Source: Anabaena subtropica FACHB-260 (lineage in GTDB: Bacteria; Cyanobacteriota; Cyanobacteriia; Cyanobacteriales; Nostocaceae). Taken from it: a DNA stretch of 52,591 nt. Below, piece by piece: positions 1 through 52,591 of this stretch (position 1 is its first letter; every line of letters begins with the position of its first letter). Below the pieces are notes generated by a model. It was not told the origin of the DNA and did not search any database. It was given only the letters and a program-made list of their open reading frames with translations. Location: assembly GCF_014697105.1 (NCBI RefSeq), contig NZ_JACJRF010000039.1, forward strand, positions 1 through 52,591. Reading direction: 5' to 3'. Both the position numbers and the translations under genes were made by a program.

Positions 1-2
1 AA

Positions 3-416
3 GCGTTCTGGCTATACGGGGCAGTTGAACCACTCACAGGAGAAAGTTTATTTTGGCAGTTTTCTCATGTCGATACCGAATGCTACCAACAATTTTTGAA
101 CGAGTTCGCTGCCTGTTATCCCAAATCACTTAACGTTCTCCAAGTTGATAACGGTTTATTTCATAAAGCTAAACGTTTACAAATTCCAGAGAATATTGTT
201 CTTTTGTTCCAGCCTGCTCATTCTCCAGAACTCAATCCCATAGAGCGCGTTTGGGAATATCTCAAGCAAGACTTGAAATGGGAGCTATTTGACAACCTGG
301 AGCATCTGCGAACTCAAGTTGCTCAACTTCTGGCTAAACTGACTCCTGAAATTGCTGCTTCTTTGACTGGTTATGACTTCATCCTTAATGCCCTATCTGT
401 CGCAAACATTTTTTGA
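3..416 (+). CDS. IS630-type transposase, 3' part only (cut by window edge)
   Basis: An open frame enters from the left edge and reads to a stop at 414-416. It encodes the C-terminal part of a DDE transposase of the IS630/Tc1-mariner type (DDE_3 superfamily). The second catalytic Asp is in LQVDNGLFHKA and the third acidic residue is in the typical SPELNPIERVWEYLK motif. The first Asp lies outside or at the window edge. A TTG at 96 could be read as a start, but homologous-looking sequence (FWLYGAVEPLTGE) continues upstream in frame, so the real start is off-window. No terminal inverted repeat could be defined after the stop. Whether the copy is intact cannot be judged here. Confidence 0.8.
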   Translation, partial: AFWLYGAVEPLTGESLFWQFSHVDTECYQQFLNEFAACYPKSLNVLQVDNGLFHKAKRLQIPENIVLLFQPAHSPELNPIERVWEYLKQDLKWELFDNLEHLRTQVAQLLAKLTPEIAASLTGYDFILNALSVANIF

Positions 417-680
417 ATTGGTATAACTTATTGATGGACTCATGAAAGTCTGTCAACTGTGGAGTATCAAGAAAATTCCTGCTCCCCACTGCCGAATTTT
501 GTTATGAACTACTTGCTGCTTACTTGCAGGTTCATGTCAGAAATTAATCATACTCTCCCGCTATGGTTCAAAACTCTCCGTCTACTATATAGACTTACAC
601 CTCGTAAATTACATAAACTTTTTCCACAGTCATTTGCGAATTATTTGCAATATTGAGCTTGTTTTTGTGGAGTGAGGGGT

Positions 681-3239
681 ATGGAGTTAAGGCGATCGCA
701 AGAGATTATCTCAGCAGGGATAGTGTTAGCATTTGTATCATTGCTAGTACAACCAGCTATTGCAGAAACTAAATCACATCATTCTATTAGCGCAGCAAAG
801 TTATTACTGGTGCAACAGAGTGATGTTTCATCTGTACAAGTTACAGGTGTAAAAGTCAATACTACAGATAAAGGTATTGAAGTTATTTTAGAAAGTGCGA
901 ACCCAGAAGCACTAAAACCTGTCCCTAAAAGTGTAGAAAATAATTATATTGCAGATATTTCTAACGCAGTTTTAGCACTGCCTGAAGGTAAAGATTTTAG
1001 CATTACTAATCCAGTCAAGGGAATTTTATCTGTAAATGTCACTCAAGTTGATGCAGCTACCGTCCGGGTAACAGTGACGGGTGAGGCGGGTTTACCAACA
1101 GCAGAATTATTTGATAGTGAAGAAGGTTTAATTTTTACCCTTGCGCCTGTAGCTTCAGCGACACAGCAACCAGAACAACCAGCAAGTGAAACACCACCAG
1201 AACAATCAACAACTCAAACTGATGAACCTATTGAATTAGTTGTCACAGGGGATAGGGACAGTTATCGAATACCTACAGCCAGTACCGCCACAAAAACAGA
1301 TACCCCCCTGCGTGATGTACCCCAAGCAATTCAGGTAATTCCTCAACAAGTCCTGCAAGATCAACAAGTCAGGCGTTTGAATGAAGCGTTAAAAAATTCG
1401 CCAGGTGTGATAGCTGATAACTCAGAACGTTCTGCTTTTGAAGGATTTACTATTCGTGGTTTTAGTAACCGTAATATCATTCGTAATGGACTAAGAGATG
1501 ATACTAACATCACCAGTAATATTAATACTGAGAACATTGAACAGATAGAAGTTTTGCGAGGGCCAGCATCGGTTCTATTTGGACAAGGAGGCGCTGGAGG
1601 GACGATTAATATTGTCACGAAAAAACCCCAAAGCACTCCTTTTTATTCTATTGAAGCAACCATAGGTAGTTTTGACACCTACGGCGGCTCTATAGATATT
1701 ACAGGGCCATTAAATGAAGAAAAAACTGTTTTATATCGGTTAAACGCAGCTGCATCTACAACCGATACATTTGTTGATTTTTTTGAGAGAGAGCGTTACT
1801 TTATTGCTCCCAGCCTCACTTGGTTGATAGGACAGAATACTGAATTAACTTTAGAAGCAGAGTATTCAGACCAAAAACAACCCAATGACCGGGGTTTACC
1901 TGCTCGTGGTACAGTCTTACCTAACCCTAATGGTAGATTACCAATTAATCGTTTTATTGGTGAGCCTTTTGATGAAATTGATAAAAATAATCGTCAATTT
2001 CTCCGAGTTGGTTACAATTTTGAGCATCGTTTCAGCGAAAATTGGCAATTCCGTAATAACTTTAATTTCTCTTACCTGAGTGTGTCACAAAATTCTTTGT
2101 TTCCCTCAGCACTTTTAGATGATAATCGCACCCTTGAACGAGGTGTATTTATTGCTGAATTTGCCCAACAAACCTACAGTTTAGATACAAATATTGTAGG
2201 AAATTTCAAAACAGGCAGTATTGAGCATAAACTATTGTTTGGCATCGATTTATCAAGAAATGTCTCTTATGATGAAGGATTAAATTCCTTGCGATCGCTT
2301 GACACTATAGATATTTTCAATCCCATTTATCGGCGTGACAGCCTTGGCGCAATTCTTGAAGAATTTTCTGATGAACCTACAATATCAGAAGGTTTAGGAA
2401 TTTATATACAAGACCAAATTTCTTTATCAGAAAATTTGAAATTGGTTTTAGGTGGAAGATTTGATATTGTCACACAGGAATTAGAAAACTCACTAGGAGA
2501 AACCACATCTTTCCAACAAGATGAAGCATTTAGTCCTCGTGTTGGTATTGTCTATCAACCAAGTCAAGTAGTGTCTCTATATGCTAACTATAGCCGTTCA
2601 TTTGAACAGGTTACAGGAACAAATTTCGACAATAGGCTATTTGAACCAGAACGGGGAACTCAGTATGAAGTGGGGATGAAAGTAGATTGGACAAATAATC
2701 TTTCTTCTACTCTTGCTTTATACCAAATTACACGCTCAAATGTTACTACTACTGATTTGAGAGATCCCAGTGGAAATTCTTCGATTCAAACAGGCGAACA
2801 AAGAAGTAGGGGTATTGAATTAGATATCACAGGTGAAATTTTACCTGGATGGAAAATAATTGGTGGTTATGCTTATACCGATGCAATAGTATCCCAAGAC
2901 AATACTATTCCCGAAGGAAACCGCATTAACAATGTACCAGAACACGCCTTTAGCTTGTGGACTACCTACGAACTTCAACAAGGAAATCTACAAGGTTTAG
3001 GCTTTGGTTTGGGACTTTTTTATGTAGGAGAAAGACAGGGAAATTTAGAAAATCAATTTAGTTTACCAAGTTACTTAAGAACAGATGCAGCTTTGTTTTA
3101 CCGCAGAAATAATCTGCGTGCTGCTTTGAATATCCAAAATTTGTTTGATAATGACTATTTTGAAACAAGTGAAAGCCTACTTCGTGTTTTTCCTGGCGCA
3201 CCTCGTACTGTAAAATTTACTTTGGGTTGGCAATTTTAA
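681..3239 (+). CDS. TonB-dependent siderophore receptor with N-terminal AMIN domain
   Basis: An outer-membrane receptor of about 852 residues, predicted to import ferric siderophores using energy from TonB/ExbBD. The ATG at 681 is preferred over the upstream GTG at 672 because a GAGG-type ribosome site lies just before it. Domains in order: a signal peptide ending near QPAIA; an AMIN domain at about residues 45-155, a module common in cyanobacterial TonB receptors; a Pro/Glu/Thr-rich linker; a TonB-box-like stretch (ELVVTG); a plug domain starting at DVPQAIQVIPQ; and a long beta-barrel ending in the terminal aromatic Phe (TLGWQF). It is followed by a binding protein, an FhuF-like reductase and an MFS transporter on the same strand, which fits iron-siderophore uptake. 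Fur control is likely for such a receptor, but no convincing Fur box was identified. The substrate cannot be told from sequence. Confidence 0.93.
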   Translation: MELRRSQEIISAGIVLAFVSLLVQPAIAETKSHHSISAAKLLLVQQSDVSSVQVTGVKVNTTDKGIEVILESANPEALKPVPKSVENNYIADISNAVLALPEGKDFSITNPVKGILSVNVTQVDAATVRVTVTGEAGLPTAELFDSEEGLIFTLAPVASATQQPEQPASETPPEQSTTQTDEPIELVVTGDRDSYRIPTASTATKTDTPLRDVPQAIQVIPQQVLQDQQVRRLNEALKNSPGVIADNSERSAFEGFTIRGFSNRNIIRNGLRDDTNITSNINTENIEQIEVLRGPASVLFGQGGAGGTINIVTKKPQSTPFYSIEATIGSFDTYGGSIDITGPLNEEKTVLYRLNAAASTTDTFVDFFERERYFIAPSLTWLIGQNTELTLEAEYSDQKQPNDRGLPARGTVLPNPNGRLPINRFIGEPFDEIDKNNRQFLRVGYNFEHRFSENWQFRNNFNFSYLSVSQNSLFPSALLDDNRTLERGVFIAEFAQQTYSLDTNIVGNFKTGSIEHKLLFGIDLSRNVSYDEGLNSLRSLDTIDIFNPIYRRDSLGAILEEFSDEPTISEGLGIYIQDQISLSENLKLVLGGRFDIVTQELENSLGETTSFQQDEAFSPRVGIVYQPSQVVSLYANYSRSFEQVTGTNFDNRLFEPERGTQYEVGMKVDWTNNLSSTLALYQITRSNVTTTDLRDPSGNSSIQTGEQRSRGIELDITGEILPGWKIIGGYAYTDAIVSQDNTIPEGNRINNVPEHAFSLWTTYELQQGNLQGLGFGLGLFYVGERQGNLENQFSLPSYLRTDAALFYRRNNLRAALNIQNLFDNDYFETSESLLRVFPGAPRTVKFTLGWQF

Positions 3240-3294
3240 TTTACAAATTGCTCATACAGCATAGTTATTTTTGATTACGAATTAAGCCGAATTG

Positions 3295-3319
3295 CAGCCC
3301 TTAAATCATATTAGGGCTG
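3295..3319 (+). terminator. hairpin after the TonB receptor gene
   Basis: CAGCCCT at 3295-3301 is complementary to AGGGCTG at 3313-3319 (7-bp stem, 11-nt loop). There is no clear U-tract, so it may be a weak terminator or an RNA-stability element between the receptor and binding-protein genes. Confidence 0.35.
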
Positions 3320-3347
3320 TATCATGTCCCAATAGCACAGCCAGACA

Positions 3348-4346
3348 ATGTTTAGTAAATGGTCGTATCACACCAGATTATTTTTGGTAGCCATTCTGTC
3401 TGTTGTATTTATTAAGGGTTGTTATAGCTTTTCTCCCGACACAACCTACTCACCAAAATCTAATTTATTCACAGCAGAATGTCGAACAGTTAAGCATGAA
3501 TTAGGGGAAAGTTGTATACCTTTTCATCCTAAACGCATAATTGTAACTGACCAAGAGAGTTTAGAAATATTAGTCGCTTTAGGTTTAAAACCAATCGCAA
3601 CAACAACAGCCAATCGGGTAGGTAACAAAACACCTATATTGAAAGACAAAATTGATGTAATTATTGATTTAGGCAAAGAAAGTTCTCTGAACCTTGAAAA
3701 AGTTATCAAGTTGAATCCAGATTTAATTGTAGGATTTACTATCAGTCCTCATAATTATCAATTATTTTCTCAAATAGCACCAACTGTTTCCATTGATTTT
3801 ACGGAAAGGAATTGGAAGAAAACTTTCTTACAATTCGCTAATGTAGTTGATAAAACTCAATTAGCAACACAAATGCTTGCGGAATATCAAGAAAGAGTTA
3901 AAAAGTTAAAATTTGATTTCGCTCAAAAACTGGGTAATATAAAAATTTCTGTAATGAGATTTTACACAACTCTCCAATTTACTCAATTTATGAATAAATT
4001 ATCATTTCCTGTAAGTATTTTATATGAATTAAATTTATCTATTCCTCTGGAACAAATTCAAGTTAGCGGTAATACACCTAATGTCAGTTATAACAATGTT
4101 AGTTTAGAACGTGTAGACTTATTAGAGTCAGATGCAATGTTTATAGCACTAGACCCTGGTGCGAAAGAGAACTTTCAAAAATATCAGAATAGTCCTCTCT
4201 GGCACACACTTAATGTAGTAAAGAATAATCGAGTATACACAGTTGATTCAGGCTACTGGATTTTTGGAAATATCTTGTCGGCTAATGCCATATTAGATGA
4301 CCTAGTAAAATATTTATTAGTAGACTCAGATATCCCGAAAAATTAA
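3348..4346 (+). CDS. iron-siderophore ABC transporter substrate-binding lipoprotein
   Basis: A 332-residue periplasmic binding protein of the FecB/BtuF-like class that would capture a ferric siderophore delivered by the outer-membrane receptor and hand it to an inner-membrane ABC permease. The N-terminus has a hydrophobic segment ending in FIKGC, a lipobox-like site with Cys25 as the likely lipidated residue. The following region has the family pattern HPKRIIVTDQESLEILVALGLKP, then a long helix and a second lobe ending in NRVYTVDSGYW. No permease or ATPase gene is next to it, so the transporter core must be encoded elsewhere. It lies 108 bp after the TonB receptor. Confidence 0.9.
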   Translation: MFSKWSYHTRLFLVAILSVVFIKGCYSFSPDTTYSPKSNLFTAECRTVKHELGESCIPFHPKRIIVTDQESLEILVALGLKPIATTTANRVGNKTPILKDKIDVIIDLGKESSLNLEKVIKLNPDLIVGFTISPHNYQLFSQIAPTVSIDFTERNWKKTFLQFANVVDKTQLATQMLAEYQERVKKLKFDFAQKLGNIKISVMRFYTTLQFTQFMNKLSFPVSILYELNLSIPLEQIQVSGNTPNVSYNNVSLERVDLLESDAMFIALDPGAKENFQKYQNSPLWHTLNVVKNNRVYTVDSGYWIFGNILSANAILDDLVKYLLVDSDIPKN

Positions 4347-4415
4347 ATTTAATTTGATAATTTGCTTGAATAATTAAGTAATTACTCAAACAATTAATTA
4401 TAGGTAAACACACCA

Positions 4416-5294
4416 ATGATTCAAGAAATAGCTAAAATAGAATTGCTCAATTTTTTAGAAGAAATATTTAATCTTGCTCAAAGTCGTTTGGATAATTTCT
4501 ATACAGATTGCATTATTTTGACTCAGCCTCCTGATGGTGCTGAGGTAATTTCATTAAATGATTATCTACAACCAGATAGACTTTTATCGCAGATAAAAAC
4601 TAGTGAGATATACCAAAAAAGTCAAGATATTCGCATTGCAGCATCTATCTGGAACAAAATTTATAGTTGGAAAACATTACCTGGTGTTTTGGCTTTGATG
4701 ACTTGGGCTGGTGTCGGTTTAGATGCAAGGCTTGATAATGTAAGTTTTGTTTTAGAAGACGGTGAACTCAAAGCGCTATGGGTTCATGATCTAAGTGCTA
4801 CTGTAATTTATCCTCAGAGATTACCTATTCCCATTCCCGAAGATTATCGTGGAAAAATAGTAAATAGCGTAGAAGTCCTACACCAAAGTGTATTTACTAA
4901 CTTATTCCAACGCAATTTTGCACTCATGATAAACCGCGTTCATCACTTAACTAAACTCTCCAAAAAAACTATGTGGGGTAATGCGGTGAACGCTTCAGAA
5001 GGACTGTTTGCTGAAATCAGTAAATGTACAAATTCAGAAGCAATTCAAACAGATTATTCCGTCTTGTATAAACAACCCTACAGTTTAGTTATGCCGGGAC
5101 GCAATCCTCTTTATAACTTGGTACTTATTGAACAACTCAACGAACCCGATTTACCAGCTACAACTACAGTCCGTCTTACCTGTTGTTTATATGCTTTCAT
5201 TCCTCCATTTGATGAGAAATGTACAAACTGTCCTTTATTAAAACCACAGGAACGAATTGCCCAAATAAAGCAATATATGAAAGAAGTTGAGTGA
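4416..5294 (+). CDS. FhuF-like siderophore-iron reductase, [2Fe-2S] binding
   Basis: A 292-residue cytoplasmic protein. The C-terminus carries paired cysteines (Cys256-Cys257) followed by Cys269 and Cys272, the CC-x11-C-x2-C arrangement resembling the FhuF family, where four cysteines bind a [2Fe-2S] cluster. FhuF-type proteins reduce ferric siderophore so that iron is released in the cytoplasm. E. coli FhuF has one residue fewer in the long spacer. The rest of the protein is poorly conserved, as is usual for this family. Position between a siderophore-binding protein and an MFS transporter supports the role. It could reduce a specific siderophore type (for example schizokinen-like), but this is inference. 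Confidence 0.8.
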   Translation: MIQEIAKIELLNFLEEIFNLAQSRLDNFYTDCIILTQPPDGAEVISLNDYLQPDRLLSQIKTSEIYQKSQDIRIAASIWNKIYSWKTLPGVLALMTWAGVGLDARLDNVSFVLEDGELKALWVHDLSATVIYPQRLPIPIPEDYRGKIVNSVEVLHQSVFTNLFQRNFALMINRVHHLTKLSKKTMWGNAVNASEGLFAEISKCTNSEAIQTDYSVLYKQPYSLVMPGRNPLYNLVLIEQLNEPDLPATTTVRLTCCLYAFIPPFDEKCTNCPLLKPQERIAQIKQYMKEVE

Positions 5295-5338
5295 GATCAT
5301 ACTAATACCGAAAAATTCCCCATTCCCTTCACATAAAA

Positions 5339-6640
5339 ATGCAACAACCAAATCCAGTCAGTATGCGTAATTTTTTTATCGTTTGGCTTGGTCAATTAGT
5401 TTCTACCATTGGTAGCAACATGACCGGCTTTGCGATTGAAATTTGGGCATGGGAAATTACAGGTAAAGCCACAACTCTGACTCTGGTAAGTTTTTTTAGT
5501 TTGCTACCAAGTATTATTATTACCCCGATTAGTGGTGTAATTGTAGACAGATTTAACCGCAAATTTTTAATGATGGTGGGTGATACAGTTGCGGTCATTA
5601 GCACAATTGTAATTTTGTTGTTGCATCTCACCAATAATTTACAAATCTGGCACTTTTATTTAACAGGCGCGATTGTCGGAACTTTCAATCAATTTCAATC
5701 TTTGGCGTACTCAGCATCAGTATCACTGATGATTCCTAAGCAGCACTATACCCGCGCTAGTAGTTTAGAATTTTTATCTGGTTATGGTAGTAATATTATT
5801 GCACCTGCTTTGGCGGGGTATCTTTACACAGTCATTGGTTTTTTAGGAATTTGGTTGATTGATATTTCGACGTTTATGGTAGCAATAGGGAGCTTATTAT
5901 TTGTGAGTATTCCTCAACCAATACCAACCACAAAAAACGAAAACATAGCCAACATTTGGCAAGATTTGGGATTGGGTTGGCGTTATATCACTACTCACAA
6001 AAATTTGCTGGCATTGCTAATAGTTAATGTATTATTTTGGCTACCCCATGATATTGGAGATTCCCTTTACTCGCCCATGATTTTATCGCGCACTAATAAC
6101 AATACTTTAGTGCTAGGTAGCTTGGCTGCTGCGGCTGGTTTTGGTGGTGTGACAGGGGCGATAGTTGTTAGCACTTGGGGCGGTTTTAAACGGAAAATTA
6201 AAGGCGTTTTATTGGGGATGATGGGTGCAGGTATCAGTAAAATTGTCTTTGGTTTGGGTAGAACACCTTGGGTTTGGATTCCGGCGCAATTTTGTTCTTC
6301 TTTTAATTTCCCTTTGAATGGCAGTTCGGATACTTCTATTTGGTTAGCAAAAGTACCTCCTAATGTGCAAGGAAGGGTTTTTGCCGCGCGATCGCTACTT
6401 TTACAGATCGCTTCTGCGGTAGGCTATTTAATAGCAGGCCCATTGGCAGATCAAGTTTTTACACCAGCCTTACAATCAGGTGGTATCTTCGTTAGTATTC
6501 TTGGCAGATCATTCGGGAGTGGTGCAGGTATAGCCCTCCTATATGTAATTTGTGCAGTATGTATGTTACTAGTTGGTTTGGTGGGATTTTCTATCAAAGC
6601 GCTACAAGATTTAGAGAAAATTGTTCCAGATTATGACTAA
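5339..6640 (+). CDS. MFS transporter of the siderophore-cluster (MFS_3/EntS-like) type
   Basis: A 433-residue polytopic membrane protein with about 12 hydrophobic segments. The first loop has the MFS signature GVIVDRFNRKF (the G-x3-D-R-x-x-R pattern). The sequence starts WLGQLVSTIGSNMTGFAIEIWAWEITG, a pattern typical of MFS_3 efflux proteins related to the enterobactin exporter EntS. It follows the FhuF-like gene by 44 bp and probably belongs to the same transcription unit. The most likely role is siderophore export or recycling across the inner membrane; a general drug-efflux role cannot be excluded. Confidence 0.8.
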   Translation: MQQPNPVSMRNFFIVWLGQLVSTIGSNMTGFAIEIWAWEITGKATTLTLVSFFSLLPSIIITPISGVIVDRFNRKFLMMVGDTVAVISTIVILLLHLTNNLQIWHFYLTGAIVGTFNQFQSLAYSASVSLMIPKQHYTRASSLEFLSGYGSNIIAPALAGYLYTVIGFLGIWLIDISTFMVAIGSLLFVSIPQPIPTTKNENIANIWQDLGLGWRYITTHKNLLALLIVNVLFWLPHDIGDSLYSPMILSRTNNNTLVLGSLAAAAGFGGVTGAIVVSTWGGFKRKIKGVLLGMMGAGISKIVFGLGRTPWVWIPAQFCSSFNFPLNGSSDTSIWLAKVPPNVQGRVFAARSLLLQIASAVGYLIAGPLADQVFTPALQSGGIFVSILGRSFGSGAGIALLYVICAVCMLLVGLVGFSIKALQDLEKIVPDYD

Positions 6641-6763
6641 ATGATCTCATAGCATTGTTTAACTTATCTTAGAATAAATAAATATACAAATATCTGAGAA
6701 AATTACTGAACCAATAGTTAAGTACTAGAGTGTACATTCAAACATAGTGCATCTATTACTTTC

Positions 6764-8209
6764 ATGAATTCTCACAAAACAAAATCTTGGAAAGAAGTCC
6801 GCGCAGCTTTTCAAAAAATTTGGGGTTATGAAGATTTCCGTCCACCACAGGGAGAAATTGTCAGCAGTTTAATATCACAGAAAGATGCACTTGTAATCAT
6901 GCCCACAGGGGGCGGAAAATCAATTTGTTTTCAACTACCTGCATTGCTACAAACAGGTGTGACCTTAGTAGTTTCTCCATTGGTAGCATTAATGGAAAAT
7001 CAAGTACAAGAATTAGTCCAATGCCAGCAAAAAGCGGCACTATTACATAGTGAATTATCAACATTTCAACGCCGTAAAACTCTGCAAGCCTTAGAAGAAC
7101 AACAGCTAAGATTATTATATTTATCTCCGGAAACTTTATTAAGTCCACCAGTTTGGGAAAGATTATGTCAGCCACAACTGCAAATCAATGGCTTAATCTT
7201 AGATGAAGCCCATTGTTTAGTGCAGTGGGGTGAAACATTTCGCCCAGCTTACCGCAGATTAGGCGCAATCAGACCGGCATTACTCAAACATAAACCACCA
7301 GGAACCAAAATTAGCATCGCTGCATTTACAGCTACGGCTGACCCCATAGCGCAAAAAACTATACAAACAGTTTTACAATTACAACAGCCAGAAATTTTTC
7401 GCCTTAATCCTTACCGCCCTAATTTACATCCCAGTGTTTGTATTGCTTGGACTCCAAGGGGGAGGAAACAGCAATTAGTTAAATTTATTCAAAATCGACC
7501 CCAACAAGCGGGATTAATTTATGTTCGGACAAGGCGAGATAGTGAGGATTTAGCTGCATGGTTATCACAAATGGGTTACGCCACAGCTATTTATCATGCG
7601 GGGTTAGGTGCAGCAGAACGCCGGGAAGTCGAAGCTAGCTGGTTAGGTGGGAAAATCCCCTTTGTGGTATGTACCTGTGCTTTTGGAATGGGGATTAACA
7701 AGCCAGATGTGCGCTGGGTAGTCCACTATCACGCACCACACCTATTATCTGAATATGTGCAAGAAATTGGTCGTGCGGGACGGGATGGTAAACCAGCCGA
7801 GGCGCTGACATTGGTGAGTGAACCTACGGGATGGTTAGATTCAGAGGATAAACAAAGACAGCAGTTTTTTCAAGCAAAAATGCGATCGCAACAACAAACA
7901 GCCCAACAACTAATCAAAAGGCTACCACAACAAGGTAACGTTAACACAGTCAGCAAAGAATTTCCTGATGGTGCGATCGCTTTAGCTTTACTCCACAGCA
8001 GTGGTCAATTAAACTGGCTAGACCCCTTCCATTACAAAATTGTACACAAGACAAACAACCAGCCATCAACACAATTGCAGGCTACCAAACAAATGACTCA
8101 ATATTTAAATACTAAACAGTGTCGCTGGCAATTTTTATTAAATGCTTTTGGTTTTACTCAAGAAGCTACTAACTGGCATTGTGGACATTGTGATAACTGC
8201 CATTCATAG
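6764..8209 (+). CDS. recQ: RecQ-family ATP-dependent DNA helicase (short form)
   Basis: A 481-residue superfamily 2 helicase that unwinds DNA 3' to 5' in recombination and fork repair. Walker A lies at residues 49-53 (GGGKS within MPTGGGKSICFQLPAL), the DEAH box at 147-150, motif V/VI in VCTCAFGMGINKPDVRW and QEIGRAGRDG. The C-terminus ends in C-x2-C-x2-C (CGHCDNC), matching the last cysteines of the RecQ zinc module. It is shorter than E. coli RecQ (about 609 residues) and has no HRDC domain, and the winged-helix part is reduced; such short RecQ forms are common in cyanobacteria. It is not obviously linked to the upstream iron genes. Confidence 0.9.
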   Translation: MNSHKTKSWKEVRAAFQKIWGYEDFRPPQGEIVSSLISQKDALVIMPTGGGKSICFQLPALLQTGVTLVVSPLVALMENQVQELVQCQQKAALLHSELSTFQRRKTLQALEEQQLRLLYLSPETLLSPPVWERLCQPQLQINGLILDEAHCLVQWGETFRPAYRRLGAIRPALLKHKPPGTKISIAAFTATADPIAQKTIQTVLQLQQPEIFRLNPYRPNLHPSVCIAWTPRGRKQQLVKFIQNRPQQAGLIYVRTRRDSEDLAAWLSQMGYATAIYHAGLGAAERREVEASWLGGKIPFVVCTCAFGMGINKPDVRWVVHYHAPHLLSEYVQEIGRAGRDGKPAEALTLVSEPTGWLDSEDKQRQQFFQAKMRSQQQTAQQLIKRLPQQGNVNTVSKEFPDGAIALALLHSSGQLNWLDPFHYKIVHKTNNQPSTQLQATKQMTQYLNTKQCRWQFLLNAFGFTQEATNWHCGHCDNCHS

Positions 8210-8319
8210 TTGAACTTTAGGGACTACTGAATTCAAAATTAATACAGCTTAAGCGTTTCATTGGTTTGGAATGGATGGATTATTTACGCTGTGCTGTATT
8301 AGGTTTACTGTACCAATGA

Positions 8320-9225
8320 CTATTGACTTTCCCGTTGCATTTTTAGTTGATACTGTCGCCATTTTTCCTGCTGACGTACCCTTTTCTCCTCCGTGAGACG
8401 ATTGAAACAGTGAGGGCAAGAAATACCTTCTTCATACTGAGGAGATGTCTTATCGTCTTCAGACAGTGGATGTCCACAACAGAAACATAACTCGTGACTT
8501 CCCGCTTCTAGTCCATGACCTACGGCTATGCGTTCATCAAAGACAAAACATTCTCCTTCCCATAAGCTGTCCTCAGGCGGGACTTCTTCTAAATATTTGA
8601 GTATACCGCCTTTAAGATGATAGACCTCTGCAAAACCTTGGGACAACATGAAAGATGAGGCTTTTTCGCAGCGAATACCACCAGTACAAAACATGGCAAC
8701 TTTTTTGTGTTTATTGGGGTCAAGATTTTGCCGCACATATTCGGGAAAATCCCTAAATGTATCGGTTTGCGGATTTCGCGCCCTTTTGAAAGTGCCAATA
8801 TGTACTTCGTAATCGTTGCGGGTGTCAATGACTGTAACTTCTGGGTCAGAAATCAACTCATTCCATTCTTGCGGAGTCACATAAGTACCCACTTGTTCAT
8901 TAGGGTCAACTTCCGGTAAACCCAAAGTGACAATTTCTCGTTTCAACCTCACCTTCATACGCTCAAAGGGTGGGGTGTCTGCTGTGGATTCTTTGTGTTC
9001 TAAGTCTTGTAATCGAAGGTCAGAACGCAGATAAGAGAAAACAGCGTCAATTCCTTGACGAGAACCCGCAATAGTCCCATTGATTCCTTCTTTCGCTAAA
9101 AGAATCGTTCCCTTAATACCTTGGCTTAAACAGTAAGACAACAGGGAATCTTGTTTCTCGGCAAAATCCGGCAAACTCACAAATTTATAAAATGCGGCAA
9201 CAATTTGCGTATTTTCTTGGTTCAT
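8320..9225 (-). CDS. trhO: tRNA uridine(34) hydroxylase TrhO (rhodanese family)
   Basis: A 301-residue protein of the UPF0176/TrhO family, which forms 5-hydroxyuridine at position 34 of tRNAs with oxygen as co-substrate. The N-terminal acylphosphatase-like domain has the family pattern [16 protein letters not shown] at about residues 39-54. A rhodanese domain follows, with active-site Cys180 in [14 protein letters not shown]-terminal Cys cluster (CFCCGHPL and CPHCF) is typical of the longer TrhO forms. The gene is transcribed away from the tRNA-Ala gene, 61 bp apart. tRNA-Ala(UGC) has a U34, so it is a conceivable substrate, though co-location may be chance. Confidence 0.93.
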
Positions 9226-9229
9226 CCCT

Positions 9230-9259
9230 TTGTCAAAAGTATAATATTCGGTATATGAT
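9230..9259 (+). promoter_or_regulatory. possible promoter of tRNA-Ala
   Basis: TTGTCA at 9230-9235 and TATGAT at 9254-9259, separated by 18 bp, resemble a sigma-70 promoter. The -10 box ends 27 bp before the tRNA. This is pattern matching only. Confidence 0.3.
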
Positions 9260-9286
9260 GATTACGTCTACTAAATTTAATTTTAC

Positions 9287-9359
9287 GGGGGTTTAGCTCA
9301 GTTGGTAGAGCGCCTGCTTTGCAAGCAGGATGTCAGCGGTTCGAGTCCGCTAACCTCCA
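9287..9359 (+). tRNA. tRNA-Ala (anticodon TGC)
   Basis: A complete 73-nt cloverleaf. The acceptor arm GGGGGTT pairs with AACCTCC and contains the G3-U70 wobble pair that is the alanine identity element. The D arm has GCTC/GAGC, the anticodon loop TTTGCAA sits between CCTGC and GCAGG, and the T arm AGCGG/CCGCT encloses TTCGAGT. The discriminator is A, and CCA is not encoded. The stop codon of the opposite-strand DUF938 gene lies only 7 bp downstream. Confidence 0.97.
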
Positions 9360-9365
9360 CTTTTA

Positions 9366-10001
9366 TTAAGAGCGTTGAAACACTACTGAAAGGTTGTTTG
9401 CAGGCATTTGATAAGTTCTTTGCAGGTTGAGATTTTGTTGTTTAGCTGCTGCTACAACATCTTCCAGGTTACGTACACCCCACTCTGGGTTTTGGGAGCG
9501 TAATGATTCGTCGAAAGCTGCATTACTTGGCGCTGTATGCTCTCCCTCTTGTTTATAAGGGCCGTACAGATAAAGAATACCCCCTGGTGGCAGAATTCGC
9601 CCAGCACCTGCCATAAGTCCTAAACAGGCTGACCAAGGCGAAATGTGAATCATATTAATGTTGACGATGGCGACAATGGCGGATTCATCAAATCTTGCAT
9701 CCTTCTCCACTGACCAAATCGGCTGACTAGCATCAAGTTCTAATGGTGGATAAAGATTATCGGTGGGAAATTGTGCTGTCCATGCAGCTATACTGGCTCG
9801 TAATTCAGAATTTTGGTCAGATGGTAGCCATTTCCGTGGATTCAGGCGGGGAGCAAAAAATATGGCGTGTTCACCAGTACCACTTGCTACTTCTAAAATA
9901 GTGCCACTGGCAGGCAACACTTGTAAAAGCACTTCTAATATAGGTTCGCGGTTGCGTTGTGTTGCTGGTGCGTATTTTCGAGCGTCTTGTGGTGTATTCA
10001 T
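9366..10001 (-). CDS. DUF938 protein, SAM-dependent methyltransferase-like
   Basis: A 211-residue protein of the DUF938 family. It begins with the family pattern RKYAPATQRNREPILEVL, followed by a class I methyltransferase motif I (ILEVASGTGEHAIFFA, about residues 36-51) that would bind S-adenosylmethionine, and a SPWSACLGLMAGAGRILPPGG segment typical of a Rossmann fold. The substrate is unknown for the family. It ends 7 bp from the tRNA-Ala gene on the other strand and has no functional partner beside it. Confidence 0.85.
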   Translation of the reverse strand: MNTPQDARKYAPATQRNREPILEVLLQVLPASGTILEVASGTGEHAIFFAPRLNPRKWLPSDQNSELRASIAAWTAQFPTDNLYPPLELDASQPIWSVEKDARFDESAIVAIVNINMIHISPWSACLGLMAGAGRILPPGGILYLYGPYKQEGEHTAPSNAAFDESLRSQNPEWGVRNLEDVVAAAKQQNLNLQRTYQMPANNLSVVFQRS

Positions 10002-10036
10002 CTGGCTGTGTAGCGTGACTAATAATTAAGTTAACA

Positions 10037-10052
10037 GCGATGGGCTACGCCC
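10037..10052. repeat. dispersed 16-mer repeat, copy 1
   Basis: GCGATGGGCTACGCCC. An identical 16-mer stands at 12259-12274. Both lie in short intergenic gaps, as expected of a dispersed cyanobacterial repeat; a HIP1 site follows this copy by about 15 bp. Confidence 0.7.
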
Positions 10053-10077
10053 CACCAGAGGTGAGCGATCGCCTGTT

Positions 10078-11595
10078 TTGATAAAGTGGCAAAATCAATT
10101 AGGTATTCATTGTCAACAACACAACCGGGAGCATCACTTGCCTAAATCAATTAACTCTACCCAACCCCCACTAAAATTTATTCCCTACAGTTTTAACCTA
10201 GTGATACTGAGGCTAATGCAATGGTTACTACCCATTGTGTTACGTTTTCGCACTCGTCCTTGGCTCCCGGCTGGTATCGTCAACATTGAAGCGGAAAATG
10301 CCGAGGTATTAGCAGAACTCTATCAACAATTCCAAGCCGGGAAGATTCGTCTTTTAATGGCATTTCGCCACCCAGAAGTAGAAGACCCCCTGTGTATGCT
10401 GTACTTTATTTCTCGTATTGTTCCACAAGTGGCGCGTCAAAAAGGTATCGAGTTGCAATACCCAATTCACAGTCATTTTGTCTATGACCGAGGAATGACG
10501 ATATGGGCTGGGAATTGGTTGGGTTGGTTGTTTTCTCAGTTGGGCGGTGTGCCGGTTCGTCGTGGTCGGCGCTTAGATAAGCAAGCCATTCAAACAGCGC
10601 GAGATTTATTTGCTAACGCTCAATTCCCGATCGCCGTTGCACCAGAGGGCGGCAATAATGGTCACAGTGGTATTGTCAGCCCTCTAGAACCTGGTGTGTC
10701 CCAACTGGGGTTCTGGTGTGTGGAAGACTTGCAAAAAGCCAACCGCAGTGAAACTGTTGTTATTGTGCCTGTATCTATTCAGTATCACTACGTTACGCCG
10801 CCTTGGTCAAAACTAGATTGGTTGTTAAGTAAATTAGAAGCTGATAGCGGTTTACCAGTTCAATCAGTTGCTGAGTCTGCAAAAAATCACCCGGAGATTT
10901 ACTATCAACGCATTTGTCGCCTGGGTGAATATTTAATCACAGAGATGGAAGAATTTTACCGCCGCTTCTATCATCAAGATATCCCCACAACCATCACAAC
11001 TGAAGCATCTGCTACTCCGAATCAGGTGTTAATTACCAGACTGCATCGTTTATTAGATAAAGCATTACACGTTTCCGAGCAGTATTTCGGCATCCCCGCA
11101 CAAGGTAATTTTATTGACCGTTGTCGCCGTTTAGAAGAGGCCAGTTGGAATTATATATACAGAGACGACTTACCAGATATCAAGACCTTACCTCCCTTTA
11201 AGCGTGGACTCGCAGACTGGGTAGCCCAAGAAGCAGACTTACGAATACAGCATATGCGTTTGGTAGAAAGTTTTGTGGCTGTCAATGCTACTTATATTCA
11301 AGAAAAACACAGCGCGGACAGATTTGCCGAGACAGCTTTGCTGATGTTTGATATGCTTTCCCGCATCCAAGAATCAACCCTCCCCGGACGACCAAGGTTA
11401 GGTTTGCGTCAACCATTGATTAAAGTAGGTGAGCCAATTTCTGTCTCGGAACGTTGGGAAAAGGTGCGTGATAACCGCCAAGCGGCTAAAAGGGCTGTAC
11501 GTAATTTAACTCAAGATTTACAGACAGCTTTAGAAAGCTTGATTGATGAAACCTGTGCAGAAGATCAGTTACAGAAGATAATAACTGATGACTAA
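10078..11595 (+). CDS. 1-acyl-sn-glycerol-3-phosphate acyltransferase-like protein (PlsC domain)
   Basis: A protein of up to 505 residues with an N-terminal lysophospholipid acyltransferase domain. The catalytic H-x4-D is His98-Asp103 (RHPEVED), and the later APEGGNNGHSG segment corresponds to the EGTRS-type substrate motif. The family transfers acyl chains to lysophosphatidate or related acceptors at the membrane. The C-terminal half (about residues 300-500) is extra compared with ordinary PlsC proteins (about 240 residues) and shows no domain I recognise. The start is uncertain: the frame opens with a TTG at 10078, while GTG (codon 42) and ATG (codon 47) in LVILRLMQW are alternatives just before the hydrophobic segment. 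The acceptor lipid is unknown. Confidence 0.78.
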   Translation: MIKWQNQLGIHCQQHNREHHLPKSINSTQPPLKFIPYSFNLVILRLMQWLLPIVLRFRTRPWLPAGIVNIEAENAEVLAELYQQFQAGKIRLLMAFRHPEVEDPLCMLYFISRIVPQVARQKGIELQYPIHSHFVYDRGMTIWAGNWLGWLFSQLGGVPVRRGRRLDKQAIQTARDLFANAQFPIAVAPEGGNNGHSGIVSPLEPGVSQLGFWCVEDLQKANRSETVVIVPVSIQYHYVTPPWSKLDWLLSKLEADSGLPVQSVAESAKNHPEIYYQRICRLGEYLITEMEEFYRRFYHQDIPTTITTEASATPNQVLITRLHRLLDKALHVSEQYFGIPAQGNFIDRCRRLEEASWNYIYRDDLPDIKTLPPFKRGLADWVAQEADLRIQHMRLVESFVAVNATYIQEKHSADRFAETALLMFDMLSRIQESTLPGRPRLGLRQPLIKVGEPISVSERWEKVRDNRQAAKRAVRNLTQDLQTALESLIDETCAEDQLQKIITDD

Positions 11596-11871
11596 TGACT
11601 AATTTTTTTACCACAGAAGCATAGAGAAACAGAGAGATTTTCTGAAATGGCTTCATGACTTGTATTGCATTTCAGTAAACAAAAATTCATAGAAAGAGCT
11701 ATAAAATTAATATTAATTAAATATTTATTCGCTTAATTAAACTAATATATTTATCTTTGCATTTGTTAACAAAAAGCATGGCGTTATATTGCAGTTTGTT
11801 ACTATTTTGTATGGTCTAAAGGAATATTCCTCTAGACTGAATTCTAATGGCAAAAATTGGGATGAATACAG

Positions 11872-12198
11872 ATGCACGGAGTTAATTTCTTGTGTCATGG
11901 GTTTGTAGTTGCTGTTTCCTTTGTAGCTTGTATTATTGGCTTGATACTCCTGTGGGATAGCAAAAATACCAAGAATGATGAACGTGAAGAAACAGAAAAA
12001 ATTTTGTTTAGAATGAGCTTTAGTTACTGGCTCGTTTATTGTGTGGCGTTTGGTCTGGAAAAGATAGTTTTTCCTAACTACGAACCTATGATGATGACAT
12101 TGAAAATAACTACGGCTTTGTCCTATTTTTTAACTTTTTCTTGTATATTGAGTCTGCCACTACATAGATTTGCGGTGCGTCAAGAAATTCAGGAGTAG
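11872..12198 (+). CDS. small membrane protein, unknown function
   Basis: A 108-residue reading frame with three hydrophobic segments (about residues 8-27, 47-65 and 77-97) and a charged loop with KNTKNDEREETEK between the first two, so it is probably an integral membrane protein. I do not recognise the family. It stands alone in a region of AT-rich DNA with no tight link to a neighbour. The composition and clean transmembrane pattern suggest a real gene, but without homologues this stays moderate. Confidence 0.5.
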   Translation: MHGVNFLCHGFVVAVSFVACIIGLILLWDSKNTKNDEREETEKILFRMSFSYWLVYCVAFGLEKIVFPNYEPMMMTLKITTALSYFLTFSCILSLPLHRFAVRQEIQE

Positions 12199-12258
12199 TC
12201 ATTGGTCAATAGTCATTAGTTGGTTTGTTGCTTTGGACTATGGACTACAGACTTTATA

Positions 12259-12274
12259 GCGATGGGCTACGCCC
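12259..12274. repeat. dispersed 16-mer repeat, copy 2
   Basis: Identical to the 16-mer at 10037-10052; it overlaps the very 3' end of the DUF2103-like gene. Confidence 0.7.
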
Positions 12275-12593
12275 GGCCGGATGCCATCGCAATCATTTCT
12301 TCCAGTTTATCTTGAGCAAGAGGTGTGAGAATAAACACCTCTTGCACTGTCTTACCCTGGCGGGCAATGATTTTATAACCACCACGAATAGGTACAGATA
12401 CACGTAGCTGCATTTTTGGGCAATGGCCTCTAACCCTGCCAATGACCCCTGGCGTAATGGTTTGAATGCCATCTTGCTGACACAGACGTTCCAAAATTGG
12501 GATAAGACCAGGAATATGGGTGGAATGATTCCAAACTAATCTACCATCTTTGCGAGAAACAGCCTTTTGGTGGTCGCCCTTGGGTTTACCCAT
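12267..12593 (-). CDS. DUF2103-like conserved protein
   Basis: A 108-residue protein beginning at ATG 12593 (MGKPKGDHQKAV). The frame stays open further upstream, but that part overlaps clpS and is its shadow, so the internal ATG is chosen. It has the conserved pattern RLVWNHSTHIPGLIPILERL and then TITPGVIGRVRGHCPK, which I associate with the DUF2103 family of small cyanobacterial proteins. Function is unknown. The start codon lies just 5 bp after the clpS stop, so the two genes are probably co-transcribed. The 3' end runs into a dispersed repeat (12259-12274), which may have altered its last residues. Confidence 0.75.
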   Translation of the reverse strand: MGKPKGDHQKAVSRKDGRLVWNHSTHIPGLIPILERLCQQDGIQTITPGVIGRVRGHCPKMQLRVSVPIRGGYKIIARQGKTVQEVFILTPLAQDKLEEMIAMASGRA

Positions 12594-12598
12594 GATAA

Positions 12599-12892
12599 TT
12601 AAGCCGCCTCTAGTGGAGCCATTGTCAGTCCAGCCCGGCGCAATTGTTGGTGATACAATTCTGCTGGTTCCTGCGGCCCTACCCAAACGATCGCTTGTCC
12701 CTCATAATGAACTTGATTAGTCAGATCCCAAGCTAAATCACCAGTCATACCAGGAATATACTTCATCAAACACTCAGCGACGTGTTGAAAAGTATTAAAG
12801 TCATCATTTAACACAATTACCTTGTAATTTGGATAAGGTTTGCTGACTGTTTGATTAGTCCGTTCAGGAGTTACAGTTGGTGCTGTACTCAT
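12599..12892 (-). CDS. clpS: ATP-dependent Clp protease adaptor ClpS
   Basis: ClpS delivers N-degron substrates to the ClpAP/ClpC-ClpP protease. The signature VIVLNDDFNTFQHVAECLMKYIPGM contains the NDDFNTFxHV substrate pocket, and H-x-EGQAIVWVG follows near the C-terminus. ATG at 12892 gives 97 residues, close to the usual adaptor length; an in-frame ATG at 12925 would add 11 residues (MVTKLSTVVYA) that are not typical. Neither has a strong ribosome site. Cyanobacteria often have two ClpS paralogues; this one keeps the canonical pocket. Confidence 0.93.
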   Translation of the reverse strand: MSTAPTVTPERTNQTVSKPYPNYKVIVLNDDFNTFQHVAECLMKYIPGMTGDLAWDLTNQVHYEGQAIVWVGPQEPAELYHQQLRRAGLTMAPLEAA

Positions 12893-13057
12893 GGCGTAAA
12901 CAACTGTTGAAAGTTTTGTAACCATAGAACAGTTAACCAGAGAAATTTGACAAAACTACACTACAACTAATTAGTTTAGTCTAAAGTCAACAGTCCAGGG
13001 TCAAAAGTCCACAGTAACAACCGAACTAATGACTATTGACTATTGACTGTTGAACAA

Positions 13058-15136
13058 CTACCGCCAATCTTCCCAATTTTGGTTAAATATGGAAGTATCA
13101 GGAAACGCTGTAGGATTACCATTTTTTTCTAATAAACGTTTCAGCACTTGCAGTTGGGGTTCTGGTTTGGGTAAATCGTCTACTAATTGGTAAGGTGCGA
13201 CTCCATTTTGTAAGGAGAAAGCCGCTACAGTTCCCGCCGCCGCACCGACAGACCATTCAAAGGAGTGTACCCGATAGGCGGCGGCTGCAATGTGACTAGT
13301 GGCTATACTTTTACCACCTACTATCAAGTTATCAATTTTTTGGGGAATCATTGCCCTAAGCGCAATTTGGAAAGGATATGCTTGCCCTGCACCCCGTCTT
13401 TCCCCAGGACGTTCTCTATTTCCTGGTGCTTCTGGTGGGCTTTTTTCCATGCAAGGATGAAAGTCAATGGCGTAGTGACCAATACCTACAGAATCGGGGA
13501 ATATGGTGGAACGAGTCCGCCGCATGGCTTTATCTGGGGAAACTTGACCAGAAATTACTGATGTAGCTTCTAAGCCTGCCAATGTTGCCCTTAATTGACG
13601 ATACATATCTGCTGGCAGGGTCTTACGATAGTATTCATCATTGTAATTCCGCCGGGAAATATCAACTTCCCAAATAGTAAAACCTGTGGGTTGTCCCCAA
13701 CTGGGACGGCCGATGATGCGCCGTCCTTCGCGCATATAAGGATATTTCGATAAACCATGTACTGTCCCCATTGGGGAATCTAACCCGGCTAAAAAGCGGT
13801 TATTGGTTTGGGGACGCTTGACACCTTCCCCTAGTTGGGAATCTGTGGTTCCAGCTACTAACCAAAAATAGTAGGAAAAGGCTTTTTCTTCAGCTTTGCG
13901 GAGACTTTCGGTGCGTAGTCCACCCATCCAACCACCTGATTTTAACTGTCCTGTACCTTGTAGTTGTTGGCGGGTGTAAACTAGGTTATCTTTGGCTGTA
14001 CCAGGACGATAATCGTTACCCCAAGTCCAGTTTTGCATGGAGATATCCCCTGGGGTGGGCGCAGAAAATCTTACGCCGTTGAATGTGACAGGCTGTCCCT
14101 TAGTCGGACTCCAGATGCGACGGTAGGTAAAAACTAAACCAAAGTCTGCTAACCGTGGCAATTCATAGCTGAAATAGGGTGAATATTGTAAATAATTTGG
14201 AGGCATTTTCTGCGGTTGCGGTTCCTTGGTAGCCTCCATTGCAAAGGTGTAAGTAAACCCTTGGGTACAGTAGGGGTCATTTTTGGTACTGGAAGAAGAA
14301 GGTTCTAGATAGGAACGGGCATCTATGCCTAAACGGTATGGTACATCAGCCAGGGCGATAATTTCCCCAGTTTCGCTGGCATCTACAACATACCATTTGG
14401 GACTATTTTCTTTAGTTTGTTGGGGGACTAGGCGAATAATGGTTTTAGTAAGCCGAGATGAATTATTGTAGCGATAAGCGTCATCAATGGTTTGCGCTAA
14501 GGTAAAGGTATTAAGTGGTGGTGCGCCCTTAGCTGGTTGATGTTGGATAGCGATCGCGCTATTAATTAATTTACCCTGAGAAATTTCTAAATCCTTAATT
14601 ACAGTGTTGGGGAACCATTCCAACTTACCCCTACCCCTTCTCTCTGCATCTTTGAGCAATTCCACCATCACAGTATGGGCATCACGGGGTAAAAAACAGG
14701 AGTCACTTACCCAGCAATCTCCGGGGTTGAGTTGTCCGTATTTTCTCTCAATCCGGTTACGGAGTTCCAAATAACCGCGAGAATAGAACTGGCGTTGGCG
14801 TTGGGTTGGTCGTTCATCTAAAGCCGAGGTTCCCTGAGAAGAAATTTGTCCTCCCAACCAATCAGTAATTTCTGTTAGGCAAACCCTTCTACCAGCTAGT
14901 AAACCTTCGTAAGCTGTAGCGACACCAGAAAGCCCACCACCCACTACTAAAATGTCACAATTGACGGTTTTATCTGGGGTTCTCGGTGGTGCAGCAACGA
15001 TGGGAGTATTGGGTATAAGGTAGCCAGAGATTAAGCTAAGACTAATGAGTGATGTCTGGAGACAGGCTACTTGATGTCTGCGCTTCATAATGTGAGGACT
15101 CTTTCTACTCTTTTGCCAACTTGTAGACGTTACCAT
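13058..15136 (-). CDS. exported FAD-dependent oxidoreductase
   Basis: A 692-residue flavoprotein. An N-terminal basic segment (MKRRHQVACLQ, with a possible later start at 15088) is followed by a hydrophobic stretch and a likely signal cleavage near PIVAA, so it is probably exported. The dinucleotide-binding motif follows at once: DILVVGGGLSGVATAYEGLLAGRRVCLTE (GxGxxG plus terminal acidic residue). Near the C-terminus, NLIVGGKSIATSHIAAAAYRVHS is typical of FAD_oxidored family proteins. The substrate is unknown. It is preceded by 240 bp of non-coding DNA and followed by a stretch of heptamer-like repeats (about 13029-13051). Confidence 0.85.
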   Translation of the reverse strand: MVTSTSWQKSRKSPHIMKRRHQVACLQTSLISLSLISGYLIPNTPIVAAPPRTPDKTVNCDILVVGGGLSGVATAYEGLLAGRRVCLTEITDWLGGQISSQGTSALDERPTQRQRQFYSRGYLELRNRIERKYGQLNPGDCWVSDSCFLPRDAHTVMVELLKDAERRGRGKLEWFPNTVIKDLEISQGKLINSAIAIQHQPAKGAPPLNTFTLAQTIDDAYRYNNSSRLTKTIIRLVPQQTKENSPKWYVVDASETGEIIALADVPYRLGIDARSYLEPSSSSTKNDPYCTQGFTYTFAMEATKEPQPQKMPPNYLQYSPYFSYELPRLADFGLVFTYRRIWSPTKGQPVTFNGVRFSAPTPGDISMQNWTWGNDYRPGTAKDNLVYTRQQLQGTGQLKSGGWMGGLRTESLRKAEEKAFSYYFWLVAGTTDSQLGEGVKRPQTNNRFLAGLDSPMGTVHGLSKYPYMREGRRIIGRPSWGQPTGFTIWEVDISRRNYNDEYYRKTLPADMYRQLRATLAGLEATSVISGQVSPDKAMRRTRSTIFPDSVGIGHYAIDFHPCMEKSPPEAPGNRERPGERRGAGQAYPFQIALRAMIPQKIDNLIVGGKSIATSHIAAAAYRVHSFEWSVGAAAGTVAAFSLQNGVAPYQLVDDLPKPEPQLQVLKRLLEKNGNPTAFPDTSIFNQNWEDWR

Positions 15137-15375
15137 CTTCTAAAGGTTCTCTACAAGGTTTGAGAAAAAGAGGTAGGGGGTAGGGCTGTTGAATGTTGAC
15201 TGATGACTAAAGCCAGTTTTTTTTTCTGGTTCATGTTTTCAAAGCAAGTCAGCAAAATCGTAAATTGTAACTTGTAGTTGTGTTTCGTCAATTCACGATT
15301 GATTAAACCCCCACCCCTAAAACATTGGTTTGGCGTTGCTTGATGAGCCTGCAATCTAACGATAGAGAAAACTTC

Positions 15376-15660
15376 CTAGTACACTTCATCATGAGAGCCA
15401 ATATCAATCAACAAAATCTCTTCTTCGCCCGATTCTAAATTCTCAACAAAGTTGAACACAATACGACAATCATACTCAACCGAACAAGCCCAAGCTCCTG
15501 CTAACTTTCCTTTGAGTTTGTGAGTCTGCAAAATCGGGTCAAAGGGATCGGCGCTCAGAAGTCCTAAACGTGCGGCGATCGCTTCTTGGAGTTCTGGTTG
15601 TCGTCGGATCAACTTTTTGAAGGCTCGTTTGAATGAAGAGGATAAAACCAGTGTTTTCAC
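15376..15660 (-). CDS. RelE/ParE-type toxin (YafQ-like mRNA interferase)
   Basis: A 94-residue protein of the RelE/ParE superfamily. Family features are the N-terminal basic helix SSSFKRAFKKLIRRQPELQ, the HKLKGKLAGAWACSVEYDCRIVF beta region and the terminal LLIDIGSHDEVY. Such toxins usually cleave mRNA in the ribosome. The ATG overlaps the antitoxin stop by 4 bp, the standard layout with the antitoxin first. No transposon neighbours the pair. Confidence 0.88.
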   Translation of the reverse strand: MKTLVLSSSFKRAFKKLIRRQPELQEAIAARLGLLSADPFDPILQTHKLKGKLAGAWACSVEYDCRIVFNFVENLESGEEEILLIDIGSHDEVY

Positions 15661-15869
15661 TGCTTTAGCTCATTCAGGACTTCAGCAACCGTTCCCCGGA
15701 ACACATTTCCTGCTTGGTATTCTACCTGTGCCTGAGTAATATGTAGCGCAATTTCTTCTCGTCGTCGCTCCGTCAATCGCTTCTGTATCAGTTGGATCAA
15801 GGCTTCTTGCTCGTCTATTGATAATGCCTCTACACTGCTTATAACTCTTTCAAAATTGGAGACTTGCAT
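15657..15869 (-). CDS. antitoxin of the adjacent RelE/ParE-type toxin
   Basis: A 70-residue protein from ATG 15869 (MQVSNFERVISSVEALS); a TTG at 15887 would add six residues. The sequence is helix-rich and charged (ALIQLIQKRLTERRREEIALH) and resembles the short addiction-module antitoxins that partner RelE/ParE toxins. It lies directly upstream of the toxin with a 4-bp overlap. Such antitoxins usually bind and silence the toxin and autorepress the operon. No classic DNA-binding motif is obvious. Confidence 0.75.
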   Translation of the reverse strand: MQVSNFERVISSVEALSIDEQEALIQLIQKRLTERRREEIALHITQAQVEYQAGNVFRGTVAEVLNELKQ

Positions 15870-15948
15870 GGTTTTATATTCGGGCAATTCCTAAAATTGC
15901 TGTACCAATGGTAGTATAACTTTGATAGAGATACTTTTTGTAAAATCA

Positions 15949-16746
15949 TCACCACTTTAGTATAGTCAATGCACACAGAAACAAGGCTTCTGTCCATTCG
16001 ACGACTGCGCCGTAGGTGTCGCCAGTATGTCCACCTAACTTGTGGTTAAACCATGCACCTGTGAGAATAGCGATCGCACTCCCCGCAATCAATGTGAAAA
16101 TTGTGATCAATGGACTATTGCCGTTTACTAGCCAGAATAAGCCACTGACAGCACACATCAATAATAATCCTGGTAAAAAATCTTGGTATGACTGAATAGC
16201 TTGTTTATGGAATGCCCCTTTACCAGTGGGCTTTAAATAAGGATAACAGGCGATCGCTACTTGTTGTCCCCAACGTCCCCAACCACAACTAGCTAATAAC
16301 ACTAACCAACGGTTTTCCCCAATATCTGTTAAAGCCGAGGTTTTTAGTAATAATATAGCGATCGCACTCATGGCTCCAAATGCACCAGTCGCACTATCGG
16401 CCATCACTTCCAATCGCCGTTCTGGTTCACATACTGCCAAACCATCAGCAGTATCCATCGCCCCATCTAAATGCAGCCCGCCAGTTATCACAATCCACAG
16501 CCCCACCACCAAAGCACTACGAGTTAATACGGGCATCTCCAGATAATTCATACCCACATCAAATAACCCCAAACATCCCCCAATAATTAACCCCACCGCA
16601 GGCACAAGCTTTGCCACCCCTTGAAAATCCAACCCATTGATATAAGGCAAAGGAATACTTGTATAAAATATAATACTCGCCAATAAATTCCCTAAAAATA
16701 GCTTCACTATCTCCTTCCTTCTGAATAAATTCCCCTCCGCGTTCAA
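15949..16746 (-). CDS. cobS: adenosylcobinamide-GDP ribazoletransferase (cobalamin synthase)
   Basis: A 265-residue polytopic inner-membrane enzyme that joins adenosylcobinamide-GDP with alpha-ribazole (phosphate) in the last steps of cobalamin-type cofactor synthesis. The family motif appears as [15 protein letters not shown] (the DG-x2-D-x2-DGL pattern). Other markers are FYTSIPLP near the N-terminus and the terminal [19 protein letters not shown]. Length is close to the family norm (about 250). No other cob genes adjoin; the cobalamin-adenosyltransferase-like gene at 27579 is 11 kb away. It is divergent from the CNT transporter with a 79-bp gap that must hold both promoters. Confidence 0.93.
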
Positions 16747-16825
16747 AATTTCTCACAAAACCTCACAAAAGCCCAGATTCTTATGTATACTTCTTGACCA
16801 AAAGACAGAAAAACAAGAAATTAAC

Positions 16826-18034
16826 ATGGAACGCGCCATTTCTGCTGTAGGAATTTTACTTTTCATTGGCATATCCTACGCCATATCGATTCGGCGTGAT
16901 GCGATACGTTGGCGAACAATCGCCTGGGGATTGGGTTTGGAATTTGTATTTGCCCTGATAATTCTCAAAACGCCTTGGGGATTAAATGTATTTAAGTCTT
17001 TAGGGGATGCAGTCAGCAATTTTTTAGCTTTCTCCGACGTAGGTGCAAAATTTGTCTTTGGCGAGAACTTTAAGGATCATTTTTTCGCCTTTCAAGTCCT
17101 CCCAACAATTATCTTTTTTTCCGCCTTCATCAACGTTATGTATCATTACGGCATTTTGCAGAAAGTTGTCAATGGGCTGGCGTGGGTAATGATGAAGACG
17201 ATGAAAACTTCTGGTTCTGAGTCTTTATCCTGTGCTGGTAACATTTTTTTGGGGCCTACAGAATCAGCACTGATGGTTAAACCCTACGTAGCAAACATGA
17301 CGCAATCAGAACTCCATGCTGTCATGACTGGGGGATTTGCAACTATTGCTGGTGGTGTATTGGGTGCTTATCTTTCGTTTGGGATTCCCCCCGAACATTT
17401 AATTGCAGCTTTTTTCATGACTGCACCTACCTCATTGGTAGTATCAAAGTTATTGTATCCAGAAACGGAAGTATCAGAAACTATTGGTCAGGCGAAAATG
17501 CAAGGAGAGATAAATTATGTCAATGTGATTGATGCTGCTACTAGTGGAGCAATTGATGGTGTGAAATTAGCAGTAAATGTTGGTGTGATGATTATTGCCT
17601 TTTTGGGGTTACTAGCTGTTGTTAATGCTCTACTAGGATGGTTAGGTTCTTATGTTGGTTTACCACAACTATCTTTAGAGTGGATTTTGTCTTTCATTAT
17701 GGCTCCTATTGCGTTTTTTATGGGTGTACCTTGGGCTGATTGCGCTCAAGTAGGAGCTTTATTAGGAAAAAAAACGATCCTGAATGAATTTCTCGCTTAT
17801 GTGGATTTAGGCAACTTAATTAAGAGTGGTAAAATTTCCCAAAGGGGGGTAATTATCGCCACTTATGCTTTGTGTAACTTTGCCAATATTGGTTCAATTG
17901 GTATTACTATTGGTGGTATTACTGGGATGGCTCCACAACGCCAACATGACTTAGCGCGGATGGGGGTGAGAAGTATGATTGGGGGATTACTGGCTGGTTT
18001 TATCACCGCTTGCATTGCTGGGGTGTTGGTTTGA
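16826..18034 (+). CDS. concentrative nucleoside transporter (CNT/NupC family)
   Basis: A 402-residue membrane protein of the CNT family, which imports nucleosides with Na+ or H+. Diagnostic segments are LPTIIFFSAFINVMYHYGIL, SGSESLSCAGNIFLGPTESALMVKPY (the G-x-TE substrate-site motif) and the C-terminal ANIGSIGITIGGITGMAP. The length matches bacterial CNTs. The last ~127 bp of the gene are part of a tandem duplication, so a second copy of the C-terminal 40 codons lies just downstream without a start; the gene itself is intact. Confidence 0.92.
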   Translation: MERAISAVGILLFIGISYAISIRRDAIRWRTIAWGLGLEFVFALIILKTPWGLNVFKSLGDAVSNFLAFSDVGAKFVFGENFKDHFFAFQVLPTIIFFSAFINVMYHYGILQKVVNGLAWVMMKTMKTSGSESLSCAGNIFLGPTESALMVKPYVANMTQSELHAVMTGGFATIAGGVLGAYLSFGIPPEHLIAAFFMTAPTSLVVSKLLYPETEVSETIGQAKMQGEINYVNVIDAATSGAIDGVKLAVNVGVMIIAFLGLLAVVNALLGWLGSYVGLPQLSLEWILSFIMAPIAFFMGVPWADCAQVGALLGKKTILNEFLAYVDLGNLIKSGKISQRGVIIATYALCNFANIGSIGITIGGITGMAPQRQHDLARMGVRSMIGGLLAGFITACIAGVLV

Positions 18035-18399
18035 AAAAGATAATTTAGTTTATTGTTTCACATAACCTAGTTGCCAATTTTCTGCTTGCTTTAAATCATT
18101 GATCTTGCCTTTAGCGATGAGATTTAAGGCAATGCGAGTATTTAAATATCCTTATTATTGGTGGTATTACTGGGATGGCTCCACAACGTCAACATGACTT
18201 AGCGCGGATGGGGGTGAGAAGTATGATTGGGGGATTACTTGCTGGTTTTATTACCGCTTGCATTGCTGGCGTGTTGGTTTAAAAAAGATTATTTAGCTTA
18301 TTGTTTCACATAACCTAGTTGCCAATTTTCTGCTTGTTTTAAATCATTTATCTTGCCTTTAGCGATGAGATTTAAGGCAATGCGAGTATTTAAATATCC
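17908..18399. repeat. tandem direct duplication, unit 248 bp (about 96% identical)
   Basis: Copy 1 is 17908-18151 and copy 2 is 18156-18399, offset 248 bp with no gaps. I count nine mismatches in 244 bp. Each copy holds the last 40 codons and stop of the CNT transporter followed by the last 34 or so codons of the convergent gene at 18298-18756. Thus copy 1 contains a second 3' end of the minus-strand gene and copy 2 a second 3' end of the transporter. All six coding differences are synonymous, and the transporter stop differs as TGA versus TAA. Confidence 0.92.
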
Positions 18400-18756
18400 C
18401 TGGACTAAATAGTATTCTTGGTTGTTAGAAATGTCAGTAGATACACTTTTTTCTATAGGTACAAGTCCACCACAGCGAGTAGCTTCTCCTGGTAATTTCA
18501 GTCTAAATAAATACTCGTGTTGATATCCCTTAGGAATCTTAAATACAGCATATACTTGATGCTGACCTCGCCAAGGTTGAACTACTAGTTTTTCAGGAGA
18601 AGTATATTGTTTAGCTTTTTTTGTGGAGAAAAAACCGTATGGTTTATTACAACTCACAGTAGGCGATCGCTCTAACTTATCTGAGATGTAAGATAAGCCC
18701 ATGACACCAGCTAAACTAAGTGCAAATAATATGTAAAATAGAGATTTTTTCAGCAC
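18298..18756 (-). CDS. membrane-anchored or exported protein, unknown function
   Basis: A 152-residue protein with an N-terminal hydrophobic segment (KSLFYILFALSLAGVMGLSYI) that may be a signal peptide or single anchor. The mature part has the segment QPWRGQHQVYAVFKIPKGYQHEYLFRLKLP and two cysteines (SCNKPYG, TRCGG) that could form a disulfide outside the membrane. I do not recognise the family. Its 3' end is duplicated at about 18050-18151 as part of the tandem repeat, where both base differences from this copy are synonymous, which supports that it is a translated gene. Confidence 0.68.
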   Translation of the reverse strand: MLKKSLFYILFALSLAGVMGLSYISDKLERSPTVSCNKPYGFFSTKKAKQYTSPEKLVVQPWRGQHQVYAVFKIPKGYQHEYLFRLKLPGEATRCGGLVPIEKSVSTDISNNQEYYLVQGYLNTRIALNLIAKGKINDLKQAENWQLGYVKQ

Positions 18757-18948
18757 TTATTTAGACCTTAAATCACTGCTTTTTGTTATTTTAACCAGGA
18801 CAATCAAATGTGACAAATTCCCCGCGAGAGTTGCTGTCCCAGTCTGGTTTGTCTAAATGTGAAAATTTATACGCTATTAAAGTAGCGATCGCTTTCCTAT
18901 TGCTAAATTAACAGGGGTTATCTAAAATCAAGCTAGTAGCAAATAGTC

Positions 18949-20946
18949 ATGGTATCTACTACAATACGTTTTGCGGATATTCAAAACCATTGGGCGCGCC
19001 CATTTATTGAAGCCTTAGCAGCACGACGGATTTTGAATGGCTATCCTGATGGAACTTTTCGCCCCAATAATTCAGTCACCCGTGCTGAGTTCGCCGCTAT
19101 CATTGGGGCTGTCTTTAATGTCTCTGTTAAACGTCCCTACATCAACTTTACTGATGTCCCGGCTAATCATTGGGCGGCTGGTGCAATTAAAAAGGCTTAC
19201 GAAACTGGGTTTTTAACTGGTTATCCAGATAAAACCTTCGGTTTGAATAAACAAATTTTTAGGGGTGATATCTTCGTTTCTCTAGTCAACGGCTTGGAAA
19301 TAGCCACTAAGATAACACCCGACTTACTAGACAAATTACCCCAAATTTATCAAGATGCGGCGAATATTCCAGCTTATGGCAGAAATCAAGTTGCGATCGC
19401 TACTAGTGCAAGTTTAGTATCTAGCTTTCCCAATATCAAATCACTCAACTTTAGTACTGCGGCTACCCGTGGTGATGTAGCCGCAATTGTCTATCAAACT
19501 TTAGTGTATCTTGGTCAGGCAGAAAAAATTCCCTCTATCTATTTGGTTGTACCGCCAACATCTACTGTGCGGGTAAGCCATACTAGAGAGTTCCGGGGCG
19601 CTTGGATAACTACGGTGTGGAATAGTGATTGGCCTTCCAAGGCTGGACTTTCTGTAACTCAACAGCAAGCTGAACTAGTAGCAATTCTTACCCGCCTACA
19701 ACAGTTAAATTTCAACGCCATAATTTTGCAAGTGCGTCCAGAAGGGGATGCGGTATATGCGTCCGAGTTAGAACCTTGGAGTGCTTGGATTACTGGTACT
19801 CAAGGTAAAGCCCCAGAACCATTTTATGATCCATTGGAGTTTGCGATCGCTGAAGCCCACAAACGTAATCTCGAAGTTCATGCTTGGTTCAATCCCTACC
19901 GCGCCAAAACCAGCGTCAAGAGTGCGCCTAACGTCCGTCCTCACATATCCGTCACCAATCCAGAGGTAGTCTATCAATGGGGTAATCAATTGTGGATGGA
20001 CCCAGGAATAAAAATTGTCCAAGATAGGGCTTACAATGTCATCATTGATGTTGTCCGGCGCTACAACATAGATGCAGTCCACCTTGATGACTATTTCTAT
20101 CCCTACCCCATTTCAGGACAGACTTTCCCCGACGATAAAACCTACGCCGCATATAAATCAGCCGGGGGACAACTTAGCTTAAATGATTGGCGACGGCAAA
20201 ATGTTGATCAAATGGTGCTGCGTCTGTCTCAAGGAATTAAAGCCACAAAATCTCACGTGAAATTTGGGATTAGTCCCTTTGGGATTTATCGTCCAGGACA
20301 ACCACCAGGAATCAACGGTCTAGATGCCTATAATGTCTTGTACGCTGATGCCAAGAAATGGTTAGAACAAGGTTGGGTAGATTATTTAGCACCGCAACTA
20401 TACTGGCGTACAGACCAAACTCAGCAGAGTTACCCTGTACTTTTAAAATGGTGGACAGAAATTAACTCGAAGCGCAGACATATTTACGCCGGTAATAATA
20501 TCGGACAACTCGACGGCAAAGCTTGGAAAAATGACGAAATAGAAAAGCAAGTAAAAATCAGCCGCAACCAAACTGGAGAATCCCTCGGCAATATCTTCTT
20601 CAGTGTCAGTTCCATCATTGAAAACCGTCAAGATATCGCTGGAACCTTCCAAAACTCCTTATATAATACACCTGCGATCGTACCCGCCATGTCTTGGCAG
20701 ACTGCAACTGCACCACCTCCACCAAAAGAACTACAAGTCAGCAACCGCAGACTCAGTTGGCAACCAGGTGATAATCAACCTGTGCGTTCTTGGACACTTT
20801 ACCGTCAAAGTGGCAGTAATTGGACGCTACAGCGAGTGTTATCTGCGGGAACGACGTTTGCTACAGTCCAACCAGGAACCTATGCTGTGTGTGCAGTAGA
20901 TAGGCTAGCTAATGAGAGTCAGGGTGTAGTAATTAGCGTTAGTTGA
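18949..20946 (+). CDS. SLH-domain protein with GHL10 (DUF187) glycosidase-like domain
   Basis: A 665-residue protein. S-layer homology repeats occupy about residues 8-185: FADIQNHWARPFIEALAARRI with GYPDGTFRP and TRAEFAAII, a second with FTDVPANHWAAGAI, and a weaker third. From about residue 212 a glycosyl-hydrolase-like TIM barrel begins (REFRGAWITTVWNSDWPS), with AHKRNLEVHAWFNPYRAKT and DAVHLDDYFYPYP carrying likely acidic active-site residues. A short beta-rich C-terminal domain follows (about 590-665). SLH repeats usually anchor proteins to the cell wall, so a role in envelope polysaccharide processing is likely. No signal peptide is visible and an in-frame TAG lies 12 bp upstream of the ATG. 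Confidence 0.88.
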   Translation: MVSTTIRFADIQNHWARPFIEALAARRILNGYPDGTFRPNNSVTRAEFAAIIGAVFNVSVKRPYINFTDVPANHWAAGAIKKAYETGFLTGYPDKTFGLNKQIFRGDIFVSLVNGLEIATKITPDLLDKLPQIYQDAANIPAYGRNQVAIATSASLVSSFPNIKSLNFSTAATRGDVAAIVYQTLVYLGQAEKIPSIYLVVPPTSTVRVSHTREFRGAWITTVWNSDWPSKAGLSVTQQQAELVAILTRLQQLNFNAIILQVRPEGDAVYASELEPWSAWITGTQGKAPEPFYDPLEFAIAEAHKRNLEVHAWFNPYRAKTSVKSAPNVRPHISVTNPEVVYQWGNQLWMDPGIKIVQDRAYNVIIDVVRRYNIDAVHLDDYFYPYPISGQTFPDDKTYAAYKSAGGQLSLNDWRRQNVDQMVLRLSQGIKATKSHVKFGISPFGIYRPGQPPGINGLDAYNVLYADAKKWLEQGWVDYLAPQLYWRTDQTQQSYPVLLKWWTEINSKRRHIYAGNNIGQLDGKAWKNDEIEKQVKISRNQTGESLGNIFFSVSSIIENRQDIAGTFQNSLYNTPAIVPAMSWQTATAPPPPKELQVSNRRLSWQPGDNQPVRSWTLYRQSGSNWTLQRVLSAGTTFATVQPGTYAVCAVDRLANESQGVVISVS

Positions 20947-21016
20947 AAATAGGGAGTGGTTAGTAAAAATTATTCCCCTACTTTCCTGCAACCTCTCCAA
21001 GATATGATTCGTCTAG

Positions 21017-21075
21017 TTGGTAAAGGGTAATAGCTATTAGGTACTTTGTTACTATTAGTAATTACCCTTGACCAA
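21017..21075. terminator. long inverted repeat between convergent genes
   Basis: The arm at 21017-21031 (TTGGT then AAAGGGTAAT) is complementary, with a small mismatch, to the arm at 21061-21075 (ATTACCCTT then GACCAA), around a 29-nt loop. It separates the SLH gene from the small minus-strand gene and could stop transcription in both directions. Confidence 0.4.
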
Positions 21076-21117
21076 CCCCAACAAATATTATCAGCGTTCA
21101 AACGAACATGATATTAG

Positions 21118-21384
21118 CTAATTACAGAAATCATCTACTCTAATATCTCGCCAAATATCAGAAACTTGCCAGCCTGAGTTGCCCGCAGACTGAATTACAG
21201 GATTATCTCGTAAAGGAATATAGTGTGGTTCTTTAATGTCTAAATATAAATCTTTTTGTTCTTCAAGATTTGGTTCGGGAATATCAAAAGGATCAGGTGG
21301 CAGGTTTTGCTCTTCTGTTTCCTCCATCATCTTAATTTTTTTCAGAACTAATTTTTCAGATTTTTTTATTAGTCGTATATCCAT
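21118..21384 (-). CDS. small acidic hypothetical protein
   Basis: An 88-residue frame, rich in Glu, Asp and Pro in its middle (EETEEQNLPPDPFDIPEPNLEEQ), with no membrane segment and no recognised domain. The C-terminus ends SGWQVSDIWRDIRVDDFCN. It has its own upstream AT-rich DNA and sits beyond a hairpin that could terminate it. It may be real, but there is no independent support. Confidence 0.4.
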   Translation of the reverse strand: MDIRLIKKSEKLVLKKIKMMEETEEQNLPPDPFDIPEPNLEEQKDLYLDIKEPHYIPLRDNPVIQSAGNSGWQVSDIWRDIRVDDFCN

Positions 21385-21914
21385 TGATTTTTTATGCCTT
21401 ATACATTGAAAGAAAAAGGATAATCTAAAGACTGATTCTTAGACACACTAGTAAAGTTCTTCAAGAATCTTGAGAGAGATCCGTAAAAAGCTTTATGGTG
21501 TCTAATGTTGCAAAAATTACTCAGGAAAAACTAGAATACACCAAATTTAGGTAAAATAAAACTTATATCCTAAAAATTTTAAAGAAATTAAGAGAAGTCT
21601 AAAATCAGGGGATACTCTACTAGCATTACACCTTCTCTAATATAAAAAATATATATGTCGGCTCAATGAATATTGTACCGATGCCAGTTGTGAAGATGGC
21701 TCGAAGACGAAGACGAGATGGAAAGATAGTGGGAAAAAATATCCTTTCTGGTGCATACGCTAACCAGGATGTAGTTGATCAAATTAACAGATTTCTATTT
21801 CTGACATAGCGATCGCTTAAATCTATTATTGTTGAGCCAAGACTCAGAGTAGGAGTAGAATGCACCAATCCCCAATGCTAGGATTTGGTTAGACTCTTAC
21901 CGACCATATCTTTA
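21385..21914. other. intergenic region, mostly unassigned
   Basis: AT-rich DNA between the small minus-strand gene and xseA. The only coding candidate is the 45-codon frame at 21666-21803. A HIP1 site lies near 21808. No RNA gene or clear promoter was recognised. Confidence 0.5.
21666..21803 (+). CDS. possible 45-residue Arg-rich small protein
   Basis: ATG at 21666 opens a 45-residue frame with a basic run at residues 13-17 (five arginines, MARRRRRDGK) followed by IVGKNILSGAYANQDVVDQL. An internal ATG (residue 11) is an alternative start. There is no strong ribosome site. It is the only coding candidate in a 530-bp gap before xseA. I do not recognise it; it may be chance. Confidence 0.27.
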
Positions 21915-23177
21915 ATGGCTTCTGATTTCGCCGCTTCTGTAATTCTAGATACAGCACTTTCTGTATCTGGGTTAACTGATTATCTGCGCTTGTTGTTAGA
22001 ACATGATGAGCAACTACGGCAAGTTTGGGTAACTGGGGAAGTTTCCAGTGCTAACAATCATCGTAGTGGTTTATTTTTTACCTTACAAGACCCTGATGGT
22101 ACAGCAGCAATTAAGTGTGTGGTCTGGAATAGTCAAGTACCAAAACTGGCTCAATTACCCATCGCAGGTGAACAATTAATTGTTCTGGGTAGTATTCGCC
22201 TGTATCCGCAAAGGGGAGAGTATCAATTATCAGTATGGCAAGCTTTACCTGCTGGTGCGGGTTTACAAGCGTTGCGTTATCAACAACTTAAAAATCGTTT
22301 GCTGGCTGAGGGGTTGTTCGACCCCCAAAGAAAACGTCAGATTCCCATCCATCCGCAAACGATCGCCGTTGTTACTTCACCGACGGCTGCGGCTTGGGGT
22401 GATATCCAAAAAACTCTCAAACATCGATATCCTGGGTTACACGTTTTATTTTCTCCCGCTACAGTCCAAGGTGAACAAGCTCCAGAATCTATCGTTAGGG
22501 CGATCGCCAGGGTAGAAAAAGATGGTCGCGCCCAGGTGCTGATTCTATCACGGGGTGGTGGTGCGGTTGAGGAATTGGCTTGCTTTAATGATGAACGGGT
22601 AGTCCGCGCCGTGGCTGAGTGTTCCATACCTGTGGTGACGGGAATTGGTCATCAACGAGACGAGTCTTTGGTAGATTTGGTGGCGGATGTTTGTGTACAT
22701 ACCCCAACGGCGGCGGCAGAAATGGTTGTACCTTCCCTGGCAGAGTTATATACTCAACATCGGCAGCGAGTAGCAGCTTTACATGAAGTTTTGCTCAACT
22801 CCCAAACTTCGGCGGAAAATCAATTACAAACATTACGCAATCGTTTGCGGAATCTGCGCTTAGATAGGCATTTACAGCAAGAAGCGCAAAAATTAACTTG
22901 GCAGCGTCAGCAATTGTTACAGTTAATGTTGGGGCGATCGCAACAAGCCAAGCAACACTTAGAACTTTTGCGACAAAAATTAATTAGCCTTGACCCGAAA
23001 GCAGTATTACAGCGTGGTTATGCGGTGGTTAGACAAGAAAATGGGGCGATCGCTCGTAATGCAATTCAATTAACTGTAGACCAAGAATTATTGATTCAAT
23101 TGGCACAGGGTGAAGTTAAAGTAAAAGTGATAGAGGTTAAAAATTCAGCACAACAAACAGGCAATGGTCAAACGTAA
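21915..23177 (+). CDS. xseA: exodeoxyribonuclease VII large subunit
   Basis: XseA is the catalytic subunit of exonuclease VII, which degrades single-stranded DNA from both ends. ATG 21915 is chosen over an upstream TTG (21885), giving 420 residues. The N-terminal OB-fold includes [33 protein letters not shown]. The nuclease core has [58 protein letters not shown] long coiled-coil region (about 270-360) binds XseB, and a C-terminal QRGYAVV segment closes it. It overlaps xseB by 14 bp, indicating translational coupling. Confidence 0.96.
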
Positions 23178-23397
23178 GACTAATTCTAATTCTGAAGCTG
23201 TTAGCGATTGGAATTATGAGGCAAAGGTTGCAGAAATAGAAGCAATTATCTCTCGCATTGAATCGGGAGAGTTGGAATTAGAAGCAGTATTTGACCAGTT
23301 TGCTCATGCTGTAGAATATTTACGTCAATGTGAAACTTTTTTACACCAGCGACAACAACAGGTGGATTTATTAATTGAAACTTTGAGTGATGAGTAA
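23164..23397 (+). CDS. xseB: exodeoxyribonuclease VII small subunit
   Basis: A 77-residue partner of XseA. The family pattern is clear: [24 protein letters not shown] followed by [19 protein letters not shown]. Both segments form helices that wrap the XseA coiled coil. It starts within the last codons of xseA. Confidence 0.95.
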
Positions 23398-23820
23398 GTA
23401 ATTCAAAATGATTAGGTAAGTAACTAAGCATTAAAGACAAATAAGTAGGTAGACACAATTAAATATCAAATCAACTTTTGTTCGTAGTGAGCGATTCATC
23501 GCTCTCTTACCAGATTTTAAAGGGCTAAAACCCTTACTACGAGCTTTTGTTTTATTAAGCCTTTCTACTTAGTACGAAACTGTCAAGACTGTCACCTGTC
23601 ACCTGTTCCCTCTCACCTTTCCCCTACTACAATTTTGTCTTTCGAGGAAATTCCTGCACTAGTAAGAATACACAGGAGCCAAAATCTGGTAGATTAACTC
23701 GGAACGTAAATTGTATCTATTATTTTTCATCTGTCAGCTTTTGGATTTATTCAATGGCTGTGCTATTTTTCCTGAATTTGCGTTTCAGCACTTATAACTA
23801 TTAACTGAGGAGATAAAGCC
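23398..23820. other. intergenic region with dispersed hairpin repeat
   Basis: No gene was recognised. It contains the hairpin repeat at 23482-23542 and a pyrimidine-rich stretch (CACCTGTCACCTGTTCCC at about 23593) typical of non-coding repeats. The ATG of spp follows an AGGAG-like ribosome site (GAGGAG at about 23809). Confidence 0.6.
23482..23542. repeat. nested-hairpin dispersed repeat, copy A
   Basis: Outer arms TCGTAGT and ACTACGA enclose two inner hairpins, GAGCGAT-TC-ATCGCTC and AGGG-CTAAAA-CCCT. Related elements stand at 32849-32896 and 34587-34643. Confidence 0.65.
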
Positions 23821-24570
23821 ATGAAACCATTTCTTTTTGTCACTGACTTGGATCATACTTTCGTGGGTAATGACACAGCTCTTACGCAACTAAGTGACAT
23901 ACTGATTCAGCATCGCCAAGAATACGGTACGAAGATAGTTTATGCTACTGGGCGATCGCCTGTCTTATACCAAGAGCTACAAGTAGAACAAAATCTCATA
24001 AAACCAGATGCGTTAGTCCTTTCTGTCGGGACGGAAATATATCTAGATGGTAGTGGTAATCCTGATTCTGGTTGGTCAGAAGTCCTCGCTGATGGTTGGA
24101 ATCGGGAACTAGTATTATCCATAACTGAGCAATTCTCTGAGTTAGTCCTGCAACCAGACTCAGAACAACGTCCCTTTAAAGCAAGTTTTTTCCTACATCA
24201 AGAAGCGGCTATCAGTGTGTTACCAAAACTTGAGGCAGAGTTAGAGAAATATGAACTTAATATAAAGTTAATTTATAGTAGCGGTATAGACCTTGACATT
24301 GTACCATTTAACAGCGATAAAGGTCAGGCAATGCAGTTTCTTCGTCAAAAGTGGGAATTTGCAGCAGAAAGAACAGTTGTTTGCGGTGATTCAGGTAATG
24401 ATATTGCTTTGTTCGCTGTGGGCAACGAAAGGGGAATCATCGTCGGGAATGCCCGACCAGAGTTGCTCCAGTGGCACAATGAGTATCCCGCAGACCATCG
24501 CTACCTGGCAAAAGATTCTTGTGCAGGTGGAATTATTGAAGGACTCAAATATTTTGGTTTCCTAGAATGA
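23821..24570 (+). CDS. spp: sucrose-phosphate phosphatase
   Basis: A 249-residue HAD-superfamily phosphatase that removes phosphate from sucrose-6-phosphate, the last step of sucrose synthesis. The catalytic motif I is DLDHTF with Asp9 and Asp11. Motif II Thr lies in YATGRSP, and motif IV is [12 protein letters not shown]. The cap contains DIDIVP-like text ([17 protein letters not shown]) characteristic of sucrose-6F-phosphate phosphohydrolases. Length matches cyanobacterial SPP. It overlaps ruvA by 4 bp, an unrelated gene that is probably translated from the same message. Confidence 0.9.
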
Positions 24571-25208
24571 TTAGCTATCTTAAAGGTATAGTCGCCGGTA
24601 TTCAAAACGTAGGCAGCAATCGCGTGATTCTCACTCTAGAAGTGAACGGTATGGGGTATGATTTGCAAATTCCCCAACGCCTAGCCAAGCAATTACCCAC
24701 AACTGGAGACCTGGTACAAATCTTCACCCATTACCAAATTCGGGAAGAAGTACCTTTACTTTATGGGTTCTCCTCTCCAGCCGAACGGGATTTATTCCGC
24801 CACTTGTTAACAGTTAGTGGTGTGGGTGCAGCTTTAGCGATCGCTCTTTTAGACACATTGGAACTACCAGATTTAGTCCAAGCCATCATCGCTGCTAATA
24901 CGCAAATCCTCATTCAAGCCCCAGGCGTGGGTAAAAAAATCGCCGAACGCATTTGTTTGGAACTCAAAGCCAAATTAATCGAATGGCGCAAATCAGCAGG
25001 CTTCTTCGTCGCCACCGAAGGCCCAGCCCCCGGTATTCTCGAAGAAGTGCAAATGACCCTATTCGCCTTGGGATACACCGCCCATGAAGTTAGCCACGCT
25101 TTACACGTAGTCAGCGAAGACATCGGATTACCCAAAGATGCCTATGTAGAAGACTGGATCAAACAAGCGATCGCTCATCTCAGTAGTAGTGAGCAAGTTA
25201 GTCCATAA
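24567..25208 (+). CDS. ruvA: Holliday junction DNA helicase subunit RuvA
   Basis: RuvA binds Holliday junctions and loads the RuvB motor for branch migration. The N-terminal OB domain reads [22 protein letters not shown]; the middle has two helix-hairpin-helix motifs ([16 protein letters not shown] and [19 protein letters not shown]); the C-terminal UBA-like domain ([17 protein letters not shown]) contacts RuvB. 213 residues is the normal size. It starts within the spp stop codon (ATGA overlap). Confidence 0.96.
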
Positions 25209-25341
25209 GGGACTTCCAGAAAATAAAATATTCAATGGGTGAGAGCAAATATTATCGTGGGATTTTTTCTCCCCTGCTTCCCCTGCTTCCCCTGCCTCCC
25301 CTGCTCACCAAAGCGGTTGTATATTTTTTAGTTGGAAGTCC
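25206..25341. repeat. MITE-like element with inverted ends
   Basis: The stretch begins TAAGGGACTTCCAGA (25206-25220, overlapping the ruvA stop) and ends with TTGGAAGTCC (25332-25341), so its ends are inverted copies of GGACTTCCA. The same 15-mer occurs inverted at 30773-30787, with a similar AT-rich flank. A 9-bp tandem array lies inside (25271-25306). There is no coding capacity. Confidence 0.5.
25271..25306. repeat. tandem repeat, four 9-bp units
   Basis: Four units of CCCCTGCTT or one- or two-base variants (the third has TGCCT, the fourth TGCTC). Confidence 0.85.
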
Positions 25342-25357
25342 ATAATCATGGGTTATT

Positions 25358-25378
25358 AGTCAACAGTCAACAGTCAAC
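25358..25378. repeat. AGTCAAC heptamer tandem repeat, three units
   Basis: Three perfect AGTCAAC units, ending 7 bp before the ATG of bioF. This is the short-tandem-repeat class common in Anabaena/Nostoc. It occupies the place where a ribosome site would be expected. Confidence 0.85.
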
Positions 25379-25385
25379 ACTCTCC

Positions 25386-26543
25386 ATGACAGATCCCTAT
25401 GATTGGTTACAACACTCGCTCTTAACTATCCATCGGGCAGACTGGTATCGTTCAGTGCAGACAATACACGGTCTTCCTGGTGCAACTGTGGTTTTAGGAG
25501 GGGAAGAGGTAATTAATTTTGCCAGTAATGATTATTTGGGGTTGGCTGGGGATGAACGCTTGATAGCGGCGGCGGTGGTTGCTACTCAAGAGTTTGGGAC
25601 TGGGAGTACTGGTTCAAGATTACTAAGTGGACATCGAGAACTGCATGGGGAATTGGAAAGAGCGATCGCCTCTCTAAAACAAACAGAAGATGCGTTAGTG
25701 TTTAGTTCTGGATATCTAGCCAATATCGGAGCGATCGCGGCTTTAGTCGGTAAGCGTGATTTAATATTGTCTGACCAGTACAATCATTCCAGTCTCAAAA
25801 ATGGGGCAATTCTTAGTGGGGCGACAGTGATCGAATATTCCCACTGTGATGTGACAGAACTCAAAACCCAATTGCACCAGCAACGGCAAAATTACCGACG
25901 TTGTTTAATTCTCACCGATAGTGTCTTCAGCATGGATGGGGATTTATGCCCTCTACCAGCCTTGTTGGATTTGGCTGAGGAATTTCGCTGTATGCTACTA
26001 GTTGATGAAGCTCACGCCACTGGTGTCATGGGTGCAACTGGTGCTGGATGTGTAGAACATTTTGGATGTACGGGTAGGCAATTAATACAAATTGGTACTT
26101 TGAGTAAAGCCCTTGGTAGTTTAGGTGGGTATGTCGCAGGAAGTCATACTTTGATTGACTATTTGCGAAATCGCTCCCCTAGTTGGATTTACACCACTGG
26201 TTTATCACCCGCAGATACAGCCGCAGCCTTAGCCGCAATCAATATAATTCGACAAGAACCACAACATCTGATGCAGTTGTGGCAAAATGTCAATTACTTA
26301 AGAACATTATTGCTGGAATTACCAAACCTGAAATTACTGCCATCAGCATCGCCTATACTATGTTTTCAATTACCCAGCGCAGCCGAGGCGCTACAAGTGG
26401 GTAAACAACTCAAACAAGCAGGAATTTTTGCTCCGGCTATTCGTCCCCCCACAGTTCCCACCAGTCGAATCAGAATATCTTTGATGGCTACCCATAAGAC
26501 AACACATATAGAAAAATTGGCAGCAGTATTGAACGGAATATAG
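25386..26543 (+). CDS. bioF: 8-amino-7-oxononanoate synthase (biotin synthesis)
   Basis: BioF condenses pimeloyl-thioester with L-alanine, using pyridoxal phosphate, in biotin synthesis. ATG 25386 gives 385 residues, the usual length; the longer frame from 25332 would be translated from heptamer repeats and is unlikely. Markers are [42 protein letters not shown] and [15 protein letters not shown], which contains the PLP lysine. No other bio genes are adjacent. A homologous alpha-oxoamine synthase such as glycine C-acetyltransferase is the alternative. Confidence 0.9.
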
Positions 26544-26681
26544 ACATCGACTGAATTCAATTATGCGTGACCCAAAACCCTTGGTAAAGACTTCGCTACA
26601 TCTTTACATCATGTCTGCATAAAGGCTGAAAACAAGCAATCAACAGTATTGAAGGCGCACCCTATCCTTTCCCAGTGGTAT

Positions 26682-27236
26682 CTAAGCGACCGAAAGCAGT
26701 GTCAAAATATTTTGTAGTACCAATTCTGGTATCTGATCACCGTTAATCGTCAACAGGCGACGGCGACGGTCATAATACTCTAAAATAGGAACAGTGCGAT
26801 CGTAAAAAATCTCTACTCGACGCTGCACTATTTCTGGTTGATCATCCGGCAAAGAACGCCCCAAAGAGCGATTTACCATTACTGCTTCTGGTACTTGTAA
26901 ATAAATTGCCCAATCCAACTTCTGCCCCAACTCATCAAGTAAAAAGTCCAACTCTTCAGCTTGGAAGGCAGTGCGTGGATAACCTTCCAAAACCCAGCCA
27001 TCACTCACATCAGTCTTTTTCAGTCGCAACCGGATTAATTCAATGATCATTTCGTCAGGAACTAGTTCCCCCTTAGCTACATAGGGCTGGGCGTGGCGAC
27101 CTAGTTCACTAAGATGGGAAATTGCTTCCCGTAAAATCTCGCCCGTAGAAATCTGAGGAATTTTCAAATGACTGCAAAGCCTTTGTGCTTGAGTGCTTTT
27201 CCCCGATCCTGAACCTCCCAGAATCACTAATTTCAC
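26682..27236 (-). CDS. adk: adenylate kinase
   Basis: A 184-residue nucleoside monophosphate kinase, short form without the long lid insert. The P-loop is GGSGSGKST near the N-terminus, followed by ISTGEILREAI (AMP site) and GYPRTAFQAEELDFLL. It interconverts AMP, ADP and ATP. Cyanobacteria frequently carry more than one adk; this copy is not next to ribosomal-protein genes, so it may be the additional paralogue. It is convergent with bioF. Confidence 0.88.
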   Translation of the reverse strand: MKLVILGGSGSGKSTQAQRLCSHLKIPQISTGEILREAISHLSELGRHAQPYVAKGELVPDEMIIELIRLRLKKTDVSDGWVLEGYPRTAFQAEELDFLLDELGQKLDWAIYLQVPEAVMVNRSLGRSLPDDQPEIVQRRVEIFYDRTVPILEYYDRRRRLLTINGDQIPELVLQNILTLLSVA

Positions 27237-27578
27237 AACAATTCACTCCTCAACTAGTAACATTTAGAACATAATAAGTTTGTTTTGCCCAACCCCACCA
27301 GAAATCTAACATTTAGCCAAAGAGTGCGGTTTAGGGGAGACTAAAGAAGGAAGCAGGGAGGAAGGGGAAGAAATTTAAATAAAGATTTCCTCCTTTCCCC
27401 CTTGTATACCCAATCCCCGATTCACTCTTGACTTCAGACAAACCTAGTGTTTGACTTATAAAGCAGATTGCCAGACATATAACGCTGAACCAAAATCAGA
27501 TTGATTATATAGGTAGATTTTCTACAAGAATCCCTGCAAAACCTATTTTATTTGTTGTAATTTTTTGAAATTTACCCT
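27237..27578. other. intergenic region, no gene seen
   Basis: The divergent gap between adk (minus) and the P-loop-like gene (plus). It holds a purine-rich stretch (about 27345-27370) and AT-rich DNA. No hairpin, RNA gene or repeat was recognised with confidence. Confidence 0.5.
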
Positions 27579-28115
27579 ATGGTTGCCCAGTTAGAAATTC
27601 CCAATGCAAATTCGCCCCTCAGCTTACCATATCCAATTGAAGGGCTAGTGCAAGTTTTCACTAGCTCACACCGTAACTTTTTTACCAGTGTCATGGGTCA
27701 AGCCCTGAGAATTGCTGGTCAAGGTACACCAGTCTTAATTGTGCAGTTTCTCAAAGGTGGGATCAATCAAGGACAAGACCATCCCATTCAGTTAGGTCAA
27801 AATTTAAATTGGATTCGCTGTGATTTGCCACGCTGCATTGACACCCCCCATCTAGATGAAGCGGAAAATGATTCTTTACAAAAGCTGTGGCTGCACACAC
27901 AACAAGTAGTCTACGAAGACAAATATTCTCTTGTCGTTCTAGATGAGTTAAGTTTGGCGATTCACTTTGGATTAATTCCCGAAAGTGATGTTTTGGCATT
28001 TTTAGCAAAACGCCCTCCCCATATCGATATTATTTTCACCGGCACAGAAATGCCAAAATCTATATTAGATGTGGCAGATCAAATTACAGAAATTCGTCGC
28101 AGTCATCGTCCCTAA
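27579..28115 (+). CDS. cobalamin adenosyltransferase-like protein lacking Walker A
   Basis: A 178-residue protein resembling the CobA/CobO/BtuR ATP:corrinoid adenosyltransferases. Matching parts are the region after the P-loop (ALRIAGQGTPVLIVQFLKGG), the Walker-B-like YSLVVLDELSLAIHFGLI, and RPPHIDIIFTGTEMPKSILDVADQITEIR. The P-loop itself is lost: where the family has GxGKGKTT this protein has FTSSHRNFFTS at about residues 29-39, and the family's C-terminal tail is also absent. It therefore probably does not work as an ordinary adenosyltransferase. It may be a regulatory or structural paralogue. It lies 42 bp before dcd. Confidence 0.7.
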   Translation: MVAQLEIPNANSPLSLPYPIEGLVQVFTSSHRNFFTSVMGQALRIAGQGTPVLIVQFLKGGINQGQDHPIQLGQNLNWIRCDLPRCIDTPHLDEAENDSLQKLWLHTQQVVYEDKYSLVVLDELSLAIHFGLIPESDVLAFLAKRPPHIDIIFTGTEMPKSILDVADQITEIRRSHRP

Positions 28116-28157
28116 ACAAGATATCCTAGTAATTCGATTGGAATTACCTGTGAACTT

Positions 28158-28757
28158 GTGATTAAGAACGACATCTGGATTAGTGAAATGGCTCAAAAAG
28201 GAATGATTGCTCCCTTTGAGCCAAGTTTAATCCGAAAAATACAAACAGATGCCTCTGTAGCTGCTCAACCCGTTATCAGCTACGGTTTGTCTTCTTATGG
28301 CTACGATATTCGCCTTTCATCGGCTGAGTTCCGCATTTTTCGCCACATTCCTGGAACTGTAGTTGATCCCAAAAACTTCAATCCCCAGAATTTGGAACCA
28401 ACACCACTGCACACAGATAACGATGGCAGTTATTTTATCTTGCCAGCGCACAGTTATGGTTTGGGAGTTGCTCTAGAAAAATTAGAGGTGCCAAATAATA
28501 TTACAGTTATTTGTATAGGCAAATCTACTTATGCACGTTGTGGCATAATAGCTAACTTAACACCTGCGGAAGCAGCTTGGCGGGGTCATTTAACTCTAGA
28601 GTTTTCTAATTCTTCCAGCGCTGATTGTCGCATTTATGCTAATGAAGGCGTAGTACAATTACTCTTTCTAGAAGGTGAACCTTGCGCTGTCAGTTACGAA
28701 GCGCGTCAGGGTAAATATCAAGATCAGTTAGAGAAAGTGACGTTGGCTAAAGTTTAG
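28158..28757 (+). CDS. dcd: dCTP deaminase
   Basis: A 199-residue enzyme converting dCTP to dUTP for thymidylate synthesis. The start is a GTG (MIKNDIWI...). Family motifs are SYGLSSYGYDIRLS, the IGKSTYARCGI segment and LTPAEAAWRGHLTLEFSN, which contains the catalytic Glu; KYQDQ near the end is a nucleotide-binding tail. Length agrees with the bacterial family. Confidence 0.92.
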   Translation: MIKNDIWISEMAQKGMIAPFEPSLIRKIQTDASVAAQPVISYGLSSYGYDIRLSSAEFRIFRHIPGTVVDPKNFNPQNLEPTPLHTDNDGSYFILPAHSYGLGVALEKLEVPNNITVICIGKSTYARCGIIANLTPAEAAWRGHLTLEFSNSSSADCRIYANEGVVQLLFLEGEPCAVSYEARQGKYQDQLEKVTLAKV

Positions 28758-28784
28758 TTTTTGATACTTAGAATTGACAAGTAA

Positions 28785-30425
28785 CTAATGATTAATAATT
28801 GTTGTTACTTGTTGTAATTTCGTCTGATAAACCTTGACTAATCTATCAATACCTTTAAAACGATAATCTCCCATTGCTTGAAAATCAGAACGTTGTGAAA
28901 GTAATTGATAAGTGGCTTCACTAATGACGCATTCGCTGGGGGGACAAACTCCTTCCATGCGTGCAGCCAAATTAATCGTCGCTCCTAAGGCTGTGTATTC
29001 TACCCTTTGGGAACTTCCAACATCACCGACAACGGCCTTTCCACTGTTAATGGCAATGCGTAACTGTAGCGGTTCCTGCCAAAAACCATTGGCGTTGAGA
29101 TGTTCCATCCGTGTGAGCATAGCTTTAGCAGCAGTCGTAGCGCGATCAGCGTGGTCTGTTTGGGGTTCGGGAGCGCCAAAAAATGCCATGATACAATCAC
29201 CGATATATTTATCTAAAGTGCCGCCACAAGCAAACACTTCTTGCAACATCTCTTCAAATAATTGATTTAATAATTGAGCGATCGCAGTTGGTGTTAATCT
29301 TTCGGAAATAGCTGTAAAACCAACCAAGTCAGCGAACAAAATACTGATTTCACTTTCTGCTGGAGGTAAACGTCCATCTGGTAAACCACCTACAGCAATT
29401 AACTGTTGCACAACAGCCGGAGAATGATAGCGTTCTAAGCGATGACGAATTACTTCTTCTGTTTTCAGTTTCTCTGCTAATAACCAACGTTGGACGCTAG
29501 AAGCCACCAGATTGGCTAAAGCCGAAAAAAAGCTGAGTTCTTCTTCTCCATCTCGTTCCCAATGGTATGAAGATAAATGAGCATCAGCGTAAAGCACACC
29601 TACAACTTTATTTTCATCCCATAACGGTACAGCCATCGCACTACGAATACCTTTAAGCAAAATGCTGTGTTCACTAGAAAACCGCTCATCTTTGTGAGTG
29701 TCAGCAGTTTGAATGACAATTTTTTCTTCAAATACCTTTTGACAGATACTACGGCTAATCCAACTAGCATCAGCTAGTAGATATTTCTGTTGAGTTTTGC
29801 TTCTAGTACCTGCATTTACTAACTCTAGATGACCATCACCACTGACATCAATTAATAAGGCCAAGCGGTCAATACTACTGAGGTAGCGAAATACAACCTG
29901 TTGCACCTGAGAGAAAATTTCTTCAATGGATGCTGCTGCACACAAATTTTTGGCGATGTCTACTAAGTCTTTCAGTCGGGCAATTGTTTTATTTTTATTA
30001 CCGATATCACTATCACTACTATCAGCCTCTATCCATTGCTGTTGCAGTTCTTTGGCGCTGCGAAAAATTGTTCTTTGTTCGCCAACTTCGTCAATTGGTA
30101 CTTGCTTAGTCAGAGCTAGTGGAGGGGGAGTTTTAAACAGCACCACTAAATTTACATTACCCAACCAAATGACATCACCATGTTGTAACTGTCGGGGATT
30201 GGTGACAGCGCTTTGATTGACTTGTGTCCCATTTTTACTACCCAAATCTTCAACTAACCATTTACCATCTGCTTTTTTTACTAGTTGGGCGTGCTTGCGG
30301 GAAATCCCCCCAAAAGGTAAGTATAAATTACATTCCGGCAACCGCCCAATTGTGAATACATCTTGATTCACGGGAACAGTTGTTTCCGTATCTCCTTGTT
30401 GCAAGCGTAAAGTCAGTTCAGTCAT
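28785..30425 (-). CDS. cyaD: adenylate cyclase with FHA and GAF domains (CyaD-like)
   Basis: A 546-residue class III cyclase making cAMP. An FHA domain at about residues 25-95 (FTIGRLPECNLYL, GGISRKHAQLV, DLGSKNGTQVN) would bind phosphothreonine peptides, implying input from a Ser/Thr kinase. A GAF domain follows at about 165-320 (AMAVPLWDENKVVGVLYAD). The catalytic domain at about 355-535 has both metal Asp positions (ILFADLVGFT and LDKYIGDCIMAFFG), Lys in DKYIGD and Thr in EYTALGATINLAARM. The Lys plus Thr pairing favours adenylate over guanylate cyclase. The FHA-GAF-cyclase order matches Anabaena CyaD as I recall it. The gene is convergent with dcd. Confidence 0.88.
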   Translation of the reverse strand: MTELTLRLQQGDTETTVPVNQDVFTIGRLPECNLYLPFGGISRKHAQLVKKADGKWLVEDLGSKNGTQVNQSAVTNPRQLQHGDVIWLGNVNLVVLFKTPPPLALTKQVPIDEVGEQRTIFRSAKELQQQWIEADSSDSDIGNKNKTIARLKDLVDIAKNLCAAASIEEIFSQVQQVVFRYLSSIDRLALLIDVSGDGHLELVNAGTRSKTQQKYLLADASWISRSICQKVFEEKIVIQTADTHKDERFSSEHSILLKGIRSAMAVPLWDENKVVGVLYADAHLSSYHWERDGEEELSFFSALANLVASSVQRWLLAEKLKTEEVIRHRLERYHSPAVVQQLIAVGGLPDGRLPPAESEISILFADLVGFTAISERLTPTAIAQLLNQLFEEMLQEVFACGGTLDKYIGDCIMAFFGAPEPQTDHADRATTAAKAMLTRMEHLNANGFWQEPLQLRIAINSGKAVVGDVGSSQRVEYTALGATINLAARMEGVCPPSECVISEATYQLLSQRSDFQAMGDYRFKGIDRLVKVYQTKLQQVTTIINH

Positions 30426-30772
30426 GGGTTTGATATATGTATCCTGGGTGCTGGGAACACAAACTTATCTAGGGCAAAGGATATACAGGTAGCCTTTACC
30501 TTTTCTTTATGGCATTGTTCATGGCGATCGACAACTATATGTAGTAAATATTACGCATCTATTATATATAAAGATTTTTCCAGATATGTTAAGTGCATAT
30601 CTAGAAAAATTACGTAATTTACTGAAAAAATTATCTGTTCATATATAAGAGAACACCAAAAAATAAATTATTCCAAATTGACGCTTAGTAGGGTGCGTCA
30701 GTATGAATAATTTATTGGTACAGCTAAGTTTTCTCGCAAGTAGCGCACCCAACCTAATTGGATATTTTTTTG

Positions 30773-30787
30773 TCTGGAAGTCCCTTA
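30773..30787. repeat. inverted copy of the 25206 element end
   Basis: TCTGGAAGTCCCTTA is the exact reverse complement of 25206-25220. The adjoining AT-rich bases are also similar. Confidence 0.6.
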
Positions 30788-30921
30788 CAGTTTATTCATA
30801 ATACTTTTATGAATAATTGACATACAATTGAACGTAAATTTATTTGAGAAAATAATATTATAAGAGCATTGACATTATCTATTTTCTGCACCGAGTATTA
30901 AATTAGTAGTTATTAACTACT

Positions 30922-31074
30922 ATGCAAATATATGTAGACAAATTAGAGAGTTATTACTATTTTGATCTGTTAGATTTAATTCCTAAAAAACAAATAATTT
31001 TTTATTATGCACTAACTTTTTTACCTTTAGGAATAAGTTTAGGTATCATAACTATCCTGGCTAGAAAAAAATAA
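30922..31074 (+). CDS. possible 50-residue small membrane protein
   Basis: ATG 30922 to TAA 31074 gives 50 residues. An acidic/aromatic N-terminal half (MQIYVDKLESYYYFDLLDLI) is followed by a single hydrophobic helix (IIFYYALTFLPLGISLGIITIL) and a basic ARKK tail, the usual pattern of small single-pass inner-membrane proteins. It is in an otherwise empty gap. No family recognised. Confidence 0.42.
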   Translation: MQIYVDKLESYYYFDLLDLIPKKQIIFYYALTFLPLGISLGIITILARKK

Positions 31075-31204
31075 TACTTTATCGGGTTTTATTTTACAGT
31101 GTAATTTTGATACCCTCTTTCATGCTAGAAAGTATTTTAGTAAGTGAGAGTGGCAAAGATTTCAGTTTAAAAAACTTATTGCTTGGCATCTCATTTACAG
31201 AAAT

Positions 31205-32086
31205 TTACATAGGCGGTAGCTCTAAAGGTAGAGTACCTAATAAACCCTTACGATAATCTGTTAACAATTGTCTAGCGGCTCTTTCTACATCACCTTTGTA
31301 GCGATGCTCTGCTAAAGCGGGTAAATATGCTTCTCCTGTATAGGGTGTAGGGTCAAGTTCATAACGTGAATACAAAGGTGATTTTGGTAGTAACTCACCG
31401 GCTTGCTCTTGAAGAGCATTCAGTAAATCTACTAAAGCTCCGGCTACTAGCTGGTTATCATAAGATGCTTGACCAATATCATCACAAATTGCTAGTTTTA
31501 CGGCTGCTTCTTGATTGCCCAACCTAGCAGGAATTACACCAGGAGCATCTAGTAATTCCAACTGATCAGAAATTCGCACCCAGCGCAGTTGACGCGTTAC
31601 CCCAGGGCGGGCGGCACTTTCTACGACTCGCTTTCCTAAAAGACGGTTAATTAAGGCTGATTTGCCAACGTTAGGAAAACCAATCACCACAGCACGAACA
31701 GGACGAGGTAACATCCCGCGATCGCGTCTTCTTTGATTTAGCTCTATCCCAGCAGCTTGGGCTGCTTTCGCCACCCCTACCACACCTTGACCATGTTGAG
31801 CATTGGTACAATAGGGAACTTCGCCACGATTTTGGAAATAATCTATCCATAGCGATCGCACTTGGGTAGGAATCATATCTAATCGATTCAATACCAAAAT
31901 TCGCGTCTTATTTCCCACCCACTCATCTATTTGCGGATGGTGTGTAGCTAAAGGAATCCGTGCATCTCTGACCTCAAACACCACATCTACTCGTGATAGC
32001 TGTTCTTTAAGATTCTTTTCCGCCTTGGCGATATGCCCTGGATACCATTGAATGAGATTTAATTTATAGTTATCTGTTAAGCCCAT
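31205..32086 (-). CDS. ylqF: ribosome biogenesis GTPase YlqF/RbgA
   Basis: A 293-residue circularly permuted GTPase that assists late assembly of the large ribosomal subunit. The G motifs come in permuted order: G4-like VLNRLDM first (about residue 65), then G1 GFPNVGKSALINRLLGKRVV (about 137-156), then G3 DAPGV. In G4 the usual NKxD is changed to NRLD. The N-terminal NLIQWYPGHIAKAEKNLKE is diagnostic of the family. It is a free-standing gene. Confidence 0.93.
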   Translation of the reverse strand: MGLTDNYKLNLIQWYPGHIAKAEKNLKEQLSRVDVVFEVRDARIPLATHHPQIDEWVGNKTRILVLNRLDMIPTQVRSLWIDYFQNRGEVPYCTNAQHGQGVVGVAKAAQAAGIELNQRRRDRGMLPRPVRAVVIGFPNVGKSALINRLLGKRVVESAARPGVTRQLRWVRISDQLELLDAPGVIPARLGNQEAAVKLAICDDIGQASYDNQLVAGALVDLLNALQEQAGELLPKSPLYSRYELDPTPYTGEAYLPALAEHRYKGDVERAARQLLTDYRKGLLGTLPLELPPM

Positions 32087-32120
32087 AGTTTAAAGTAGTG
32101 AGTGCTGAGTAGTGTTCGCC

Positions 32121-32168
32121 CTTCTCTACGTTCCCTGCGGGACGCTGCGCGAAGGCGTTCCCGCAAGG
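32121..32168. repeat. GC-rich dispersed palindromic repeat
   Basis: CTTCTCTACGTTCCCTGCGG followed by GACGCTGCGCGAAGGCGTTC forms overlapping short inverted pieces. A related GC-rich stretch lies at 36886-36912. It is flanked on both sides by GTGCTGAGTAGTG direct copies (about 32103 and 32168), as if inserted between them. Confidence 0.6.
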
Positions 32169-32245
32169 TGTGCTGAGTAGTGAGTCCTGAGTAAGAAATT
32201 CTTCCCCTACTCTCTCATCTCTCGCTTCTAGCCTCGAACCCCTTC

Positions 32246-32629
32246 TTAATTATTACCTGTAATGGCTTGATGTAAAATCAGACGATTGCCATCTGGGTCA
32301 TAGGCGTAAATTTCTTGACCGTGGGAGGCGATCGCAATTTTTCCTGGTGGGGGATAACCTAAATCGGTAATGTGTGCGATCGCTTGTTCTAAGTTAATTA
32401 CTTCTAAACATAAACTAATCCTACTTTTTGCTGAATTTTCAAATTCAGACTCATGTGCTTCTTTAGGTTTAAAAATCCCTAATCGCATACCAGTAAGACT
32501 AAATTCAGCATACACATTTGGTATACAAGTGATTGGTTTTTGTTCTAAAAATTCAGTGTAAAAATTTATTAATTTATCAATGTTTAATGTAGCTATAGTG
32601 ACTATAACCTCCGTATAGTTAACTCCCAT
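32246..32629 (-). CDS. VOC-superfamily (glyoxalase/dioxygenase-fold) protein
   Basis: A 127-residue single VOC domain made of two beta-alpha-beta-beta-beta modules. Evidence is NIDKLINFYTEFLEQKPI near the start, LCLEVINLEQAIAHITDLGYPP in the middle, and the terminal YAYDPDGNRLILHQ, the usual last strand with a metal-ligand Glu replaced by Leu-Ile context. The usual glyoxalase metal ligands are incomplete, so the enzymatic role is unknown. Confidence 0.78.
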   Translation of the reverse strand: MGVNYTEVIVTIATLNIDKLINFYTEFLEQKPITCIPNVYAEFSLTGMRLGIFKPKEAHESEFENSAKSRISLCLEVINLEQAIAHITDLGYPPPGKIAIASHGQEIYAYDPDGNRLILHQAITGNN

Positions 32630-33099
32630 CTTACTGCTTTACCCCTTAAATTAAAAACAAGATATTAACTTAATTACGAAACAATGTTACAATATATATT
32701 GTAAATCTGGATTCATTTCAGTATGTTTGATATTTCTTAAATGCTTATACAATATATCTCGTAGATATTGATTCCACTAAATTATAGTTATTAAAATCAA
32801 GTCAATTTTAATAAAGACCATAAAACTACCGAAGAACAGTTTTTAATAAAGACTTCAGTCTGAATATTTTCAGCACTTTAGTGCTGACTACAAACCTATC
32901 AAAAGTTTTACGATAGACCACTACAATTTTTTTCATCTCTCAAAAACTAGCAGTTCCAAATCATCTAATCAGTCCTCATTTGCAAAGTAGGGAAACCTCT
33001 ACGCCTATCTGCCACCTACGGCTTTCACCGATTTGTTAGACTGATGACACCAGGATTTTTCAGTCAAATCTCTGATAACGCCAGCAGACGAGGCTATTC
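32630..33099. other. intergenic region with hairpin repeat
   Basis: 470 bp between a VOC gene and tldD, divergently transcribed. It is AT-rich with the hairpin repeat at 32849-32896. Promoters for both genes must lie here but none stands out. Confidence 0.5.
32849..32896. repeat. nested-hairpin dispersed repeat, copy C
   Basis: Two hairpins (AGACT-TC-AGTCT and CAGCACT-TT-AGTGCTG) followed by ACTACAAAC, the same right end as the copy at 34587-34643; the left outer arm is missing. Confidence 0.6.
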
Positions 33100-34572
33100 A
33101 TGCTTACAAGTACCCTACTTATCTCCAACCAACTCCCTAACCTGCAATATTCCTCTACACCAGAGCGATTCGATGAAACCTGGGAAGCCCCTCTGGCTAC
33201 CCTCCTGGGTTTAGGACGCGCAGCCGGTGCGGACTTTATTGAAATTTTCTTAGAGCGTCGTAACTATATTAGTAGTTTGGCGGAAGACGATACAATTACC
33301 AGTATTTCACCAAGTCTAGCCACAGGTGCAGGAGTCAGAGTATTTCGTGGCAAAGCAGATTGCTATGTCAGCACCAATGATTTATCCTTTGCTGGCTTGA
33401 AAGCAGCTTTAGAAAAAGGTTTATCGATTCTAGGCTTACAATTACCCACCCCTAACGCTTTTATCCCAGAAATTAATCTAGAATTACTCAGAGATTATGC
33501 TACTAAACGTGGCAAAGACGGCTGGCTACCTCTGTGTAGTTCTATCCGCGAGATGGGAGAAATTCTACTTGATGGTACGGCTTACCTCAAGCAAAAAGCT
33601 AATCATGTGCAGTCACGCCGCGCTACTTATTTTCGAGATTGGCAAGAAGTATTAGTTGCCGCTAGTGATGGTACTTTTGCCCGTGATATTCGCCTGACTC
33701 AATCGGTAGGATTTAACCTGCTGTGTGCTGATGGCGCTCATCGTGCTTCCATTGGTGAACGTGCAGGGAATACCAGTGATGCTAACTTCCTGAGAACTTG
33801 GGACTATCAACAATCTGCCGAACAGATTTCTGAATCTGCGGGAAAAATGCTCTATGCAGATTACGTGGAATCGGGTACATACCCAATCATCATGGCTAAT
33901 CACTTTGGTGGTGTAATTTTCCACGAAGCCTGCGGACATCTACTGGAAACAACCCAAATCGAACGTAACACCACACCCTTTGCTGATAAAAAAGGCGAAA
34001 AAATTGCCCACGAAAGCCTAACAGCTTGGGATGAAGGACGGGCTGATAATGCCTTCGGGACAATTGACATGGATGACGAGGGTATGCCAGCCCAAAGAAC
34101 CCTATTAATAGAAAAAGGTGTTCTGAAAAACTTCTTGGCTGACAGAACAGGTTCTTCGCGCACCGGACATCCCAGAACAGGTAGTGGTCGCCGCCAAAAT
34201 TATACTTTTGCTGCTGCTAGCCGGATGCGTAATACTTACATCGCCACTGGTGACTATAAAGTTGAAGAATTATTCGCTTCTGTAGATAAAGGCATTTACT
34301 GCAAAAAAATGGGTGGCGGTAGTGTTGGTGCTACTGGTCAATTTAATTTTAGTGTTGATGAAGCCTATTTAATTGAAAACGGCAAAATTACCAAACCATT
34401 AAAAGGCGCTACTCTCATCGGTGAAGCCAAGGAAATTATGAACAAAATTTCCATGTGTTCCCAAGATTTAGAACTTGCACCTGGTTTTTGTGGTTCTGTC
34501 AGTGGAAGTATCTACACCACTGTAGGACAGCCCCATATCAAAGTAGATTCCATCACAGTAGGTGGACGCTAA
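33100..34572 (+). CDS. tldD: metalloprotease TldD
   Basis: A 490-residue subunit of the TldD/TldE protease, which degrades unstructured peptides and trims modified peptides. The zinc motif HExxxH is present at residues 275-280 (HEACGH in [14 protein letters not shown]). Other family segments are [21 protein letters not shown] and the C-terminal [14 protein letters not shown]. The first 20 or so residues precede the conserved region; the ATG at 33100 is the first in-frame start. The partner tldE follows 164 bp downstream on the same strand. Confidence 0.95.
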
Positions 34573-34586
34573 GAATTTTAGACTGG

Positions 34587-34643
34587 TTCGTAGTGAGGAC
34601 TTGAGTCCTCAAAACTATGAAGACTTTAGTCTTCACTACAAAC
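34587..34643. repeat. nested-hairpin dispersed repeat, copy B
   Basis: Outer arms TTCGTAGTG and CACTACAAA enclose GAGGACT-TG-AGTCCTC and AAGACT-TT-AGTCTT. It lies between tldD and tldE and could form a structured RNA in their joint transcript. Confidence 0.7.
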
Positions 34644-34736
34644 TAGTGAAAATTTCTGAAAAATATAGAATCTCCTAGTGAGTATTTCTAGATAGAAGTT
34701 AGGAAAGAATGAAATAATTTTGAATTTTGAATTATT

Positions 34737-36077
34737 ATGCCCAATATTCATGAAATCGCTACTTACGCCCAAGAAAATGCTCAAAAGCTGGGCATTCAAA
34801 AGTTTGATATTTATGGCTCAACTGTAGATGAAACTAGTGTACAAGTTGATCAAGGTGAGCCAAAACAAGTCAAAGCTTCAAATCGCTCTGGAGTAACTGT
34901 ACGTGTCTGGAATGAAGACAATACTATAGGTGTTACTAGCACAACAGATGTAGACCCCAAAGGATTGGAATTAGCTTTAAAAACTGCTTATGAAGCTAGT
35001 TTTTTTGGTGTTAAAGAAAATGTTCCAGATTTTAGCCCAGAGGCTACTGTTCCTATTGACAAGACATTAAATGAAAAAGCACCCCAAGCACCAGTTTCTG
35101 AGTTGATAGAAAAGCTTTTGGTGGCTGAAAAGGAACTTTTAGCTGCTCATCCAGCGATTAAAGGTGTCCCTTATAACGGCTTGGCGCAAAGAGATATTGA
35201 TAGATTTTATCTTAATAGCCAAGGTGCTTTGAGAACTGACTCTCTTTCTTTGTCTTCTGTTTATCTTTATAGTAAAACGGATGAGGAAGGGAAAAAACCA
35301 CGTAGTGCAGGTGCTTTTAGAATCAATCGTAGTTTAGAAAAATTGGATATCAATGGATGTATTCAAGAAACTGCGGAAAAAACTATTAGTCATCTCAACT
35401 ACGACAAAATTAAAACTGGTAAGTATCAGGTGGTTTTCTCACCGGAAGCTTTCTTAAGTCTTTTAGGAGCTTTTTCTAATTTATTCAACGCTCAAAGTAT
35501 TCTCGATAAACAAAGTTTGTCTACTGCTGATGATTTAGGTAAGCAAATTGCTTCGCCTTTATTGTCACTGTATGATGATAGTTTGCACCCAGCTAATATA
35601 GGTGCAGAAAGTTTTGATGGGGAAGGTACACCTACTCGTCAGGTGACATTGATAGAGAATGGAATTTTAAAAGGTTTTCTGCACAGCGCTGGAACTGCAA
35701 AAAGGTTGAATGCTCAACCTACAGGTAATGCTAGTATTGGCGCAAAAGTTAGTGTTAGTCCTAACTTTTATCATGTGTTTGCAGCAGGGGATTGTGAGCA
35801 ACAACTCAGTTTGGAAACAGCAGAAAACGTGATTTTGATTGATGATTTACAAGCTTTACACGCTGGCGTGAAATCTTTGCAAGGATCGTTTTCTCTACCA
35901 TTCGATGGTTGGTTGATTAATAAAGGTGTCAAAACTAGTATTGAATCAGCAACAGTTGCTGGTGACTTCTTGGAACTTTTGAAATCAATTATTTACGTAG
36001 AAAAAGAAGTAGCGTTAACACCTGGTGGTGTGGCTCCGAGAATTTGGGTTGAAGAGTTGTCAATTACTGGTGAATAA
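34737..36077 (+). CDS. tldE: TldE/PmbA, partner of TldD
   Basis: A 446-residue member of the PmbA/TldE family, the non-catalytic subunit of the TldD-TldE heterodimer. It lacks HExxxH. Family markers are IYGSTVDETSVQVDQGEPKQVKAS and RSGVTVRVWNEDNTIGVTSTTD near the N-terminus, and SFDGEGTPTRQVTLIENGILKGFLHS in the C-terminal half. Its order after tldD is the usual one in cyanobacteria and archaea. Confidence 0.93.
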   Translation: MPNIHEIATYAQENAQKLGIQKFDIYGSTVDETSVQVDQGEPKQVKASNRSGVTVRVWNEDNTIGVTSTTDVDPKGLELALKTAYEASFFGVKENVPDFSPEATVPIDKTLNEKAPQAPVSELIEKLLVAEKELLAAHPAIKGVPYNGLAQRDIDRFYLNSQGALRTDSLSLSSVYLYSKTDEEGKKPRSAGAFRINRSLEKLDINGCIQETAEKTISHLNYDKIKTGKYQVVFSPEAFLSLLGAFSNLFNAQSILDKQSLSTADDLGKQIASPLLSLYDDSLHPANIGAESFDGEGTPTRQVTLIENGILKGFLHSAGTAKRLNAQPTGNASIGAKVSVSPNFYHVFAAGDCEQQLSLETAENVILIDDLQALHAGVKSLQGSFSLPFDGWLINKGVKTSIESATVAGDFLELLKSIIYVEKEVALTPGGVAPRIWVEELSITGE

Positions 36078-36174
36078 AAGCTGAAAGTGATTCTCAGTTG
36101 ATGAGTGGGATTGAAAATACCCCACTCATTTTTTTGCTAATGGTGCGTTAGCCTGCGGTGTTGGCGTGGTGAAG

Positions 36175-36759
36175 CTAACTTTGTTCTTGAGGAACTTGTC
36201 CGATTTGGGCTGTCAGTTTTTCTTTATCCAACCTGCGTTTTCTAGCGTAAAGTTGAATCGTGACTGCCATGAAAATAATCAGAGCAAAAATTAGCCAAGC
36301 TGTGAGATCCGTAGGCAGATTGTTCTTAAACACAGCCAGCATAACGATAACTACCAACATAACTGTCGGTGCTTCATTCAACGCCCTTAATTGCTGACTA
36401 CTCCAGCGACATTCATCGGCGGCTAACTTCTTCATTAACCGACCACAGTAATGATGATAACCAAGTAATAAAGCAACAAACAGCAGTTTAAAGTGTAACC
36501 AACCCTGTTTTAAAACTTCTGGTTCCGTACTAACTAAACCGATCGCCATTGCTACTGTCACCAACATTCCTGGTGTCGTGATAATCTTGTAGAGGCGTGT
36601 TTCCATAATTTGATACTGATTTTTCAGTATTGTGCGTGCTGGTTCTGGTTCCTGGTTAGCTTCCACATGATAGATGAATAAACGTACCAAATAGAACAAA
36701 CCAGCAAACCAAACCACAATGCCAATAATATGAAATGCTTTAAACCAGGAATATGCCAT
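36175..36759 (-). CDS. hemJ: protoporphyrinogen IX oxidase HemJ
   Basis: A 194-residue integral membrane protein of the HemJ (formerly UPF0093/CopD-like) family, which oxidises protoporphyrinogen IX in heme and chlorophyll synthesis. It begins MAYSWFKAFHIIGIVVWFAGLFYLVRLFIYH; His10 is the conserved heme-ligand position. The segment WLHFKLLFVALLLGYHHYCG contains another conserved His group. Four or five transmembrane helices are visible. The charged C-terminal tail (KRRLDKEKLTAQIGQ) is longer than in some homologues. Confidence 0.9.
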   Translation of the reverse strand: MAYSWFKAFHIIGIVVWFAGLFYLVRLFIYHVEANQEPEPARTILKNQYQIMETRLYKIITTPGMLVTVAMAIGLVSTEPEVLKQGWLHFKLLFVALLLGYHHYCGRLMKKLAADECRWSSQQLRALNEAPTVMLVVIVMLAVFKNNLPTDLTAWLIFALIIFMAVTIQLYARKRRLDKEKLTAQIGQVPQEQS

Positions 36760-36885
36760 GAATGCAGCCTGCCTTTATCTATCTGTTCTTGAATGATTGC
36801 AATGATCCTCTTTATCAGGTTACGGCAAAATTTCATCGAGGATTCCAGATAGATAAAGAACTTATACCAATTCGCAATTCGCAAT

Positions 36886-36912
36886 AGAGCCTGCGGCACG
36901 CTCCGCGAACGC
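36886..36912. repeat. GC-rich dispersed repeat between ATTCGCAAT copies
   Basis: GAGCCTGCGGCACGCTCCGC followed by GAACGC, flanked by short direct copies of TTCGCAAT. It is similar in layout to 32121-32168. Confidence 0.55.
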
Positions 36913-36931
36913 AATTCGCAATAAAATTCAA

Positions 36932-36956
36932 AGAGACGTTGCATTGCAACGTCTCT
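36932..36956. repeat. perfect 11-bp-stem hairpin (GCATTGC core)
   Basis: AGAGACGTTGC at 36932-36942 is perfectly complementary to GCAACGTCTCT at 36946-36956 with loop ATT. The same core (AGAC-x-TTGCATTGCAA-x-GTCT) occurs after rph at 43056-43078. Confidence 0.75.
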
Positions 36957-37076
36957 ACGCGGTTTATTATTATGGCAACTTATTTTTCTGCCTTTTATAC
37001 CATTTCACTAAAATTCTGATAGAGATCCAAACCCAGAAACCTTTGCAAAATCTAGATTTCTTAATTTTGCGGAAAG

Positions 37077-37105
37077 TTCCTACGGCGGGAAACCCGCCGT
37101 AGGAA
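37077..37105 (-). terminator. strong 13-bp-stem hairpin upstream of hemJ
   Basis: TTCCTACGGCGGG at 37077-37089 pairs with CCCGCCGTAGGAA at 37093-37105 around AAA. It lies 28 bp past the stop of the CNNM-type gene (minus strand) and is a likely terminator for it, although it may belong to a dispersed repeat family. Confidence 0.5.
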
Positions 37106-37133
37106 ACTTTTCAAGACGAATTTTGAATTGGTA

Positions 37134-38462
37134 TTACTCCACTTCTTGGGTATCTTCTACTTGATTCGCCATTGGCACGACTAACACTTTGTCTACACGG
37201 TTACCATCCATGTCCATCACCTCGATTCGCATACCATGCCATTCAAAATGGTCGGCGGCGGCGGGAATGCGGCCGAGATGGGTAATGACGAAACCACCAA
37301 GGGTTTGATAGCTACCCCGTTCTTCAGATTCCCATTCTTCCATTTCAAACAGTTCAAAAAACTCTTCTACACCCAACATTCCATCTAGTAGCCAGGAACC
37401 ATCTTCTCGCTGCACGGCTTGGGGTTCTTCTTCCCCATCATCAGAAGGAACATCCCCAACAATTTCGCTCATGATGTCGTTAAGAGTAACTAATCCCTGA
37501 ATCACGCCGTATTCGTCCACAACTAGCGCCATGTGGGTAATGGTTTGCTTAAATAACTCCAAAACTTTTAAGCCACGGGTGCTTTCGGGAACAAATACTG
37601 GCTGGCGCAATCCCACTGTTAAATCTAGGGAATCTCCTCGGAGACTTCTAGCGAGTAAATCAGTAACGGGAATAATTCCCAATACATTGTCCAGTCCTCC
37701 TTGACAAACTGGATAGCGGGAATAACCGTTTTCGCTCATTTTTTGGCGATTTTCTTCGGGGGTGTCGTCTAAATCTAGCCAGATGATATCAGGACGGGGT
37801 GACATCAAGGAAGTGACGGGGCGATCGCCTAAGCGAAACACTCGTTCTACCATATTTTGTTCTGCTTCCTCAAAGGTTCCCGCTTCTGTACCTTGCTCAA
37901 TCAGGATCTTAATTTCTTCTTCCGTGACTTGTGGTTCTACAGAAGGTGTAATCCCCAACACTCGCAGCACCATTTCTGTGGAAGCACTCAATAAATGCAC
38001 GGCTGGAGAAGCAAGAGCTGCTAAAGCCCGCATGGGAAGAGCGACAACGGTAGCAATACGTTCGGGATTGTTTAATGCCAGACGCTTTGGCACTAATTCA
38101 CCGATAATCAGAGATAGGTAGGTAATGAGCAAAACCACGATTCCAAAGGCAATTGCCTCACTGTAAGGCACTAAAAAAGGTATTAGCCGCACATAAACTA
38201 CTAGTCGGCTGGCAATTGTGGCTCCTCCAAAAGCACCAGTGAGGATACCAATCAGAGAAATACCTATTTGGATAGTGGAGAGGAAATTGTTAGGGGATTC
38301 CGCCAATTTTAACGCTGCTCTCGCCTTAGCATCCCCTTGATTAGCGAGTTGCTGTAGCCTGACCTTCCGCGCCGAGACGACCGCCATCTCAGACATGGAA
38401 AAAACCCCGTTGGCAAGAATGAGTACCAAAATAATTAAAATTTCAACCGTGATGGAGGACAT
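37134..38462 (-). CDS. CNNM/CorC-HlyC family membrane protein with CBS domains
   Basis: A 442-residue protein. An N-terminal DUF21/CNNM membrane domain (about residues 1-190) starts SSITVEILIILVLILANGVFSMSEMAVVSARKVRL. Two CBS motifs follow at about 200-330 (VTSLMSPRPDIIWLDLDD and ALVVDEYGVIQGLVTLNDIM), then a CorC_HlyC domain at about 350-430 (WLLDGMLGVEEFFELF, YQTLGGFVITHLGRIP). The family, often mislabelled hemolysin, is linked to Mg2+ or other cation efflux. It is upstream of mfd on the opposite strand with a 277-bp divergent gap. Confidence 0.9.
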   Translation of the reverse strand: MSSITVEILIILVLILANGVFSMSEMAVVSARKVRLQQLANQGDAKARAALKLAESPNNFLSTIQIGISLIGILTGAFGGATIASRLVVYVRLIPFLVPYSEAIAFGIVVLLITYLSLIIGELVPKRLALNNPERIATVVALPMRALAALASPAVHLLSASTEMVLRVLGITPSVEPQVTEEEIKILIEQGTEAGTFEEAEQNMVERVFRLGDRPVTSLMSPRPDIIWLDLDDTPEENRQKMSENGYSRYPVCQGGLDNVLGIIPVTDLLARSLRGDSLDLTVGLRQPVFVPESTRGLKVLELFKQTITHMALVVDEYGVIQGLVTLNDIMSEIVGDVPSDDGEEEPQAVQREDGSWLLDGMLGVEEFFELFEMEEWESEERGSYQTLGGFVITHLGRIPAAADHFEWHGMRIEVMDMDGNRVDKVLVVPMANQVEDTQEVE

Positions 38463-38739
38463 GATTATGAATTGCCGCTATATAGAGCGAACTTAGCTCA
38501 ATCCTTAGTATCTAGTATTAAAGGTTCTCTCATAAATGCTTTAACTATACATAAAGTAGTAGTTTTAGAAGTTAGGGATTAGGAGTTAGTATTTTTTACG
38601 GTTTCCTGAACTTGTTTTAGTATGATTCTTTCACAAAAAGATTAAGTGAACCGTCAACACTTTTAAAATAGTTTACATATACGGCATTTACAGCTTCGAG
38701 ATTTCTGATCTGTAAGGACTTCCTGCTCTACTAGAACTT

Positions 38740-41700
38740 ATGGCTTTTTCTTCTATTGTGCGTGCTTTGGCGCGATCGCCCCTCACTACTGAATTACTTT
38801 CAAAGCTCAATCGCCAACAAGATTTGCGATTAAATGGCATTTCCCGTCTACCTAAGGGTTTGGTGGCTTCGGCATTGGCACAACATTCTAGTAGAAATTT
38901 GTTCGTCGTTTGTGCCACTCTAGAAGAAGCGGGGCGCGCTTATGCACAATTGGAAGCGATGGGATGGCAAACAGTACATTTTTACCCCACGTCTGAAGCC
39001 TCTCCCTACGAACCTTTTGACCCAGAAACGGAAATGACTTGGGGACAGATGCAGGTGTTGGCGGATTTGGTTAAGAGTCAACAGTCCATCGTCAATGGTC
39101 AACAGAATAAGATCGCTGTCGTGGCTACTGTTGGGGCTTTGCAGCCCCATTTACCACCACCAGATGCTTTTATTCCTTTTTGCTTGACTCTCAAGCGGGG
39201 ACTGGAATTTGATTTAGATAGCTTTAGTGAAAAGATTACTACTTTGGGGTATGAACGGGTTCCCTTGGTGGAAACAGAGGGACAATGGAGTCGTCGCGGT
39301 GACATTGTCGATGTCTTTCCAGTGTCCTGTGAGTTACCAGTACGTTTGGAATGGTTTGGTGATGAGATTGAGCAAATACGAGAATTTGATACAACTACTC
39401 AACGTTCAGCACTTGACAAAATAGAACAGATTGTGCTTACTCCTACAAGTTTTGCGCCTATTGTGACGACAGCACTTAAGGATAGTGATGAGTACCGAGT
39501 GCTGAGTGCTGAGTTAAGTTCTGACTCAGAAAACGGTACTCAAGAGTCAGCGTTGATAGAAGGTAGTCGGCGCTTTTTGGGATTAGCATTTGAGCGACCT
39601 GCATCGATTGTGGATTATTTACCGGAAAATACTTTAGTTGCTATCGATGAGCCGGAACAGTGTCATGCTCATAGCGATCGCTGGGTAGAAAATGCTGATG
39701 AGCAATGGTCAGTGGTCAGTGGTCAGTGGTCAGTTGTTAGTGAATTACTGAAAATTCATCGGTCTTTTGCGGAATGTTTGGCTGATTTAACTAGATTTCA
39801 GACTTTATATTTATCGGAACTAGCAGAAGAAAATAGCGGGATTAATTTAGCTAGTCGGTCTGTACCGGTTACACCGCACCAATTTGCTAAACTGGCAGAC
39901 ACATTAAGACAAGAACGCGATCGCAATTTCTCGATTTGGTTAATCTCGGCTCAACCTTCCCGTTCTGTTTCTCTGCTACAAGAACACGATTGTCCCGCCC
40001 AGTTCATCCCCAATCCCCGCGATTACCAAGCTATTGATAAGCTACAAATCAACCATATCCCTGTGGCGCTGAAATATTCTGGCCTAGCGGAACTGGAAGG
40101 TTTTATCCTCCCGACTTACCGCCTAGTCATCGTCACCGACCGCGAATTTTATGGTCAACATTCCCTAGCTACACCTAGTTTTGTCCGTAAGCGTCGTCAG
40201 GCGGCTTCTAAGCAAGTTGACCCGAATAAACTGCGTCCAGGGGATTATGTAGTTCATCGGAGTCATGGGATTGGCAAGTTTGTCAAGTTGGAAAGTCTGA
40301 CAATTAACGAGGAAACCCGTGATTATATTGTTGTCCAGTATGCTGACGGTCTTTTGAGAGTTGCGGCTGATCAGGTAGGGTCTTTGTCTCGATTCCGTAG
40401 TACGGGAGATAAAGCACCGGAACTGCACAAAATGACAGGGAAAGCTTGGGAAAATACCAAGAACCGTGTCCGCAAAGCCATTAAAAAATTAGCAGTGGAC
40501 TTGCTGAAATTATATGCGGCGCGATCGCAACAACAAGGTTTCGCCTATCCCCAAGATATGCCTTGGCAAGAAGAAATGGAAGATTCTTTTCCCTACCAAG
40601 CTACAACCGACCAGCTAAAAGCTGTACAAGATGTGAAACGGGATATGGAAAGCGATCGCCCAATGGATCGGTTAGTTTGTGGTGATGTCGGTTTTGGGAA
40701 GACGGAAGTAGCTATTCGCGCCATTTTCAAAGCTGTGACTTCTGGTAAACAAGTCGCCCTCCTTGCACCTACAACCATCCTCACTCAGCAACATTACCAC
40801 ACCCTCAAAGAACGCTTTTCCCCTTATCCGATGAATGTCGGCTTACTGAATCGCTTCCGCACAGCCGAAGAACGGCGAAATATTCAAAAACGATTGGCGA
40901 CTGGTGAGTTAGATATAGTCGTCGGGACACACCAACTTTTAGGTAAGAATGTCAACTTCAAAGATTTAGGGCTGCTGGTAATAGATGAAGAACAACGGTT
41001 TGGGGTGAACCAGAAAGAGAAAATTAAATCCTTGAAAACTCAAGTAGACGTGTTGACGCTCTCCGCTACCCCAATTCCCCGCACCTTGTATATGTCTTTA
41101 TCAGGGATTCGGGAAATGAGCTTGATTACCACACCACCCCCCACCAGACGACCAATTAAAACCCATCTTTCCCCCAGAAACCCAGAAAGCATACGCAGCG
41201 CCATTCGTCAAGAAATTGATCGAGGTGGACAGGTGTTTTATGTAGTACCGCGCGTTGAGGGAATAGAAGAGACAACAGCAGCTTTGCGGGAGATGTTACC
41301 AGGGGCGAGATTTGCGATCGCTCACGGTCAAATGGACGAGAGCGAGTTAGAATCAACCATGCTCACCTTCAGCAATGGTGATGCAGATATTCTGGTATGT
41401 ACCACAATTATTGAATCGGGATTGGATATTCCCCGTGTCAACACCATCCTGATTGAAGATGCTCACCGCTTTGGTTTATCACAACTTTACCAGTTACGGG
41501 GACGAGTTGGACGTGCAGGGATTCAAGCCCACGCATGGTTATTTTACCCGAAGCAAAGAGAATTATCTGATGCAGCAAGGCAACGGTTACGGGCGATTCA
41601 AGAGTTTACACAACTCGGTTCCGGCTATCAACTAGCCATGCGTGACATGGAAATCCGGGGTGTGGGTAACTTGCTGGGTGCAGAACAATCCGGTCAAATG

Positions 41701-42246
41701 GAAGCGATTGGTTTTGATTTATACATGGAAATGTTAGAAGAATCAATTCGAGAAATTCGCGGTCAAGAAATTCCCAAAGTTGACGATACCCAAATCGATC
41801 TCAACCTCACCGCATTTATCCCCACCGATTACATCCCCGACATTGACCAAAAGATGAGTGCATATCGTGCTGTGGCGGCTGCTAAGTCTAAAGAAGAGAT
41901 AACACAAATTGCGGCTGAGTGGAGCGATCGCTATGGTACTTTACCTGTTTCTGCCAATCAACTGTTGCGGGTCATGGAACTCAAACAACTAGCGAAAAAG
42001 TTAGGCTTTAGCCGCATCAAACCAGAAAATAAACAGCACGTCATTTTAGAAACCCCAATGGAAGAACCAGCTTGGAATTTACTTGCAGCCAATTTACCAG
42101 AACATCTCAAAACCCGCTTTGTTTTCTCTCCCGGTAAGGTGACGGTACGCGGTTTAGCAGTCCTCAAAGCAGACCAACAATTGCAAAGTTTGATTGATGC
42201 TTTGGGGAGAATGCAGGGAGCGATTACAGAAGCTGCTATTGTTTGA
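38740..42246 (+). CDS. mfd: transcription-repair coupling factor Mfd
   Basis: A 1168-residue translocase that removes stalled RNA polymerase at DNA damage and recruits UvrA. The UvrB-like N-terminal module (about 1-400) is followed by the RNA-polymerase-interacting CarD-like domain ([23 protein letters not shown], about 490-560). The RecG-like motor has Walker A GDVGFGKT at about 648-655, IDEEQRFG near 749 and a TRG-type end. Other visible helicase segments are [13 protein letters not shown] and [10 protein letters not shown]. Length fits the family. Within the less conserved N-terminal part three stretches are encoded by tandem repeats: residues near 112-122 ([12 protein letters not shown]), about 250-260 and about 320-335 ([15 protein letters not shown]). 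Confidence 0.95.
39707..39734. repeat. GGTCAGT heptamer tandem repeat inside mfd
   Basis: Four perfect GGTCAGT units within the mfd coding sequence. Because three heptamers make 21 bp, the protein shows a 7-residue repeat (QWSVVSG then QWSVVSE). Confidence 0.9.
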
Positions 42247-42287
42247 ACGGTATTTCTTTCTACAATTAAAAGTTAGAGGCAACTCTC

Positions 42288-43034
42288 ATGGTTTGGCAGC
42301 GTCCCGACGGAAGAAAACCCTATGAACTCCGTCCTATTAATTTTCACACCGGATTTACTCGCTTTGCCCCTGGTTCAGTTCTAACTATATGTGGTGAGAC
42401 TAAAGTACTTTGTACAGTGAGCGTCGCGGAAAGTGTACCCAAGTTTCTCGCAGGTAGTGGTAAAGGTTGGTTGACGGCAGAGTATCGGATGCTACCATCA
42501 GCCACACAACAACGGCACGAACGAGAATTATTGAAATTATCTGGACGGACGCAAGAAATTCAACGTTTGATTGGGCGTAGCTTACGAGCTGCAATAGATT
42601 TTGAGGTCTTAGGAGAACGAACTTTAACCGTAGATGCAGATGTGTTGCAAGCCGACGCAGGTACAAGAACGGCAGCAATTACAGGCGGGTTTGTGGCTTT
42701 AGCTGGTGCTATTTCTCAATTATTGCAGCGAGGAGTATTAGAGCGATCTCCCCTATGCGGACAAGTAGCAGCTGTTTCTGTCGGTTTATTAGAAGAAGAA
42801 GCATTTTTAGATTTGAACTACATAGAAGATGTAGCAGCAACTGTAGATTTCAATGTAGTGATGAATCAACACTTGGGAATTATCGAAGTTCAGGGAACAG
42901 CAGAAGAAGGCAGTTTTAGCCGTACCCAGTTGAATCGGCTATTAGATTGCGCCGAAAACGGCATTCAGCAATTGTTAATTGCCCAAAAGGAGGCAATTAC
43001 TGACTGGGACAAGTTATTCTTGAGCAGTAATTAA
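42288..43034 (+). CDS. rph: ribonuclease PH
   Basis: A 248-residue phosphorolytic exoribonuclease that trims tRNA 3' ends. It starts [19 protein letters not shown], with [39 protein letters not shown] and the catalytic segment [23 protein letters not shown]. The C-terminal part ([27 protein letters not shown]) is standard. It lies 41 bp after mfd and may be co-transcribed with it. Its stop codon is 62 bp before the left end of the transposon, and the gene is intact. Confidence 0.96.
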
Positions 43035-43055
43035 ATTCAGCGCTATTCATACCAA

Positions 43056-43078
43056 CAGACTTTGCATTGCAAAGTCTG
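43056..43078 (+). terminator. 10-bp-stem hairpin after rph
   Basis: CAGACTTTGC at 43056-43065 pairs perfectly with GCAAAGTCTG at 43069-43078 around ATT. There is no U-tract. The core matches the dispersed hairpin at 36932-36956, so it may be a repeat that serves as the mfd-rph terminator. Confidence 0.5.
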
Positions 43079-43096
43079 AGAATTACTGCCGAATAT

Positions 43097-43334
43097 TGTA
43101 CATTAACTAATTATTTGTCAATTTAACAAATTATTGCCACAACAGATTTAAATATTGAAAAGCCTGTCATATCAACTATTATGGCAGGTTTTTTGTCATT
43201 ATGTCTCATTCAACCGCCACTAAAATTATTTAACAAACTAAATGACAAAAAACAGATTTTTCACAAATTAGCTGTCACTTTGCCTAAGCAAGTGACACTA
43301 ATACTTGTAGAAAAAATTAACAAATTAACTGTCA
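43097..43334 (+). promoter_or_regulatory. transposon left end with four TnsB-site-like repeats
   Basis: Repeats following the pattern TTAACAAATTAnnTGTCA: 43103-43120, 43123-43139 (degenerate, TTGCCA), 43260-43277 (starts TTCAC) and 43317-43334 (the best copy). The first two adjoin the terminal TGTACA. Their layout, a pair at the tip and more inside, is that of Tn7-like left ends. Confidence 0.65.
43273..43297. promoter_or_regulatory. inverted repeat upstream of tnsB, possible operator
   Basis: TGTCACTT at 43273-43280 and AAGTGACA at 43290-43297 form a perfect dyad with a 9-nt centre, about 80 bp before tnsB. Its first half overlaps a TnsB-site-like repeat. It could bind TnsB in autoregulation, or a MerR-type repressor of the CvkR kind known for V-K CASTs; this is speculative. 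Confidence 0.4.
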
Positions 43335-43377
43335 CATTTAGCAGTATAATACAACTATGTTTTAATAAAACACTAAT

Positions 43378-45093
43378 ATGCAGGATTACAACTCATTTAC
43401 CGCACCTGCAACACAAGAAGCTGCGTCAGACACAAGCAAAAATATCGCTGAAACAAATGTCATCTTGTCTGAGCTTTCTGATGAAGCAAATTTAAAAATG
43501 CAGGTAATTCAAAGTCTGCTAGAAGCAGGTGATCGCACTACCTATGCCCAAAAGCTTAAGGAAGGCGCAGAAAAACTAGGTAAGTCAGTAAGAACATTAC
43601 GGCGACTGATAAATAAATGGGAAAAGGAGGGGTTAGTTGGCCTGGAGCAAAACGAACGTGCTGACAAAGGCAAGCACCGAGTTGATGAAGATTGGCGGAA
43701 ATTTATTTTAGAGACGTATAAGGAAGGCAATAAAGGAAGTAAACGCATGACTCGCCAGCAAGTAGCCGTCAGGGTGAAAGCTAGAGCAGATGAGCTAGGT
43801 GTCAAATCGCCTTCTCACATGACTGTGTACCGTATTCTTGAACCTGTGATTCAAAAACAGGAGAAGGCAAAAAGTATTCGCTCTCCAGGTTGGCGAGGTT
43901 CTCGTTTATCCGTTAAAACTCGTGACGGGAAAGATTTAACAGTAGAGTACAGTAATCAAGTTTGGCAATGTGACCATACCCGTGTGGATGTGCTGTTAGT
44001 AGATCAACATGGGGAAATTTTAGGTCGTCCTTGGTTAACCACAGTCATAGATAGTTATTCTCGCTGCATTGTAGGTATTAATCTTGGCTATGATGCTCCA
44101 AGTTCTCAGGTAGTTGCTTTGGCGTTACGTCATGCAATTTTGCCAAAACAATATGGAGAAGAATATAAACTTTATGAAGAGTGGGGAACCTACGGTAAAC
44201 CACAACATTTTTACACTGATGGTGGTAAAGATTTTCGCTCAAACCATTTGCAACAGATAGGTGTGCAGTTGGGGTTTGTTTGTCATTTACGGGATCGCCC
44301 CAGTGAAGGGGGTATTGTCGAGCGTCCTTTCAAGACATTTAACACCGAATTATTCTCAACTTTGCGAGGATATACAGGGTCAAATGTACAAGAACGCCCA
44401 GAAGACGCAGAGAAGGACGCTAACTTGACTTTACGGCAACTAGAGCAAAAGTTGGTAGCTTACATTGTCAATACCTATAACCAAAGAATTGATGCTCGTA
44501 TGGGTGAGCAAACTAGATTTCAGCGTTGGGAATCTGGCTTGATAGTAGCACCTGATGTCATCTCGGAAAGAGATTTGGATATCTGTTTAATGAAGCAAAC
44601 TCGAAGAGTGATTCAAAGAGGAGGTTACTTACAATTTGAAAATCTGATGTACAGGGGCGAATATTTAGCAGGTTATGCAGGAGAAAGCGTTGTACTGCGT
44701 TATGACCCCAAAGACATTACTACTTTGTTGGTTTACGGCTATAAGGGTAATAAAGAAGAATTTCTAGCTCGTGCTTATGCTCAAGATTTGGAGACTGAGG
44801 AATTGTCTCTGGATGACGCAAAAGCTATGAGTCGCCGGATTCGGCAAGCAGGTAAGGCTATTAGCAATCGTTCTATTTTGGCAGAGGTGCGCGATCGCGA
44901 AACCTTCGTGAACCAAAAGAAAACCAAAAAGGAACGCCAAAAGGCAGAACAGACAGTAGTTCAAAAGGCTAAAAAACCTATGCCTGTTGAACCAGAGGAA
45001 GAAGTTGAAGTGGCATCTGTTGACCATGAACCAGAATACCAGATGCCAGAAGTATTTGATTACGAACAAATGCGTGAAGATTACGGGTGGTAG
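43378..45093 (+). CDS. tnsB: transposase TnsB (DDE integrase)
   Basis: A 571-residue DDE transposase with retroviral-integrase fold. The catalytic triad is Asp199 (WQCDHT), Asp281 (FYTDGGKDF) and Glu315 (GGIVERPF). N-terminal helix-turn-helix regions (AQKLKEGAEKLGKSVRTLRRLINKW; MTRQQVAVRVKARADELGVK) recognise the element ends. A C-terminal Mu-type beta-barrel and a basic, then acidic tail (KKTKKERQKAEQTV; EPEEEVEVASVDHEPEYQMP) follow; the extreme C-terminus of TnsB contacts TnsC in V-K systems. tnsC starts after a 3-bp gap. There is no TnsA, as in V-K and Tn5053-like elements, implying co-integrate (replicative) transposition. Confidence 0.93.
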   Translation: MQDYNSFTAPATQEAASDTSKNIAETNVILSELSDEANLKMQVIQSLLEAGDRTTYAQKLKEGAEKLGKSVRTLRRLINKWEKEGLVGLEQNERADKGKHRVDEDWRKFILETYKEGNKGSKRMTRQQVAVRVKARADELGVKSPSHMTVYRILEPVIQKQEKAKSIRSPGWRGSRLSVKTRDGKDLTVEYSNQVWQCDHTRVDVLLVDQHGEILGRPWLTTVIDSYSRCIVGINLGYDAPSSQVVALALRHAILPKQYGEEYKLYEEWGTYGKPQHFYTDGGKDFRSNHLQQIGVQLGFVCHLRDRPSEGGIVERPFKTFNTELFSTLRGYTGSNVQERPEDAEKDANLTLRQLEQKLVAYIVNTYNQRIDARMGEQTRFQRWESGLIVAPDVISERDLDICLMKQTRRVIQRGGYLQFENLMYRGEYLAGYAGESVVLRYDPKDITTLLVYGYKGNKEEFLARAYAQDLETEELSLDDAKAMSRRIRQAGKAISNRSILAEVRDRETFVNQKKTKKERQKAEQTVVQKAKKPMPVEPEEEVEVASVDHEPEYQMPEVFDYEQMREDYGW

Positions 45094-45096
45094 AAA

Positions 45097-45951
45097 ATGA
45101 CTTCAAAACAAGCTCAAGCAGTTGCACAACAATTAGGTGATATTCCGGTCAATGATGATAAATTACAAGCAGAAATTCAACGATTAAACCGCAAAAACTT
45201 TGTTTCTTTAAAACAAGTACAAGTTCTTCATGATTGGTTAGAGGGCAAGCGACAATCCAAGCAGTCTGGTCGAGTTGTGGGAGAGTCTCGCACTGGCAAA
45301 ACAATGGGTTGCAACGCATATAGATTAAGGCATAAACCCAAGCAAAAACCAGGGCAACCCCCTATTGTACCTGTTGCTTACATCCACGTTAATCAAGAGT
45401 GTAGTGCAAAAGAATTATTTGGGTTAATTATTGAACATTTAAAATATCAAATTCCTAAAGGCACTGTAGCTGAGATTAGAGATCGGACATTTCGGGTACT
45501 TAAGGGTTGTGGTGTTGAAATGCTCATCATAGATGAGGCTGACCGTTTAAAACCAAAGACATTTGCTGAAGTAAGAGATATTTTTGACAAGCTGGAAATT
45601 TCAGTAATCTTGGTAGGGACTGACCGTTTGGATACAGTAATCAGGCGGGATGAACAAGTTTTCAACCGCTTTCGAGCCTGTTATCGTTTTGGAATCATAT
45701 CAGATGAAGACTTTCCTCAAACAGTAGAAATTTGGGAAAAGACAATTCTACAGTTGCCTGTGGCTTCCAATTTAAAAAGTGACACAATGCTTACAACTTT
45801 AAAAGAGGCAACAGGTCGTTATATAGGACTATTAGATATGATTCTGAGAGAGACAGCAATCAAGGCTTTAAAAAAGGGATTACACAAGATTGACCTAGCA
45901 ACGCTGAAAGAAGTTGTAAATGAATACACTGTAGAACCGAAGCGTAAATGA
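45097..45951 (+). CDS. tnsC: AAA+ ATPase TnsC
   Basis: A 284-residue AAA+ regulator that forms filaments on target DNA and recruits TnsB. Walker A is GESRTGKT at residues 62-69, Walker B LIIDEAD at 143-149, and sensor-1 is ILVGTDRLD. The size is near that of ShCAST TnsC (about 276) and far below Tn7 TnsC (about 555). It overlaps tniQ by 4 bp (ATGA). Confidence 0.93.
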   Translation: MTSKQAQAVAQQLGDIPVNDDKLQAEIQRLNRKNFVSLKQVQVLHDWLEGKRQSKQSGRVVGESRTGKTMGCNAYRLRHKPKQKPGQPPIVPVAYIHVNQECSAKELFGLIIEHLKYQIPKGTVAEIRDRTFRVLKGCGVEMLIIDEADRLKPKTFAEVRDIFDKLEISVILVGTDRLDTVIRRDEQVFNRFRACYRFGIISDEDFPQTVEIWEKTILQLPVASNLKSDTMLTTLKEATGRYIGLLDMILRETAIKALKKGLHKIDLATLKEVVNEYTVEPKRK

Positions 45952-46454
45952 TGGAAACTTTAAATCTTCAACCTTGGGTGTTTCGAGTGGAAGCAATAGA
46001 AGGAGAAAGTATAAGCCACTTTTTAGGACGCTTTCGACGGGCTAATGATTTAACGCCTACTGGATTAGGTAAAGCAATAGGAGTTGGGGGTGCGATCGCT
46101 CGATGGGAAAAATTTCGGTTTAATCCCCTACCGTCTCGCCAGCAATTAGAGGCATTGGCTAAGGTTGTGGAGGTTGATGCCGATAGGTTAGCCCAAATGT
46201 TACCACCTGCTGGGGTGGGGATGAAAATTGACCCAATCCGGTTATGTGCTGCTTGTTATGCCGAGTCGCCATGTCACAAAATTGAATGGCAGTTTAAGGT
46301 AACGCAAGGATGTCAGCATCATCATTTAAGTTTGCTGTCAGAATGTCCCAATTGTGGAGCAAGGTTTAAAGTTCCTGCATTGTGGGTTGATGGCTGGTGT
46401 CAAAGGTGTTTTACGACTTTTGCGGACATGGCAGAACGTCAGAAGGAAATTTAG
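45948..46454 (+). CDS. tniQ: short TniQ target-selection protein
   Basis: A 168-residue TniQ. The N-terminal part has the TniQ opening (FRVEAIEGESISHFLGRFRRANDL) and a helix-turn-helix-like region (TPTGLGKAIGVGGAIARWEKF). Two zinc-finger groups follow: CAACYAESPC, then CPNC and CQRC near the C-terminus. This length is that of V-K CAST TniQ; TniQ/TnsD of other Tn7-like elements is usually 300 residues or more. In V-K systems it caps the TnsC filament at the Cas12k complex. ATG 45951 is an equally possible start. Confidence 0.9.
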   Translation: MMETLNLQPWVFRVEAIEGESISHFLGRFRRANDLTPTGLGKAIGVGGAIARWEKFRFNPLPSRQQLEALAKVVEVDADRLAQMLPPAGVGMKIDPIRLCAACYAESPCHKIEWQFKVTQGCQHHHLSLLSECPNCGARFKVPALWVDGWCQRCFTTFADMAERQKEI

Positions 46455-46588
46455 GATACAAAAACCGATCGCCTATACCCTGTGGGTTGATGGCTTGTTC
46501 CACACCTATTGTTGATATATTTAAGTATAGAATAATACTTTTTTTGGCATACGGGTGTTGAATAAAATTGAATGATTCTAATAATAAT

Positions 46589-47038
46589 TTACTTGATTGT
46601 ATCTTTAATTAACTCTGTGATTTTTTCAATAATATTTTCAGCTAATTTCAAAGAAAGCTTAACTTCTTTGTCTAAAGTATATATAGTGTCCTCATAATCT
46701 GCTTTATTTCTAGATTGCCGTAGCCTACATAAATCATTTCCTATTTCTATCATTTTCCTATTTTTTGATTTATTGCGTATGAATTCATCGGACACATATT
46801 GATGTTCATTGATATCGCCAGTTCTGGCTTTTGATAACCTTGGATCATGTAAAACATCTCGTAAGTAATTTCTAGCTGTACAAAAGGCAGCATAATAGGC
46901 TCTACTTATAGATGAACGTAGTTTTGCTTCGGGGATTGTTGGTTTAGAATCTGTTTCTGAATCAGTAGAAAAGGTAGAAGTTATATAAGCTATTTCTTTT
47001 GCTAGCTCAAGATATTCAGCCCAATTAAATTTCATCAA
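46589..47038 (-). CDS. HEPN-domain protein (UPF0332-like)
   Basis: A 149-residue, all-helical protein. It has the UPF0332/HEPN pattern: EAKLRSSISRAYYAAFCTARNYL in the first half and LRQSRNKADYEDTIYTLDKE in the second. The usual RNase motif R-x4-H is here R-N-K-A-D-Y, so the His is replaced by Tyr, as in the ADY-type HEPN branch; catalytic activity is therefore uncertain. It is the last gene of a three-gene minus-strand operon and overlaps the gene before it by 14 bp. HEPN proteins are frequent in defence and toxin systems. Base composition is AT-rich, with no HIP1 site. Confidence 0.75.
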   Translation of the reverse strand: MMKFNWAEYLELAKEIAYITSTFSTDSETDSKPTIPEAKLRSSISRAYYAAFCTARNYLRDVLHDPRLSKARTGDINEHQYVSDEFIRNKSKNRKMIEIGNDLCRLRQSRNKADYEDTIYTLDKEVKLSLKLAENIIEKITELIKDTIK

Positions 47039-47678
47039 AACTAATATTAATTTCTAAATCATTACCAAATTTGAAAGAGATATCTAACCACCAAAGATTA
47101 TCTAAAGCTTTTAGTTTATCAAATGCTTCATCTACATCAAGATTAGTATGAATCTCAATTATTAATTTTTTCCAACCAATAATTTCTGGATCATAAACAA
47201 CCCGTAGCACATTTTTTTCATTATTAAAAATATTTTTGATTTTTTCATGAGCTTCTATCAATATAGAGATTAAATGTTTTTTCTCATTCAAATACTGCAA
47301 TATCTCTACTGTATGACTCAAAATATATAAACTTCTAATCTCATTGAGAAAATTATTTACTAAGGCAACAGAACCAGTATTAATTACTTGATTAGATATT
47401 TCTGCTGAAAAAGAAGAAACTACTAAGAAGTTAGTTTGTATTCTTTCTATGAAAGGATTGGTACGATTTTTTACTTTACTATTTTCTTTACATAACCAAT
47501 AAGAAGCCCACTTTGCTATTTCTATATTTTCATTTTCTAGTTCCTCATATGATTGAGATGGATTAAATTTTAATTTATTTGTTGCTGATGTACTAGGCGA
47601 TGCAAGGCTTGGAAACTTTGTCTTTAATTCTGCTACTTCTTGTGTACTATTATCATTTAAAGAGCCAATACTAGGCAT
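47025..47678 (-). CDS. unrecognised 217-residue protein of the HEPN operon
   Basis: I do not recognise this protein. The first ~55 residues are Ser/Thr/Asn-rich and probably disordered (SLASPSTSATNKLKFNPSQS). A helical middle (SYWLCKENSKVKNR; NNFLNEIRSLYILSHTVEILQYL) is followed by an alternating-strand C-terminus (KKLIIEIHTNLDVDEAFDKL; WWLDISFKFGNDLEINISFDE). No membrane segment or catalytic motif stands out. Its start shares one base with the stop of the TIGR04255-like gene (TAATG), and its end overlaps the HEPN gene by 14 bp, so the three products are very probably made together. Confidence 0.7.
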   Translation of the reverse strand: MPSIGSLNDNSTQEVAELKTKFPSLASPSTSATNKLKFNPSQSYEELENENIEIAKWASYWLCKENSKVKNRTNPFIERIQTNFLVVSSFSAEISNQVINTGSVALVNNFLNEIRSLYILSHTVEILQYLNEKKHLISILIEAHEKIKNIFNNEKNVLRVVYDPEIIGWKKLIIEIHTNLDVDEAFDKLKALDNLWWLDISFKFGNDLEINISFDEI

Positions 47679-48460
47679 TATTCAAACCTCCTTAATAGAT
47701 CACCATCTACTAATGTAAAAAACCAATTATGGCAAACTGAGTGAGCATTTTCTAGCCATTTGTCTAGATTTGAAGGAATTTCTGGGATATCAGGGTCAGT
47801 CGATTGAATTGTTGTTTCCCATATTAAAGCATCACTGGCTAAATTTCTTTGATTATCAAACTTTTGCCCCTTGACAATTCTGAAATTTACAATACCTTTT
47901 GGATTTTCAGCCGGAAATGCAAATTGCAAGTCTAATTGTATTGGATTATTTGTTACTAATGTTTTTTCAAAAAGTAAAGGACTGAAATTTAGTTCTATTT
48001 TCATTTTATTTTTTAAAAATTCATAAAATTCATTTTCTTTTAAATCTAAATCTATAGCATCAATATATTTTAAGATGAGATAACGTGGGCGGAATTTATC
48101 TTTACTGGGATGCACTATATACAAATTATCTACTACATCAATAATTCGTTTTTTAAAATCTTGCCAAATATAATTTTCTGTGTCATTAACTGTTAAAATT
48201 CCGTTACCCAATTGTACTAGAGGCCAACCTTTCTCGCTCTTAAATCTATGTTTGACAATCCCTTCTGCCATTTGTTCAGGAATAGAAGCAAATGGCAATT
48301 GTTCATATATGGGATAATTTTCATTTATTCTGTCAAATAATCTACCGAGTATTAATTGAGTATTAGGATCACCACCTATAAATGGTGGTTGTTCTGTATA
48401 CCATCTTATTTCAAATATTGCCTCGACAAGAGGTTTGTTTGTTAAGTTCTCTAAAGCCAT
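47678..48460 (-). CDS. TIGR04255-like sporadically distributed protein
   Basis: A 260-residue protein. The N-terminus ALENLTNKPLVEAIFEIRWYTEQPP carries the PLVEAIFEIRW motif I associate with the TIGR04255 family, a sporadically distributed family of unknown function. Later pieces such as YLILKYIDAIDLDLKENEFYEFL and a C-terminal WLENAHSVCHNWFFTLVD are also consistent. The patchy distribution and operon partners suggest a mobile or defence-related role, but no function is established that I know of. It is the first gene of the minus-strand trio; 180 bp of AT-rich DNA upstream must hold the promoter. Confidence 0.75.
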   Translation of the reverse strand: MALENLTNKPLVEAIFEIRWYTEQPPFIGGDPNTQLILGRLFDRINENYPIYEQLPFASIPEQMAEGIVKHRFKSEKGWPLVQLGNGILTVNDTENYIWQDFKKRIIDVVDNLYIVHPSKDKFRPRYLILKYIDAIDLDLKENEFYEFLKNKMKIELNFSPLLFEKTLVTNNPIQLDLQFAFPAENPKGIVNFRIVKGQKFDNQRNLASDALIWETTIQSTDPDIPEIPSNLDKWLENAHSVCHNWFFTLVDGDLLRRFE

Positions 48461-48640
48461 TTTTCAACTATTGTTTCTTACACTCTTTGATATTAACTCA
48501 AAATGCCAATTATTTTGCCTATTTTATAGGCATATTATATAGACCAAAAAATTCGTATCTTATAACTAGAATTACCAATATTAAGATTTTGCTATAGTAT
48601 TTATTACTTGCTAATAGCATGATATCTGTTTGCTACTTTA

Positions 48641-51607
48641 CTATGCTGCACCTTGGTCGTAATCATTCTCGAACAGGGTATTGGCTAACCATGTTTTAAA
48701 CTCATTATCATCCGTAAATTTACGGTATGCTTCTGTATGGTTGAAGATGAACTCCTGAAACTTATCGACTAGCTTTTTCTCGAAGGTGATTCTGGCGTTT
48801 TGTCGATCTGAGTATTTCTTGGCGTTCTGATATTCTTCATCTTTACTGACTTCAGCAGGTAATTCTTCAAACAGGAAGCGACGCACTTTATCTTTTTCTG
48901 TCCACTGAATATTGCCAAAGCGATCATTAAAATCTTGAATAATATTACTGAGTGTGTCTAATTTCGCCTCATATTGCCTACCAGGAGGATCTGGGGGTGC
49001 GGGTGCTATTTCTCCGCCACCTTCAAGCTGTATGGCTAGGGTTGTTTGTCTTTCTATGCGGTAGCTGTCGATGTCAACGCTTTCTAAAACGCCTTTGGAT
49101 AAGTCGGTTTCGTTAAGGTTGGGAAGTTTGGCTACTAGGAATTTGAGAAAGGTTTTCAAGCTTTCCCAGTAAGGATTACGGAAAGGATGAATTTGGACTA
49201 GGAATTGATAGTTACGGACAAAAGATTTCGCTTTTTTCTTGAAGTCTATTTGCTGTTCTTCGTCTAATTCATTGATAAAGTTTTGTTTGCTTTCATCGAG
49301 AATGGGGTCTAATTGGGCACGTTCTGCACCATTGATGAAGCGGTTCATCAATTCGTTGACTTGTTCTTCAGAATAAACTTGGAAACTGTCAAGTGCATCT
49401 TGTAAGTCGTTGAGGCGCTCTATATCTGTTTCTTCACTCAGAATTGTTGTTTGATAAAATGGGTCAAAGGCTTCTTTAATTGCATCGGCTGAGTTGACAA
49501 AATCTAGGATGAATGTATCTTTTTTATCTGGTTTGTAAGCCCGGTTGAGGCGAGATAGGGTTTGAACGGCTTTGATATCGGCTAGGGGTTTATCTACATA
49601 CATGGTATGTAATAGGGGTTGGTCAAATCCTGTTTGATATTTATCAGCTACTATCAGGAATCTATACTCACTTTTTTTGAACTCTTTGGGAATGTCGTTC
49701 CCTGGAAAGCCGTTCATTGAGGACTCATCCTCTTTTTTTCCGTCAACTTCTTTACTGCCTGTAAATGCAACTATAGTTTTGTAAGGTGCGTTGATTTCCT
49801 GTAGGTAGGCATCGAAGGCTAGTTTATAGCGAATGGCACTGTTAATACCATTGGTGACGACCATTGCTTTTGCTTGTCCATTAATTTTGCGTTGACCAAT
49901 TACTTCTTCTATGAAATGGTCAATCATAATTTCTGTTTTCTGGCGGATAGCGTGGGGGTGTCCCTCTATGTACTGCTTGAGCTTTTTCTTTGCTCGTTTG
50001 GTATCAAATTGGGGATCGTCTTCAATCTTTTTCTCAAGCTTACAGTAACTTCTATAGGTGGTGTAATTCTCCAGTACATCTAAGATAAATTCTTCCTCTA
50101 TTGCCTGTTTCATGGAATAGTTATGGAAGGGATAATATTTGTTATCTGCTGGATTTTGAATGCCGAAAGTTTCTAATGTCTTATTTTTGGGTGTGGCTGT
50201 GAAGGCGAAGTAACTGGCGTTGGGAGAAAGTTTTTGTTCTTCAATGATGCGGAGAATTTTATCTTCGGTGGTTTCTTCTTCCTCACCTGTTTCTTTATTC
50301 AGGGCAGCACTCATTTTGGCTGCACTGCTACCACTTTGGCTAGAGTGGGCTTCGTCAATGACAATGGCAAATTTTTGATTGCTTAATGATTGAATTTCTT
50401 TAACAATATAGGCAAATTTAAAAACTGTGGTGATAATAATTTTTTTGCCTTCTTCTAGTGCCTGTTTTAGTTGCTTACTACCTTCGGTGATGGCTTCAAC
50501 TACGCCTTTGACTTGGGCGAACTGTTTGATATTATCGCGGATTTGTTTATCTAATATTTTGCGGTCTGTGACGACGATAATTGAATCAAATATGGGGTTG
50601 GTGTCGCTGGTGTCGGTGAGTTCTACGAGTTGGTGACTTAGCCAGCTAATGGAGTTACTTTTACCTGAACCTGCGGAATGTTGAACTAGATAACGCTGTC
50701 CTACACCGTTGGTTTTGGCATTGGCTAGGAGTTTTCGCACTAGGTCGAGTTGGTGGTAACGGGGAAAGATTAGTTTGCGTTTCTTCTGTTTTTCTTCGTC
50801 TTTCTCTTCTACCAGTTGGGCATATTTTTCAATGATGTTGCTGAGGCTAGTTTTGGTGAGAATTTCTTTCCACAGGTAATCGGTTTTTAGTCCGTTGGGG
50901 TTGATGGGGTTTCCTGCACTGTCGGGGAAAAGTAAGTGAGGTTCAGATTTTTGACCTTTGTTGAAGGGAAGAAAAACTGTTTGTTCTCCCTTCAGTTCGG
51001 TGGTCATGTAGACTAACTCATCATCGACGGCGAAATGAACTAAGCAACGGGCAAAGTTAAACAGGGGTTCTTTGGGGTCACGGTCAGTTTTGTACTGCTT
51101 TATCGCATCCTGGACATTTTGCTTAGTGAGGTTGTTTTTTAGTTCAAAGGTGATGATGGGTAAGCCATTGATGAAAATCCCCATATCCAGGGATAGCCGC
51201 TTTTTATCTTTGCTGAACTGGAGTTGACGAGTAACGGAGAAGATATTTTGGTTGTAGTTTTGGATGGCTTGGGGGTTAAGTTGGGATGCGGGTAGTTTGT
51301 AGTAGAGTGTCAGGCTGACTTCTTGGGCTTTGATACCCTTGCGGAGAACATCAACAATACCTCTGCTTTTGATTTGGTCTGAGATGCGTTGAAATAGTTT
51401 TTCTTCAAACCGTTTACCGTAGCTGGTTTCTAGTTTGGTGACTTGGGTGGGTTGGGTTTGGCGGAGGAATTGCAGCAGTTGAGTTTTATCTATGCAGTAG
51501 TTGCGGTCATAGTCCCCAGGTTGACTTTTGATGTAACCTGCTTCTGTGAGTAGGCTTTTTTCTATGAGGGCTTCTAAGCCTTTTTCTGAGGTGTCGGTGG
51601 TGTTCAT
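48641..51607 (-). CDS. hsdR: type I restriction enzyme, R (endonuclease/translocase) subunit
   Basis: A 988-residue HsdR. The N-terminal nuclease domain shows the PD-ExK pattern (LDMGIFINGLPIITFELKN, with ELK near residue 153, followed by QYKTDRDP). The SF2 motor has Walker A HSAGSGKSN at about residue 310 and DEAH at about 420 (IDEAHSSQSG), then FTATPKNKTL and ADKYQTGFDQPLL. Length is near the usual ~1000. It cleaves unmodified DNA after translocation when bound to HsdM2S. It starts 2 bp after hsdS on the same strand. hsdM is not in the window and would be upstream of hsdS, beyond 52591. Confidence 0.95.
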   Translation of the reverse strand: MNTTDTSEKGLEALIEKSLLTEAGYIKSQPGDYDRNYCIDKTQLLQFLRQTQPTQVTKLETSYGKRFEEKLFQRISDQIKSRGIVDVLRKGIKAQEVSLTLYYKLPASQLNPQAIQNYNQNIFSVTRQLQFSKDKKRLSLDMGIFINGLPIITFELKNNLTKQNVQDAIKQYKTDRDPKEPLFNFARCLVHFAVDDELVYMTTELKGEQTVFLPFNKGQKSEPHLLFPDSAGNPINPNGLKTDYLWKEILTKTSLSNIIEKYAQLVEEKDEEKQKKRKLIFPRYHQLDLVRKLLANAKTNGVGQRYLVQHSAGSGKSNSISWLSHQLVELTDTSDTNPIFDSIIVVTDRKILDKQIRDNIKQFAQVKGVVEAITEGSKQLKQALEEGKKIIITTVFKFAYIVKEIQSLSNQKFAIVIDEAHSSQSGSSAAKMSAALNKETGEEEETTEDKILRIIEEQKLSPNASYFAFTATPKNKTLETFGIQNPADNKYYPFHNYSMKQAIEEEFILDVLENYTTYRSYCKLEKKIEDDPQFDTKRAKKKLKQYIEGHPHAIRQKTEIMIDHFIEEVIGQRKINGQAKAMVVTNGINSAIRYKLAFDAYLQEINAPYKTIVAFTGSKEVDGKKEDESSMNGFPGNDIPKEFKKSEYRFLIVADKYQTGFDQPLLHTMYVDKPLADIKAVQTLSRLNRAYKPDKKDTFILDFVNSADAIKEAFDPFYQTTILSEETDIERLNDLQDALDSFQVYSEEQVNELMNRFINGAERAQLDPILDESKQNFINELDEEQQIDFKKKAKSFVRNYQFLVQIHPFRNPYWESLKTFLKFLVAKLPNLNETDLSKGVLESVDIDSYRIERQTTLAIQLEGGGEIAPAPPDPPGRQYEAKLDTLSNIIQDFNDRFGNIQWTEKDKVRRFLFEELPAEVSKDEEYQNAKKYSDRQNARITFEKKLVDKFQEFIFNHTEAYRKFTDDNEFKTWLANTLFENDYDQGAA

Positions 51608-51609
51608 GG

Positions 51610-52512
51610 CTAAATTGCTGCGGTTGTAAGGGTGGTTTCAACTGCTGATGTTTCACGTACATCTATTTTTCCCGTTACAGCGTCGGAAATTAGCGTGGTG
51701 CGGTATTCTTGGATTAGTTCGATTTCTTTTTCAGCTTTGGCGATCGCTTGGTCAATTTGTTTTGATTCTCTATCCAAGCAAGCAACAATCTCTTCCTGTT
51801 CAGATAAAGGAGGAGTGGGAATAGTGTGAGTTGCTAAAACTCTCAAATAAATACTAGGTTGAGCTATTTGTGAGATATTATTATCAATCCATGCTTTGAA
51901 TATTGCACTATCTATGTAATTTAATAAATATTCGGGAAGTATTTGTTCTGTTGGTCTTACATATCCAACATGACGGGTACAAGATAGCGGCAAATGTTCT
52001 TCTTTTAGAATTGCAGCAAAACCAATAGAGCCAACTAAAGTTATTAAAACATCACCGACAATAGGTGCTATTTTAGGATGTCCAGCTTGATAATCCTCAA
52101 AACTAATGTATGTAGCTTTATTTATATCAATAGTTCTATTTCTTACGTGCTGAGTAGAAATAAATTTAACACCTTCATCAACTTTAGGTGGAGTTTGATG
52201 TAATCCATCTTTGATTACAGAACAAAGCTTTTTCATCGGAAGAATTTCCCAATGCGCTGGAATTTCCCCTAACCACTGAATACCAGAAGGTTTAATAGGC
52301 ACATGGGGGTTTAGTCCCTTAGTAACTGCACGGTTAGCGATCGCAGTTTTCTGCTCTTTGAGTAATTCGATAAGCCTTTGCTTGTTGCTGATGAAGTGGT
52401 CTATCTGTTCTAATTTGCGATCAAGGAAGCGGGCGATCGCTTTTTGTTCGGACAGAGGAGGGGTTAGTAAAATACATTCTCTAAGACAATACCTTTGCCA
52501 AATTACGAGGGT
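51610..52512 (-). pseudogene. hsdS: type I restriction specificity subunit, N-terminal part missing
   Basis: The frame codes the central and C-terminal parts of HsdS. Read from 52512 it has PPLSEQKAIARFLDRKLEQI and a helical spacer (conserved region 1), then the second target-recognition domain beginning PSGIQWLGEIPAHWEI, ending in a second TPPLSEQEEIVACLDRES and a final helix. The GTG at 52302 is not a likely start, because conserved sequence continues 70 codons upstream in frame to a TGA at 52513-52515. Intact HsdS has about 400-450 residues with a first recognition domain before this point; here that region is replaced by unrelated DNA containing a hairpin. It is probably interrupted by a mobile element, unless a frameshift explains it. 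Confidence 0.72.
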
Positions 52513-52591
52513 TCAACGCCCGTAGAAACGGGATGAATACGTCCTAAAGAAGTAAGCTTGGCAAAAATCTGGTTTAATAAAATAGGCTCAG
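52503..52591 (-). other. hairpin-bearing sequence interrupting hsdS, possible mobile-element end
   Basis: CCCGT (52519-52523) and ACGGG (52528-52532) form a 5-bp hairpin with an AGAA loop, placed just after TTAC (52503-52506). On the minus strand an open frame runs in from the window edge and stops at 52503-52505 with residues ending LGRIHPVSTGVEPS. A terminal hairpin next to a short TTAC-like target and a frame ending there is the layout of IS200/IS605-type elements with tnpB. This is a guess; the rest lies outside the window. Confidence 0.35.

Follow-up and report, generated by a model that had tools for sequence, protein, structure and literature searches.

The right-end half of the element

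The window analysed here, 52,591 nucleotides of Anabaena subtropica FACHB-260 (NZ_JACJRF010000039.1), is the whole of contig C38. The host gene rph, encoding RNase PH (42288 to 43034, plus strand; NCBIfam TIGR01966, 364 bits, above the cut-off), lies outside a transposon whose terminus, TGTACA, occupies 43097 to 43102 on the plus strand and is the right end (RE) by published convention. This terminus is marked by a 23-mer starting at 43097, which occurs exactly at four places across the genome and is identical on both ends of the element described below, and by homology to an element of Nostoc sp. CMAA1605 (L017, NZ_PJIZ01000030.1), which begins at 43093, practically at the terminus. The 5 bp just outside, AATAT (43092 to 43096, plus strand), are unmatched by the GCTAA outside the other end.

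Inward from the terminus lie four TnsB-type sites on the plus strand: those at 43103 to 43120 (site 1), 43260 to 43277, and 43317 to 43334 match the consensus exactly, and that at 43230 to 43247 has 2 mismatches. The TnsB-site-like repeats reported by an earlier sequence-only reading are real: exact copies of TTNACNAATTANNTGTCA number 3 across the whole window and all fall within 43103 to 43334, whereas 100 shuffles give an expectation of 0.00. When 3 mismatches are tolerated, the 16 matches in the window are not significant against the 11.6 expected, and the stretch L090 has 2 versus 4.3 expected, one of them exact and located at the terminus on contig C30.

Three transposition genes follow on the plus strand. 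The first, tnsB (43378 to 45093), encodes a DDE transposase of 571 residues that matches ShTnsB (7svw) at 873 bits by phmmer and aligns with it from residue 20 through to the end. The D, D, and E stretches of the two proteins align, at positions that we take to be the catalytic ones. The AAA+ regulator gene tnsC (45097 to 45951; 284 residues; ShTnsC 8rdu, 373.6 bits; Pfam TniB and AAA_22) encodes the motifs GESRTGKT and LIIDEAD, and tniQ (45948 to 46454) encodes a short, V-K-type protein of 168 residues (ShTniQ 7n6i, 251 bits). The coordinates and sizes given by the sequence-only reading for the terminus and these genes are exact, and its claim of intact catalytic motifs holds as far as inspection and alignment with ShTnsB can indicate: the TnsB and TnsC motifs look intact. 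Its label of "left half" was wrong, since the published layout (PMC9938897) places the right end on the tnsB side; the window therefore carries the right half.

The cargo genes all lie on the minus strand. They encode a HEPN-domain protein of 149 residues (46589 to 47038; Pfam PF05168, 24.8 bits, cut-off 22); a 217-residue protein with no family above a cut-off (47025 to 47678); a TIGR04255 family protein of 260 residues (47678 to 48460; NCBIfam TIGR04255, 111 bits, cut-off 30); and the 988-residue type I restriction subunit HsdR (48641 to 51607; Pfam HSDR_N), whose gene falls within 3118 bp that share 95.8% identity with the CMAA1605 element. Next comes an interrupted hsdS (51610 to 52486; recognised by Pfam Methylase_S, its reading frame, and PADLOC Specificity_I), whose N-terminal part is absent from C38. 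The last stretch, 52487 to 52591, is the end of a multicopy insertion sequence, near-identical at 13 places in the genome, C38 included; 11 of the 12 copies with a locus to inspect sit at a contig end. This insertion sequence breaks the assembly inside the cargo of the element, and C38 stops at 52591.

The left-end half on contig C30

Contig C30 carries hsdM, a DUF262 (GmrSD-type) gene, a CvkR-type gene, cas12k, a putative tracrRNA region, CRISPR repeats, and a TGTACA terminus. The intact cas12k (4675 to 6564; 638 residues) scores 982.7 bits to NF038191 (cut-off 150), far above the cut-off; the family also gives matches below it in 2 of 14 control genomes. It is the only full cas12k in the genome, the other matches being fragments, and its product aligns with ShCas12k at 942 bits over 635 residues. 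The stretch ilvgvslglekp is identical in the two proteins, and an active RuvC enzyme has D where this stretch has S. In V-K systems generally, the RuvC sites of Cas12k are described as mutated (PMC10293859).

Divergent from cas12k is the CvkR-type MerR gene (4144 to 4599, minus strand), which matches Alr3614 (7xn2) at 6e-37. Three 37-nt CRISPR repeats beside cas12k all score above the Rfam RF01329 threshold, and the putative tracrRNA region, between cas12k and the array, belongs to 2.9 kb that share 82% identity with another V-K element (G015); the Rfam matches include no tracrRNA. The two array spacers had no match among plasmids and phages at E 0.1. Displaced from the array is a truncated repeat whose anchor spacer is 17 nt long, and the inverted TGTACA of the left end (LE) has GCTAA outside it. 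At 17 of 17 positions the anchor spacer matches the mutS 3' end, which adjoins the LE on the outside; the protospacer has the PAM GTC, 58 nt from the element end, and the guide covers codons for the MutS stretch MGQIEK. The insertion point is one base beyond the mutS stop. No TnsA was found by a Pfam scan of the 8 window and 4 C30 element proteins, the C38-C30 gap lying outside the scan.

The features that the sequence-only reading had predicted for the far side, namely Cas12k, a CvkR MerR gene, a CRISPR array, a delocalised repeat-spacer, and an end with TGTACA inverted, are all found on C30, and a right end lacking cas12k or a CRISPR array, which would have refuted it, did not materialise. 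Its forecast of AATAT after the far end fails, as GCTAA is present there instead.

Joining and classifying the two halves

Four lines of evidence indicate that the C38 and C30 halves very likely belong together. First, the CMAA1605 orthologue spans the genes of both, carrying tnsB-tnsC-tniQ-hsdR-hsdS-DUF262 on a single contig and matching C38 at 43093 to 46477, 48641 to 51758, and 52243 to 52449, and then C30 at 109 to 1689. Second, Meiothermus has the order hsdM-DUF262-hsdS, with hsdR four genes further. Third, among 3 TniQ matches in the genome, the short V-K type is on C38 only, and the full cas12k is on C30 only. Fourth, host gene order independently predicts the same junction, with rph beside mutS. 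Against the join, no contig spans C38 and C30, and about 0.5 kb of hsdS predicted by comparison with the CMAA1605 element is missing from both.

The ends do not look like those of one undisturbed insertion, because the 5-bp flanks, AATAT and GCTAA, do not form a matching target duplication. Pairing termini by target duplication in fact fails for all four exact termini in the genome, which are flanked by AATAT (C38), CAAGT (C46), GCTAA (C30), and TTTAA (C52). Simple insertion between an rph and a mutS that were already neighbours was also rejected: of 29 loci (from 29 of the 35 relatives having an rph match), none had mutS within about 1.5 kb of rph. Since the two genes are not neighbours in relatives, an inversion was considered. 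The element lies at one junction, exactly rph|mutS, of an inversion of about 22 kb; in relatives, rph is beside the far end of the block in 4 of the 5 rph regions fetched, and mutS is 2.7 to 7.5 kb from the next block in 4 of the 5 mutS regions fetched.

The element itself may have produced this inversion, either by transposing replicatively within the molecule or through recombination of two copies in inverted orientation. Such an origin would account for the unmatched flanks but is, on balance, rather unlikely. It accords with the exchange of the rph and mutS joins relative to relatives, with the element exactly at the new junction, and with the lack of TnsA and the formation of cointegrates by V-K elements (PMC11406308). 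However, the 3 kb surrounding the other junction (C30, about 29324 to 29356) contain no TGTACA, and that junction shows no match longer than 19 bp to either transposon half; another rearrangement, beyond rph (26.69/42.26 kb), shows no transposon in view; and unmatched flanks occur in other V-K elements too (L008, L071). An older inversion unrelated to the element is the alternative history.

It is very improbable that C38 and C30 derive from two separate V-K elements, of which the one on C38 has lost or lacks a Cas12k of its own and was mobilised in trans. The mismatched flanking 5-mers would fit such an origin, as would the second, broken V-K element of this genome (C46, C52), which could have exchanged parts, and the insertion sequence ends, present in 13 and 14 copies, permit alternative joins. 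However, the contiguous CMAA1605 orthologue brings together precisely the genes of C38 and C30; the other V-K tnsB seen, on C46, has its tnsC cut off by the contig end; the remaining Cas12k matches are fragments; and the inversion visible inside C30 requires rph adjoining mutS. When C46 and C52 were themselves compared by gene order (14 loci from 12 relatives, flanks of about 1.5 kb), the C46 flank was never matched, and the sole C46 match in those loci was one 98-bp repeat in L214.

Taken as one element, the halves form, with high confidence, a type V-K CRISPR-associated transposon (CAST) split by the assembly at the insertion sequence in its cargo. This assignment is supported by the 251, 374, and 873 bits of TniQ, TnsC, and TnsB to the ShCAST proteins. 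The order tnsB-tnsC-tniQ reading inward from the RE is that of the V-K layout (PMC9938897), and a short TniQ is a V-K trait (PMC10293859). The truncated repeat is followed by a 17-nt anchor spacer with a GTN PAM and a spacing within 46 to 82 nt, and a CvkR gene divergent from cas12k is a trait that is common, not universal, in V-K CASTs. A placement of TnsB or TniQ outside the V-K clade, which would have refuted the sequence-only reading, was not seen. In a tree of 27 rows, with 5 of 24 inner branches starred, the window TnsB groups with that of the CMAA1605 element (94/97), among TnsBs from loci with V-K-type tniQ, and no starred set of up to half the rows includes it; the bit scores weigh more than this tree because its outgroup is very distant and few branches are starred. 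A Tn7-like or Tn5053-like transposon that lacks CRISPR guidance, which would share the TniB, TniQ, and rve families, is extremely improbable given the Cas12k, the CRISPR repeats, the matching anchor spacer, and the 873 bits of TnsB to ShTnsB versus at most 98.8 bits to any other solved TnsB chain among the matches listed.

The mutS attachment site and relation to known systems

Two further V-K CASTs, both hosted by other genera (G015, G018), use the same mutS site; they are inserted just beyond the mutS stop with 61 nt from PAM to LE. Mismatches between spacer and mutS number 0, 0, and 2 in the three elements, the 2 being those of G015 against its own mutS, and these elements offer a natural test of tolerated spacer-target mismatch. 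In a survey of anchors, which dropped the requirement for a TGTACA end (the version needing it gave none in many loci), 34 of 40 real stretches yielded an anchor, versus 0/40 for complement-only, 0/40 for reverse-only, and 2/40 for direct-pair controls; 3 of the 40 come from elements that had already contributed a stretch. Of these 34 V-K anchors, 28 are inside tRNA genes. Among the paper titles listed by literature searches, none reports mutS as a V-K attachment site; the site may be in print in the supplement of PMC9938897, which holds 118 systems.

From its gene content, the element appears intact and complete. By analogy with studied systems, the anchor crRNA and tracrRNA would guide a presumably nuclease-dead Cas12k to the 3' end of mutS, where TniQ and TnsC would assemble, and TnsB would join both ends about 58 nt past the PAM. 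Insertion just after the stop would leave mutS whole. CvkR would repress the system, and the array spacers may direct insertion into further targets. The element would move replicatively, because no TnsA gene is found in the parts seen. A fuller history, in which a V-K lineage adopted the mutS 3' end as a protein-gene site, its guide tracking the local mutS, and its own replicative transposition made the 22-kb inversion, is unlikely as a whole, somewhat more so than the inversion step by itself.

Among known systems, ShCAST (Tn7747, Scytonema hofmannii) has TnsB, TnsC, TniQ, and Cas12k that align nearly full length with those described here. Its ends are presumably also TGTACA, and we take its cargo and array spacers to differ. 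Its anchor target differs as well, mutS here versus the usual tRNA gene; an anchor protospacer in a tRNA gene is the usual case according to PMC9938897, whereas that of the C38/C30 element is in a protein gene. AnCAST of Anabaena sp. PCC 7120 has the same layout, with a divergent MerR-type gene upstream of cas12k, and is alike in its R* with a 17-nt anchor spacer and GTN PAM 46 to 82 nt from the LE (PMC9938897); the CvkR-type gene of C30 matches its CvkR. The CMAA1605 element has the same gene order from the RE to DUF262, with 86 to 96% nucleotide identity over matched stretches. It differs in the flank outside its RE, in having no match to the HEPN/217-residue/TIGR04255 stretch, and in an extra tniQ fragment there; its left end lies beyond the fetched stretch. 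The G015 and G018 elements have the same class of anchor spacer, but their restriction genes show just 22 to 31% protein likeness to those of the window element, and the ends of G018 start with TGTCG, unlike TGTACA.

The present case is a further V-K element, apparently intact, whose attachment site in a protein gene is conserved. Sites of this kind illustrate how transposons directed by a guide come to settle in safe places. Tn7 reaches a harmless site at glmS by means of a protein. A position just past the mutS stop is likewise a harmless place, and a mutS-anchoring V-K lineage would be the RNA-guided counterpart of Tn7 at glmS.

The transposase and Cas12k halves

The element that contigs C38 (the window) and C30 of this genome very probably share is a type V-K CAST. 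The sequence-only reading had placed tnsB, tnsC, tniQ, a TGTACA terminus and repeated sites at window 43097-46454, and all of these are present there. In a sequence comparison with solved structures, the proteins of ShCAST, the V-K element of Scytonema hofmannii, are nearest (TniQ 251 bits, TnsB 873 bits, TnsC 374 bits); the second-best TnsB, of type I-F3, scores 98.8 bits. That reading also took 43097-46454 for the left half. In PMC9938897, the V-K left end (LE) is the Cas12k/CRISPR side and the right end (RE) is the tnsB side; by this convention, therefore, the window holds the right half. Beyond tniQ, the cargo consists, in order, of a HEPN protein, an unknown protein, a TIGR04255 protein, hsdR, and an hsdS that lacks its N-terminal portion.

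Further components, of the kind predicted to lie past the contig end, are found on C30. Cas12k is intact (NF038191, 982.7 bits) and adjoined by a divergent CvkR-type gene; hsdM and a DUF262/GmrSD gene are also neighbours. Downstream of Cas12k lie a CRISPR array of three 37-nt repeats and a truncated repeat that carries ATGGGGCAGATTGAGAA as its spacer, followed by a TGTACA terminus (C30:7530-7535) whose first 23 bp are the same as those of the C38 terminus. By the published layout, a putative tracrRNA region would lie between Cas12k and these repeats.

The assembly (5.81 Mb, 104 contigs, 99.18% complete) breaks C38 at 52591. From 52487, its last ~105 bp form one end of an insertion sequence. 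Near-identical copies of this end occur at 13 places including C38, and 11 of the 12 copies whose locus was viewed lie at a contig end. C30 begins, in its first ~107 bp, with one end of an element whose terminal repeats are similar on comparison by eye; this end is present at 14 places and lies at a contig end in all 12 copies viewed. We infer that the C38 and C30 ends belong to one insertion sequence.

Joining C38 and C30

Four lines of evidence indicate that the two halves belong to one element. First, a contig of Nostoc sp. CMAA1605 (NZ_PJIZ01000030.1), found via its TniQ, joins genes of both: it carries RE-tnsB-tnsC-tniQ-hsdR-hsdS-DUF262, and its sequence runs from C38 (to 52449) into C30 (from 109) over about 0.5 kb. 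Second, the restriction genes divided between the contigs are grouped elsewhere, as hsdM-DUF262-hsdS, four other genes, then hsdR on the Meiothermus plasmid pMtWR-220, and as hsdM-hsdS-hsdR on a Niallia plasmid; both plasmids rank among the best matches for both query proteins. Third, TniQ matches at three loci of the genome, of which only the one on C38 is of the short V-K type, and the only full-length cas12k is on C30.

The fourth line is gene order. In four of five rph regions fetched from relatives (G002, G005, G006 and G008; not G001), a ~22-kb block comes after rph, its far end at a distance of 0.06-0.84 kb. In four of five mutS regions (G002, G003, G006 and G008; not G005), mutS and the block starting at C30:29356 are 2.7-7.5 kb apart. 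In FACHB-260, the end of the ~22-kb block directly abuts C30:29356. Thus, the expected partner junction is rph|mutS, and this is where the two transposon ends are located. Neither contig covers ~0.5 kb of hsdS or the point at which C38 and C30 would meet. Judged by its sequence, the element is apparently intact except for the hsdS cargo and is predicted to be active.

Flanks, rearrangements and other transposon pieces

The AATAT expected outside the far end is not there; the 5-bp flanks differ (AATAT vs GCTAA). Among five other V-K elements, with ends chosen by eye, flanks are also unequal in L008 and L071, match in part or within low-complexity sequence in L016 and L059, and form an 8-bp duplication, TTAGAAAT, in G015. 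Unmatched flanks are therefore not special to the C38/C30 element and are frequent among these natural V-K elements with both ends visible.

The element occupies one of the two junctions of the ~22-kb inversion, a position that would suit an inversion made by the element itself. This origin is unlikely, because no transposon remnant was found at the other junction (around C30:29356) and because no transposon is visible at a second rearrangement, across rph from the first. There, the upstream neighbour of rph in all five fetched relatives is window ~26.69 kb (reversed), in place of mfd, and a 15.6-kb segment (window 26689/42257) seems to be inverted in FACHB-260; a single junction is visible, in an orientation compatible with inversion.

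The genome also contains a second, broken V-K element, of which C46 and C52 may both carry pieces. C46 has a tnsB of 596 aa and a tnsC truncated close to the end of the contig; C52 has a C-terminal Cas12k fragment, a tracrRNA-like region, an LE, and an anchor spacer matching tRNA-Cys. A separate Tn7-like element on C24 (L147:2074-7299) encodes an 898-aa TnsA-TnsB fusion, a TnsC-like AAA protein and a 495-aa TniQ. On C33, a 458-aa TniQ (L146:5494-6870) lies beside a TGTACAGTGACTAATTATTTGTT terminus (L146:5342-5364) close to the contig end; no transposase was found in the 4 ORFs scanned of 8 in this stretch. An LE-like remnant with a TGTACA end on C25 (L094, about 10015-10040) adjoins, by eye, an apparent tRNA gene.

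Three related V-K elements carry an extra C-terminal tniQ fragment in the cargo beyond the full tniQ: that of CMAA1605 (L017:12000-12352), L222 (G015:C1:7197083-7197418) and L224 (G018:C1:6472896-6473159). The fragments share 52-85% aa identity with the window TniQ, and none was found in the window or the C30 stretch. They may be remnants of nested elements, or else may be retained for a reason.

The mutS attachment site

The 17-nt anchor spacer equals mutS sequence without mismatch (C30:7577-7593, minus strand, PAM GTC; mutS by NF003810, 1077 bits). The PAM lies 58 nt from the LE, inside the 46-82 nt range of PMC9938897, and the terminus is one base beyond the mutS stop codon.

A search of 388 genomes from the order for a truncated-repeat end plus this spacer, with up to 3 mismatches allowed, gave three, each from a different genus: FACHB-260, G015 and G018. 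In G015 and G018, the insertion is 4 bases beyond the stop and the PAM-to-LE distance is 61 nt; the anchor spacer matches the genome's own mutS at 17/17 positions in G018 and with 2 mismatches in G015. The V-K termini of G018 (L188, L224) seem to start with TGTCG, not TGTACA, with the same mutS anchor. The host motif is widespread, as a degenerate 27-mer for QVMGQIEKH is present in 148 of the 388 genomes; the exact 17-mer with CAG, by reading the 27-mer listing, is in FACHB-260 and three others (G014, G309 and G315).

Anchors were surveyed in a non-random sample of 37 distinct elements (30 search loci, six chosen next rows, and the C52 fragment). An anchor spacer was obtained for 34; none was found in L169, in L171, or in L173, whose contig is short. 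The protospacer lies fully within a tRNA gene (ARAGORN) in 28 of the 34, in mutS in three, and in other places in three, one of which (L177) resembles the start of a comM/yifB-like frame. Among V-K elements, mutS is a less common attachment site.
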